Below are positions 1-64,000 of a DNA stretch of 64,000 nt, one piece after another; within the stretch, counting starts at the first letter, position 1; every line of letters starts with the position of its first letter. The notes beneath the pieces were generated by a model. The model saw only the letters and a list, made by a program, of their open reading frames with translations. It ran no database searches and was not told the DNA's origin. Source of the DNA: Isoetes taiwanensis (Eukaryota; Streptophyta; Lycopodiopsida; Isoetales; Isoetaceae); NCBI GenBank assembly GCA_021234155.1, contig JAJEKV010000023.1, positions 7,478,009 through 7,542,008 on the forward strand, written 5' to 3'. Both the position numbers and the translations under genes were made by a program.

Positions 1-1630
1 ATGTAAGTCCTTCCCATTCTAACCTCTTCATACCAACCATCATCTACATTCAATCTGTTTGGCTATTTCTGCTAGGCTACCTTCATTTCCAGATTATGTT
101 CATATGATGTACCTTATGTTACCAGCCAATTTGTGTTCTTATTGGCTCACCGTTTACTTTTGCTGTTAGGTAGAGATATGTGTGTTTGCCAGTGCACATT
201 TTGGAAGGCATGTCTAATCAATGCTTTGTGGGTTGCAGGGTGTGAGAGTAGGTATCCTTTATTAGCTGCTTCCATCTATCAAAGAGCTTAAGGCAGCTTA
301 CAGTTCCGGATGTTGAGGCGGTAAGGATCTATTCTATGCTTTGACAAGAAGTCACAAAGGAGGACACTAATTGCAGTTGGTTTGCTTTTATTTTAATTTA
401 AGGTCATTTGGTTTGATGTTGCTGCAATCCAGAACATCTCGGTGCATTTCAGAATGGACAATCTTCATATTGTTAAGAAGTTGTTTAGTATGACATATGG
501 GCAGATCTGAAAGTTTCAAGTGGCTAGTAATGAACTTCGGACATCTACGAGAAAAGGAAAAGAAGAACTTAGAAAGTGGAGCTACTTACTTGTGAGGATT
601 AGATAGAATATAAACATGGTTGTGAAAACATAGAAATATCACATTTGGAAGCATAAATGAATTATGATTGACCAAGATCGGCATGCCTATCATACCAAGT
701 GGTCCAGAAAATACTAGCATTATATGCTTACTCGTTCTGTTCTTCGTATGCCAATTTCTGCATTTGCCAATTTCTGCATTGCTACATTCTGGACTCTTGC
801 ATCTCAAATTAAATTACAAATTTGAGAAGCGCATTGAGATTGTGTTGGCAATGTTGGAATTCTAAAATGCCCCAAACGCCATTCAAGTATCAAACTGTGT
901 TCTTTTTTGTTTATGTTGTGTTAGAATTATCCTAACCCACAATGTATATAAACTTAAAAGATACCTATATCTATATGAAATTTCACACCACAAATACCAT
1001 GCTTCTCTTGAAAAAACACCACCACCATAACATCACTTACTATATGAAACAGAGAATCTGCATTTGGCATTAATGGACACCTATGTGTTCAACAACCTTA
1101 CCCTCAACATAACAATTTGTTGCTAAGCCCAGCACCGTCGCTAGTATTAGTGGTTTAGAAAAAAGAAAAGAAACTATTTGAGTGACCACCATATTTAGAA
1201 TAACTAGATAATGATAGTGGCATGGCCTAAGTTTTTGTTCACACCTTAGTAGAATGAATTGAGGAATTTAAGAGTGTGTTAACATGAGAACAAATATCAA
1301 TATGAGTGCTATATATATACCCAGTAAATTAATAGCTAAATCTCTTAAGGTAAATCAACACTAGTCGCCTTGCATGACACATTGACATTGCTTACAATTA
1401 TCTTTTACATGTGGTATTTTTGCACTAAATCGAACAAAAGAAATATTCACGTGCCCCAATCTACAATCCCATTCAAGGGAATGGATTTCTAGGTTTTAAA
1501 TGTTCTTGCCTTCTAATTATTGGCTGGTTAACTTGACTACTGAATGGATGGTTTAGTAGAAAAAAATTTATTTTGAAATGCCTAGTTAACTTGACTAATC
1601 AATGGGTGATTTAGCAAAAAAAAAATTATT
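1..1630. other. AT-rich sequence, no gene recognised
   Basis: The open frames here are short (up to 73 codons) and resemble nothing I know. I see no repeat, RNA gene or transposon motif. Exons of a gene lying to the left cannot be excluded. Confidence 0.5.
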
Positions 1631-1683
1631 TTGAAATGCACTTCATAATACTCGGGTTTCAAACTGACACCGAGTAAGTAAAG

Positions 1684-1727
1684 AGAAATGTTCGCGGCGG
1701 CCTTGGCCGCCGCGATAAATTTCTTTA
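1684..1727 (+). repeat. SINE-like GC hairpin, copy 1
   Basis: A strong inverted repeat: CGCGGCGGCC then a TT loop then GGCCGCCGCG, flanked by an outer stem GAAAT/ATTTC. It is preceded at 1654-1664 by GGTTTCAAACT, which resembles a tRNA B box. The same module recurs near 13171 and 16408. The tRNA-like box and the conserved tail suggest a tRNA-derived SINE, but no full-length unit is defined here. Confidence 0.5.
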
Positions 1728-1759
1728 CTTATTATTCTATTGCATATAGTCTATACTTA

Positions 1760-4480
1760 TTATTCTATTGCTGTTTTTATTGCTAACTTTTTTTTTTTAG
1801 CGCAACAGCCTAACCTTAAGTGTCACATCACATTATCTAAAAGCCTAGCCTATGCACATGTCCAAATATTTGACTCGGAAGTACGTAGAGCCATTTGATG
1901 TTGATCTAAAAAAATGAACGTCTCAAAAAATAAGAAAATTGCGACGTTTGGGAAGGTTCCTGTTTCGCTTTTGCCATTCTTTGCTTGTTTTAGGATTCTT
2001 TATTTTATGACTCATGCGTGGTTTCATATTGATCCATAAACAACTTAGGCTCATATTGTTTTTTCTTGATTAGGTTTTGCAAGCGATTTTGGGTTTTCGT
2101 TTTGTCTGTTTGCTGCTTGCTCTTGGCCAGTCACCCCTTTTTGCCCTACGCATCGTGCAACCGGCCAAGCTTTGTTCAATTCCTTATATTTTGCAGAAAT
2201 TATTGTTTTCAAAGTGTTGTTGGTGTGGTAGATGACAACCATAAATCCAGATTTTCTCTTCCGGCTTTCGAAAGTTTTACTTGAATATGACTTCCATTTT
2301 GTTTTGAGCCCAAATATTGTGATGCCAGAAGACCCCGCTTTTGTTTTTTCCATGTGTCCTCCATGATTTTGCGTGTGCTTTGTCGTTGATGGAATCCAAA
2401 TGTAGCATAGCTAAGAGCTTTCTTGAAGCACGATTGTTTTAGCTAGACCTAACAAGTAGCTTATACACAAAGCCCACTCAATGAAGATGCACAATAACTA
2501 CACCGGATTCCTTCCTTCAAAATTTTTGTGAATCTAAATTATCGATCTGCATCCTCTACCCATTCTTCCTGAGTCAAACCTAGGCTTCCGAATTTTTCTT
2601 GCCTCTCTTTGCTGTCAGTTGGATACATTGTAGCATATTTTAATACCTTTGGTACTACAAATGTAGTCGCCAAGCTGTTTAAAAAGTTCAAAAGATGTAG
2701 GTTAATAGTGAATTTCCAGACGACAGGAGTGAATAGATGAACTGGGTCAAAACTTCTATCACTATTATTCACAGATGCATTCAGTCCTTATAATACATCC
2801 TTGGCACTCCTCAACTTTTATGGATAACTACTTTGACAAAGGGTTTAAAAGACAAGCCTCTAATTTCTTTGAAATGATATTAGCAGCAGACATCTGAGTT
2901 ACAGTTCTGTATTTTTTTTTATATAAAAATAGGAAACTGCTCTTCAAGAAGACCATATCTTACCTTGAGATGCCTGGAGATTATTGTAGCGCATTTGATA
3001 GATGCAAGCATATTTTCTCTTCGAAACATGTTCTTACTCGCCTCGGTAATTCTTTCCGCCAGTGCACAATCACAATAAAATATGGTAAGGAAGACTCTAA
3101 ACTTTTGTAAAACATGCAATCTAGTTTAGGTCGGACTAAATGAATTGTGTTCAGTTGAGCAGGAGGAAAAAAACTTCTATATATGTTTAATTTGCAAGAC
3201 ATTAGAGGACATTTTATTTTTTCTGCTTTGAAGGCTGTATACGCTCATGATATGAAAATTCAATCATTGTTTGTAAATATAGGAAGTCCAGTTAGAGTGA
3301 CTCTAATCCCAAATTACAATAGGGGATCTGATTAGACATGTCACATGTCTGACACCTGCACATAACTTGCACTTTGAAATATCTTACGTTTAATGCACAT
3401 GTACATATCCCTTCTCAAATTGTTGAATGACGAGTGTAATATTATACTGCAATAACGTTATGGCATTTAAATTCTAATATGGCATTTAAATTCTAAGTGT
3501 AAAGGATTAATAACGACTTTTTAAATGACGAATGCATATTTTTGCAAGATGGTTAATATCTCATATAGTAATAATGGTGAATGGGCTATGGAATAAATGG
3601 AGCAGTGGTATTGTTATCACCGATTTTGGTCTTATAAGGAACGGGTTTACTTGTTTATGAGCATGGTATGTTATTCTAATTGTATAGATCCAGAATTGGG
3701 GAGTTGTTTACCAGACTATTTGGCTATCCTTCTTGAATGTAACTTATTTCCCTTCGCTTAAATATTTGCATTTACCAGAATAGTTCGATATCCTTCTTAA
3801 AGGTGCCAAATGAAGATAATATGTGATATGCCTAATGTTCCTCCACCTTTATGTTGGAAATTTCACGCTAGTTTGATATTTGTTAGTTTTTTTCATGCAA
3901 CGAGCATCTTTTTGGACTTGAAGCTTCTAAGAACAAACATTTTTTCTTGAAGACTGCCCATGAACTCAAAGCAGGGATATCACTTCTGGCTGTTGACGGA
4001 AATGTGGAACCATTTATCTTCATTAGCAACATAATAAATCAGAAACTCTGGAATATGGCCTGCTGGATAAATCAAAGAGTTTAAAAAGACAGAGGAATAG
4101 AAAGCAGTAAACTAGGATTTGACAAATGCTTGTTGATGAAATTAAGTTTGCTCATAATTTTACTTCTTTACAGGGATACCTCAAATAGCAATGATAGCCC
4201 ACAGAACCACATAAGTTCATTCAAACAACGATGACAGATGCCTTTGGGTTCATGCAAACATTTTTATCTTGAACTATTCATACTTTCATTTGGCATATCT
4301 AAGATACTCTTACATATCCGTAAGATAGATAGAGAAAATGTCTAATCTCCAGTGCCGTTTGACCAACGCTGCAGCATCACTGTACAATTCAGTTTGTCAT
4401 TTAGAAGCAAATAGTGTTTTCGTAGTTGATACGCAACAACATCATTGTACAACTCAATTTCTCAATAAGAAGCAAATATT
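1760..4480. other. Unannotated AT-rich sequence
   Basis: There is no reading frame over about 100 codons and no recognisable domain. The 100-codon minus frame at 2051-2353 has no family signature. I see nothing that supports a gene. Confidence 0.5.
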
Positions 4481-4495
4481 AATTTCCGTATGGAT

Positions 4496-4558
4496 CCCAT
4501 GACCTATTGGTCTCCGTGGACGTTAAAAAAACTATTCTATTCTATTCTATTCTATTCG
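4496..4558 (+). mobile_element. LINE 3' end with pentanucleotide tail
   Basis: About 35 bases match the terminal sequence of the other LINE ends in this window (TTGGTCTCCGTGGACGTT, then an A run). They are followed by a (TATTC)n tail at 4532-4557. The copy is truncated at its 5' side to a few dozen bases and carries no coding sequence. Confidence 0.6.
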
Positions 4559-4569
4559 TTTTCTATTAA

Positions 4570-5440
4570 ACATATAAAGTTACATAAATAACAAAAGCAG
4601 GTTGCAAACTAACCAACCTGATACCTGTTACTAAGTACAAAAAATGATGTAAAGGTGAGCCTAGCTCTATATATCTTTGATCCAATCAGAATCAGGTGCC
4701 AAAATACAATCTTAGAAAAGTTCATAAATTTGCTGCAATTATATAACCTCATAGATACCCAGGATAACCAAAAATCTCCCGCGTTGTCATTTTCTTCAGT
4801 TTGAACAGATTTCTAAGTTACTGCAGGTCCAGAATAAGAAAAAGATCGGGGTCCAACTCCTCTTCATCATCATCTATGATCACCAGATCTATGGCCATTG
4901 GATCAGTGTGCCAGCTAATTTCATCTCACTTTGGAGAAAAGGCAAAGCATCAGAGGGAAGAAGTATCAGAAAACAGGATTAGAGCCTCTCCATGGGCGTC
5001 CTGGTTAGCTTTATGATGATAGGACATATCTCTAAACTGCAAGAATTGCCCTTCAGTAAGCAACATGTTATAATTAAACAGGAACCTATCTAGCATAAAA
5101 CTTTGATATCCATTAAGCAGGAAAGTCTTGAGCTTTAACAGATCCTACGGGATATTGAGTGACAAAGGCCAAAGATGCTCATTGTTAAAGATCTTAGTAG
5201 CAGTAGCATAGGCTAAAAGGTTCTCAAGGTTCGGCTTACAATTCATCCTCAATGTGAGAGCTATCAGCATTTCTGAACACCACAAAATGGTCATCAGTAA
5301 GAAGCATGTCATTACATAGAAAAATATTGAAAAAACCCTCAAATTTGCCTATAGTTGATCAAGCCCTATATGCTTTATCTAGCTTCCTATTTTTATAGGC
5401 CATAGCAGTTTTAGATAGCTCTATTTGAAAGGATAGTTAA
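4570..5440. other. No gene recognised
   Basis: Short frames only. The 71-codon plus frame at 4801-5016 is serine-rich and has no recognised domain. Confidence 0.45.
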
Positions 5441-5449
5441 CTTTTTCAT

Positions 5450-6550
5450 GGGCAATTTGGGACCCTTAGATTATGGAAGATTCCACAAAATCTTCTACAT
5501 CGAAGGTCTGAATATTTCCCATCCAAAAAACTCTTGCACAAGAAAGAAAGGCCACAGGTCGAAGCAATTAAATACAATTAAAAAAAAACAAGACTAATGG
5601 TCAAAACGCCTAGAGAAATGACAGACACCATTTCTGTTTGTCCGCAAAAAACAGGGATGCCATATCTGTTGCTCCCAACTGACAAAGGCCAGCCCCAGGT
5701 TGTGGAAGTTGCGAATGGAATTCAGAGCAAAAATTCGAAGCTTGAGTCTTGTCTAAGATGAGAACAGGAACAAATCCTTCTCTTAAATCCTCTCCACCTT
5801 GCTAAATCATATTCTAATAGTTGTTCGACTCTTCTCTCTAGCCCCGCCACAAAATATAGAGCATGGAGGAATCGAACCCCCCAGGCCATGATGGCCTCAC
5901 AAGAATCCAAGAATTCAAGTTTGCATGCACTGGCAGAATCCAGCTACTGCTGGAGCCATAGCTTCTGGCAGCGAAGAAAACAAAACTGGATGTGGTGCAA
6001 AGCAAGCAGTCCATTAAACTCAAAAAAAAAAAAAAAAAAAAAAAAAACTGCAAAATAAACAATTCAAACAGTAAAATAAACAAATCCCCATTTTCTTCTT
6101 CTGGTACACAACTAGAACCGATGATCTTCTTCTTCTTGCCATGCATTGGATGCAACTGGACCAGCATCAAATGCCCAGAACAAGCAATAAAAAAGAAATG
6201 AAGTAGAAACTACAATACCTCCACAAGATTCGGTAAGCGAATTAGGGCAATTATAACATGCCCTAAACATTCGGCATGCCAATATGCCTCGAACATCCGG
6301 CATGTCTGGAAGATCGTGTCGACACTAGCCAGCTTTCTACTTCTGCCTGTATCAAATCCCCTTTTTCAACCATTCACATGGAAACAACTTTAAATAACTT
6401 AGGAATTTAAGCAGCTCAAAAAACACTGGTAAGCACCTCAACTTTGGGATTACTGCGACTAGAAATACAATAATTTCCAAAAATTATATGCCCAACCAAT
6501 GCCTGCATATCCTACACCAATACAGAAATTATTGTGCAAAGTTTATCGAT
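5450..6550. repeat. Members of unclassified dispersed repeats
   Basis: Two parts have relatives elsewhere in the window. The stretch 5450-5545 resembles 36530-36640 (shared motif AAACTCTTGCACAAG and the paired AGAAGATTCC...AATCTTCTA). The stretch 6296-6550 resembles 56925-57180 in the same orientation (shared blocks such as CAACCAATGC and CACCAATACA). No coding domain or terminal repeat is visible. A 25-base A run lies at 6020-6046. Confidence 0.4.
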
Positions 6551-7012
6551 TGGAGGGCAGAATATCAATATAGGCAACATTTTGATATGGAAGACCTGCC
6601 CACAAGTGTCGGCAAGCCTGACACGTCAGGATGTTGCTTAAAGCAACATTTTTATAACATGGAAAAAGGTTATGTCGCATTTTGTAGCAAAAAATAAGTT
6701 CTTTAAAACGCTGGTAGACCCTCGGAGTGCTCAACTGCTATGTAGAATCGCTGGAACAACAGGATCATTAGCTGAAATTGTGGAACGTCGATCACATATG
6801 AAAACACCGCAGCCAAGAAAATTTTATTGACATTCAGGGTTAGAAATAGTGCCACATGGCAAGGCACTATTGAACGAGCCGACATAATGTGACATAAACT
6901 GTTTTTACTTATGCTAGTAATGGATGCATGTTAGTCTATAAATCCATGATTCGAACTTGCCCTATTACCATTTGTTCTGGTACATATAGGATAGAATTGA
7001 ATTGAATTGAAT

Positions 7013-7170
7013 GTTTTTTATCGTTCACGGAGACCAACCGGCCTATAGGACCTAATATAAGAGTGCAGCAGGCGTATTGCTGCCCGGAACAAAAAACGGC
7101 CTTCAGGAGAAAAACCGTGGCATCAATAAGACTGCTGATAAGCTATTCAAATATACATATATATATGACC
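7013..7170 (-). mobile_element. LINE 3' end (minus strand)
   Basis: This is the reverse complement of a LINE terminus. It matches 41593-41745 over about 140 bases with clear common blocks (GGCCTAT, GTGCAGCA, AAAAACCGT, CAAATATACATAT). On its distal side it abuts a (GAATT)n microsatellite at 6994-7012, which corresponds to an (AATTC)n tail on the element's sense strand. Confidence 0.65.
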
Positions 7171-7179
7171 ATGGGATTC

Positions 7180-8810
7180 CGACTATTGAGTCCATTGGGA
7201 TTATGTGGGCACATCGAATAACCTGATACCATCGTGAGGGACACCTTTTTTTTCCTTGGTTTTTTTTCCACACTCAATTGTAGGAGATTTCATACGAAGG
7301 GTCTAAAAATCGGGGAGACATAGGATAATAATTATATAGAGGATATTTAGGTTCTTTTCGATTCCTCCCACGTTGCATCAAAGTTCCCTTAAGTTAGTTA
7401 TGTTTGGATGTTATTGTGAAAGCTGTTGCATTTAAGTTAGCAAATACGAACTATGGACGGATCAGTAGTATTAGTGAGGAAATAGCTTGAGACACATTCA
7501 CACATGTTCTATTATTCATTATATGTGTTAACATATATGAGGATATACATCTGTTTTGTATGCCTTGGCATCTTCTTTTTTATTTTGGAATGGGGTTGGG
7601 AACCGCGCCAAGGAATGTCGCATGCGGCGTTCCCTTTTCCCCTTGCGGGAAGCATGTGGTATTCCCTGCAAATTTTGAATTTTATTCAAGCCTCGGCTTC
7701 CTGTCTCTCAAAGATCGACAGCATCTGGAGTGGCGTTTCCTCTCTCATGGCCGAGACAACCTGGAGTGGCCCTTGAAGCCTTCTCTTTCTAAGCTAATGG
7801 ATGCAGAGTAACGACACTGCAAGTTACAGTTTTTGAAAAATACTTCTTGCTATTTCTCGTACAAAAACTGCAGGTCATTGCTTCCCCGAGAATTTTGGGA
7901 AATCTTGAGTAATCCTTGAAGGTAAAGGGCTGCAAGTTACATGTAGTTATTTGTTCTATACGAATCTATGCCGAGCCAGGCTAGTGGTCTTCTCCTACAA
8001 ATAAAAGCAGCATCACAGGTGTAAGGATTTCTTACTGTTTGTATTTCTTCCCATTTGTATTTTCAATGCCATAGCATTGACTTACATATGTTCTTCTTTG
8101 GGTTAGGCTGTCAGCTAGACTGAGGGTGGTGGCAAGCTTCACACGGCTTAACTGTTCTTTCTCTCAAAGGAACATCACCCATCAATTTTATACTACCTCA
8201 TGTTAGAGGTGTGCCATATATCGATTTATTTGCTGTTAATCGCATTTAATTAAAGTGAGTCTCATGCGCTTGTCATTTTTTTTTGGAACCCTCTTATTTT
8301 AAACAAAAAAGGTGTGCGAAGCATCTTTAACCTAAATAATTACTAAAAAGACGAGTTTTTTCGTATGAAATTTAGTCCCTTCACGAAGACATTTTGCCAC
8401 TTTTTTCTTGGATAGTCGAATCATTGAAAATAAATGTTTTTTCATGTGAGGGTGAATCCATTTACCAAGAAATCTCTACCTTTTTTCAAATGCGTAGGCG
8501 AGAAATCACAAACTCCAATAAATTTTAAGAATCATATATTTATAAATGGATTCATTATAATATATGTTATAATGGATGAAGAGACCATAGCGGCTCTACT
8601 GTCACAACGCTTACACAGCTAATGCCAACGTCTCGTCGTGGAGCACTCTCCGACCTATTCCAAGCCACGGGGGCAACTTGATGATGTGCTTCATGGGTCA
8701 CACACTGGCCCTTTTCTTTGATGAACAGGTCTTTCCATTGCTCCCAAGCATGTACTATCTGGCTACAGACAAGATAAATAAATAAAAACTAGTTTTGAAG
8801 ACCATTTCTA
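7180..8810. other. No gene recognised
   Basis: Two overlapping plus frames of 83-90 codons at 7504-7811 have no recognisable motif and are probably chance. The rest is AT-rich with many stops. Confidence 0.45.
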
Positions 8811-8819
8811 AAGGCAACA

Positions 8820-9445
8820 TAGAGTGAAAAACGCAGGTCTGAGGGCATTTCTCGACTCGCAAGCCGAGAAAGGTAACTCAAACGAAAAGATAGATTTGAG
8901 GGCTTTTTCGTGAAAAATGCAGTTTTGAGGGCCTTTAGTCGAGAAAGGCAGCTCAGAGTGAAAAATGCAGTTCTGAGGGCCTTGAATCGAGAAAGAAAAC
9001 TTAGAGTGAAAAATGCAGTTCTGACTCGACTATGAGTGGAGAAAGGCAGCTCAGACTAAAAACAATGTTCTGAACGAGTCAAGAAATACAGTTCAGCGTG
9101 AAAAACGCAGGTCTTAGGGCCTTCTTTGACTCATGAGTCGAGAAAGATAGCTCAAAGTGAAAAATGTATTTCTGAGGGCCTTTCTCGACTTGTGAGTTGA
9201 GAATGGCAGCTCTATGAAGGCTAATCGCGTAAAGTGAGAGGTGCACCATTGTGTCAAGAAAGGCAGCTCAGAGTGAAAAAGACAGGTCTAATGGCCTTTC
9301 TCGACTCGGAGTCGAGAAGCAAAAAGGCAATCCTGAAGACAAGTCAAAGGGAAAAAAGCAGGCCTAATGGCCTTTCTCGACTCATGAGTCGAGAAAGGCA
9401 GCTTAGAGTAAAAAGGCAAGCTCAAGGCAAAAAATGCAGATCTCG
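8820..9445. repeat. Minisatellite built on a CTCGACTCATGAGTCGAG palindrome
   Basis: Roughly ten degenerate tandem units of about 55-70 bases. Each contains a form of GAGAAAGGCAGCTCAGAGTG, AAAAATGCAG and TCTGAGGGCC, plus a palindromic segment around CTCGACTCATGAGTCGAG. The best copy, 9371-9398, is a perfect 28-bp palindrome. The 79-codon plus frame through it (9234-9473) simply reads the repeat and is not taken as a gene. Confidence 0.8.
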
Positions 9446-9599
9446 ATTAGAAGAAGCAGGTTTGACTAGCTAGTTGGGAAACATACAATTTTTTGAGAAA
9501 CATCATGTTACAAAACATCATGTTTCTCGTCTTTCTCATCTAAAGAAGAGGACACATTCTCACCACTTTGTCCTTAGATTGAAAGAATTAAGATATATA

Positions 9600-9900
9600 A
9601 TAAACTACACCGGATTATACCATAGTCTAAGCGCCCCATCGTTAAAGAAATCATTCATTAATCTAGACAATCATTAACATAGACCTAGAGTGGATCACAC
9701 CATAGTTTATTATCTTACTCACCACCTTGCCACTTTAGATTTGGACACGCATTGAGATATAGACTTGGGGGTGGATCACACCATAGTTTAATGGCTTCCC
9801 CACCCCCACTCTCAAAGAAAACAAGATGCCCCATCTTTAAGAAATTTTTTATTAATTTAGATATTCATATATTAATTTGGACAGTACAAGGGACCATGAG
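9600..9900. repeat. Tandem duplication
   Basis: Two imperfect copies about 170 bases apart share ATACCATAGTCTAA / ACACCATAGTTTAA, GCCCCATC, TTAAGAAATT and ATTAATTTAGA-type blocks. No coding potential. Confidence 0.5.
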
Positions 9901-10209
9901 GGCTCATATATATCATACCATATATAAAGCAGTAACATTTCTGTTCTTAAAAAATTAGGAAGTATTTTTTCTGGGCTGAGAACAACTTTGCGCTTGACAC
10001 GTACTTTTTTTCTTCATTTCTAAAATCTTAAAAAAAAACAAATGTTGATGGTTGACACGTAGATTTCCCCTTTCTTGCTCTACAAGCAATACATGGCTAT
10101 GGATCTCCTGTCTTGGTTTCTTGAGGAAAGCTCACCGATCTTCCGGCTATGGCGACATGCCATGGGCAATGTTGCGCCCATTCATATTTCCGGCCTTGCC
10201 AGATGCTGT

Positions 10210-10610
10210 AGCAGTGCTGCACAAATTTTTGCCCGCAAATAATGAGGATTCAGCAGAAAACATTTAGGTATGAAAGTGCATGAAAGGAAGAAGCCACAAC
10301 TGGACGGAATGCCCCTTTGCTAATCCTGGAGAGAAGGCAAGAAGGAGGTATCCAAGATGGGTTCCATATCTGGGCACTGCTTGCCGTGATTTAGAAAGGG
10401 AAACTGCAAACAGGGCGATGGTTGTGAATATGCTTATGGGGTTTTTGAATGCTGGCTTCATCCTGCTCGCTACAGACTCGCCCAATTCCGAAGGCGTATT
10501 TGCCAGACCGACATCGGGAAGATCTTCCTCTGCAAGATTGAGGCAGTCTTCTGATGAATGCAAGTTCTGGCATGGTGATTTTGGCTTCAAATTTTCCTAG
10601 CCCTGTCGTG
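10210..10610 (+). pseudogene. CCCH zinc-finger (plant RR-TZF family) gene fragment, frameshifted
   Basis: Plant RR-TZF proteins are RNA-binding regulators with an arginine-rich block and two CCCH fingers. The frame from 10280 reads HNWTECPFANPGEKARRR, very close to the family's hallmark block, then GTAC. One base appears lost near 10390-10400. In the next frame the sequence continues as [20 protein letters not shown], then HPARYR, which is the first CCCH finger and the linker to the second. After that the second finger is unrecognisable. Upstream, the expected start of the block is interrupted by TAG and TGA codons at about 10265-10275. No full gene surrounds it, so this is a decayed fragment. 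Family recognition is strong; which member it came from is unknown. Confidence 0.8.
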
Positions 10611-10619
10611 GCTGGCTGT

Positions 10620-11250
10620 TCGACCGGCCTCCGTTTTGCAAGGGTAGGGTTCTAACTTATGGGGTTTTTTTAGTCAAGCTCTGAACTTTGACATGGCCGT
10701 GCCTATTGAGATTCTGCTCTTTTGAGAACACCGGACCTTGGTAGAATATGGTGAGAGGAGCAGTGCGAACTTCAGAGCTTTCTGTTCTTTTCATATCTGT
10801 AGAGATTAACATGCATTTGAGCCCATTCTATGCAACATAACAGCATGTTTGAAGGGGTCATTCCAGAATTGCTTGGATTGACTTCAATAATGCATGCAAC
10901 TTGAGGTGCCGGAACAGAATTCAAATTTATTGCACTGAGGTTTCTTGATGATGTTTGCCCCGTCCATCCTGTGTTTGCAGGAAAGACGCCATACATGTTT
11001 TGAAGAGGCCCCCCCTATCATGTTTCCAGTTCTCGTTGGGAAGTGCATTACACCCATAGAAGGGCCTGCAGTATGAGCATTTGAGAATGCATTAGAGACG
11101 GCATTACTGGTTGTTTTTGGCACTGCTACCTTAAGGTATTCAAAGGCCATAATTGTAACTATCACTATGCCGTGGCCCTATCTAAAGGCATTTTGGGAAG
11201 AGTGGAAAACAAGAGAAGCATTCATCCTATCAATTCCTTAGAACAGAACT
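10620..11250. other. Upstream region of the mitochondrial-protein gene
   Basis: No recognised gene. The 93-codon minus frame at 10884-11165 has no known domain. The last 100-200 bases may hold the promoter and 5' UTR of the gene starting at 11251, but I see no clear promoter motif. Confidence 0.4.
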
Positions 11251-11783
11251 ATGGCGATGCTCCGACAGGCTGCACGAAGACTAGGAGGTGAGCTAGGCGC
11301 CTCCAGAAATGCTCCAGCTTTTAGGATCCGGCGAGCAAGTTTTAGCGGAGAGCGTGTCTTGAGCGAAGAAGAAAAAGCCGCTGAAAATGTCTATCAAGGT
11401 TTGCTATGAAATCTACCTCTCCCCTTTTATTTTTCGAGTCCTTCTTAGATTCTGGCATTATAATTTTCTAGAAACTTTTTGCAACTTCTTTCTTAAAATG
11501 TGCTCTGATTGCAACATTTCCTCTTTTACTTCCATGGTTCCATTATCTTGTTATGGATTTTACTGTTTAAAGATCACTGCAGATATTATGTTCCATGTTC
11601 AGATTTAATGTAGAGGGAGTTCTGTGTCTTAGTTTTGTTTCTATTATGTTGCAATTTGCCCTATTAAATGACGGTATCCTTTAGGTTTGATAACTTTCAA
11701 GTATATGCTGCTAAACCTCAAACAATGTTTTATTTGTATAGAAAATGGAAAGGGAGCGACTGGAAAAGCTTGCAAAACAGAAG
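11251..11783 (+). CDS. Small mitochondrial protein, At2g27730 type (exons 1 and 2 only)
   Basis: Exon 1 (11251-11398) starts MAMLRQAARRLGGELGA, an Arg/Ala-rich amphipathic leader typical of mitochondrial import. It continues ASFSGERVLSEEEKAAENVY, closely resembling the conserved N-terminus of the small plant protein At2g27730 (annotated mitochondrial). It ends at a GT donor. Exon 2 (about 11743-11783) reads KMERERLEKLAKQK, the next conserved block, between a TATAG acceptor and an AAG|GTATGC donor. The phases do not match: exon 1 ends in phase 1 with the obvious donor, while exon 2 needs phase 0. An unseen intermediate exon, another splice site or a mutation must be involved. The third conserved part, ending in a membrane helix, was not found downstream. 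The gene is either split by long introns or truncated. Confidence 0.65.
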
Positions 11784-11789
11784 GTATGC

Positions 11790-13160
11790 TATATTGCAGT
11801 TCTATCCTTGTGCCAGGGCCAGTGTGTTTTCATGATTCAAAGGTTGACATCGTTGATTGAGAAACTCAAGGGTTCTTTAATATTATATTAGATTCACATT
11901 AAGCATCCCATTTTGAAAGCCTTTCCTTAATATTCAAAGTAACAATCTAATATCAGCCAAGGTGGAACCTGATTGCCCCTGATAAGAACATTATTATTGC
12001 CGATAAGCATTTCATTCTGGTACAATCCGGTGATGACCATTGCAAGGATTTTTGAACCAATCAGAATGTAGTTGCTTGGAAGGCAAAACATCTATTGTGC
12101 ATCACATTTTGCGGGTCAATGATTTCAACTACTGATATATCTTGTCATGACTAGGCTTCAAAGTAGTTGTGGAGTAAGTCCGCTCTCTCATGCTTTGGTT
12201 TTATTTTCCTAGTGTTTTGAATTTTAGGCCCGATTATATTGCTAGTGAGGTCAAAGATCGAATCCACAAGCGAAGACTAAACCCGGTCGAGGAGCCTCTT
12301 GGAGACCAATCACGAAATCTTGCGGTTGTTGCTTTCGTCTAAGAAGGAGAAGAAGGAAGAGTCTAGTTAAGTATTCAACTTCCCAAAGTTCTATGCATAA
12401 CAATAAGCCACCGGTAATGGAGAAATGTGGTTAATGACTCAGATATTTTAGTGTAACAATTAATCTCGGTCCATGGTTTTGGAATTTGTGCAAAGTAACG
12501 TTGTGGAATCAAGCATGTTAATGGAATGCCAATAAAAAGGCAACGAAGTTTATCTCAATTATCTTTGTTCTTTACGTTCAATAAAAGTTTTTGCAAAATT
12601 ATCTAAAGTCGTAGATTAAAGTTCTGTTTTAGAAATGTGAAATGTCGATTGTAAGGATTTTGTTTACAATGGGGATCGGAGAGTATTGTAAATAGGCATG
12701 AAGGTAATGGCAAATAAAGTCCTCTTGGACTGCTCTAAAATGGTACATATTCTCAAGAAGAATATTACAAGGTAGCATTAATCAAGTCTCCTCATAAATA
12801 TTGTGCACTACCACTATGCCTTTGGTATTTTCTATAATGCTTTTGATTAGCTTTTCTAGTTCTGAAATGCTTTGGAATACCATTCACAAGACGTTGCCAA
12901 AGTGGCACTTGAATGAGCATGCCCTATTGGATTTGAATGAATTTGTCTGAGATCCAGGTAATTAGAATGTTATAATTACTCTTTTACAATTCATTATTTT
13001 TGCAATTTCGCTATTTTTGCTAGATCCACATGCACGCTCTTAGATGGATATCCCATAGTCTACTTGTGCAATGCCTTCTCATATTATAGAAACATCAAGT
13101 AGCACATTTTAAGAACTTTGGCACCATTCCAAAGTTACACAAATTTCCCTTGCATACACG
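11790..13160. other. Intron or intergenic sequence
   Basis: This follows the exon-2 donor of the mitochondrial-protein gene. I looked for its missing C-terminal exon and did not find one. No other domain or repeat is recognised. Confidence 0.4.
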
Positions 13161-13170
13161 TAGGGAGGGA

Positions 13171-13216
13171 AAGAATGTTCGCGGCGCCGGGTAAGGCACG
13201 CGATAAAGTTTCTTGT
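13171..13216 (+). repeat. SINE-like GC hairpin, copy 2
   Basis: This shares the GAATGTTCGCGGC left arm and GCGATAAAGTTTCTTGTA right arm with the copies at 1684 and 16408. Its inner stem is degraded. The conserved right end, TTTCTTGTA, is found in two of the three copies. Confidence 0.5.
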
Positions 13217-13219
13217 ATA

Positions 13220-16200
13220 ATATAACTATACAAAAAGTGATGCCTAGTGCACTATAACGTTATCAAACCATATATAAAGCATGTTCCTCCTCTATTTTCT
13301 TTGATGCAAAAAAAACCTGTGAGAGACACGTGTTGGGTTTCACTTTTCATTTACACTTCTCACTTTTCATTTGCACTTCATTGCCCTTTCTTGCCGATCA
13401 GCATGCTCTATGCTCTGTATCTAGGAAAACGAAAGCTTAAGTCCTGGGAAGAAATGTGATGGGCAACAGAGTGCAAGGGTAATGCTCTTCAATCAATCCG
13501 GCCTTGCAGAGCAACCAATCCGGCCCTGCTCAGTTCCGCAATGCTCAATATCGGAATCTGGCGCAGTATTATAGCATCCAAGCTTTTACCCACGAAAAGT
13601 CTGGCATTGAAGAAAAGACATTTGGCTTCTGGGCGAACTCTGTTCTCACAATCCACCGCCATAGCTTCCTCCTGGTCTCTCACACATGTACGTATTCCAA
13701 ATCTCTGATTTGGGGGATTTTTGCCTGGCTATGGCGTAGCCCAGCGTGCAAACGGCTCAAAAGACACATGTTTCTTGAAAGAATGTTGTGTGTGATGGTG
13801 TTTGTGGACATGATTCCGTTCTACATAACAGGCAAAGCGGTAAAGATTTTCAGATGAATCACATTGATGGCATTGACTCATGGCCTGTCTATGATAAAGC
13901 CGGTGAAGCTATAACATAATCATTCTTGCGTACAATCTGTAACCTATTTGTTCAGAAGTAAGAATGCTTTGTTTTTGTGAGTTTATCTTGCAGGTTGTTT
14001 GCCTCTGATATAATTTGCCCATAAGTCTGGCGCCTTGCATTGTGGCGGTGTTAACTTAGATAATGGCTCAGGATTCTGCCTTTCTGTGGTTAAGATCTCA
14101 TCGCTTTGTTTCACGCTCATTAGCTTTATTCAATGGGAGCCAACTTACATGCATCCTTCATACATGGAAAATGGGCTTTCTGCAAAATTAGAAGTAAGAG
14201 TGATTTCTTCCTTATTTCCATTTCAAATTTGCAGTTCTTGCATGCAAGTTTCGAGGGTTGCAATAGGTAATGAATATTGAGTGTACTTTTTTGCTAGCTT
14301 TTATATCTTGATCTGCCGATGCTTGGGAATACTGCATCAATCTGCAAGCGCAAGATACGCCCTCTCTGTTTTTAAGGTTGTGGTGCTGATTTCCCAACAC
14401 TCTCTTTCCTTTGCTCTTAATAATCCCAACTTCTCCTTTCAGATCTGTTAAACAGAGGATCTGCACATTTGCCCTGGTAAAACATCTACTGCGGCTTCTT
14501 TTATTTTTGTATGAAGCACTTCAACATGTAGGCCTGGAATGCAGATAGTCTGCGCAACCCCTTCTCAATGTTTGCTTATCTTTTCATTACAGATTAAGGA
14601 TGTCTATTTCGTATTAGGCTCATTGCAAATATGTTCAGATGCTGATGCATGAAGGGGACAGAAATGGTCCCAATTTCTTAAAGTTCAGCAAATAAAAGGC
14701 CTGGCCGCCTGGGACAACAGGTAAAAAACAGCATTTTTATAGTTGTTAACCATTGTTTAAACTAGCTACACGATGGTTCACTACAACAACATTAAATGTT
14801 GAAAATATCACTTCCCTGATTAATACTTCTCCTCCTTTCATCTTTCCTAGGGATCCTATGTGACATATGAGGACTCACAGTGTTATGAGAATTTTTAAAG
14901 GCTTATATTTGCATCAAATTGTTTTCTCTGCCAAGCTCTTTTAGACATTCAAGTTGCAAACACATCCCAAGAAGCTTATTGGGGATTTTAGGTTGCCATC
15001 TAAATATTTTGAATTCAAAAACGTGGAGCCATAACTTACTTCTAGGTGGTTAGCATAGACGAGAAAATTATCGCAAGTTGTAGAAGCCAGGGACTTGGTT
15101 GTAGCGGACTGGGGTGGTACTAGCATGAAGAAAAGGACAAAGGTGAGTTGGCTCCATACACACCACTAAGAAAGGCGAGAAATCTAAGAAAGAGCAGAAA
15201 GAAATTAGTTACCATAATGTCGTTACTAATATGTTTTAATTATGTAGGTCCTTACACCTCATTGGAATGAGGCGTTGAAGTTTGTTGAAGTTTATTGATA
15301 ATGGCAGCTCATTGGCTCTGTACTTGAAGTATTATAACTTCACAATGCAATTCTGCTAGTTGCTTCCAGCGGGCACTGTGAACTTGAGTATCGAATATCG
15401 CCCTTTGATGAAACTGTAGATAATTGGATTTTTTTGGAGAACATTTTGAAAGGACAAATAATTGTACAGATAACCTATACAAAGCACATTCCAAGCCTGT
15501 TACAGAAGCCTAGATCCAATACATCACTAGAAATAACCTGGAAGTGGATGCATCCTACTCAAATAAACTGTCTTTACCAGGTAGGTTCACTTAACAACAA
15601 GAGCATTGAGGTGGTAGAGGAAGATGATGAGAAAGAGAAAGTTATGAACAAACTTGAGGAATGAAAACTCGCCAGATGCAAAATAAGGACTTCTTTGTCA
15701 ATTAAGATTTGAAAGGATCTTTTATTTGAAAAAAGTTTAAGAGCTTCAACAGGTCATGAAAGGTATTGATCTTCTTCCAAGAAATCAAGAATGCATTTAT
15801 AGTCTTCTATACAGTAATGTATGTATCATATTCATAAGCAGGTTGGTAAAGAAATTGGTAAAGACATATATTTCGATGGTGTCATGCTGCTAATTTCTTC
15901 ACACCAGGTAGATACGCTAGTGTAGGGTTTAAGTTTTGCAGACCTGGTAGATATGCTTGCTGATAGCCAGTGTTTGCTAGATAATGCCGTTGCGTGTTGT
16001 TCCTGTCATGTAGATGCTCTGCTACTATATTGTGGCTTTTGTTTTGCTGTATTGTGTAGGTTATTGTTGTTGTGTAGACCATGCATGAAATGCTACATGA
16101 GATGTCAGTTGTTATATATGCCTAGGTGGAGTAATGCTTGCAGTTGGAGTTCGCTATGCTCGCAAGCATTGCTACATATTATGATCTTAAGGCATAACAT

Positions 16201-16260
16201 GACCTTATTTATAATGTTATGTGCAGATTCAATTCCTGCAGGTTCTAGCTTAAAATAGAC
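13220..16260. other. No gene recognised
   Basis: Several frames of 60-117 codons occur (longest 13504-13857, plus strand). None has a recognisable domain, a consistent splice context or a relative in this window. I do not support any as a gene. Confidence 0.4.
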
Positions 16261-16265
16261 AAGAC

Positions 16266-16455
16266 CGGAAAGAGAAACATTCGCGACGGCATCCTATAGT
16301 CGTTATGGTTAGCATCCTTCTATCGTGCAGGCGCTGAACACAAGGGCAAAAAAAAAGTGTAGGTTCAAATCCTGCATGTTCTACCACGTATAGATGAGTT
16401 GGTGAAGAGAAACGTTCGCGGCGGCCGCTAGGCCGCCGCGATAAGTTTCTTGTAA
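16266..16455 (+). repeat. tRNA-derived SINE-like element with GC hairpin, copy 3
   Basis: A tRNA-like head is visible: TAGTCGTTATGGTTAGCAT resembles an A box and D arm. After an internal A9 run, GTAGGTTCAAATCCTGC resembles a B box and T arm. About 40 bases on lies the hairpin AGAAACGTTCGCGGCGGCC ... GGCCGCCGCGATAAGTTTC (16408-16450). A partial duplicate of the hairpin's left arm occurs before the tRNA-like part at 16271-16289. Pol III transcription is inferred only from the box-like motifs. It does not fold as a complete tRNA by eye. Confidence 0.45.
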
Positions 16456-16479
16456 CCATATAACCACCATATGGAGAAC

Positions 16480-16840
16480 AATTAAATACCATATCATAAT
16501 ATAACCATATAACCACCATATGAAGAACAATTAAATACCATAGTATAAATGAGCCCTGGATTTTTTTCGAATTTGTGGGCATGGCTTTAATCCCTTGTTG
16601 CAATTAAGAAGAAAGAGATTTATACTGGAATTGAATTAAACGATTGTAAATGTAAGTGAGCTATTCGTCTTCTTGAATATTACTTGCTTATGACGAAAAG
16701 GCATCTTTCTTGTTGCGTTATAAGAAGTGAAAATGGTGGCTTCTGCATTGGAACAGATGTCAGCAGGGTCAGACCCGACTTCATACAGTGACCAAAGTTT
16801 TTGAAAGAGAGTATATCAGGTCTTTGACATAGTAGTCTGC
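16480..16840. other. Short tandem duplication, then no recognised feature
   Basis: AACCATATAACCACCATATG-type sequence is repeated at 16456-16480 and 16501-16525, together with GAACAATTAAATACCATA. The rest may be the degraded 5' part of the adjacent LINE. Confidence 0.35.
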
Positions 16841-17202
16841 AATGGTATGCTCAAATGGCCGCAATCAGGGGGCTTTACTTGCAAGAGCGATAGATATGAT
16901 GGTGGAGCCAACATGGTGGACTATCTCCTTGCTCTAGCAATAGGACTTGATATGATTAGAGATTTCTTGATTGGCATACGAACAGGAGATGAAGAGACTT
17001 TGTCAGACCAATGTCCACGTCACTTTGGATTGGGAGCATTCAGTAGTGCAGCCACAAGATAGAAACCGTCAGGGGCTGAGAGACACCCCTGACTACCGAA
17101 AGCAAGCAGAATATGAGTCTGTGCTAGAACGTGAGCTGCAGGGGATGTCCTCTATCTGTTACACGATAAGTGGGAGTGGCTTGTAAATGCCTTATTCACA
17201 GC
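16841..17202 (+). mobile_element. LINE, 5' segment (end of endonuclease domain), split by the gypsy element
   Basis: The plus frame from 16847 contains MVDYLLALAIGLDMIRDF and GDEETLSDQCP. These align with the end of the endonuclease domain of the minus-strand LINE near 30700, which reads MVDYVLAPEQDMHVIKHF and DEEIDSDHLP. The SDxxP is the C-terminal SDHxP motif of apurinic-like endonucleases. A frameshift near 17020 moves the homology to the adjacent frame, which runs to the gypsy insertion at 17203. The reverse transcriptase of the same element resumes after the insertion at 25538. The 5' end of the LINE is not identified. Confidence 0.75.
17198..17202. repeat. Target-site duplication ACAGC (left)
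   Basis: The five bases just before the 5' LTR start (TGTGACATTCCCC) are ACAGC. The same five bases follow the 3' LTR at 25533-25537. This is the expected 5-bp duplication for Ty3/gypsy integration. Confidence 0.85.
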
Positions 17203-18826
17203 TGTGACATTCCCCTAAAATATACGCTATAAATACATATATTTCTGGACCACGTCACCATATAAGTCTACTTGAGCAGCCTTGTACACCATAGTGGGTG
17301 GAAAAGGGAGTACTGACTAAGTTATTCCAGTTATTCACATAACGACCTCACCCTATTGGGCACCTGCCACATGGAAGTACCCCATTGGAGCTACCTGACA
17401 GTGACATGGAACCCTAACCTATAAGTACCCTAACCCTAACCCTAACCCTAACCCTAACCCTAACCCTAACCCTAGGCCACTTTTTGGCTCCATCTGCCTT
17501 CAGACCTGTTCTTCACTCGGAACTTCGTTTTGAACATCATTCATTGCGGCGTAGCTCAGATCGACAGCCCCAAGGCAATGCGCTCATAAGGAGGAGGAGG
17601 AACCACCCGACTCGTCAGCAAGTCATGGAGACCCCAGGAGTTAGAGGAAGTTCGTCCTGAGTAGGTATTTAGAGTATCTTCATAGGTAGATCATCTGGAA
17701 TCTAGGATTCCTCTTATCTTGCTAGTAGAGCCTTCCTAAAACCCCCTGTCTAGATTTTGAACCCTAATCAAGAAACCCTAATAAGTAGGTGATTCATGTG
17801 TGCAGATTAGATGTTATCTTCATTATTTATCATGTTATGTTGATGTACGATGATGGTTGATCTTATGTTTGCACCTTTTGTATATTAGGAAGGGGGGTAG
17901 AGACCTAGTGGTCACTATCTAGATGATGCTCCTAGTTAGATCCCTTAGTTCATATGCGGCCTATGCATAGGAACCCACCTGGCTACGGGGTCCATGGAGT
18001 GATTTAGCACTATACAACGAGGCTAATGGCAAAGCGGAGGGAGGTCTCTGCAGAGCGCGGCTTCTAGGGACCCATAGTGGGCTAGGCTAGGCCTACAGTT
18101 GGTCACCTCGTGTGCTCCGGGTATGGATCCGATACTTCCTAGGTCAATGGTGTCGCCCTGACTCTCGAGAGTTGCAGGTGTCGGCTTGGCTCTTGTTTTG
18201 GGGGAGTTCAGTCGGGTACAATTATATGTCGCCACGATTCTCTAGCTGCTCATTGAGCCACTAGACCTCAGGAAGGGAAGTTGCAACCCTTTCTACCTCA
18301 TCGGACGGGGGAGATGCAACCCGGAGTAGTCTCGATGTGTGATATCATGAGATTATATTTCCTGCAGATTATAGTCACGCCAGAGTCCGATTTAGCCCAT
18401 CTGCAAAGTATGCACAGGAGGGGCAGATGGAGTGGTCAACCCTAGCCATTGTCTATAGCCATCCCTGCCATTGTTATAGCTCAGTCTGCTCTATCTTGAG
18501 GCCTAGCCATCATTCGACGTCCCTTATGAGTCTGAGCCTGGGTAGAAGCTCATATGTTTGATGGTATGTTATTATCTTTGATGTATCTATGGTTGTACGG
18601 ATGTGCTATCCTTCGTGGTAGTCAGATGTATTGTGATTACTAGTGCTAACGCTATGTTACTTCTGCTGTTATAAGAGCCATAAGGGAAGGGCGTGCAAGA
18701 CACCTTTGTGTCCCGCTCTCGCACCACGGTTACCTTAGGTGCGGGATAGATGGAGGGCCCATGCGGCTGGAGGGCTGGATGGGAGATGTACAACGGCGCA
18801 TCATATATTTGGTGGGGAGCATCACA
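17203..18826 (+). repeat. 5' LTR of the H3-carrying gypsy element
   Basis: The LTR is 1,624 bases long. It starts TGTGACATTCCCC and ends GGGGAGCATCACA, so the ends form a short TGTGAC/ATCACA inverted repeat. It is homologous end to end with 23897-25532, with many substitutions and some indels, so the insertion is not recent. It contains a run of about eight CCCTAA units at 17427-17473. The primer-binding site follows directly. Confidence 0.9.
17427..17473. repeat. Internal CCCTAA (TTAGGG-type) tract
   Basis: About eight perfect CCCTAA units lie inside the 5' LTR. The matching part of the 3' LTR (24147-24167) has only about two units plus a variant. The usual plant telomere unit is CCCTAAA, so this is not ordinary plant telomeric sequence. 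Confidence 0.85.
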
Positions 18827-18827
18827 A

Positions 18828-18839
18828 TGGTATCAGAGC
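18828..18839 (+). promoter_or_regulatory. Primer-binding site of the gypsy element
   Basis: TGGTATCAGAGC lies one base after the 5' LTR. It is complementary to the 3' end of plant initiator methionine tRNA, the usual primer for plant copia and gypsy elements. Confidence 0.9.
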
Positions 18840-19431
18840 AATGTTCTTTGTTGACCAAGAGCTAGCACTGAACATATCCCTGACTAAGTAGATTAACAGG
18901 CCTAGTAGAGTATGAAATGGAAAATTCCAGCACTGAATCTCGGGGAAATTGTTTTTCGCCCAAGTAGTAGGGTCATAGAGTTAAGCTAAATTATAGATTC
19001 AGAGAAAAGGAACAAGTCAAATGAATAATTTACTAAAATTGGAGTGGAAATTATGCGTGGGCATCAAATTTCACTCAAAACGGGTCAAAGAATCATCCCA
19101 GTTCGAGACCCGGGTGAAAAATGGTGCGGATTCATAATTAACACACCAACCCATTAGAAATTCGAAATTCAAAAATTATATAGTAATAAAAATGACTAAC
19201 CATTAATAAGGGTGGCTAATTAATAGATGTATTAATAGTAAAGGAATATTCCCTAGCCTAGAGAGTATCTTTCCCTTTCAAATACCATTTTGCGTCCCCC
19301 TCTCCCTAATTTCGCCCTAAACCTCTCTCTCTTGATCTCCAGTTTAAATTAATCTGTTTCTTTGACAGTAAGACACGACTCACACCAAATGCACTGCTCG
19401 GGAGGTTAGAAGCCCCAGGTAGAGATCCAGC

Positions 19432-20160
19432 ATGGCGGAACTGGCGGCGGGCAGTGTTAAGAAAATCCCCGAGCATCTGAGGCCTAGGCGGGAGGAGGAG
19501 CCCAACACATCGAGCTCCACCAATGAGACCTACCACACCAGCGATGAGCGGGCCCCGAGCAGTTCGACTGAGAGCACCCAACACACCGATGAGACGGTCG
19601 CCCACGACACGCTTTTGAGGAGCCGATGGGGATCCCAGCAGCAAGAGGAGCAGGAAGAGCAGGTGGGCTCCAGTAAAAGGAAGGGGAAGGAGAAGGTGAC
19701 GGAGTGGGCAGGGGAGAGAGCGGCCAGGAAGAGGAAGAAGAGAGAGCATGAGGCAAGGCGGTGGGAGAAAAGATCCAAGAAGGATTAGGACAAGCCAAGG
19801 GGCACAGTTAGGATCGAAGAACCTCATCAAGAAGCAACTGACGAGGAGCAAGAAGATGAAAAGGAGATCGAAGAAGAAGTGGAGGGAGGAGAGGAAGAAA
19901 AGGGGTTCGAAGGGGCAGTTGGGGAGACCTCAAACTCCGACGCCAGACTGCCTTAACCGAATTGGCCCAAGTCACTGAAGGTGAGTAAGAAGCAGAAGGT
20001 GGGAGAGCGAGAATTCGAACTCAAGCAGGACCGTGAATTTGAGAGGAAGAAGAAGGCATACGAGGAGTACTTCCAAAGGGTGGACGCGTTACAATGACTT
20101 TTACTGTAAGCAGAACTTCCAAAAGTACGTGAAGGGTGGCAGACCTAAGAACCAGCCCAA
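19432..20160 (+). pseudogene. N-terminal part of the element's extra ORF: charged, NLS-like
   Basis: The frame opens MAELAAGSVKKIPEHLRPRR and continues with a Ser/Thr/Glu-rich stretch. A strongly basic block follows (KRKGKEKV then RKRKKREHEARRWEKRSKK), which looks like a nuclear localisation signal. Next come an acidic Glu-rich stretch and a charged, probably helical segment (EFERKKKAYEEYFQRVDA). It is interrupted by TAG at about 19786, TAA at about 19953 and a frameshift near 20090. In the shifted frame the sense continues NDFYCKQNFQKYVKGG, a proline-rich linker (KPPPPQPEAPK) and then the histone fold. The composition suggests a nuclear protein. I do not recognise a family for this part. Whether it was fused to the H3 domain in one protein is an inference from the continuous frame once the breaks are allowed for. 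Confidence 0.6.
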
Positions 20161-20494
20161 GCCCCCTCCACCACAGCCAGAAGCTCCCAAGAGGGTCCAT
20201 CATGGACCCAACTCCAGGCACGCAGGGGTGTTTCAAGAGATTAGGCACTTTCAGTAGTGCACTAATCTCCTGATCTGGAAGGCGCTGTTCGAACGGCTCC
20301 AGGAGATCATGCAGGACTTCAGGACGGATTATCGGGTTACTCCCCTGACAGTCCGATCACTACAAGAAGCAACTGAAACCGAGCTCGTTCAATTGTTCGA
20401 GGAAGGCAACTTATGCGCCATACATGCCAAAAGAGTCACAGTGATGCCCAAGGACCTCCACCTGGCTCAAAGAATCAGAAAAGACAAGCTTTAG
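20160..20494 (+). pseudogene. Histone H3-like fold encoded inside the gypsy element
   Basis: After a Pro-rich linker the frame reads through all H3 secondary-structure elements: alphaN (EIRHFQ), alpha1 ([11 protein letters not shown]), loop 1 (RTDYRVT), alpha2 ([18 protein letters not shown]), [15 protein letters not shown] (end of alpha2 and loop 2) and alpha3 ([11 protein letters not shown]), then TAG at the normal H3 length. Residues equivalent to C110, H113, K115, R116, D123 and L126, the H3-H3' four-helix-bundle set, are kept, as are R69, R83, T118 and K122. R63 is Trp and one residue is missing near 71-72. Loop 1 has the canonical length, unlike plant CenH3. The ARTKQTARKS-type tail is absent. 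One in-frame TAG (20255-20257) sits at the K56 position, one base from AAG. It lies well inside the LTRs and ahead of gag, so it travelled with the element. Confidence 0.9.
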
Positions 20495-20570
20495 AAGCTT
20501 GGTTTTTGTGTAAAATTTTTGATGACATGTGTAATTAAACTTTATTATTAACATAGAAAGTTAAATTTTT

Positions 20571-21065
20571 TTTCAAAAAGAAGTCTTTTAGGTCAAGATT
20601 GACCCACTCGAGGCCCACACACCCCCAAAACCGGCATCGAGAATGCAGAGCCCTTCTTTGTGGAGTGACCCGAGTCGGCTTGTTGATAAATTGCCATGAG
20701 AAAAGTTGCTAGATTATTTAGCATTGTCCAATCTTGCATGTTAAGACTTTAATTTTTCCAAAAATGTTGTCAAATAGTCAAGATCGACCCACTCGGGTCA
20801 CTCCGCGCCAAAACCCCCTGCGTCGAGAACGCAGAGCCCTTCCACGCGGAGTAACCCGGGTCGCCCATGTTTGCACTTGTACTTGCCAGTGACATAAGAT
20901 AAGTTAGTACTTAGCCTAGAATAGAATAAACCTTGCATTCTAGTATTTTACATTTCTCAAAAATGTTTTTGATTTGTCAAAATTGACCCACGGGTCACTC
21001 CGCGACAAACCTCGCTGCGTCGAGAACACAGACCCCTTCCGCGCAGAGTAACCCGAGTTGCCTTT
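20571..21065 (+). repeat. Three tandem hairpin modules downstream of the H3-like ORF
   Basis: Three copies (about 20590-20680, 20771-20864, 20967-21063) with a period of about 185-200 bases. Each has an outer arm GACCCACTCGGGTCACTCCG, an inner hairpin CTGCGTCGAGAACGCAG and a closing arm CGCGGAGTAACCCGGGTCG that pairs with the outer arm. Copy 1 is the most diverged. AT-rich spacers separate them, each with a TTTTCCAAAAATG-like lead-in. There is no coding sequence. An RNA structure (packaging, export or dimer signal) is possible but inferred. Confidence 0.75.
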
Positions 21066-21289
21066 GTTCGACTCAAGATTGTCCAAAACTTGCCCAACAA
21101 ACTACTCTAATGTGTTTCTTGGCTTGTTTTATCTAAATAGCCAAACGGATAGTACTAAGTGATTCACGCAACAGTTTGAAAAGTGAGTGAGACACCTCAC
21201 AGGGCAAGTACAGGAACCGTAGGACAGGGGACTACCAGAAAAAGGTGGATAGTGCCATGAATAACATATGGAAAACCCAGAAATTGGAG

Positions 21290-21920
21290 CAGTTTTTCTG
21301 GAAAGGACAGGTCATAAATGGAAGCTAAAGCTTGGCTGGATGAAATGGAAGAACTTGAAAACTCATATGGGATGAAAGATAAAGGCATAGGAAAAGTGGC
21401 AATAACAAATCTAATTGGTCCAGGGTGTATTTGGTGGAATGGGTATGCTAACTCAAACAACTAAAAAGAAACAGTTGCAGATTCAAAACCTTCAGTTTTT
21501 TGCAAGCATTATGTCCCAAGGTCGCACACAAGCAGGCAGATTCAGCAGTTCTACAGGCTAGACCAAGGGAACCTATCAATGGCCAAATATACATAATAAT
21601 TTATGAGGCTAAGGCTAAATGTTTCAAGAATCACAGAGAGGCAGGTTGCAGATGGTTATATTGAGGGGTTGAACAGCCACACTATGGGATTTATCCCGGC
21701 CATCAACCTGAAAATAGTTGGGGAGGCCGAAGACAAAGCACTAAGCCAGGAGGAAGCACTGCCGACCCCAGGGCAGAAACAATCATTCTACAAGGAGAAA
21801 GCAGCATGCTCTTATCCATCCAAGCGGGCATTGACACACCAACAGGGCAGCAACCTCAGGGAAAGATGGATAGGAAAGGCTCCTATGGAAATAATAAGAA
21901 GCATCAGGGAGGCCTAGCGG
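21290..21920 (+). pseudogene. Gag-like region of the gypsy element
   Basis: Retrotransposon gag forms the particle that packages element RNA. In broken frames I read KAWLDEMEELENSYGMKDK, then GPGCIWWNGYA, then QFFASIMSQGRTQAGRF, with the spacing of the retro-gag domain (the conserved WLxxMExxF and WW motifs). The plus frame 21603-21917 continues with RLRLNVSRITERQVADGYIE, typical of the C-terminal part of that domain. No CCHC zinc knuckle is recognisable downstream. Stops and shifts occur throughout, so no intact Gag is made. Confidence 0.65.
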
Positions 21921-22138
21921 GGAAGTCAGTGAAATATTTTCTGGATAGCGTTCCCAAGGAAAAGAGGGAGGAATGCATAAAGAAGAAGTTAAGTACAGAT
22001 GCTTCTAGCCGGGACACTCACACACGATTGCCCTTTTATGATGCAAGCAGCACTGGCAGAGCTCATAGATTGGGAGTCGCCAACAGAACTAGAAGACAAC
22101 GACGATGACCAGCAAGAACCACATGACTATATAGAAGG

Positions 22139-22555
22139 TGAGTGTAGAATCTGTGCAGCCAATGAGTCAAGTGACTTCAACGGCTATTTCAGCAGAGGGC
22201 ATCATTGATGATAAGCCCTATATAGTTCTTATAGACACAGGTAGCTCCCACAACTTTGCTTAGCCCAAGTTAGCTGCGTCATTGAAATCCAAAACCCTTA
22301 AATCGAAGCCCAAACCAATCAGTATCTCAAGAGGGGCAATTCGCCACACCAAAGGAAGAAGAGTCAATTTTGACATAGATCTAAGCAGGACCAAGTTGAC
22401 TATCGGGGCAGAAGTCATGGACATTGGTAAGTATGACCTTATAGTCGGCATGGAGTTCTTCAAGCCAGCTAAGGCAATAATCGACTGTGACAGACATGAG
22501 ATCTTGATCACGGCAACCATTTTGTGGACAAAGGTAAGGAAGTCCTTTCCGTAAT
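22139..22555 (+). pseudogene. Retropepsin-like aspartic protease of the gypsy element
   Basis: The frame contains YIVLIDTGSSHNFA with the catalytic DTGS at 22234-22245. A TAG follows six codons later (22261-22263). Then come KLTIGAEVMDIGKYDLIVGM and FFKPAKAIIDC, the second conserved block (DxIxGMxxL/F) of plant gypsy proteases. It cleaves the polyprotein in intact elements. Here the single stop prevents a complete domain. Confidence 0.8.
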
Positions 22556-22559
22556 GCAG

Positions 22560-23013
22560 TGTATGTCCTTGAAGCAGTTGCACAAATCCATAATGAAGGA
22601 TAAAGTTGAATACATCCTTAGGCTAGAGACCATTGAGCCTGATCAAAAGCAGCAAGATGAGTCAAGCTTGAAAGAGTTGCTCGGGCTAGTTGGGAGGCTA
22701 ATCAAGGAGTTCCATGATGTTTTTCCGGATGAAATCCGTGAGTTGCCGCCCTATAGAGGTGTGGAATGTGAGATCACACTAGCACCAGGTGCTAAGCCTA
22801 TCAGTAAGGCTCCTTATAGGATAAGCACCCCAGAGATAGCAGAGCTCAAGAAGTAATTGCAAGAGTTGCTAGAGCTCGGATTCATCAAGGCAAGCGTATC
22901 ACTCTTCAGGGTGCCCATTCTCTTCGTAAAGAAGAAGGACGAAAGTTTAAGGATGTGTATTGACTACCATCAGTTGAACAAGCAGACGGTAAAGAACAAA
23001 TATGCTTTGCTAT
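22560..23013 (+). pseudogene. Truncated reverse transcriptase (fingers only)
   Basis: The frame reads FHDVFPDEIRELPPYRGVEC and APYRISTPEIAELKK, then a TAA, then [32 protein letters not shown] and [14 protein letters not shown]. These are the standard blocks that precede the palm of gypsy reverse transcriptase. Homology stops here and a minisatellite begins, so the YxDD catalytic motif, RNase H and integrase are absent. Confidence 0.85.
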
Positions 23014-23480
23014 AGGCGATGATGAGATCCAACAGGGGCGTTCTCTAGACCAGTATGGGTGAAGAGTGCGCATGACCGGGAGGGTCATGTGAGAGGAACG
23101 CAGCATCGTGGGCAATTACGGGATCAGTAGAGGATTCCCTAACTTAAAACCCTTGGGGCCATAATGCACTGTGGGTGTGCATGAATGTAGAGGTCATGCA
23201 CGAGTAGGCACGGGATCGTGGGCGATGATGGGATCATCGTTAGGATGTTCTCTATGCTACGATGCACGTCACATAAACATGACCATGGGGGGAAGGGGTC
23301 AGGATGAGGTAAGCGTGATCATGCGCGATGATGGGATCGTCTGGAATATTCTGTAGCTTAAACCCCCAGGGGCATGAGGCACTGCAGGTATACACGATCA
23401 CAGGGATCTTGTACAAGATAGCACCGATCATGGGCGATGATAGGATCATCTTAAATGGTCCTTAAGCTCAAACCTATAGG
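23010..23480. repeat. Minisatellite replacing the rest of pol
   Basis: About five imperfect units of roughly 105-110 bases, marked by GGCGATGATGGGATCATC at about 23015, 23110, 23221, 23325 and 23433, with TTAAACCC, GGGGC and CACTGCAG blocks between them. It joins the truncated reverse transcriptase to the 3' untranslated region. The frames across it are products of the repeat. Confidence 0.7.
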
Positions 23481-23896
23481 CCATGATCGAGTGCAGTAGT
23501 AGGGGTAACCTTGAGCTAGTAGTTCGGCTCAAGGAGGTAACTAGGGGGGTGGTCCCCTAAAACCACAAACTTATTAACTAAACTAACGTAACGTGCTACT
23601 TGTGCAGGCCAATGAAGGGGAGCATGAAGGAGAGAGCATGTTACAAGAAGAAAGGTGTCATAGATTTTAGACTTAATTATGAACTCCTAAAAGTTGTTGT
23701 GATAATGTTATGTGTACAATTTTAATAATACTACTTGTTACGGCTATATAATTTTGTATAACTTATAAATATAGCCTTATGATTAAGTAATAAGTAGTTA
23801 ATGGGAAGTTGATTGTTTAGATAAAGTTGTCTTTATATTCATGTGAGTTTTGCAGGGTACCTTAGCGTAATACTGAGGACAACAATATCCTGGGGG
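23480..23896 (+). other. 3' untranslated part of the gypsy element
   Basis: AT-rich, no coding signal. It ends CCTGGGGG immediately before the 3' LTR, a short purine tract that probably acted as the plus-strand primer. Confidence 0.5.
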
Positions 23897-25532
23897 TGTG
23901 ACGTTCCCCCAAAAATATACGCTATAAATACATATAGTTCTTGGCCACGTCATCGTACAAGTCTACTTGAGTAGCCTTGTGCGCCATGGTAGGTGGAAAA
24001 AGGAGCATGGCTAAATTATTCACATAGATTAGCCAACCTTATGCTAAGGGCCATTTCCACATGGCCTCACCCTATTGGGCACTCGCCACATGGAAGTACC
24101 CCATTGGAGCCACGTGGCAGTGACATGGAACCCTAACCTATAAGTACCCTAACCCTAACTCTAGGCCACTTTTTGGCTCCATCTACCTTGAGACCTGTTC
24201 TTCGCTCAGAACTCCGTTCCGAACACCGTTCATTGCGGTGTAGCTCAGATCGACAGCCCCAAGGCAGTGTGCTCATCAGAAGGAGGAGGAACACCCGACT
24301 CGTCAGCAAGTCATGGAGACCCCAGGAGTTGGAGGAAGTTTGTCTGGAGCAGGTATTCAGAGTAGCTTCATAGGTAGATCATCTGAAACCTAGGATTCCA
24401 GATGAGCTAGTATCTTATCTTGCTAGTCGAGCCTTCCTAAAACCCCCCAGTCTAGGTTTTGAACTCTAATCAAGGAACCCTAACAAGTGGGTAGATTCAT
24501 GTGTGTAGATTAGATGTTATCTTCATTATTTATCATGTTATGTTGATGTACGATGATGGTTGATCTTATGTTTGCACCTCTTGTGTATTGGGAAGGGGGG
24601 TAGAGACCTACTGACCACTATCTAGATGATGCTCCTACCCCTTAGTTTCTATTAGATGTGGCCTGTGCATAGGAACCCACCCGGCTACGGGGGCTATGGA
24701 GTGACCTAGCACCATACAACAAGGCTAGTGGCAAAGCTGAGGGAGGTCCCTGCTGAGCGCGGCTACTGGGGACCCATAGCATGCTAGGCCTATAGACGGT
24801 CACCTCGTGTGGGCCGGGTATGGGCCCGACACTTCCTGGGTCAATGGTGTCGCCCTGACTCTCAAGAGTTGTAGGTGTCGGCCTGGCTCTTGTTTTGGGG
24901 GAGTTCAGTCGAGTATGAATCGTGTGTCGCTACGATTCTCTAGCTGCCCATGGAGCCACTAGACCTTAGGAAGGGGAGATGCAACCCTTCCTACCTCACC
25001 GGACTGGGGAGATGCAACCTAGAGTAGTCTCGATAGGTGATACTATGAGATTACGTATCCGACAGGTTATAGTCACGCCAGAGCCCAATTTAGCCCATCT
25101 ACAAAGTATACACAGGAGGGGAGGATGGAGTGGTCAACCCTAGTCATTATCTCTAGCCAGCCCACTGTTGTTATATCTCGGTCTGCTCTATCTTGAGGTC
25201 CAGCTGTCAGTCGACTTCCCTTACAAGTATGAGCCTGGGTAGGAGCTCATATGTTTGATGGTATGTTATTATCTTTGATGTATCTATGGTTGTACGGATG
25301 TGCAACCCTTCGTGGTAGTTGGATGTATTGTGATTGTTAGTGCTGATATTATGTTATGCTTCCGCTATTATAGGAGCTCATGGGGGAAGGGCGCGCAAGA
25401 TATCTTCGTGTCCCCTTCCTGCACCATGATTACCTTAGATGCGAGATAGACGGAGGGCCCATGCGGCCGGATGGCTGGATGGGGGATTTAGATGTACGAC
25501 ACGGTGTCGTATATTTGGTGGGGAGCGTCACA
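23897..25532 (+). repeat. 3' LTR of the H3-carrying gypsy element
   Basis: 1,636 bases, starting TGTGACGTTCCCCC and ending GGGGAGCGTCACA. It aligns with 17203-18826 from end to end but differs by scattered substitutions. It has about 35 extra bases before CCTCACCCTATTGGGCAC and lacks most of the CCCTAA run. ACAGC follows at 25533-25537. Confidence 0.9.
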
Positions 25533-25537
25533 ACAGC
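25533..25537. repeat. Target-site duplication ACAGC (right)
   Basis: Identical to 17198-17202, so the gypsy element inserted here in one event. Confidence 0.85.
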
Positions 25538-27791
25538 AGCCAATGCATATTTTACAGTGAGAGATCTTTCGCGAAGGGACACTATGCAAATCCTTAGAAT
25601 CCCCGGTTTGACGCTGATTGCAAGGCTCTAAAAACCCAGTTGCACCTCATCTCAGACCCATAGTTGCAGCAACAAGCTATTCAAGACTATAGAGCATTCT
25701 TCAAATCCAAAAAGCATAGGTGTATCGCAGAACATCAGCTGCGCATGCTTGACTTGCTGATGACAGAGTTGAAAGCCTTCTGGCATAGGGTGTTGTATAA
25801 GAGGCATAAATCACCCAGCAATATTATCATAGACCAGTAGATGCATTGCCTGGAGGAGCTGTACAAACCCCCAGGAATGATTGCTAGAGTACCGGATCAG
25901 ATAGTAGAAATGCTACAGCTCACTGAGGAGGACATCCAACAGGACCTTAGATACCTGGCTAATGGCAAAGCGAAGGACTTGCAGGGACTTCAAGCCGAGT
26001 TATTGAAATGGGGTGGGCCAACTTTGCTATGGCCTCTGACAGTGATAATTAACCAGGCCATAAGGAAGGGCCTCCGAAGGAGTGAATGGTTAGCAAGGTC
26101 ACCCCCATTCATAAGGCAAGTAATAGGGATGATTTGGCGAACTATCGCATGATCATGGTAGGCATGGTGGAGAAGAGGCTAACTCAGTGGGCTGAGGAAG
26201 CGTGCAGTTGGTCAGGTGGGGTTTTGCCCTGCGCACTTCTATCCACTCTCAGAATCCTTATGGAAGCTGACCGCAATGCGCGACGTAACCTGTATTGTTG
26301 TTTTGTAGATTTGAAGACTGCATATAATACGATCCCATGAGACCTGCTGTGGGAGCATTTGCAGGAGCTGCATGTCCTACAGAACTTACAAAATGTCATC
26401 TACAGCCTCTATGATGGGATATATATTGCATTGCCTACCTTAGATCAACGAGTTGCTAGCACCATAGGGGTTAAACAGGAATGTCCATTATCCTCAATGC
26501 TCTTTGGTCTCTATATTGACAAATTGAAGACCCGGATGCAAGAACATGGAGGCGGTGGCCCCCAGCTACTAGAGGCATACAGTATAAGGCAATTGCTCTA
26601 TGCAGACAATGTGGACTTGTTGTCCTATACAACCAGGAGTGTGCAGTAGCATTTGGATGCTCTTAGTGGGTTCTATGACACAGTAGGAATGACGATGAAC
26701 CTGCAGAAAACTAAGCTGTTGGCAATCCTCTCCTCGCAGCATGATATCCCAGGTCTCGATTATAGAGAACAGAGGGTAGATATTGTAGGGACCTTCAAGT
26801 ATCTGGGAGTCGACTTTTCCGCTAGCATGCTATGGGATGACTGTGTGGAAAGAAGGGTCGGCGCGAGATGGAAAGCCATGTATGATATGCAAAATAGCTG
26901 CTACATAGAGAGGGTGCAAAAGGCATTTTTGACATACAGTCTAGGTGTCAAGGATACGGTGCCTTATCCAATTTTGCTATATGAAACTAGTTTCTGGCCC
27001 TTGCAATATTCCGCTATGAGCAGACATCTTGCCATAAGGTCAATGGCATGGATGCATAGCATCTTCCCTCTAGGGCTTTGTTATTTGCACAAGGGCCAAC
27101 AGCTGAATAAGAGAGTATGGCAGGAACACTGTAAGGAATGGTTTGCAACATGATCTATAGACTACTAGCAGATTCTGGCTATGCCTAATGCTAAGGGACA
27201 AGATGCACACCTGAATGAGCACTTTGCTACCGCTCTGTGGAATGCAGCCACTCTTGCAAAGCCTAAAACAGAGTACTATCTCACGCAGGTTAATCCAGCG
27301 CTGGAACATGGCCCACACCAGTACTTGAAAGCACATATATCTATGAAGAAACAGAGAGCTATTGCCTTCGTGAGTACGGGGTCCCATCATCTCAGAATCG
27401 AAACAGGTCGCTGAAGTACGGATGGAGGGCAGGGAATCGCCCGGTATGAGAGAATATGCCAGTGTTGCCGCATGCAAATAGTAGAGGATGAGCGCCATGC
27501 TCTACAGGAGTGTCCGGCATATACGCATATCCGAGCAGCACATGCTGATCTTAGATGCTCGGAGACACTGCTGCATCACTTGCTGGCATCGCCAATGGTT
27601 GCACATCTCTTGTCCTACATTTTGAAGGTCTGAGATCTGAGAGGATCTGTGTTGTATTTTCGGTGTGGTTTTTATCTGCTTTGTGTAGTGCATGGCCTAT
27701 CTCATAGGCTGGTTTGGCCTTCGTAGACGTTAAAATATACTTCCTTCCTTCCTTCCTTCCTTCCTTCCTTCCTTCCTTCCTTCCTTCCTTC
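25538..27791 (+). mobile_element. LINE, 3' segment: reverse transcriptase to tail
   Basis: This is the continuation of the LINE interrupted at 17202. Across broken frames I read FFKSKKHRCIAEHQ, ANGKAKDLQGLQAELLKWGG, TPIHKASNRDDLANYRMI, CCFVDLKTAYNTIP, GVKQECPLSSMLFGLYID and the catalytic LLYADNVDLLS (consensus YADD, here YADN), then GMTMNLQKTKLL. Near 27370-27530 is STGSHHLRIETGR followed by CQCC...ECPAY, the zinc-finger-like C-terminus of this LINE type. It ends GTAGACGTTAAAATATAC followed by a (TTCC)n tail at 27741-27791. Internal stops show it is dead. The longest open piece is 26653-27153. Confidence 0.9.
27741..27791 (+). repeat. (TTCC)n microsatellite, tail of the LINE
   Basis: About twelve perfect TTCC units directly after the LINE 3' end. 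The other LINE ends in the window carry different short tandem tails. Confidence 0.9.
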
Positions 27792-27799
27792 TATTCCTT

Positions 27800-28900
27800 T
27801 AGTATTACATGCATCATAGATCTACAAAAGAATGCATTTGAATCCTTCGCATATAGAGTAGGCAGTCAGACAGAAGGGGTTTTTCATTCATACAAGTTTA
27901 ACTAGTCAAGCCAAGCAAGTAGATCATTGTGGAGGATGATGCAATCAGAGAGTAAAGCAATAGCGGTTTTGGCATCCAAAAAATAGAAGAAACCCAATCC
28001 TCAGATCAAAAAAGGTGAAAGAAACAGAGATCAATTGCAAGGGATCTGAGTGGAAACACAGTAGTAATCCATGTCGAAACTTGCATTACTTTGAACTGTT
28101 GAATGTAACTAAGATAATATATAATGTAAATTTAATAAATCAAATGATATCTAGGAGATTGGTCTTTCTTAGCTCTGCAGACATCAGGTTATATGGATTT
28201 TGAAGTTGAATCTGTGAGATTTTGAGTTCTCACATTAGATGCACCAATAAATTCGTTAGTTAAGGAAGGTGGATTTTAATATAAAATATTAACACTATAG
28301 CTAAGTGGTTTAATCGTAACTATTGTAACTATTGGATATGAAGATGGAACTTGGGGGCTTCTATGAGGTGACCAGGGCATTGGGCTCACTTATCATCTGC
28401 GTATATCAGCTATCTAAGGATGTAATCGGCGGACTATTCTTCTAGTTGATCAATATATAGTCCAAATGGCATGGGAGATGTTGGACATTCCTGGCACATC
28501 ACACAGTGTTGTTGATAGGGTGGCATGATGGAGCCATTTAAATCATAACTGTTTTATATAACATGTATACTACATGGTGTAGGATCTCCATCATGCGATG
28601 TTGTTGATATCTCTAGAATATGAAATATGGGGGCTTGGACCTCTATCAAAATAACTCAATGTCCTAATAAGACTACTTTGGCCAATATAACTAGTGAGCT
28701 AACATGATTATTTTCTTATCTTAGATCTATATTTTTTTTCTAACAACCCATTCAATTGTTTTAGAGATATGGTCTATGGTTTCAAAAATTGTTATTTTTA
28801 CATCCATATCAAATCATCCTGGGACCCCCTATTATTGTGCTACATATTATGGATGGCCAAAGGCCGATCATGGAGATTGATATGAGGAAATCTCCATCAG
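27800..28900. other. No gene; may include LTR sequence
   Basis: AT-rich with only short frames. The right part may belong to the 5' LTR of the gypsy fragment whose primer site is at 29210. I could not find a convincing LTR start. Confidence 0.35.
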
Positions 28901-29084
28901 TTATACAATTAGGGCATTGTATAGATGAGGGGGACGTCACAGGGCATAGCAAGGCATCATGTCCAATAGTTTGATGTTGTATATACTGAAAATAGCAAGG
29001 CTCAGTTTGATGTTGTATATATTACGAATATTGTGGATAGTAAATCTTTTGGATTTTGTTGTCTCTAAGAATGGATCATTCTCA

Positions 29085-29207
29085 ATTGCAAATGGAAGAT
29101 TAAATTCTTCACCAATTCTATAGCTTGTGTCATACCAATCTAGATCTAGCCTTAAGTTTAGACAAGATCCCGAGTTGCCAGAAGGGTCAACTCGCAGGCT
29201 CGTCACA
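29085..29207 (+). repeat. End of a 5' LTR of a second gypsy element
   Basis: The sequence ends CTCGTCACA and is followed after two bases by TGGTATCAGAGT (29210-29221), a primer-binding site. A diverged copy of the same stretch occurs at 29785-29905 (shared CATACCAATCTAGATCTAGC, GAGTTGCCAGAAGGGT). Confidence 0.65.
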
Positions 29208-29209
29208 GT

Positions 29210-29790
29210 TGGTATCAGAGTAAAGTTGGATCTTAGAGGGAGTTTAGAAATCATTTATGCTCTTGAGGTGGTTTGTTAATGCTTCTATTGTCTATGGGCA
29301 GAGTAGTAGAAGATCATGGATGCTGGTGGTGTGGTGCAGGGGGAGATGGAGCTTAAGATGTAACTAGTATCCTGCAAGCTCTCCAGCAAAATGCATCACA
29401 ACAAAAGAGTGAGGCTGAGAAATCAATTGAGAAGGTGTTAAAGTACACCAAAAGAGAAGTGTTCACAGGGGAAAACACAATAGAAGATGATTTCGATGCT
29501 TGGCTCCGTGGAGTGGACTTCAATTTGGATTTAATCAAAGCACAGAATTCTGTGAAGGTTCTCCTTGCTCAGGCAATGTTGAGAGGCTTTACAAGAGCTT
29601 GGTCGGAGACCTACTTGATTGATCTGAGAGAGACCTCCTTACCTGGGCTGATTTTAAGACCGCACCTTTAAGGATCATTTCACATCTCCAGAGTACAAGG
29701 TTGAGAAGACGAACAAGTTCTTTGATTGTGTACAGATTGGCACAGTGTCAGAATACAATGAGAAATTCAGAAGATTGCCGCCACAATGCA
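29210..29790 (+). mobile_element. Gypsy element fragment: primer site and gag
   Basis: After the primer site, the plus frame 29435-29671 reads REVFTGENTIEDDFDAWLRG, then AQAMLRGFTRAWSETYL. This is the start of a plant retrotransposon gag domain (FxGxNxxEDxxAWL). The next frame continues DHFTSPEYKVEKTNKFFDC and GTVSEYNEKFRRLP, its second half. It then joins abruptly to another LTR-like fragment at 29785, so pol has been deleted. Confidence 0.7.
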
Positions 29791-29905
29791 AATGGAAAAT
29801 TAAATTCTTTAACAATACTATAGCTTGTGTAAAGTTTTCATACCAATCTAGATCTAGCCTTAAGTTTGGACAAGATCTCGAGTTGCCAGAAGGGTTAACT
29901 TGACA
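29785..29905 (+). repeat. LTR-like fragment joined to the gag
   Basis: This matches 29085-29200 in the same orientation, with a 7-base addition (AAAGTTT) and substitutions. The match stops at about 29905, before the LTR end, so it is a truncated LTR copy. Confidence 0.6.
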
Positions 29906-30194
29906 GATCACCATAATAGGATTTGCGATATCTGAGTATTTAATTTGAATATGTTGATATTTTCCTTAGCTAGTAAGATCTGCATTACTAAACTCGATTA
30001 AGCAGGCAATTATATGATAAGAAAATGGACAATAGGATTGGGAACTTGCCTCTGAATAATATTGTTAGACAGTTGATTTAGGAACCCCAAGATATGCAGG
30101 GCTTCACATTTGGCATGAGGGGAACTAAAAAATACTTTGAGCATATCATGTATAGAAAAACAACAGGATGTGCACAAGAAACGTTTATGTTAAA

Positions 30195-30275
30195 TAGGGA
30201 ATGAGAATGAGAATGATTTTTTTATCGTCCACTGAGGCCAATCGGCCTGTGGGACCCACAAGGAGCGCAGCATGT
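30195..30275 (-). mobile_element. LINE 3' end (minus strand) with hexanucleotide tail
   Basis: TTTTTTATCGTCCACTGAGGCCAATCGGCC is the reverse complement of the common LINE terminus (quoted here in part: ATCGTCCACTGAGGCC). A GAATGA-type microsatellite (30199-30216) lies on its distal side. It is truncated after about 60 bases. Confidence 0.6.
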
Positions 30276-30530
30276 GTTTCGTATCTTTGGGTTACCTAGA
30301 GCTATTGTAAGCGATCGTAATGTGAAATTCACTAGCAATTTCTGGCAAGAATTGTTCTCTACATTGAAATGCGCTCTTTAGTTTTCAAGTGTGATCACCC
30401 TGAGATGGATGGATAAACTAAAACAGTAAATCAAATTCTGGAGGATACGATGAGATCTTATGTGGCCACTCAGCAATCCAGGTGGGAGGACTATTTTTCA
30501 ATTGTGGAGTTTGCTCACAGTAATGGGTAC
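30272..30530 (+). pseudogene. Gypsy integrase core fragment
   Basis: The plus strand reads [20 protein letters not shown], then [14 protein letters not shown]. This is the integrase block with the second catalytic Asp (VSDRD-type, here SDRN). In a shifted frame it continues HPEMDG-like sequence, QILEDTMRSYVATQQSRWED and FSIVEFAHSNGY. It is a fragment between two LINE pieces. Whether it belongs with the gag at 29435 is unknown. Confidence 0.75.
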
Positions 30531-30534
30531 TAGC

Positions 30535-31420
30535 AGAGCATTTCTGCCAGGTCATCTATAAGCATCTGGGCATAAGCTCCTGCATGTTCATAATCCAATC
30601 GCAGCTGAGGCATGTGAGGAGTTATTGCACCGGGGGTTCGCACAACCTGCCAAGCCAACTTCAAGTAAAGTGGTAAGTGGTCTGAGTCGATCTCTTCATC
30701 CCTATTAGTTGTTCCCACCTGAAAGTGCTTGATGACATGCATATCCTGCTCAGGCGCCAACACATAGTCCACCACACAAGATCCGCCCCCTGGTTTTCCT
30801 GCCTACAAGTGCTCTCACGGGTGGAAGGCCACCACCGCCGATCCATTGCAGATTACCGTGTCAAAGATACTTTGCAGAAAAAGCAACTGTCGACCATAGC
30901 GCTGTGGACTCGATTGTCATCCGATGTCCGGTGGCCAAGCTCCTTCTGCGGGGACGCAACCGCAATATATCATCGGTCAAGGGATCAAATCTCATGGGTT
31001 GTTCTACCCCTGTCGCGCGATTGAAGTCTCAAAGAGTATGACATTGCCCAACTGCTTATGCTGCTGTATGTCATCATATAGATCGACATAGGGTCCGACC
31101 TATCCACATCCGAGTGGGTGTGATAGAAGTTGCTTTCGCATGTGGAAAGTAGCAGTCGCTACAAAGAGGGGTCTCAAGCTATCGCAGTTTTGCACACGCA
31201 CCCACAGTGTACCGGTTGTGCTTGTCCGCCTTGAACAAGAAGATTGACCGTGCCAAGGATGTTCGGTAGTAGCAGGCAACCCCCATGCCCCCGCTCTCCC
31301 CGCAAATTATTGAATATTGAGTAGTCTTTGGTATCCCGGCAAGTCGGGTATCCCGTGTCTTGCATGCTCCCATGTTTCCATGAGGAAGATGAGATCCATG
31401 TTCAAGGGCAATCGAAGTTG
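30535..31420 (-). mobile_element. Minus-strand LINE: endonuclease domain
   Basis: Read on the minus strand across frameshifts: ETWEHARHGIPDLPGYQ (conserved ExW near the domain start), MGVACYYRTSLARS, CVVDYVLAPEQDMHVIKHF and DEEIDSDHLPLYLKL (the SDHxP motif). This is an apurinic-type endonuclease of a LINE closely related to the one at 16841. The copy stops at about 30535, shortly after the endonuclease. No reverse transcriptase follows. Confidence 0.8.
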
Positions 31421-32600
31421 AGACTATCTCCCTTCGCCATGGGAAGCCCCTCGATAATTCGGGGAGACCATGCGAGGCACAATTCCTATTTATTGGCGGG
31501 GCAGCGGGTGGGGATTCAATGGCGACAACGTAAGGGGGTGGCGTGGGAAGCGTACTCGAGATGTGCGAAAGCGGCGAAGGTGAGGCAACTTGAGCAGCCC
31601 GAGATGCGCGAAAGCAAATGTAAGGTGAGGCAACTTGAGCGGTGTATGCAAGGGGTCAGAAAGGTGAAGCAAAGTCCGCCGAGGTCGCCGGAGGGTTAGC
31701 AAGATTCGTGAAAGATTCGCCCGTGAAAATTTGCATCTTGCCTCGAATCAGTCCCGCAGCTCCTCCCCGTCTCATGTAATGCTTTTAACTTTGGCCAACT
31801 TCGTTTCAAGGGTCTTCTTGTTGGGCCGGGTCGTCTCTCGGCCAACATACAGGCGCTTCCTTTAGTCGCCTACCCCGCGCAGATGATCGCTTTCACTTGG
31901 CGATCTTGTATCAGAACGTGACCACCCGTGGGCGGTCCGGTGTTGATGCCATGGCGCCTCGCCCTAATAATGTTTACCGCAAGGGAATGTCATTCGAGCA
32001 AGAATCAACATTTGGAGCCGGCAATGAGGTTCTCCCCGCCTCTTCTGTCGGGCCACGCACCACCACATTGTGGCTTCTCCGCCTCGGCTCTTGGAGCTCG
32101 ATCGTTAAGGTCAATCACGCGGCACAACAGGAGTTATTTGTTTGTCGGGGGGCATAGGCCGTGGCCTACATTGGGGCGGGGTGGCATGGAGCGGCTTGGG
32201 GTGCGGTGGTAGACGGCCTCGGGCCGACGCCTTTGCGACTCTTGGGCGGTGGGGCTGTGGCGCGTATAGTGGTCTCTCCTTCCTGGCCGGGAGCTTAGCT
32301 CCTGCTGAAATTGTTGCTGCCTTGTCAATTCACGATGCACCGCAAATTGCTCATGAGCGTCTGCATTGAGGCCCTTGCCTTGTTCGGAATGGTGCCCTCG
32401 GCTCTGCATCTTCGATCTTGGGCTGCAGAGCTATGCTCCGGTTTACGCAGCGAGAGTCGGCATAGGGTTCATTGCACCCACTTCTTGTGTCTCGACCCTA
32501 CTTTGAAGGGCTCTCAGTTGTGACTGGCTCTCTTCAAAAGCAACCTGGACTTTTCGCATCACAGTAGCAGCCTCCTCAGCCTCTGATCGAAGGCAGGAGA
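31420..32600 (-). mobile_element. Probable 5' part of the minus-strand LINE
   Basis: GC-rich and adjoining the endonuclease on its upstream side. The minus frame 32134-32409 is Gln/Arg-rich (REL, RQQQFQQEL), as LINE ORF1 products can be, but no zinc knuckle is seen. At 31560-31670 the block AGGTGAGGCAACTTGAGC is duplicated. Assignment rests on position and composition. Confidence 0.35.
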
Positions 32601-34110
32601 TGGTTACCATTGTCTCCTACTCAACACGTTGCTTGTCCTGTGTAGGGCACTATCAACACTTTGTTAAGGACACTTTGTTAAGGCAGAAAAAGAGAGGAAA
32701 CAATCTAGAAGTGCGGGGCAGACACAGGCAAGACAGAGGGAGGCAGGCAGAGGAGGTATGGAAATTTAGGGCTGCCCTGCTTCAATTCAAAATGCATGCA
32801 TGGAAGAGTGATGGTTATTGATACCCCTATGTAATACTGACATGGTGGTAAAAAAACGTTGTGGCATGGATAGCAATGATTTCGTCTTACGTTGACTCTC
32901 AACTTGAAATATTAGCTCTGGAGCTGCCTTGGAAACATTAGTTCTATGTATCAAATTTGTTTCTTACAATCTAATCTATTTGTTACTGTTGCTTTTGAAA
33001 TAATGAGAAATCTTATCGATTTGTTACTGATCAACTCTGATCAATTTGTTACTTATCAACTTGTTTTTGAAATAATGAGTGTTACAAATGATAACAGGGT
33101 ATTAGTTGAAATCTGAAACATGGTACTATCTTACATATGATAACAGGGTATTATTTGAAACATTGCATTATCTAAAAACAAGGGCATATAGTTTGCCTAA
33201 TTCGTTTCATATTGCGGGAGGGTATTTTGGTGGTTAGGGCTAAGATTTTGGTATTGTATTGTATAAAAAACGGTATGTTTTGCCTCATTTGAGGAGCTTA
33301 ATTGGCTTATGGAAAATGTTTCTAATTTGGGATGGTTGTTTATGGTTTTCTTTGTGCTTTTTACAATAATATGCTTTTGGAAACCCACGAGACAGGTTTT
33401 GGATCGCAAGCCACGAAGTCGTTCTTGTCGGCCAGAGCTTCTGACGCAGAGTTCAACGCTAAGTTCGACGTCGTGATCTTCATATAGGCTTTGGCATTGG
33501 CATCATTGCTGCCAGAGTAAAGAATGCAGGATGCTTTGCCCTGCTTTCTTTAGTTCATTTTGGACTTCTGCCCAGCATAGGATTTATTCAACAGGTGGCG
33601 CTGGTGTTTGATTCAGATAGCCCGGACTGCTGCCAAGCATTGGCTGAGGATTGATTCTGGCAGGTAACGCTGCTTCAGGATGGGATGCATACCACAGGCT
33701 GCATGCTAACCATTGACAATTTTGGTTCTTGTTTGCATTTTTGTTATTTTAGGCAGTCTTTCTTTCCTTTAGGCAGGGTGGGGATGAACCATTGTGGGCC
33801 AGGACTGGGAAGGGGGATTTCGGCAGCCTGTCCAGAACATGCATGGTCTGCGGACCTTTTCTTTTATTTGTTTTTTCCTGCCCTACAACCATGAGGTCGA
33901 TAGAGACCTTAGGAAATGGCACGACATTTTTTCTCCAAAAAGATGTTGGCCGCCGATCTAGCATCATACCCAGGATATGCTCCAGATGCACGACTGGCAT
34001 TGAACCTCACAAGATAACCCATAAAGATAGAAACAAGACAATATGAGCCAGGCAAGCCACGCAATCTTACAAATGATAACAGGGTAAGATTTGAAACATC
34101 ATTTCCACAT
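32600..34110. other. No gene; small repeats
   Basis: A TGATAACAGGGTATTAGTTG block occurs three times (about 33088, 33137 and 34073), each followed by a GAAACAT-like sequence. The frames at 33685-34046 have no domain. Confidence 0.4.
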
Positions 34111-34130
34111 CATCTACACTTCACAACCCG

Positions 34131-34339
34131 AAAAAAAAGGGGCCTTGAAATTTCGCCCCAAAACACCCTGTTCTTTCAAGCCGAAAATTTTAGTTGATCT
34201 CCACCTGATTGCAACGCCTGCTCCGCCGTCTCTGATTGCAACGTCTGCCGTCCCAGGTTCAGCGGCGCCGCCAGCAGAGTCGCCGGAAAACTGCCGGAAA
34301 GAGAAAAATGGGGGCAAATTTCAAGCCCCCTTTTTTTTC
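34131..34339. repeat. Foldback 1 upstream of the cupin gene
   Basis: Terminal inverted repeats of about 29 bases. The left arm is an A8 run, then GGGGCCTTGAAATTTCGCCCC (34131-34160). The right arm is GGGGGCAAATTTCAAGCCCC followed by a T run (34311-34339). The interior is GC-rich. No target duplication was identified. Confidence 0.7.
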
Positions 34340-34342
34340 GTT

Positions 34343-34503
34343 GTAGAATTTTCGTGAGCAGGAAAATTTCGCTTGAAATTTTCTGGCGGCCGCCAGCTGA
34401 CCTGGCGGCGCCGCTCGTGGCTCCGCCACTCGCGGCCCGCCAGGTCAGCTGGCGGCCGCCAGAAAATTTCTTCGCGAAATTTTCTGCTCACGAAAATTTC
34501 TAC
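34343..34503. repeat. Foldback 2: near-perfect 160-base hairpin
   Basis: The left arm 34343-34410 (GTAGAATTTTCGTGAGCAG ... CTGGCGGCCGCCAGCTGACC) pairs almost perfectly with 34435-34503 around a loop of about 25 bases. Each arm also holds the self-palindrome TGGCGGCCGCCA. It ends 60 bases before the cupin start codon. It may lie in the 5' UTR. Confidence 0.85.
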
Positions 34504-34562
34504 TTCCAAAAAATAAAACAACAAAAACCTCGTTTCTCTAGGGTTTAAGAGCTCAAGTAAAA

Positions 34563-35108
34563 ATGGATATGGCGATATGCCTCACCGTTTTGCCTTCTAT
34601 TCCCAGCCGGGCTACCTTAACGTGTCGGACCTCCGACACTGCGCCTCAAACATCATGCCCTTCTTTGCCGTCTCATCTGCTCAAGTTTTCGCATCTGCTG
34701 TGCAAGGCATCCAGACAGGAAGACTATGTGGAAACCAAAGCCAGAGGCTCATACAGCAAGGAGGTAGCTGCAAGTTTGATGAGGAAGCACAGAATGCCTG
34801 TTGAACAGATATACAACATTAGGGTTGAGAAAAATGTGCCCAAGGAAAGGATCAAACGGCTTGGTGTAGACAAATGGTCCAAATGGGAGGCAAACGACTG
34901 TGGCTTTAGCTGGGAATGGGAAGTAGATCAGCTCGTCTATGTTTTGAAGGGTTCTGTAAAGGTGACCCCTGAGAACTCTGAGCATTCTGCTTATTTTTAT
35001 GCTGGGGACCTTGTCAGGTATCCTAAATGGCTTGTTGCACGTCTCACATTTGATGAACCATATGAAGAGAGGTACCGTTTTGTTGCATATGGAGATGAAA
35101 TTTGGTGA
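34563..35108 (+). CDS. PTAC18: pTAC18-like plastid cupin
   Basis: A single exon of 181 codons starting AAAATGGA. The first ~50 residues are rich in Ser, Thr, Pro and Arg with few acidic residues, as expected for a chloroplast transit peptide. The mature part has NVPKERIKRLGVDKWSKW, SWEWEVDQLVYVLKGSVKV, FYAGDLVRYPKWLVARLTF and PYEERYRFVAYGD. This is the cupin_3 (RmlC-like) fold in the specific form of pTAC18, first found in plastid transcriptionally active chromosome preparations. The catalytic or ligand-binding function of the family is not established. Length and C-terminus agree with a complete gene, apart from a longer leader. There are no internal stops, unlike nearly all neighbours. A second ATG in another frame at 34577 is not used. 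Two foldbacks lie directly upstream. Confidence 0.88.
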   Translation: MDMAICLTVLPSIPSRATLTCRTSDTAPQTSCPSLPSHLLKFSHLLCKASRQEDYVETKARGSYSKEVAASLMRKHRMPVEQIYNIRVEKNVPKERIKRLGVDKWSKWEANDCGFSWEWEVDQLVYVLKGSVKVTPENSEHSAYFYAGDLVRYPKWLVARLTFDEPYEERYRFVAYGDEIW

Positions 35109-36520
35109 TGGCGTTTTTTGTGGATATTTGCAACCTTGTGATTGTATCTCAAAAGGGGTAAGTTCTTGTTCAAAGTTCTCTCTTTTAAACTCTGATGTCC
35201 TTTAATGAATTTAGTAGTTTCCTGTAGCTCTTTGTGAACAGAATTATAGTATGCTTTTTTTCACTGCTTCTCTTTCTCTTTGTTTGGCATGAATTATAAT
35301 AGGGACTAATATTAGATGCCCTGGCTTCTTATTTAGCCAAGAAGTTTTGAACTATGCTATTATAGCTCGAAAGAAGATTGTGCAGAAAAATAGAAGACAA
35401 ACCGTTTCGCCTTTACAGTCTTTGAGGGACTTTTCTTACTTCAAAAGATGCAAAATAGAGAAAGCAGGTCGCCTTGGCCACCAGAGTTTAGTCTTCCTTT
35501 TGAAGTAAAGCTTATTGCCTCAAGTATTAACGATGCAAGTTAGTTTTCTGGATTGGATGCATAATCTGAATATTGAAATTTATAGTTTAGGCAGTATTTC
35601 CAACTATATCTAAGATTTGTTGTATCATTTACAGAAGTTAAGAAATTGTGCATGAAGCCGACTGCGAGGTGACCTTACATCAGCAATTTGTATTTGGCTT
35701 GTAAGTCGATTATAGAACAGTAGGCGTCCAAATGAAAATGGATGAGAAATTGATTAATTTCCGTTTTGCCTCCTAGTGCCATTGAACTTCAAACTACTTT
35801 CATGGTTTACCACTAGTCATGGACTTTTAGTCGTTGGTTACACGTTATACATTACTGTGAAAAACCATGCAGACCTCTAACCTTGAAGAATATGTGAGAA
35901 ATCCCTAGATATCACAACTAGATTATTATAGCACAACCTGCGTTTCTCTCAATGTTTGTAAGTTTTAAATCATTGATTGAACAGGCTAAATGTGGAGTGA
36001 AACAGCAAATTAATTCCAAAACTTCAGACATTGATCGACCACAGCTAATCTTGTCAACCTCCTCTCAGGCCAATCTGTCTCTGCATTTGACAGCCCGGAC
36101 CAGATTCTATATACATGGTATTTTGTGATAAACAGAGCAATTTGTGGATATCACCTGGTCTGATTACATTTTCCTACATTTTGACCAATATGTGGCCAAA
36201 TTAAAAATTTTAACTTAATATTAAACCATCATAAATATAACCTGAACTCCAAAATTCCCCTTTAGGTTAATTATTTCTCAATTCTATACCTCTTGCTTCC
36301 CGATTACAAAGCGCAGTTGTAATTCTATATGATTTGTCCTCTCATATGAAAGAAAGCCTTTAGCTTTATTACTTTTCAATTCTATAACTCTTGCGTCCCT
36401 GACTGATTACAAAGGGCAGTTCCAATTCTATATGCTTTGTCTTCTCATGAGATATTAGAATTTGCCATTGAAATGCAACTCATATTATCACATGAAAGTA
36501 TTTTTTTGTGGCAAATCTAG
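35109..36520. other. 3' flank of the cupin gene, no further gene
   Basis: AT-rich. A tandem duplication of about 80 bases is visible at 36278-36352 and 36383-36450 (shared CGATTACAAAG/TGATTACAAAG, CAGTT, TTCTATATG, TTTGTC). No coding domain. Confidence 0.45.
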
Positions 36521-36529
36521 ATTCTGGTT

Positions 36530-36640
36530 TGCTATTATTAATTTGTGGCCCTTGAATTATAGAAGATTCCTTGGAATCTTCTAAATCCAAGGCCAATGTT
36601 TTTTTATCTTGTAAAAACTCTTGCACAAGTCAATGGTGCA
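36530..36640. repeat. Second copy of the 5450-5545 dispersed repeat
   Basis: Same orientation, with the block AGAAGATTCC...GAATCTTCTA and AAAACTCTTGCACAAG in common. Unclassified. Confidence 0.4.
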
Positions 36641-36939
36641 AAACAACCATTGATTAATACAAGAAGGATTTCTATAAACAAGAATGAAGGGAGTCCGTAT
36701 GAGGACTCCAAACCCTGTTCTTCCGGCAATGACCTTGTTCTGGCCCTTCCTGCAAGCAAGCAACCAGAGACTGTGGGAAAAAACAAAACAGACAAGCTCT
36801 TCTTGCACAGAGCCGCGAAGGCAACAACCTAAGCCCAAATCCGCCCTTTCAAGTGCTTTCAAATTGCTTCTTTACTTTCAAATCGCCCTTTCAAATCGCT
36901 GTGTTGCAACCCTTCTCCTTGAGTAATTTTGCAGGAAAC

Positions 36940-37124
36940 TGTTCGAGGCATTCTAGACCTCACATTAATTATCTAGATATTATTTATTATTAGCATCTTT
37001 ATCTTCTTATTATTAGATACTTTGCCTTTTAGGCATGATATATGTATTACATGAAAAGTATTAATGTTATCACTTTGTGTATGCAACGACTCTTGTTATC
37101 TACTTGTTATTCATTTGTTTAATA
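36940..37124 (+). repeat. Copia 5' LTR (A), plus orientation
   Basis: 185 bases, TGTTCGAGGC ... TTTGTTTAATA, immediately followed by the primer-binding site TGGTATCAGAGC (37125-37136). The same LTR occurs at 38665-38845, 38846-39030 and 56347-56531. Confidence 0.88.
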
Positions 37125-37850
37125 TGGTATCAGAGCAGGCAACGATAGCAGGCAACGATGTCCATATGTGGAGCGACTGGAACAAGGACGCTCAGGCAAC
37201 GATGTCCATACGTGGAGCGACTGGAACAAGGACGCTCTATGTGTTTGATGGGACAGGTTATCTTGGGTGGAAAACAAAGATGAAAATTGTACTTCGAAAC
37301 GACAAAGTTATTGATGTTGTGTTAGGAGTGGTGGTCGTCCTCTGCAACCTGAAAGTACGTCTGGGGTTCTTTGACACAAAGGCCTCAATATGATGCATGG
37401 CGTAAAGAAATAGAAGATTGAGATGATAAAGATTAGATTGCTCGATGCATGATACTTTACGTCCTTAAAGATTCCATTCTCATTGATGCTGAAGTATATG
37501 AGCATGCTAATGAAGCATGGGAGTATTTGGACAAAAATTATTTGAAGCGGACAAAGCAAGAAGTGTTACATTTACGTAATAATTTGAACAGTTTAAAGTA
37601 AATGCTTACAGATTCTATTGATGATCATATCAATAAATTCAAAGAGTTGGTAGAACAACTGTCAGCAGCAGGGGCACCGGTGGAGGAAGAGCAATTACCT
37701 GTTATATTGTTAGGCATGCCTCATGATTTTGACACTATAGTCACCGTTTTTCTCAATAAAGAAGATTTGGCTTTTGAAAGTGCACGTTTGTCATTGAAAG
37801 ATCATTTTCGAAAAGTGGAGCATGAGGTTGTTCCCCTAAAGGAAAAAGCA
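37125..37850 (+). pseudogene. Copia element A: primer site and gag (plus strand)
   Basis: After the primer site comes a 42-base tandem duplication (37157-37240, reading RGATGTRT twice in different states). The gag_2/UBN2-type copia gag follows: TLYVFDGTGYLGWKTKMKIV, VYEHANEAWEYLDKNYLK, DSIDDHINKFKELVEQLSA and ILLGMPHDFDTIVTVFLNKE. Several stops interrupt it. Homology in this orientation ends at about 37850, where the strand of the coding sequence flips. Confidence 0.85.
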
Positions 37851-38722
37851 GAAAAATCCCGTCTAGAGATGTATGCTTCTTTTTTAAACTTCTTATATGC
37901 AATATAAAAAGCCTTTTCGCCATCACTAGGCTCTCTAGCACGACGAGAACCTGTAAGAATTTGCTCATCAGGAGTGGTATGAACAACTAAAGCTTCTTCC
38001 TCTAGGGGAACAACCTCATACTTCGCTTTTCGAACATGATCTTTCAATGACAAACATGCACTTTCAAAAGCCAAATCTTCTTTATTGAGAAGAACGGTGA
38101 CTATAGTGTCAAAATCATGAGGCATCGTGCCTAACAACATAATAGGTAATTGCTCTTTCTCCACTGGTGCCCTAGCTGCTGACAGTTGTTCTACCAACAC
38201 TTTGAATTTATCGATATGATCATCAATGGAATCTGTAACCATGTACTTTAAACTGCTCAATTTATTACGTAAATGTAACGCTTCTTGTTTTGTTCGTTTC
38301 AAATAAATTTTGTCCAAATACTCCCATACTTCATTAGCATGCTCATATATTTCGGCATCAACAAGAATGGAATCTTTAAGGGCATAAAGTATCATGCCTC
38401 GAGCAATTTGATCTTTATCATCCCAATCTTTTACTTCTTTATGCCATGCATCATACTGAGGCCCTTGTGTCAAAAGAACCCAGGGCGTACTTTTAGGTTG
38501 AAGAGAACGCACCACCGCTCCTAACACAACATCAATAACTTTGTCGTTTCGAAGTACCATTTTTATCTTTATTTTCCACGCAGGATAACCTGTCCCATCA
38601 AACACATAGAGTGTCCTTGTCCCAGTCGCTCCACGTGTGAAAACTGTTGCCTGCTCTGATACCATATTAAACAAATGAATAACAAGTAAATAACAAGAGT
38701 TGCATATACAAGGTGATAACAT
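37851..38722 (-). CDS. Copia element B: gag (minus strand), long open frame
   Basis: A minus frame of 306 codons, of which about 290 are gag: MVSEQATVFTRGATGTRTLY, WKIKIKMVLRNDKVIDVVLG, EHANEVWEYLDKIYLKRTKQ, DSIDDHIDKFKVLVEQLSAA and FDTIVTVLLNKEDLAFESAC. This is the copia gag, a relative but not a recent duplicate of the plus copy (many residue differences). Its last ~15 codons are antisense of element A, so the frame crosses an inversion breakpoint. It lacks a zinc knuckle, protease and integrase. It is the best-preserved copia frame here, but it cannot support transposition. Confidence 0.85.
38653..38664 (-). promoter_or_regulatory. Primer-binding site of copia element B
   Basis: Reverse complement TGGTATCAGAGC, directly adjoining the LTR at 38665. 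It fixes that LTR as the 5' LTR of the minus-strand gag. Confidence 0.85.
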
Positions 38723-38845
38723 TAATGCTTTTCATGTAATGCATATATCATGCTTAAAAGGCAAAGTATCTATAGTAAAAAGATAAAGATACTAATAATA
38801 AATAATATCTGGATAATTGATGTGAGGCCTAGAATGCCTCAAACA
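38665..38845 (-). repeat. Copia 5' LTR (B1), minus orientation
   Basis: 181 bases, on the minus strand TGTTTGAGGC ... TTTAATA, next to the primer site at 38653. Its outer end (38845) touches the next LTR with no base between. Confidence 0.88.
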
Positions 38846-39030
38846 TATTAAACAAATGAATAACAAGTAAATAACAAGAGGAGTTGCATGCACAAGGTGA
38901 TAACATTAATGCTTTTCATGTAATGTATATATCATGCCTAAAGGGCAAAGTATCTAGTAATAAGAAGATAAAGATACTAATAATAAATAATATCTAGATA
39001 ATTGATGTGAGGCCTAGAATGCCTCGAACA
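38846..39030 (-). repeat. Copia 3' LTR (B2), minus orientation
   Basis: 185 bases, on the minus strand TGTTCGAGGC ... TTTAATA. The polypurine tract GCAGGGGGGG (minus strand, 39031-39040) precedes it, so this is the 3' LTR of the pol sequence to the right. It is joined end to end with B1. Confidence 0.88.
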
Positions 39031-39040
39031 CCCCCCCTGC

Positions 39041-40790
39041 AATCTTGGTCTCACATCTAAAACAAAATAGACCAAGGGTGCAAACTCCAACACGCAAACT
39101 CCAACACACCTACCCCTCCCCCCTCGGTTACCTTGGTCTAGTAAAAGTATTATTACCAGGATGAAAAACCCCCACGCTTTCGGGTTTTCGAGGGAAAACC
39201 TTAGTAGTAATAAATTAACTAGCCAAGCAGAATGTTCACTCTCCAATAATTCCAAAAGGGATAGAAAATTGAAGATGTTTCTTCGACCCTAATGATTTCA
39301 TAAAGATATCCGCAACCATAAAGTCAGTCGGGCAATACTCCAAGGCATTCGTCCTTTTCTTTACCTCCAGCTTCATATAATGATAATGAACTTCAATGTG
39401 CTTAGATTTAGAGTGTAAGACTTCATCGTGAGACAAATTGATAGTACCCTGGTTATCACATAATAGCCGTGTCGACTCCAATTGCACTTGCTAAAAACAT
39501 TCCAACATTCTTCGCAATCAAACAAGTTCTCGACTCGCTAAAGAGGCAGCAATATACGCAGCTTCATTTGAAGATACAGCAACACAATGCTGCTTCTTAC
39601 TAAACCAGGAAATAAGAGACTTATCAAAGAAAAAACAAGCCCCGCTAGTGGATCTCAAAGTGTCATTATCTCCAGCCCAATCAACATCAGTATAACCATA
39701 GAGAGTAAGAGAGGTATAGTGATCTTGCTTTTTGTAGAAAAGTCCATAAGTGTTAGTGCCTTTCAAACAACGAAGAACTCACTTTGCAGCTTGCCAATGT
39801 TTGATGCCTGGATCCTGCATAAATTGACCCAATGTATTAGCTGCAAAACTTATGTCAGAGCGAGTAGCATGAGCCAAATACAACAAGGCTCCAACAAGAC
39901 TAGCGTATGGAACTGATTACATCTGAATTCTCTCGGTATCTGAAAGAGGAGAATCTAAAGCAGACAAAGAACACTTATGAGAGCTTATAGGCAAAGGTGT
40001 AATTTGACTCTTGGCATATTCCAAACCAAACTTTTTAACCATATCATCAATATACTTGGTTTGACGTAACTGCAACCATTCTTTGCTTCTATCTCTAGTC
40101 ACTTCAATTCCCAAGCATGAATGGATCGCCCTAAGATCAACCATCTCAAAGGCCATTGAAAGATCTCGCTTAACTTGATCGAAAAAATTGATATCATTAG
40201 CAGCTAAGATCGTATCATCAACATATAGAGCTATAATAACAAATCATCCACTGCATCACTTGACATAAAGATTCGAATCTGCTGCACTAGGGAGATATCT
40301 TGCTGATAATAGAAAATTGTTCATCTTCAAGTACCATGCTCGTGAAGCCTGCTTAAGCCCATATAGTGATTTTTGCAACCGACATACCATAGTCTCCTTC
40401 CCTTGAACAACATATCCAACTGATTGCTTCATATAAATTTCTTCTTGAAGATCACCATTAAGAAAAGCCGTCTTGGCATCCATCTGCTGTACTTCCAAGT
40501 CATGGGCAGCTGCAAATGCTAAAAGAGTCCTTGCAGTAGTTAACCAAACTACAGTTGAGAAAGTTTCAGTATAATTAACTCCTGCAACTTGAGAATAACC
40601 CTTAGTAACCAAGTGAGCTTTAAATTTATCAAAAGTACCATCAGCTCGATATTTAGTCTTAAACATCCACTTGCATTTAACCGTCTTCCTTCCAGTGGGC
40701 ATCAGCTCCCAAGTTCCTTTATTGATTAAGGAATCATATTCGGCATCCATAGCAATTTTCCATGCGCTAATCTTGTTGGAGCCTTGATGT
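39041..40790 (-). pseudogene. Copia element B: reverse transcriptase and RNase H (minus strand)
   Basis: On the minus strand, 40879-40256 reads AEYDSLINKGTWELMPTGRK, KGYSQVAGVNYTETFSTVV, AKTAFLNGDLQEEIYMKQ and SLYGLKQASRAWY. It then continues ALYVDDTILAAND (the catalytic YVDD, about 40215), VDLRAIHSCLGIEVTRD, AHATRSDISFAANTLGQF and the RNase H blocks DVDWAGDNDTLRSTSGACFF, LLCDNQGTINLSHDEVLHSK and CPTDFMVADIF. Stops break it into pieces (40879-40256, 40156-39917, 39766-39518, 39487-39236). Integrase is missing, and homology starts just upstream of reverse transcriptase at the inversion breakpoint. Confidence 0.9.
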
Positions 40791-41590
40791 ATTTGGCTCA
40801 TGCTACTCGCCCTGACATAAGTTTTGTAGCTAATATATTGGGTCAATTCATGCAGGATCCAGGTATCAAACATTGGCAAGCTGCGAAGCGAGTACTTCCT
40901 TATTTAAAAGGCACTAACACTTATGGACTTTTCTACAGAAAGCAAGATCACCATACCTCTCGTACTCTCTATGGTTATACTGATGCTAATTGGGCTGGAG
41001 ATAATGACACTTTGAGATCTACTAGCGGGGCTTGTTTTTTCTCTGATAAGTCTCTTGTTTCCTGGTTTAGTAAGAAGCAGCATTGTGCTGCTGTGTCTTC
41101 AACTGAAGCTGAGTATGTTGCTGCCTCTTTGGCGAGTCGAGAACTTGTTTGGTTGCGAAGAATGTTGGAATGTTTTCAGCAAGTGCAATTAGAGCCAACA
41201 CGGTTATTATGTGATAACCAGGGTACTATCAATTTGTCTCACGATGAAGTCTTACACTCTAAATCTAAGCACATTGAAAAGGATGACTGCCTTGGAGTAT
41301 TGCCCCACTGACTCTATGGTTGCGGATATCTTTAGCGAATTCATTAGGGTCGAAGAAACATCTTCAATTTTCTATCTCTCTTGGAATTGTTGAAGAGTGA
41401 ACATTGTGTTTGCCTAGTCGATTTATTACTACTAAGGTTTTCCCTTGAAAACCCAAAAAGGAGGGGTTTTTTCATCCTGGTAGTAATACTTCTACTAGAC
41501 CAAGGTCTCCAGGGCGGGGTGGGGAGTTTGCACCCTTGGTCTATTTTGTTTTAGATGTGAGACTAAGATTTGGGGAGGGGAGGGAGGAAG
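40770..41590 (+). pseudogene. Copia element A: RNase H end and 3' untranslated part (plus strand)
   Basis: The plus frame 40784-41311 reads MYLAHATRPDISFVANILGQ, HWQAAKRVLPYLKGTNTYGL, DANWAGDNDTLRSTSGACFF and LLCDNQGTINLSHDEVLHSK, the same region as the minus-strand copy. It has a small internal loss after SKHIE; the original continues in the next frame (MTALEYCPTDSMVADIF). After the stop, the sequence parallels the minus copy down to TGGGGAGGGG (about 41570), where the LTR should begin. Instead a LINE end follows, so the 3' LTR is lost. Confidence 0.88.
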
Positions 41591-41592
41591 GT

Positions 41593-41745
41593 TCTTTTAT
41601 CGTCCGCGGAGGCCAATCGGCCTATGGGAACCAAATTACACGGGTGCAGCAAGCCCGTTGCTACCTAGATTAAAAAACCCCCCCTTAGGAAGGAAAAACC
41701 GTCGCAGCAACAACCCTGCTGGCAGCTGTACAAATATACATATAC
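41593..41745 (-). mobile_element. LINE 3' end (minus strand)
   Basis: TTTTATCGTCCGCGGAGGCC opens the reverse complement of the common LINE terminus. It aligns with 7013-7170 for about 140 bases. It replaces the missing LTR of copia element A. Confidence 0.65.
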
Positions 41746-41859
41746 ACATTTCCGGCACCTCAGGTAGGCGCCCGGGGGCAGAGGCGAGTCCGCAGATCCA
41801 AAACCTCCTGGAGGTAGGGGTTAAAGCATGGTATAGTGGCTCAATATGTTAGTTTTGCA

Positions 41860-42800
41860 ACATCAAATAATAGATCCAAAATAGTGGGAATTTTAGTCCA
41901 AAAATAGCTCCAAGAACTTCGACCAACTCGAATGGCGAGAATGACGGAAATTTGGGGGGAACTCGTTTGAAGCACCCAAGAGCTTAGCCTTTACCGCATC
42001 TCCAGAACCAGATGTTCACACCTGAGGCCTCCCATCAAGAACACGATTTGGGGGCTTGCAATTGTGGCGTCAATTAAACATGATTACAACAGGATTTTGA
42101 ATTTTTCAAGGTCAATTTGCACTTGCATGTATTGACAGGGGTGACGGGGAAGCTACCATTTGAAGATTCGAAGTTATTGAGTAAGATTGGTTATGCACAT
42201 AGACTATTACAATTTTTTCTTTAGCCTTGGCATTCGATTTGCTTCACCCCTTTATTCTAGCTTTGGTGGAACCTTTTAAATCCACTCTTTGGAGTCGGTT
42301 TGTGAAGACTGAGAATTTTTTGGTTCCCGGATAAGATAAATTTTAGATATGAGCAGACAAAGCCATCTAAGCGTGGCCAAGAATTTCATATTGAAACTTT
42401 TCAAAGGTTGAGCAATATGAAAGAAGTGGCTGCCATTTAGAATACATTTGTTTTGTTCTGAGAATTCTTATTAAAGAAAGCATTGTTGATTCTGACATTA
42501 TTAAAGTCTCAGCATGTATATGTAAATGGTACGTGTGTTTCTTGTTATTTGCTTTAGCGAGGCTTTGCTTTTATTGAAGCTAACGGGTAAGTGCACATTT
42601 GCGGGAAGTTTTGCACATTTGTAAGTCTGCAAAGCTTGCATTTGTATCATTTTTGGCAGGCAAATTGTGGCCCTAATATTAGTCAATGACTTGCTACATA
42701 TCAAAGAAACGATAATGATCGACATAAAAGAGTTTAGAACACTCATTTTCCCAAAGAAGTCTTTACGCTTTATTATTATAGTCGGTTTGTGGTTTGTAAT
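41860..42800. other. No gene recognised
   Basis: The hydrophobic plus frame beginning 42667 is probably intron sequence read through into the exon at about 42825. No repeat is seen apart from an 18-base match TTAAAGCATGGTATAGTG (41820) to the minus strand of the LINE end near 54660. Confidence 0.35.
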
Positions 42801-42824
42801 TGTGCTTTTCATTTTTATTTTCAG

Positions 42825-44660
42825 GTTCATGGAAGAAGATAAAGCGAGCGTGACCGACAAAGAGAGGATCACCTATAAGGATTTGTATAAATCGAGGAGA
42901 AGGTCGATGACATTGAGATCACGGAAGATGTGGGGTGAGAAAGTGAAGGGTAGAGCTTATTCTGAGATACAAGCTTCTACAAGAGAAAAGAAAGAAGGAG
43001 TTCATGGATCTATACAAGAAAATATTCAACAGAGATAAAAAGTTTTAGGCGGGCGGGTTCAGTGCTTTAGCGATGGCTTTTGTGTTACATTGCAATGGGC
43101 GGGGCGGTAGATTGGCTTAGCTTTTATGAGCATGCATCTTCAGCCTCAAGAACTAAAAAGAATGAGTCATAGTCTTTGAAGATGTCCTTACAATTGATGA
43201 AGATGAGGAGAATGGCGTACCTAAAGTCATATCGTCTCCAAGAGCACCAGCTCCTATGTAACATCTAACACTAAGCGAGAGAGCAACTTCCGGCAACAAT
43301 CCACAAGGTAATTTAGATGTATCTTTCTTGTTTGATGAGTGTATAGATAAGTTGGCGGTTTGCCATAGTTCATAGTTTGTGTAATGCATTATGCGTTTGC
43401 ATACGTTTAAATTTACATTGTTTATTAGAGCTCGTGTTCATGTTAGTTACATTTGACATTTGAGTGGCGGTGTTAGTTTTAGTTAGTGCGATCTTATTTT
43501 TAGTTAGTGTTAGAAGTTGTTTATATGCGATAATAGTTGCGATGGCGGTTAGAACTGGGTGGAGTTCTAGTTTGGTGTTCAATTTGCAACTTTGGCGATT
43601 CTGATTCGAGTTGAAACTACTTTGAGTTCTGATTTGGAATGTCGATTCTTGGTGTAGTGTCAATTTGCGATTCGAGTTGCAACTACTTGTTGGAGTTATA
43701 GCTTCGAATGTCGATTCTGAATGTAATTCTGATTCGAATGTTTTTGTTGGTAGTAGTTGCGGTTGGTGGTAGTTTCGGTTTGTTTTAGTTTTGATTAGCT
43801 ATTAGTTGCGGTTTCAACTCAAACAATGCTCATTTGTTGTTGCGGTTTGTATATACAATTTTGTCTAATCGGATGCATGTTACGACAATGTCAACGAGGG
43901 TTGAAAAGAATGGATTTCGGGGGATAGAAGATAAGATTAGCAGTTGGCATTGGAAAGCCGGTCAATGAATGGCAGTGCAATGACTTAACCGACAAAAAAA
44001 TCAAAGGCCTTGGCGAAAACAAGCACACTTGGAGGGTGACATTGGCGGATATGAAGCATTAATTGCAACCTTACCCACTATAGCAAGGGTTGGCATTGAG
44101 GCTGTCATTGACCTCTGAGAAAAAAAGAACTTCTTTGAGATTACACATCATAAAAGGATGCAAATAACGACACATTACTTTCAGAAATTTCTAGGGATGG
44201 CACATTGGATGAGCTGAAAAAGTTGAAATCTTGTCTTAAAAGAATGTTACTTGCTAGACAAACTATGAGTCGATCATTTGATTTGGATCCTCCTGCCACG
44301 AGGGGAGCAATAGTTATAGAGTATCTGAAGGATAGTATTGAATTGAGCGAAGCGTGCCCATTTTGTCACGAGATCATTGAAAGCGGATGGCATGCTTCTA
44401 CCTACCATTGTTGCGAGAATGCATGCATGCGTATCATCTCCCTTGTTGTCTTGTGCATTTCGGTGGTTGAACATTATCACTCTTTTGCCTCATTTTCTTT
44501 TAACTATTTAACCATGTATGTCTCTGTGTGTAGTGTGTATCGGAAGAATCTTTGCGAGATCCATTGTGAGCACAAGATATCAATGACATGGATATCTCTA
44601 CTTGATGCGAGCGGACGAAAAAAGAGTGCAAATGAACACAATGATAGAGTCTTGTGATGG
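42825..44660 (+). pseudogene. Unrecognised gene sequence upstream of the first NIF-like domain
   Basis: A possible exon at about 42825-43036 (after TTTTCAG) encodes FMEEDKASVTDKERITYKDL and a basic, helical continuation. Around 44040-44100 a frame reads DIGGYEALIATLPTIARVGI. The plus frame 44205-44657 includes RSFDLDPPATRGAIVIEYL and ACPFCHEIIESGWHASTYHC, whose Cys/His spacing looks like a zinc-binding site. I recognise no family for these pieces. They lie on the same strand as, and ahead of, the NIF-like domain at 45622, so they may be parts of one multi-exon gene, but no complete model can be drawn. Low-complexity GTTG-rich intron-like sequence fills 43400-43860. Confidence 0.35.
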
Positions 44661-44699
44661 TTGGTTGTACATTTATGATAAGTTTGAAATGATCATACC

Positions 44700-45600
44700 T
44701 TATATTGAGGAATGTTTATGCATGTGGAAGCGGAGATAGGAATGGAGGATTTGCAATGGCTGCCTTTACTCCAACATCCATGTCCTCTGCCAAGGAAAAC
44801 AAAATTTCTTTGCCAAGGCGTTTGAGTGCTGATTTGGTTGTTGAAGAAGAACACAAAAAGGCGGCGTTAGTCATTCTTGAAAATAATGTCAAAGAAGGTA
44901 ATGTCTTCTTTGTATGAGTTGAGGTTATATGCATGTTTAAAATGACATGCGAGTTATGACGATGGAGTGCGAGGTTATGAAATTATTCTTTACGGGTTTT
45001 GATTCGAACACCAAGGTTAAAGAAGTTTTAGCTGATATTAAGAGTGAAGCATGTTTTGAAGTTGAGAATGACATTTATCTTGAAGAGGCGAGAAGATTTG
45101 GCCACAATGTCACTTCCACCGGGTAGCTTATAGAAAAATGGAAAGGTCAATAAGTGAATTCTTAGTCCTTACAATATTTAAAGTGTTTGCGGATAAAGAA
45201 CATATCTTGGGAGGCCATATCATGGACAAGAACTAAGTGATCTTGCATCATCACCTAGTATGAAAAGCAAAGTTGATCCACAGTCCATGTAAGGAGAAAA
45301 GAGGGACTAACCAGGCCTTAAGCGGTCAATTTGAGAAGAAGAATGTTGAGTACCACAGTGAAAAAAAATTATGCGTTGAAGGAGCGAGTATAGGCAGCCC
45401 GAAACAAATAAGTCAATCCTTGAGATCGGAGGAATCATATTCACACAGTAACTTAGAAATTCCATCTCTTAACTTCCACTTAGTGCGTGTTTTTAACATT
45501 TAAATTCTCTGAGGAAGTACAAGAGAAGCGGTGGCTACTATAAAAAAAAAATAAGCGTGGCGGTGACATACATAGCGGTCCCTCTATGTTCTTGAATCAA
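44700..45600 (+). other. Possible further exons, unrecognised
   Basis: Open pieces such as KENKISLPRRLSADLVVEEE (44750-44915) and VKEVLADIKSEACFEVENDI (about 45010-45110) look more protein-like than their surroundings. Stops separate them and no family is known to me. Confidence 0.3.
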
Positions 45601-45619
45601 TAAAAGCGGCTTAAAGCGC

Positions 45620-46262
45620 CTATGAAGCTTTTAATTTTTGAGCTTGAAGGAGTTTTGTGCAAAATTTGTTTGAGAAAGGGAACTATTGCCCGGCAGACCT
45701 TCAAGATGATCACGAGAGGCAAAGCATCTCAATCTCTCAAAGATATTGGTTTTCGTCCAAGAGCATTGGAGTTTTGGAATGGTGCGTGGAGCACTTCAAG
45801 GTTGCTATCACGGACAACATTGGCGAGTGTGGCTGCAAATTTAATCACGAAGCATACCTTTCAAAGGAGTCTTAGAGACAAGTTGCTATTTACTTGGCAC
45901 TTTCGGATGTGTGCACAAACACATCATTTAAAGTGAGCAAAAAGCCTATTACTGCTGAAAGATCTCAACAAGGTCTACCACGACTCTAGATACAAGGGGA
46001 ACATGGGCTGAACACAACCACGGTTTTGATTGATGACATGTTATACATGCGGCTACAAAAGAATCTTTGCGAGCACGATGGTGACCCCAAGCGATTATCG
46101 ACCATCTACGCCCGTGAAGGTAATTTTCTCTTGGAGCATTTGAAACCTTTCCTTGGGGGCTGTTGGAAGTTGAGAATGTGAAAGACTACGTGCTTGAGAA
46201 GAAACTATCAATCTGTTGGATAAAGAATCTAAGCAAGCAATGGATATCTGAAAAAGTTTAAG
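45620..46262 (+). pseudogene. NIF/FCP1-like (HAD) domain, frameshifted
   Basis: NIF domains are HAD-fold phosphatase-like modules related to RNA polymerase II CTD phosphatases. In successive frames: MKLLIFELEGVLCKI (the DxDx(T/V) loop region, here E-L-E in place of D-L-D), VLEWCVEHFKVAI, CTNTSFKVSKKPIT, TTVLIDDMLYMRLQKNL (the second catalytic block, DD) and VENVKDYVLEKKLSICWIKN near the end. At least three frame changes and the loss of the catalytic Asp pair argue for a dead copy. A related, intact domain is at 61429-62171. Sequencing error as the cause of the shifts cannot be excluded. Confidence 0.7.
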
Positions 46263-46419
46263 TACTCTTGATGTACGATGCAGTTGCATTTAACATTTTG
46301 GATAATGAAGTTTGATTATGGTTGGTGATTGATCAAAGATCATGTTGTTGCCATCTTGATAATGTAAATTGATGTACTTTTTGAGCTGCATTTGTACTTT
46401 TTGATGTTCAACATTGCCT

Positions 46420-46745
46420 CTGCTTTCTGGTTTGGAAGTGCATCGGTTTGTAACTAGTTTGGTTTTTGTATTTCCTTTGGCGGTTATTAAGTAGGACTTG
46501 CGAGAAAAAGATGATTCACATAGTAAATACATTAATAGATCTGGAGAAAAGAAATTACCAGTTTTCTGACGGTCAAAAGAAATTACACAAAGTTTACGTC
46601 ATATATTAAGGTCTTGTCCAAGTAGGACTTGCTTGAAAAAAGATGATTCACATAGTAAATACATTAATAGATCTGGAGAAAAGAAATTACACAAAAAGAA
46701 ATTACACAAAGTTTACGTCATATATTAAGGTCTTGTCCAAGTCTT
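46420..46745. repeat. Tandem repeat, related to 48240-48440
   Basis: AAGTAGGACTTGC...GATGATTCACATAGTAAATACA and ATTAATAGATCTGGAGAAAAG blocks occur twice (46490 and 46619) and, preceded by GGTTTGGAAGTGCA and GGTTTTTGTATTTCC, again at 48250-48430. Non-coding direct repeats. Confidence 0.65.
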
Positions 46746-46749
46746 GTCG

Positions 46750-48240
46750 AAGCCTTGAGTCCTATACTTTTGTGTTAATCTGTTTGTTGTAGAAGAGGAT
46801 TAGAGCCGAGGCGAGGTCTTTTCAAAGAGGTAATCCCATATCTCGTCCAAATAGCAAAAAGCGTCTCTGTTAACAAACACTGCAAAAACCAAACGGATAC
46901 TATTGCATCTCAAAGGAGGCAATCTTCAATGTATGTCTCATCGGGGAATGGTAGGAATCTTTGGATCATCGAGTTTATGGCGATATTGAGCAGTTGGTTA
47001 TAGGATTGAGTGAATGAATCAGCGGTTCCCATGACATAGAATTGACCATCCATAGATTATCCCTTATTAATCTGTAAAAATCTGCTGAACCATGAGAAGT
47101 ATAAAGGGTGCCATAAGCATCGGCTAACGATACGTGAGTGTAGAACATCTGCCTATATTTGCTTTGAGCTGTCTTTTCGGTGAATTCATGATGGTTCGAG
47201 TTTATGAACCAAAACATGTAAATCATTTGCATAACTTCTCTTGTATATATACTTGCCCAAATCCTTTCTCTTGCCTTGCTTATTTCATTGTCTCTGATCA
47301 TCATGCGACGGACCATTGATTATGGGGAGGGAACTTGACACGGTGTTCATGAATTCTCTCATCTCCATATAAGCGAACTTCAAACCTATCTGCTCCTCCT
47401 CTATCAAATTTTCTCCTCGATGACCTCTGCATAGCTCCATGTACCCTATGAGCAAGAAATCAGTTAGAAGTTTTATAAGATGGTAAAAGCATTTATGGTA
47501 AGGCCTTTTTCTTGAGAGAGAGCAAGTGAGACCAAAGGTTAGCTATGTTGATCCTGTTTTGTTTACTTTGAGAATGACAGCAGAATTGGAAAGACATTTC
47601 ATTTTCTCAAAAACCATAGGAGAGTTTAAATGAATCTGGTGCCGCATTAGCAAGTTTAGATCCTAGTTGAGGCCGTTCATTTTGAAGCATATTGTCCCAA
47701 GCGACATCGAAATGGACTTCAACGATAGGTATTTGGACACCATAAGGCTCGGGAATGCCCGATTAGAAAGATCAATTGAAGGCATAACACCAAGGAAATT
47801 GGGATCTTTTCGGTGATTATCCCATATTGGCGTCTTGGTCGAGAAAAAGAGGCTCCATTAATTTGCTTTGAAGAGTAAGATCCCGAAAATTGCCAAAGGA
47901 AATGAAAGCTGAGCCTTTGGGCGAGATTTCCTTCAAGTTTGAAAGCTGAGATTGCTGATCTTCTTTTTGAAGCGCCAAAAAACAATGGAGAAATGGCAGA
48001 GTTTTGGGCTTTAGGTTAAAATCGCTCTTCATTTTGGCAATGATAAAGCATAGGTGGATGCAGCAAAGGGGAAATTGAATCGATCAAAAGCAGGGGAGGG
48101 TCGGAAAAGAAGGGAGAAAGTGGAAAAGCTTGAGAAACATGAAAGGAGAACACAGGAAGATCAAATTTAGACTAGATGTTGAAAGGAGAACCACGGATAG
48201 TGGTGTCCATTTCAATTAGATGTGTTTGTTTGTTTGCTTG
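46750..48240. other. No gene recognised
   Basis: The minus frame 46975-47316 (113 codons) and the frames at 47719-48032 have no recognisable domain. Possibly degraded exons of a neighbouring repeat gene. Confidence 0.35.
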
Positions 48241-48560
48241 GTTTTGGTTGCTCTGGTTTGGAAGTGCAACATTTGTAACTACTTTGGTTTTTGTATTTCC
48301 TTTGACAGTATTTTTAAGTAGGACTTGCAGAAAAAGATGATTCACAAAGTAAACACATTACTAGATCTGGACAAAAGAAATTACACAGTTTCTGGACATA
48401 AGAAATTACACAAAGTTTCTGTCATATATTAAGGAAAAACCATCAGGTGGTTGTCTTACAGGAAAAGCAAGCTCGAAATTACACAAAGTTTACGTTTTAG
48501 GTACTACATAGAAGGAAAACCATCAGGTGGATGCTTTACAAAAAAAATCAAGCTCGAAGC
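48240..48560. repeat. Copy of the 46420 repeat plus a local duplication
   Basis: Besides the homology to 46420-46745, AAACCATCAGGTGG and GCAAGCTCGAA/TCAAGCTCGAA are repeated at 48445-48475 and 48515-48560. Confidence 0.6.
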
Positions 48561-49090
48561 TCTAAACCTTAAACCAAAAAAAAAAAACAAGCTCTAAGCT
48601 GCTGGACATTATATTGGCTAGTGATCAGGAGGGGGCATCTGCAGCTCCACATAAAGATAAAGTCCATCAGATTGCATGGTCATCTGCAAAAGGCGCTCCT
48701 CATGAGGCAAAACACGGTCAATCCAACTGCTTTGAACTCTCTTAGAAACTTTAGCTCCTTGCTCAATGACTCGATTGACTTCCACATGAAAATTTAGCAA
48801 CAAAGGTCATTTGCATGCCCCCCCTTTGGAAGGGAAGTGGAGGAAGCCGGGGAGGATTCTGCGTCGGCCTTCCTGGCCGTGTACTTGATCCTGGCCATGT
48901 CTCTCTGGAAGAAATTGGAGGACTGAGTGATCTGAATGGGAAGAACAAGGAACTGGATGTCGGAAGTGAGTGGAAGACGAAAAAATCGCGCGAAAAAATG
49001 GCATTATATAGAAAGCGGCGTAAAGGTGCCATCAATGTCCTTGCCTCGGAACCCGAGCCCATGCAAGCATACCTAGATTTTTTTAAGTAA
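48560..49090. other. Unassigned sequence with frames on both strands
   Basis: Both strands are open for 91-99 codons at 48763-49090, a GC-richer patch. Neither product is recognised. No gene claimed. Confidence 0.3.
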
Positions 49091-49640
49091 AGAATGTTCT
49101 ACATAAATTTATTCTTTACATTCGAATCTAAAACTTATGTGATGTAGATTGTAGAAACTTATGTGATGTAAAACAATTTGACCATATGAAACTTATGTAG
49201 ACCATATTCAAGTGATGATCAATAGTTCAAGTGTTCAAGAGAATGTTCTAATAAATTTATTCTTTACATTCGAATCTAAAACTATGGAAGCATCAATAGT
49301 TAAAAGAAACAATGTAGACAAGTCATGATTTCAATATAAGGCACATTGTGGCACTTAAACTATGGATGCATTTGAAGATGCCTTAAACTAGTGCATTTGG
49401 TCATAAGATACTCTAACTAGTGCCAAAAGGCAAATTCAATAGGCATTTAAAACTATGGAATCATAAATAGTTCTAATGTGTTCTAATTAACCCCCATAAA
49501 CCCATAACACACTTATGAAGTTAAAAGAAACGATGTGACCATATGCAAGTGATGTAGAAACTTATGTGACCATATGTAGAAACTTATGTGATGTAAAACA
49601 ATTTGACCATATGAAACTTATGTAGACCATATTCAAGTGA
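49090..49640. repeat. Local AT-rich direct repeats
   Basis: GAATGTTCTAnnTAAATTTATTC, GTAGAAACTTATGTGATGTA and GAAACTTATGTAGACCATAT blocks appear at 49091-49217 and recur at 49240-49290 and 49545-49640. Confidence 0.6.
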
Positions 49641-49724
49641 TGATCACGGAATTATGGCTAAAAGAAATGGAGCTAGATTTTCAGCTTATGTAAACAAATA
49701 GGTAGTGAATAAGTTCCACAGTAT

Positions 49725-49965
49725 TAACTAGCAATGAGATTAGCTATAGTTTCCGCGAAAATTTTGCAAAAGGATAGCAATGAGATTAGCTATAGTTTCA
49801 AAAAATTTGGCAAAGTTCCACGGTATTAACTAGCAATGAGATTAGCTATAGTTTCCACGAAAATTTTGCAAAAGGATAGCAATGAGATTAGCTATAGTTT
49901 CACGGAAATTTGGCAAAAGGATAGCAATGAGTTAGCTATAGTTTCACGGAAATTTGGCAAAGGAA
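49725..49965. repeat. Minisatellite, unit about 43-48 bases
   Basis: About five units of GCAATGAGATTAGCTATAG, TTTCCRCGAAAATTTTGC, AAAAGGATA at about 49732, 49777, 49831, 49879 and 49921. The 93-codon plus frame 49836-50117 begins within it and is not considered a gene. Confidence 0.75.
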
Positions 49966-50499
49966 TGGCTGCTCATGGATTCGAGGGTGCGGGGGTCCAT
50001 GAACAACCAATCCAACCTAAATTTGTGCATAGGTCCAAGACAACACACACACAAGCGTGCATCAAGAAGGCATCCCATGCCCCCACATTAACCCATTTAC
50101 TAGAAATAATTTTTTAATTGCTTATATGTGAAGCCTTTTCATTTGGGTTAGGCTTGTGGGATATCGCCCGACAATAACCATTGGTTTTTTAGGGTTCACG
50201 GTTCACTTCCTTCCGGATCGCCCTAAACACGCCCGGCAAGTGGTGCATGTATGAAGTGGTACATGTATGAAGTGATGGGTCCTTCCTATTTTATAAATAT
50301 ATTTGCCTAATTTGGTTGCATGGCCTTTTTGATTGGCTTTTTTTGAAATATATTTGCCTTCTTTATGTATGCAATCTGATTTGTTCCAATCTGTTTTTGT
50401 AATATAAGTGTTCATGTTTTGTATCGGGGAAGTTTTGTCTTAGAGCCCTTCCAAATCAAAGCGGTGATAATACAAATACACATCAATCGATATTTCCAA

Positions 50500-53400
50500 A
50501 CCCGGGCGGGGGGATATTTGTTTTATTCAAGAAAAAAAAACGATTACAATAGAAGTCCAAAATTTGACTTCAAAAATTAAGCTTGTTTGTTGATGATGAT
50601 CGGCGACAAACATCAAGAACTTAATAACGACATACATCATAGCTGCACACAATATAAATCAGACCCTTCGATCTGTTTGTTTCACTTAAAGCTTCAAATC
50701 ACGGAACGCAACACTAACTACATTCAAAGCATGGCGAATATTTAATCCTCTTAGATCGATAGCACATCGGGGGAGATTGTCTAAAATCTTTTCAGCTGTC
50801 GACTTCACAAAGTTTGTAAACAACCTTGGTTTCCTTTCGACCTATGTTTTGCTTGTGCCATATCAAGTCTTATTGAGCAAACTTGGGTAGCATAAACAAT
50901 GCCTTTTGGCTCGTTAGAACATAAAGTGTAACACATGGCGATCTTGGGACTTTTTTGTAGTAAGTTCCCTCTAAAACTTCTTCCCCTTTATAAAACCAAT
51001 TCCCATAGGCTTCAAAATCAATGCGAACCACATATTTCTCTTTTCGTACACAATAATATCCAAAATAAAGTGTCCTCATCATTGTCCTTTGGAGTGCGGC
51101 GACGGTAAGTTATCTCCTTCCCTTACCAAATCACTCAACACGGTTGCATCTCCGGAAAATAGAGCTCTTTTCGGATCTGCATGCGCCTTCGTATTCATCA
51201 GCTATAGCCTTGCTTGGCTCAACAACTATGAGCTCCCAATCATCTACATATTCCTTGTTCGGACACTTCTCCCATTGTGCATCAAGGCAATATGCACAAA
51301 AACAAGATAAGCGCCTTATATGCAATTCGCGTAGGAGATGCTAAGTTAAATGCATGCCTGAATGAATGTTCCTCGTGTCCTCCACGGTCTCGGCACCCCA
51401 TGCATTCTTTCTATCCACATTTTTCACTTCCCAAAACGACCTTCTTCTTGGTTTCTTGTTCACACTTGAAGATGGAAACAGCAGTGATGAAATTCTCCAC
51501 TGGCTATATTCACAATATCGGCGACACATTCTACTTTTCTGGTGTGATCTCTTCATCATCTCCCTTAGCCACCGTTTCAACTCTGCGGCCTTCCCATCAT
51601 GCTCCCCTTTGCGTGATTGGGCGAAAAAAAATTCCACATCATTTCAATGAGTGTCTCATGAGAATACCTTCCTACAAAATAGAATGGCGGGCAGCTTTGA
51701 ATTGGGATGCGGCTCCATCTGAAAATACCCAATGCTTTTTTTGGATGTATGCCTGTTCTTTCATGAATTAAGTGATGCATCATAAATGCATCTTTGGACA
51801 AAATATGTGTCATGTTTTGTATCATCGGATATATATAGTAATGGGTGTCCTTGATGACATCACGATGAAGGCTCCAAATAGTATGTGATTTGTACAAGAA
51901 TGGTGACTGTTTTTGCTTGTCGATCTGTGATTGAACTTGATCCTGCAACTGAATTGTGAAGTTCTCTGCAAAGTCTACTACGAGATACAATAACCCCAAA
52001 AGGGAGGTTGTCTAACATATCCCTAAAAGCGCATCGCTTGCCATTTGTGCCTAAAAGGCTACCTTTGGAAACTTTGCCAATCATCAATCAATGTGTGCAT
52101 AAGATCTTTTGGTTTTGTTTTCCTCCACAGAATCTTTGGAGTACTTTCTTGGGTTTCCCCCACTTATCCTTACCTCCTTCCTCATAATCCCGGTACTCCC
52201 AACTCACAAATCCTTCTTGGGACAACTCTAGAGGACACCTGGTGGCGAGACACACCACACTTGCTCACAATCTCCATAAATGCAATCTTTCTTGTGGAAT
52301 TCTTGATTTTCTTCTTTAGGACACAATATGGATTGCCGGAGCTGAAAGTGGTTGACTTATACTTCTTAGTCTTGGCAGCACATAGTTGGCTGTAGATTGG
52401 CATACCTCACATGCAGGTGCAACATTCTACATGCATATTTCTAAGTGAATTTAAGCCATCCAAGAGCATCTGCGGTCTCACATGATGAATGCAACAACAT
52501 GAATTGAACTGTTTCAATTTCATTACATACCATGGTTTTAGTTTTTCAAATGCTCTTTGGCCAATTGTAATTTCTTGGGTCTTTGCTCTTTGAATTTAAT
52601 GAACATCTCATTTGCAAAAACATAATCAAGAAATATGTGAGTAACATGTCAAATAACAAGTACACATGAACATGTAACTCTACTCTAACTTTGCAACTAT
52701 AAACGCCACTTTGTAACTCACTATGACAACGAAACACAAACTACAAACATACAACACGCAACTAATGGTCATAAGCGCAACACCAACCGTAATGCGCAAC
52801 AAACATAATCACAAACTGCAACCAACGACATAACTTCGAACACTTGCTTGAAACACTAAGCGTAGTCTAACTATTTAACATGCTCTCGCAACACAAAGCG
52901 GAAACTATGTAATGGAGCTCAAACACTAAGCGCAACATCAACTGCCCGGACTAACAACCTAAGTTGAATCTCGACCACCAAGCTGCGGCAGCTTTCGAAA
53001 TGTTTAAGTTGCATATTAAGAACTGTACTTCAAACCTTAGCTGCAACACCAACTACATCTACATAAAATACGCACAACAACTAAATCTACAAATGATGCA
53101 CATATCACCAAAAAATCAACAAAAGATAATTTGCACCTGAGTATCCTCCAGATAATGTGTAGCATGTTCCTCCTTCACATTTCTTTCCAGTCTTCTGAAC
53201 TTCACATCCTTTGCATTAGGGGAAACTCTTGTATTTGTGTCCCAAAAACTTTGAACCAGTTCAATGACATATTTGTCAATTGAATCAAACCTCCGTGACC
53301 TTCTAAAATATACCCATCCCTCCTTATTAAACTCCACTTCTTTACGTTTTTCCTTGGCTGCTGCAATACATCTAGGATGGACTCCCAAAACTTTTCCCAA

Positions 53401-53835
53401 ACTTCTCTTGCTAATAGCTTGATTTAAAGTCTCCTTCCCAATAGACATGGCAAGTACACTTCTTCTTGCAGCCATACAATCTATACTACTAGATCCTTTT
53501 ATAGTCTGAATAGATTCTCGAATGTTCTCAATCACATGGCTTTTGACTTCTGAATCCTTCAAGTGATCAGCAGTGACATCCTTCATTTCTTTGTGCTTCA
53601 AGAAATCATTTAGCACTTCCCTTTTATCTTCCAAATCCATTTGACAAACTTGCCTTTTGAATGAGAACACTAGATTAGACACAATCTTTTGTTTACTCAC
53701 TTGATTGGCATAAGCTTTGGACTCCAGCATCAAAGCATTCTTCTCTTCTTTTTTTTCTCTTTCTTTGTTTCCTCTTCTTTAGAGTCTCCTGCTCTCTTGT
53801 CCTCTTCCTCTTTCCCATAAAGTTTCTTTGCTCCA
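50500..53835 (-). CDS. Transposase-like multi-exon gene, copy 1
   Basis: On the minus strand the coding pieces are, in order: 53835-53116 (FKRQVCQMDLEDKREVLNDF, AARRSVLAMSIGKETL, VELNQFW-like LVQSFWDTNTRVSPNAKDVK, HATHYLEDTQ), about 52615-52200 (EMFIKFKEQRPKKLQLAK, NSCCCIHHVRPQMLLDGLNS, KCGVSRHQ), 51999-51577 (VVDFAENFTIQLQDQVQSQ), 51637-51341 (HAKGEHDGKAAELKRWLRE), 51325-51131 (CLDAQWEKCPNKEYVDDWE) and 51082-50870 (YGNWFYKGEEVLEGTYYKK). From memory, this architecture (FW..NTRVSPN.KDV..R, CCCxHH, DFAENY..QDxVQ, a catalytic SDG-like region, HxKGxxDGxxxxxKR) is a multi-copy, uncharacterised family in seed-free plants and many animals, probably a transposon protein. Introns at 52620-53100 are rich in GTTG words. 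Small frame breaks exist, so activity is uncertain. Confidence 0.6.
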
Positions 53836-53839
53836 CTTC

Positions 53840-54620
53840 TTCCATCTTGATTGCTTTCATAAGCGCCACCTTAGCACCTATAATAGTCCCTGCTTACAAA
53901 ATTAACGAGACGTAAGAAAGTATCATATAGAAAAGGAATTACATAGCGTAATACCTTAAGTCTTCAATATGCCAAACAAAAAAAAATCAGAATTCACCAC
54001 ATTAAACCGGATATATTTTTCAAGCATGGCTCTTGAATGCATGCCGGATATATTTTTCTGGATGATTACAAGAAGGAAACCAAATCTACATGCAAATCAA
54101 ACACAAAACAAAGAGAGCACTACAATCAATTTTAATTGCTAGAATGAGAATAATCTGTGATTAAAAGCAAACTTTGAATGGCAACATACCCAAATTTTAG
54201 TCTTCAAACGAAATTTCAAGAGGCCTTACATTCTTGAAATTCGAATTTGATCTTCTGCAAATAATAAGAGACCCGAAAAAATTTAAGGAAACCAAAGGTA
54301 CATGCAAATAAAAAACAAAGCAAAGTCATGTCTATTGAAATCAAATTACAATGAAAGAAATCTTGGATTCAAAGCAAAACAACAGACCCAAATTTTGTCT
54401 TGAAAGAAAGTATGCAAAAAGGCTCTACATTCTTGTAAGGCGAATTTGATCTTGTGTCGAGACCAAATCTTAGGAGAAAGTCCATACATTCTTCTTCATC
54501 GGTGATCGGTGATGGTGCACGAAAATTCTCCCCAAATTTTGAATTCTCTCGGTGGGCGGTGGTGGTTGAAGCAAGAAACGAAAATAGGTAAGTGGCTAAC
54601 TACCTTTCGAACTAATTTTC
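53840..54620. other. 5' flank of the transposase-like gene
   Basis: AT-rich. A segment near 54130-54250 is roughly repeated at 54330-54450 (ATCAATTTTAATT/ATCAAATTACAAT, AGCAAA, ACATTCTTG, CGAATTTGATCTT). No coding domain. Confidence 0.4.
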
Positions 54621-54639
54621 GAACTAATTAGGGGGGGAC

Positions 54640-56345
54640 AGGGGGACAACTAAAATAAGACACTATACCATGCTTTAACCCGTAGGAGCCAAGGGATCCC
54701 GGCCGGCGGTTATCTTGAGTAGCTCGTCTTTTTTTTTCGTGTCGCACCAAGAGAATGTAGCGAGCCCGAATCTGACTATAGGCTGGACAACTCTGGAAGG
54801 CATGGCTTTCATCCTCAACAACCCCCAGCGGGCAACACTGACAAAGCCTGTCCTGGCGCGGCTCTCCAACCCATCGACCCGTCTCAAGCCGAAGATGGTG
54901 GGCCCCTGTTCGAATGGACGCGATGTTCTTCATGGGCAACTAAGAACGCAGGTAGAGCTGTGGGCCTCGAACCAGGGTGGGGTTTATGTGTTGTTTGTAG
55001 TGTGCCATCTTTACCGCTCGAGCATGGTGGTCCCGAGCTTCCCGAGGAAACAAGAGTCCAAGTACCCCTCAGTCTATCCCGGCGGGCGCGTATTGTGCAC
55101 CTGGGCGCTTTTTATGTGCGCCTCTCGTTCAGTAGCGCTAGCCGATGGGCTCTCTTGTCCTTCCAACAAGCCCCGAAGTCGATTCGCGGGCTCATCGCCC
55201 TGGCGTAAGCCAAATGCAGAGGGCCGAGTGTAAGCCCATCTTTGCCACCTTATGGAAATAAACAATGTGTCTATCGAGGGGCGCATCTTTGCAAGGACAT
55301 GAGTCCTGTCTCACTGCACAAAGATCTGATATGGGCGAGGGCTTGACTCCAAGTGCAGCGTCAAAAATGCCTTACGGACTGCTCTAAGTCGTTCCAAGTC
55401 GCCAAAGACACCACACCGGGCCCCACACCTCGACCCCATCTGAAGAACCGGCTCCACCGGTGCGGAACAAATGTGGCTGGTGGCCCCGATCATCTGGCTC
55501 TGCCACAATGACTATTATTTTGCATTGTGTACAAATACCTTCCAACTGCGGTCACCCGGCGAATGGATGCATCCCAATACATTGAGGGCGGAAATTCCAC
55601 CCCCGTGTACTTGTAGGCGGGTGTGACATCTACCATCCCCCTCGATAAGTGGCCCGGAGGTCTTTGGATGACGGAGGAGGACATGAGGACCACCTTAGTC
55701 TTGGCGGGTTGACACGCATGTCCGTCGCCGAGAATGTGTCCGGGGCATCTAGGTGTGCTGCATGCCCTCGATGTATGGGCCAAGAGGTCCACATCATCCG
55801 CATAGATGAGTTGCGGATGACCCGGTGCAAGAGTCAGATACCCCCATTGGCGGCAAGCGGGCTTCCAACCGGTCAATGTAAAGTCCAAAGAGTGTGGGTG
55901 AGAGGGACAACCTTGCCTAACTCCAATGCTATCGCAAATGACGTCCTTCCGGTTGCATGCGGCAGTGCGCTTTCAGATGCGATCAGTACCTGCTTGCGTT
56001 CTCGCAGATCCATAGGGAGCCCCGGATGGTGCAATCTAAGCCCACAACTTTTCCCCTAGGAATGCGTCGAAAGCTTTTATGAAGTCCACAAAACAGCCGA
56101 TCTGAGGTCCTCCCGACGGTTCCTGGCGTCCTTGACCAAGGCCCCGAGTGTGAAGATGTGATCAATGGTCGAATATGGGGTCGAAAAGCCTGCTTGGGTA
56201 AGTGCCCTGACTTCCGCTGCCTCTGCCCATCCGTTACCTGTTGTTCACGAATGCCCCCATACAACTTGGCAAAACACCGAAATGATCATGATGGTTCGGT
56301 AATTGGTCGGGGCGATGTGGGTCCCCTTGGGGAAGGGTAGGTTGG
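54640..56345 (-). mobile_element. Minus-strand LINE: reverse transcriptase to C-terminal finger
   Basis: Read on the minus strand with frame changes: FPKGTHIAPTNYRTIMI (reverse-transcriptase start, about 56330), STPYSTIDHIF, LRERKQVLIASESALPHA, PQLIYADDVDLLAHTS (catalytic YADD, about 55800), CQPAKTKVVLMSSSV and finally RTGAHHLRLETGRWVG with CQCC...SCPAY (54939-54690), the zinc-finger-like end. Same LINE type as the one at 25538. GC-rich relative to its surroundings. The upstream side is cut by a solo copia LTR. Confidence 0.85.
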
Positions 56346-56346
56346 G

Positions 56347-56531
56347 GGTTCAAGGCATTCTAGGCCTCACATCATTTATCTAGATATTATTTATTATTAG
56401 TATCTTTATCTTCTTATTATTAGATACTTTGCCTTTTTGGCATGATATATGTATTACATGAAAAATATTAATGTTATCACCTTGTGTATGTAACTCCTCT
56501 TGTTATCTATTTGTTATTCATTTGTTTAATA
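56347..56531 (+). repeat. Solo copia LTR
   Basis: 185 bases, aligned over its full length with 36940-37124. The first two bases are GG instead of TG. No primer site, polypurine tract or 5-bp duplication was found next to it. Confidence 0.8.
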
Positions 56532-56924
56532 GAAACCTTGCTCCTCGAATGATTGCTGCAAAATCAGGAGCCAAGGCTATAGCCCGCTCGCCAGAGTGAA
56601 GCACTCAAGGTGAGGCAAAATCCCCAATACGGATTTCATAGGGCTCCCTAATTCGGATTTTCCAGAGCTTTCAATAGATTTGGCCGGATTTTTTGATTCG
56701 ACAGGGCCTGTGGCTTAGAGCTTGGAATTCCTGAAAACCTAGAGGCAAGGCTGCCGCCCTTTGGACTTTGGAGCCTTTGGCTTTCAGATTTTGGCAGAAC
56801 TTCCAGATTCGGGCATGGCTTCTAGGGCAAATCCGAGCTATAGCCATACACTGGTTGAGCATGTCGAGACCCCTTAACCCCTTACCAGCCTATCACCAAC
56901 CCAATAAACCCTTTACCAGCTAAT

Positions 56925-57180
56925 TCGGCATGGTTGCTAGATCGTGTACACAGTAGCAGACTTTTTTTATTCTGGTTGAACCTTTGACCGTTCACATAGA
57001 AACCTCTGCAAATAACACTTGATAATAAGCACCTCAAAAAACAGCACTAAACATCTCAAACTCTATATTTATATGAACTAAAATATAATACTCCATAATA
57101 ATCATATGCTCAACCAATGCGTGAATACCCTCCACCAATACACAAATGATTGTAAAAACTTTATTGCATGAAAACTTTAT
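56925..57180. repeat. Second copy of the 6296-6550 dispersed repeat
   Basis: Collinear with 6296-6550: GATCGTGT, CAGC/GCAG, TTGAACCTTTGACCGTTCAC vs a diverged counterpart, AGCACCTCAA, ATATGCTCAACCAATGC and CACCAATACA. Followed by three ACTTTATTGCATGAAA repeats at 57155-57205. Confidence 0.5.
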
Positions 57181-57539
57181 TGCATGAAAACTTTATTGCA
57201 TGAAAACATCATGTGGCAAATTTATTTTTTCCAATGTGTTTTTTTTCTGGGTAAAAGCATGAAAGGGTGTCTATAAATGTAGCCCTTTTTGTACATATAC
57301 ATATGTACCGAATGCACATTTTTGGAATAACTGTCATCATGACCAGCTAGTAACTGCCATGATTAATGGCTATCCACTACTCTGAACCCGCAATTATCGG
57401 ATTTTGAAATTCTTTCCCAAATTCTTTCTTGGTTTGCCTCTCGTTCACTATCCCCGCCTCCTTCCTTCTTGGAATTCGATCCGCGAATTCTTCATCTAGC
57501 TATATTTAAAACCCCCGGATGAGTGCTTGCTCATCACCA

Positions 57540-58650
57540 CAGCCCAAGCAAGATGCCAGTGCTTCCGGCGGTGGAATTTTACCTCAAAGGAGTTTACGTT
57601 TGGGTTACGAGGTGATCAAGCCAAAGACCTCCGTGAGAAACATGCAGGGCCCACATACCCAACCTAGAGATGGTTATGAGCGAGGTATGGGGTGAAGCTC
57701 AAAAAAGCAGACGAGGATTCAAGGAAGGGAGAATCCGAACGCATGGAAAGATGATTTTTAAATATTATGAATTGGTTTATGGCAAGAAACGGGTTACAAA
57801 CCATTATATTTCAACCTATTTTGCCAGAGCATTTGCTCTTCACTTGAAGGGACGGCTTGTTGATTGGATGGACGTGGCTAGGACCGCCAAAGATCTTGCC
57901 AAAACCCTCATTTCAGACGTTACAGAGGACCCTACAACAGGTAAATCCTCAACTATCAAACAGGACATCGTATTGCAGTGAGAATATTAGAGCCCCAGGT
58001 TATTCTAGATCAGATGTTGACACAATAAAGCAGTTACTTAAGCATGGGTTGGAGGAGAAAACTAACCTATTGAATGAAGTAGAAGCACTGGAAGAAAAAA
58101 GGAGGGATGCATTGAAGGTCATCAGCCGGATTGAGGGTAGAAAGGATATGCTATCCGAAGATCTGCAGCAGACACGCCGAAAAAATAGATGAGACAAAAC
58201 AAGAATTTGACAAATTGTCCCGGGATCTGGCGGAAATCAAGTTATCTTGGTGTTGAAGTACAAGTTGGAAGACTTGGTTATGAGTAGACATGATAAAGAG
58301 CAGCACTCTTCTAAGCTAGACATTGGTTTGCAGGAAGCAACTAAAGAAATTGAAAGGCATGAAATCTCAATTGAACAAGCAAAGGAAAAACTTAATTGCA
58401 TTGAATTGGTTCAAAGAAAGGCATTCCACATTTTGGATTTCATGGGGAGAAGCGGGACCTATTGTTACGCACCCGGAGGCCCCACCCTCAGGAGCTACTT
58501 CTATAGAGCGATTCATCACATTCAGTTCATGTACACATGTTGTGGCCAAGGCTTTGGCAAAACGGTTTGTTGCTGCTAGCTCCATGCGAGATGCTTATTG
58601 CCTCTTACGCTTGTGTTATCTGGTCCATGAAAGACAAATTGCATAAAAGG
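57540..58650 (+). pseudogene. Unrecognised coiled-coil gene sequence upstream of the NIF-like gene
   Basis: The plus strand has a start-like MPVLPAVEFYLKGVYVW (57553), a piece KMIFKYYELVYGKKRVTNHY (57670-57980), then a long heptad-rich stretch: SRSDVDTIKQLLKHGLEEKT, EVEALEEKRRDALKVISRIE, DETKQEFDKLSRDLAEIKL and QEATKEIERHEISIEQAKEK. This would form a coiled coil of about 130 residues. One or two frame breaks near 58180-58250 split it. A following frame, VAKALAKRFVAASSMRDAYC (58490-58640), may be the next block. No family recognised. It is on the same strand as the NIF exons at 61086-62171 and may belong to one gene. Confidence 0.4.
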
Positions 58651-58759
58651 TTGCATCCGGGATGAGGGGCATTGAATTCAGCTTGGTTTCCCTGGCTTTG
58701 TGAAAGGTATGCATTGCTCTCAACTAATTTAAACCTATATTTCTCTTCATTCATATTTG

Positions 58760-59240
58760 TTATTGTAATGCGCATAGTTCTACATGTATGGCTTTGATTG
58801 CATTGCTATTCCTTGTACATGTATAACTTTTAGTGTACATCCGTAGCGTGAGGTACATAGGCATATATTTGCTTGTTTATTGATGCTTTTATTTTTTGAG
58901 CTTGGACTTGGTTGTATCAGGTTGTACATGTCTCTAATGGAGTCTACATCTGCAAATAGATGTACATGCATTTATCTTTAGAGTGCATCGTAGATGGATT
59001 CATAAGTATGTGCATTTTTACATATATGTGCTTTTTTTGGCATAGATCTACATTCCCTAACTGGATACACAGGTACATCTGGGTACATCGGTGTACATCC
59101 GGTACATTGATGTACCTTTATGTACATTGAGGAACATGTACATGTACATTTGGCTATAGTTAAATGTAGTTACTTACATTTGGTACATTCTATGTACATG
59201 AAATGTACATGCTTGGCGAGAATGTACCGATATTTCTCAT
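58760..59240. repeat. TGTACAT-rich low-complexity region
   Basis: More than twenty occurrences of GTACAT or its complement, including overlapping ACATGTACATGTACATTT. Located in an intron-like stretch. A second cluster is at 62935-63010. Confidence 0.8.
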
Positions 59241-59499
59241 TAGTTACGTTTTCATGTTCTTTTATGTCTATTGAAATTTAGATCATTTGTTTGTTTGCGG
59301 ATGAGGCTGTTCCTATCCCGAAGCGGCTTTAATGGTGATGTTCTTGAGCCATGCAGATCGACTCTCTTTACATTTTTCTCAGCATAATAAGCGGACCGAA
59401 TCAGTAGACCCTCTACCTTCCAGCTCGGATCACCAATGACATTTACAATTGCCGCGTAATAGAACAATGCATATTGCACCTTTCGAACATGGCAAAGTG

Positions 59500-61085
59500 A
59501 AGTTGAGGAAATTGAGAGGATGGCACTTGAGAAAGCTAAAGGTCTTGGTCGAGAGCCTTCAATGACTCACACAACGTAAAATCTTTCATCACCAAGTGCT
59601 AAATTAGTAATTGGAGAAGCTAAGAAAGATTCAACCTCGTCTCGACATCATCTGCGGGTCCCAGCCTGGACTGTTACGAGGAAAAACTACAAAGGACCTG
59701 AGATCCGGATTTTAACCCGGGAGATATCGGGGAAGAGGAAGCTGAGTTGGTAGTTGAGTCCACTCCAAAGAGGAGGCAAAAGAATGCTGGTGATGGCACT
59801 CCAAAAGGAAAAAAAGCAGGCAAAATCTCCAAAGAACAAAAAAAATGTCCTCCTAAAAAGAAAATCTCCGGGCAAAAAGTGCCACCACCACCTAGAAAGA
59901 GGTATGTCCAAGATGAACTAATTTTGTTAAACATCTCAGATTTATGGTAATTAACCACATTTTTTTGTACATAGGACCGATCCATCACGTCGTGAAGGAA
60001 GCTGATCCCCGATCCTTCCGAGTCGGAACAGGAAGAGGAAGAGGATCTACAAGCAAATATTGATGTGATAACAAATAAGGTGCAAAGATCCTCGAAGATG
60101 CTTTGAAAACAGTGATGAATTTACAAGGTGAGTAATATACAATTGATTACACTAGATATATTCTTTTGCTAATGCTTTTTGTTTCCTTGTACAGTTTAGT
60201 GAACCGAATCGAAAAGGTTGGTTCCATTCACTCCTTATAGGGATTTGTCCTCCTAAGCCTGCACCCTCTATCTTTCAAAGTGATGTTGATGAAGTTCTGG
60301 CTGAAAGTGGACTTGACCTCTAAGATGGTAGATGTCTATGGGAGGTAGGCTAGCATTTCAACATATTTATGTTATTTCATTCCCTAAGTCACTCATCTTA
60401 TGTATTAATATGTAATCTGGATTTGTGTGCGTGTACCTTTGTAGCGATCTTCCATCGATTGGAAACACAAGTTTTTTACGGTTCGACCCGGACACCTTCC
60501 GTAATTTTGTGAATTCCCTCAAGAACGTGGGGGATGCACGAACACTAACATAAAGGAAGGGCTGGATGGCATTTTGATTGCAAGATGCCAATACATATTT
60601 GTTCCAATTACTCGCAAAGGCCCAAATGTGGCATTGGCAATACTTGTGCTTGCTGGTCCAATGAAAAGCTCTTTTCCATCTATAGCTAGCCCAAGTATAC
60701 AGTTCCTCTCTCCTGTCAAAGGCTATGTACCCGATGCTAAAGTGGTCCAGAAGTAAGTATGAGTTTCTGTTTTGTTTTTATGATTTGATTATTCTCATAT
60801 TGCAATTTCTTATGCTTGATTTATTCTCACATTGCAATTTTGCAGGTTTCATAAGCTTGTGATCAATAACATGATGCTCGGATCCAACAGCTTAAACCAT
60901 GGTAGGAAGAACTTTGATGCTCCTGTGTTCTGTCCTAAAATGCCAGAAACTAGTACCAAAGAACCCTTGCATGTACATTGTGGCTTACATGCACAAATTC
61001 ATAGATGCCGTGGTTGATGCAATAAGCAAGCTCCATTTTTGTAAGTAGAACATGTTATTTTCCTATTAGTTATTTGTTGGTATAG
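59500..61085 (+). pseudogene. Possible central exons of the NIF-like gene, unrecognised
   Basis: Pieces bounded by plausible splice sites: a Lys/Pro-rich segment at 59747-59900 (ESTPKRRQKNAGDGTPKGKK), DLPSIGNTSFLRFDPDTFRN and FVNSLKNVG (60450-60535), DGILIARCQYIFVPITRKGP to VKGYVPDAKVVQK (60565-60752, followed by GTAAGT-like sequence), and FHKLVINNMMLGSNSLNHGR (from 60846, after TTGCAG). A frame break near 60970 precedes FIDAVVDAISKLHF. I know no family for this part. Confidence 0.4.
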
Positions 61086-62171
61086 TCCTCTAATACTTGT
61101 GCACCATGCGGATGACACCCGGTTGGTTCAGCGATGCCTATGCCAAGTCACGGAGGATCATCTAATGGAGGCATTAATTGTAGAAGGCGAGATGAATATA
61201 CAAGCGCTTGTTCCTACACAGGGTAGATAGTCCCTTTGACTTGTTTGTAAATTACAGTTTTGTATGAGCCATGCTCCGAGCTTCTTTGTACTCAATAAGT
61301 AATGAAAAAATTAATTTATTTGTCTCACTTACACCTGTGCAAATAACAATCGTGTAATTATCAATGTGTTTTCTCAATTCTGAAATGTAATTATAAATTG
61401 TGAATCTCAAGTGTTTTCTTGCTGACAGGTGAATCATCTAATTCAGGGAGAAAGCTCGTTATCTTTGACTTAAATTCTGTGTTGGGCAAGAGTGTGCACA
61501 AGAATGAAAATATTAACTCAAGATACCAACAGATCCAGAAAGATGAGCTTCAATTTAATATAGGAAACAGGTTTTTTTACTGCAGGCCAGGGTTAGCATC
61601 ACTGTTAGCATTTGTAAGAGAAGGGTTTGATGTTGCCATCTGGTCTTCACTCACTTCTAAAAATCTTCAACCAATTGTGGAACATATTTGTGATGCTTTT
61701 TCCATAAAGCTGAAGTTTGTTTACAGCCAGGAGCAGTGTTGGACTCTGCCACACAAACACCCTACTGAACCTCAAAAGGGGTTGTTTGTGAAACCATTAG
61801 CTGTGGTATGGAAAGAGTACCCAGAGTACTATGGACATACAGTTCTGATCGACGACGAAAGATACAAATCCACTTTGAATCCTGTAGGAAGCTACATATG
61901 TCCTTTCTCTTGGACACCGATATTAGCTAGTGACAGATTGCTTGTCATGGAGCTCATTCCATGGCTTAATGGATTCAAAATGGCCGAAGATGGTATAGTT
62001 TATGTGAAAGAGCATCCAATGACTAATGCAGCAGATGGCATATCAGAGCAGGTGGAACAGATTTTGCTGGCAAACTATGGCAACAACTTGGGTGCTCTGC
62101 TGCCAATGGAGAAACTGCCATCATGTTATTGGCCTCTCGACTGGCCCATTGTTGGTACAGACTTTGACTGA
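61086..62171 (+). CDS. NIF/FCP1-like HAD domain protein, last two exons
   Basis: An exon ending at 61222 (VQRCLCQVTEDHLMEALIVE, GEMNIQALVPTQ) joins in phase to the exon 61429-62171 after GACAG: the split codon g|gt gives Gly and the sense continues GESSNSGRKLVIFDLNSVLG. The second exon is uninterrupted for 247 codons and has FYCRPGLASLLAFVREGFDV, AIWSSLTSKNLQPIVEHICD, YSQEQCWT, GLFVKPLAVVWKEYPEYYGH and TVLIDDERYKSTLNP. This is the NIF domain: motif I is DLN rather than DLD, so the second, acid/base Asp is Asn; motif II is WS(S), and the DD of motif IV is kept. A dead or altered phosphatase, perhaps acting by binding, is likely. A TTG upstream at 61419 is part of the intron, not a start. A frameshifted relative lies at 45620. 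Confidence 0.75.
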
Positions 62172-62279
62172 TGTACAAATTCAAATGTTATGAATATATG
62201 TATCAAAGTTTTTGTTCATTGCACTTGAGTACTCTATTCTTACTGTCTTTCTTATTGGTACAATTATGAGTGTGTATAC

Positions 62280-62720
62280 ATAATTAAGTGATCTTCATTT
62301 GCTTTGTAGATGAATGGACTGAAACACAAAAGACTATTAAGAAACTAAGAGATAGAGTTCTACGCTGCACCCGTGAGGTAATACAAACCAACACAAGCTG
62401 CAAGTACATAGGGTTGGGGACCCATTATCGCCTCTATCTTTGCTGTTCACGAACTTTGGGAAAAGGTTGAGCAAATTGAAAATTATGAGGAACGAGCAAC
62501 CATGAAAGGTATATTGGCAAAGAAATCACTTGTTGCACAACCCTTGGGGAAGGCACGTGTCTGGAAGATGCAAAAAGGCTATGTAGGATGGAAAGGTTTG
62601 CCGCTGGCACGTGCTATAGAAACCGCATGGACTCTTTGGCTTTAGAGGATATCTCTTCAGCCTCTCGGCGGGCTGGAAGACATGATGCAATAGTCATAAG
62701 ATATCAGGCTCCTACTGACA
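62280..62720 (+). other. Possible exons after the NIF domain
   Basis: After a TTTGTAG acceptor-like site: DEWTETQKTIKKLRDRVLRC (62310-62380). In another frame: NYEERATMKGILAKKSLVAQ and WKGLPLARAIETAWTLWL (62480-62645). Unrecognised. They may be an alternative 3' end of the NIF gene or a neighbour. Confidence 0.3.
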
Positions 62721-62934
62721 TTTTGAAGCTTGGTCATGAATTATGAGCCATGCTCATTTTTGGGTGTGTTATATTTATGTCCACAATATAAATATATCAA
62801 CCATTTGTACATGAAAACCTGTCCATTTCTTATCTTTGCCATGATCAAACCATTTTAGTGTTTATGCAATTCAACTTTCTTGTGTTCAATTCTAATCAAC
62901 TTACACTTAACAAATTTTTATAATATTTCTGGAA

Positions 62935-63010
62935 TGTACAACAGATGTACATAAGATGTACATAAGATGTACATCTGTTGTACATCTTATGTACATTGAT
63001 GTACATAATG
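62935..63010. repeat. TGTACAT cluster with inverted arrangement
   Basis: ACAGATGTACATAAGATGTA continues into an inverted copy (ACATCTGTTGTACATCTTAT), so the cluster is roughly palindromic and lies between the two convergent genes. Confidence 0.75.
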
Positions 63011-63019
63011 CACTTCAAG

Positions 63020-64000
63020 TAGTCCGGTTCTTGATTCTTATAACAAAGTATTACAATATTTCGTGAAAGTACTACAGATCGACTTAGTCCATGTCATCTA
63101 CAATTCTTTGGAAGTTGTGATAACAATGTCTCATGGACTTCATCCGCAAGTGAAATCTTTGGCTTGCCCCTTCAAATTTTGTGTTTTACTTTCTTGAATG
63201 GGATTCAACCCCAATCACGATTCTGCGCAGTACCAAAACATTCTTAGTAGGAAGCGGTTTATACTTATTGTGGCGCCTGGGGATTAGTTCATAATATTGT
63301 CCTTCAATGACACTAGTGCCGCCAGAGTATTCATTTCCATAGTCATCAATTGAATCTTCTTCCAATGCATGCTTTTCCCTCGGTGCACATGAGAACATAG
63401 TATGAAACACCTTCCACATTGTCCGGTGCTTGCAAAAAGACACAAATACATCTGAAACGACTACACGGTGTCATCTAAACCAGCCTCGTCCCTTGCATAC
63501 AAAACATCCACATCATTTTCAGCTTCAACACGAGAGGCAATATGATCTCGTGGGCTCCAAACTTTTTAGAGACCATTCTCCACAATGTTTAATGTTCTCA
63601 CAATTCAACCAATTGAAGTTAATGCAAGCATCACAAAAGCACGAGAGAGTGGTGCGCATAGCAACTTTGTTGGATCTATTTGGGTTTATAGTTGACCTGA
63701 GAATGTATCTGCCGAGTACCGTGTAAAGTCTTGAAATTGAATGCTTGCTTGCTTTGTTCACATCTGTTTTTCCAACCTCCCAAAACACCCTTTCACAATC
63801 CGATTCCTTGGCCCTTAAAAGCGCACAAGCTTTTTTACACTTTTATCAGCGGCATGCCATTTTGTTTTCTCTGCTTTCCTCTCAAAGCCACAACTTTGCT
63901 ATACCAGCCTCGCCATCATGTGTGCCTTTCCCATGGCGGATCCAAAGAAATTCCATATCACTTTCGAATTTTTATTTTCAACATGGTATCTCTGATTCCA
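63020..64000 (-). CDS. Transposase-like gene, copy 2 (3' part, continues beyond the window)
   Basis: Paralogous with 50500-53835. Read on the minus strand from the window end: WNFFGSAMGKAHMMARL in the position of WNFFSPNHAKGSMMGRP of copy 1, then LRAKESDCERVFWEVGKTDV, FCDACINFNWLNCENIKHCG (matching CAYCLDAQWEKCPNKEYVDD: C..C....W..C.N) and YGNEYSGGTSVIEGQYYELI (matching YGNWFYKGEEVLEGTYYKKV). The order and spacing of the blocks are the same in both copies. Frame changes occur between pieces, some of which could be introns. It faces the NIF-like gene at 61086-62171, as copy 1 faces the NIF-like fragment at 45620. Confidence 0.6.

Follow-up and report, generated by a model that had tools for sequence, protein, structure and literature searches.

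Does a retrotransposon of Isoetes taiwanensis make its own histone H3? The question arises from a 64,000-nucleotide stretch of the genome (the window), where, according to the original prediction, the gag of a Ty3/gypsy-like element is preceded by an H3 domain. We confirmed that window positions 17203–25532 hold a decayed Ty3/gypsy element with an H3-like ORF upstream of gag; all of its parts lie on the plus strand. The 5′ LTR (17203–18826), with ends of the TGTGAC...GTCACA type, and the 3′ LTR (23897–25532) have TG..CA ends, are separated by a K2P distance of 0.136, and are flanked by the target-site duplication ACAGC, read from the sequence at 17198–17202 on the 5′ side and present at 25533–25537 on the 3′ side. 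A primer binding site of the tRNA-iMet type (TGGTATCAGAGC) lies at 18828–18839. Downstream of the H3 fold (20222–20494, alphaN to the C terminus), we found remnants of gag (21540–22175; 30% amino acid identity to the gag of a clade I element, described below) and of the aspartic protease (22186–22515; 53% to a clade I element), followed by the start of the reverse transcriptase (22791–23009; 74% to clade I RT). The remainder of pol is missing, and no integrase is left.

Three repeats of ~190 bp that hold hairpins (20568–21068) separate this ORF, ORF1, from gag; as RNA, the middle one (20785–20880) forms a strong double hairpin (z −4.3), and the repeats had no Rfam match. Similar repeats also lie 3′ of ORF1 at other clade II loci (L052, L061, L037 and L063). 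Both window LTRs contain CCCTAA runs (17400–17470 and about 24125–24165) that resemble the TTAGGG-type telomere repeat. Just past the 3′ LTR (25841–26152), a frame without a Pfam match resembles by eye a fragment of a non-LTR (LINE) reverse transcriptase, and farther along (36940–41506) are nested inverted repeats with 90–93% identity, of which one more copy lies near 56348.

The window fold matched the Pfam Histone profile (E 1.2e-21 at 20258–20491), and its best PDB relatives were H3 (H3.2/H3.3; 5e-23). As predicted, it carries the H3–H3′ residues C110, H113, R116, D123 and L126 along with R69, R83 and K122, and its loop 1 has the canonical length. The H3 fold that had been described as complete from alphaN to alpha3 is thus recognized by Pfam and PDB, but it is not quite full because one alpha-1 residue is missing (FERL-QEIMQ rather than FERLLREIMQ).

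ORF1 begins upstream of position 19432, at which the region had been thought to start; its start codon has decayed to ACG (19375) and is followed by THTKCTARE.. The stretch at 19375–19431 (TTHTKCTAREVRSPR, a stop, then RSS) is homologous to the MARTKCTARK.. of relatives. Hence, the H3 tail of the window copy is displaced and degraded, not absent, and the claim that the element lacks an ARTKQTARKS tail had to be given up, as the N terminus of its lineage (clade II) is ARTK(Q/C)TxRK. Between tail and fold lies a damaged spacer (19432–20221) with basic and acidic stretches, a PYPKWPK-like motif and a proline-rich linker. Stops at 19420, 19786 and 20255–20257 and a frameshift between 19786 and 19985 interrupt the frame. 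Hence, the window ORF1 is dead, and we took its lesions as decay only. The predicted stop does stand at the K56 position, but rather than the lysine codon AAG, 19 of 21 intact clade II copies have glutamine there (18 CAG, 1 CAA). Likewise, the tryptophan reported at R63 is present in the window copy, but it is a minority state, with arginine in 16 of the 21 intact relatives. Both changes are mostly decay of this copy.

We searched the I. taiwanensis assembly (1,658,258,908 bp in 1110 contigs) for further copies; all candidate numbers are lower bounds or rough counts. The Histone profile gave 8705 first-look candidates, and among the best 150 of these, those from rank 16 onward were without the usual N terminus and had open frames of up to 494 aa. 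The window fold as query gave 7520, some of them in intact frames as long as 434 aa. A 51-aa tail query yielded 1227, over 20 of those scored lying in single open frames of 340–436 aa, and the N-terminal domain of clade I yielded 3201 at first look. Intact ORF1 frames of 370–490 aa occur across both lineages, and the H3 part was present in 20 of 20 ORF1 copies fetched, 18 of which had been chosen by the N-terminal domain (two were frameshifted inside the H3 part). The proposed check for other LTR-associated copies with intact ORFs, combined with dN/dS, thus returned many copies, and these are under purifying selection.

A control search for H4 gave 69 candidates, including 16 complete ordinary genes in short frames. 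Since nothing but ordinary H4 genes turned up, the excess of H3 is not general histone-pseudogene noise, and we excluded general pseudogene abundance as an explanation. The original prediction had named a chance insertion of an H3 pseudogene at this one position as the outcome that would speak against it; candidate copies lie at thousands of places, and copy number, selection and LTR context exclude both chance and a single pseudogene. No relatives of the H3-carrying elements were found in viral contigs. The host H3 genes themselves (L005, L006 and others) mix features of plant H3.1 and H3.3 (Y41, S87 and L90).

The retro-H3 ORFs fall into two lineages, clade I and clade II, the latter including the window copy; two clade I elements, one clade II element and the window element were read at length. 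The ORF1 of clade I (450–490 aa) consists of an N-terminal domain, a Q-rich linker, a basic 'STGGK' stretch adjoining the fold, and the H3 fold, which shares ~83–88% of the 91 core residues with host H3; its N terminus is not ARTKQT. The Pfam matches of the element-encoded H3 folds ranged from 1e-21 to 1e-43. Where read, ORF1 of clade I is followed by ORF2 (463 aa), which was found only around this clade, and the elements then have gag/CCHC, RVP_2, RVT_1, RNaseH and Integrase_H2C2 in that order. Element B (clade I-B, C1034:15218170-15231303) has LTRs that are 94.4% identical, the target-site duplication AAAGT and a primer binding site; hence, two TG..CA LTRs, a short target-site duplication and a tRNA primer binding site, the marks of Ty3/gypsy elements, occur in both element B and the window element. 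Its order is ORF1, ORF2, gag, protease, RT, RNase H, integrase and chromodomain, with damage in ORF2 and gag-pol. The chromodomain (PF00385, E 5.3e-9) lies at the integrase C terminus and was seen in this one clade I-B copy only. A further reading frame lies between ORF2 and gag of element B (L033:9666-10046).

In clade II, ORF1 is about 370–430 aa and its fold is ~60–67% identical to host H3. In the clade II element at C907:37673001, the LTR is related to that of the window element and the frame is intact across the fold; downstream of the fold we found no gag-pol, and that region looks like other insertions. The N-terminal domain of clade I ORF1 had no Pfam or PADLOC match, ORF2 had no Pfam, PDB or PADLOC match, and the two ORFs have no detectable relationship to each other. 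AlphaFold models of ORF1 and ORF2 were unusable (pLDDT 46 and 38), and because these are low-confidence predictions we left them out of fold searches. ORF2 is itself conserved, with dN/dS of 0.05–0.14 (L031:7986-8861; L085-L096).

Judged by its sequence, the element-encoded domain is H3 and not CenH3: the canonical loop-1 length and the nearest PDB chains, which are H3, rule out capture of a CenH3. Arabidopsis CENH3 stands apart in our tree, on a long branch whose position is uncertain. As to origin rather than function, the H3 parts of clades I and II may go back to two separate captures and not to a single one, as suggested by the long branch of clade II, by the differing N-terminal parts of ORF1 and by the restriction of ORF2 to clade I. 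We consider this possible but doubtful, because both clades use the same slot before related gag-pol, share the change of I124 to L and changes at sites 86, 87, 102 and 107, and can be joined in a tree with all retro-H3 together that is not worse (p-AU 0.50).

To determine how the H3 core has evolved, we calculated pairwise NG86 dN/dS; dS between the clades is saturated. Values for the core were 0.043 in clade I-A (153 pairs, dS about 0.75), 0.015 in clade I-B (3 pairs) and 0.046–0.05 in clade II (dS about 1.1), the last perhaps biased low because these copies were chosen by their fold. The low clade I values are not made by choosing H3-like copies, because most were chosen by the N-terminal domain. 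The remaining ORF1 outside the core had dN/dS of 0.09–0.23. Hence, purifying selection acts strongly on the H3 core in both lineages despite wide synonymous divergence.

Relative to host H3, the consensus differs at 31 of the 91 core sites in clade II, at 15 in clade I-A and at 11 in clade I-B. Among 19 core sites that we take, from general knowledge, to be DNA contacts or part of the H3–H3′ interface, clade II changed none (P 1e-4, hypergeometric), clade I-A changed one (K64R) and clade I-B none. In sequence, the consensus of all three groups keeps 9 of 9 interface sites and 10–11 of 11 DNA sites. Because the kept sites are the most conserved in H3 generally, this pattern is evidence of H3-like constraint rather than of incorporation into nucleosomes itself. 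The changes of clade II are enriched at 79–90 (8 of 12 sites, P 0.015) and cluster around loop 1/alpha-2, the region that separates H3.1, H3.3 and CenH3 in chaperone use; sites 86 and 87 are changed in all groups. Glutamine is often used as an acetyl-lysine mimic, and the Q56 of clade II may be read in this way.

The N terminus of clade II is also constrained. Its ORF1 begins MARTKQTYRK or MARTKCTARK, about 300 aa ahead of the fold, with starts of the form MARTKQTYRKTSP, MARTKQTMRKVGP or MARTKCTARKYSP. The start is firm because an in-frame TAA nearly always lies a few bases upstream (consensus CCGTAAGAYATGGC). Residues 1–9 are ARTK[QC]T[AMY]RK; compared with ARTKQTARKS, residue 10 is changed and ~300 aa are inserted. 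For tail residues 1–9, the synonymous proportion was 0.74, the non-synonymous proportion 0.17 and dN/dS 0.06, and for the next nine codons dN/dS was 0.39. The initiator methionine is expected to be removed before alanine, after which the clade II protein would show the first residues of H3. The tail up to K9 is where known H3K4/K9 readers and writers contact H3.

What does the captured histone do? Our best explanation, for which we see about an even chance, is that the element encodes an H3 variant whose partner is host H4 and whose site of action is chromatin. A host H3 gene would have been captured by a chromodomain-bearing Ty3/gypsy lineage in Isoetes and retained before gag in an additional ORF, whose C-terminal part it would form. 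The clade II protein would then be an H3 with a ~300-aa tail insertion, as its sequence reads: a free ART-K-(Q/C)-T-x-R-K N terminus, a charged, proline-rich spacer and the fold. This protein may pair with host H4, be handled by histone chaperones, and enter nucleosomes or bind H3-type partners. Its N-terminal peptide may be read by H3K4/K9 readers or writers while the element-specific part of ORF1 recruits or protects the element. The likeliest use on chromatin would be as a tether for the integration machinery or in packaging new cDNA to escape silencing; the kind of chromodomain found in clade I pol can bind H3K9me. Incorporation, targeting and anti-silencing by the ORF1 protein are what we infer, and the roles first proposed (placing cDNA, marking nucleosomes and diluting host H3 marks) have the same standing. 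Somewhat more tentatively, the protein may be a functional H3 variant with an element-specific tail region; incorporated into nucleosomes of the host or of the element, it would steer integration or evade silencing, and would be the first core histone encoded by a retroelement.

The ORF1 protein could instead act outside nucleosomes as a soluble mimic whose ARTK..RK peptide and fold titrate or recruit H3 chaperones, modifiers and readers, weakening silencing or riding into the nucleus. The end of tail constraint at K9, the stretch contacted by H3K4/K9 readers and writers, fits such a role, as do the large N-terminal part and the loop 1/alpha-2 divergence, which would suit altered partners. We regard it as unlikely, if the most serious competitor, since a decoy needs no full set of DNA-contact arginines, yet nearly all are kept. 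Less probable still is a structural role in which the H3 fold, alone or together with host H4, compacts the RNA or cDNA of the element in virus-like particles, much as the histones of some giant viruses condense their genomes. The basic stretches and the place of ORF1 directly before gag in a gag-pol element would agree with packaging; against it, the strict constraint on the H3 tail has no obvious use inside a particle, and the element already has an ordinary gag with its CCHC knuckle. Finally, a functionless H3 pseudogene hitch-hiking and amplified with the element would suit the dead window copy and the frequency of gene fragments in plant LTR elements (PMC13317346), but the low dN/dS strongly disfavours it. 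Fold and tail are both under purifying selection, in two lineages whose synonymous distances are near 1; in addition, ORFs stay intact in diverged copies and the start context is conserved, so that we give neutral capture hardly any weight.

If the captured protein works as an H3 on chromatin, the element can act there by supplying the nucleosome, beyond reading its marks through a chromodomain; the host winds its DNA on a spool of proteins, one part of which a genomic parasite appears to produce. The family also offers natural, replicated evolutionary data on the parts of H3 that a parasite must keep, namely tail residues 1–9 and the tetramer and DNA contacts.

Core histones are, to our knowledge, not known as retrotransposon cargo. 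In agreement with the original prediction that no plant LTR element of this kind had been described, we found no retroelement with a core histone in the open-access full-text literature, a scope outside which most subscription journals and preprints fall, so that absence is not proof. The word histone is absent from the main text of a 2026 review on how transposons capture plant genes (PMC13317346) and from the Isoetes sinensis genome paper (PMC10541799).

The closest relatives in architecture are chromoviruses (the Tcn1, Galadriel, Tekay, Reina and CRM clades), which share with element B the LTRs, primer binding site, gag, protease, RT, RNase H, integrase and C-terminal chromodomain. Chromoviruses have been described from lycophytes (PMC2864245, PMC3350952), and the parts of these reports available to us make no mention of a histone ORF. 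In contrast, the Isoetes elements add ORFs before gag, one of which ends in histone H3. Orchid Ty3/gypsy elements carry an ORF for an m6A demethylase (2-ODD) and likewise have a host-type domain fixed in an additional Gypsy ORF, but that domain is an enzyme rather than a histone; the same work also looked for extra domains in LTR elements of angiosperms, and no histone is reported in its accessible portion (PMC9289625). Like the Isoetes elements, the viruses that encode histones (the Melbournevirus/marseillevirus doublets and the core histones of Medusavirus; PMC11500106, PMC12297534) are mobile or viral genomes that encode core histone folds. However, these are dsDNA viruses with several core partners, whereas the Isoetes elements have H3 only and are retroelements that replicate through RNA. 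CenH3 and other H3 variants share with retro-H3 a divergent tail and changes in loop 1/alpha-2, but retro-H3 is encoded by a mobile element, has the canonical loop-1 length and, in clade II, keeps the ARTK..RK N terminus.
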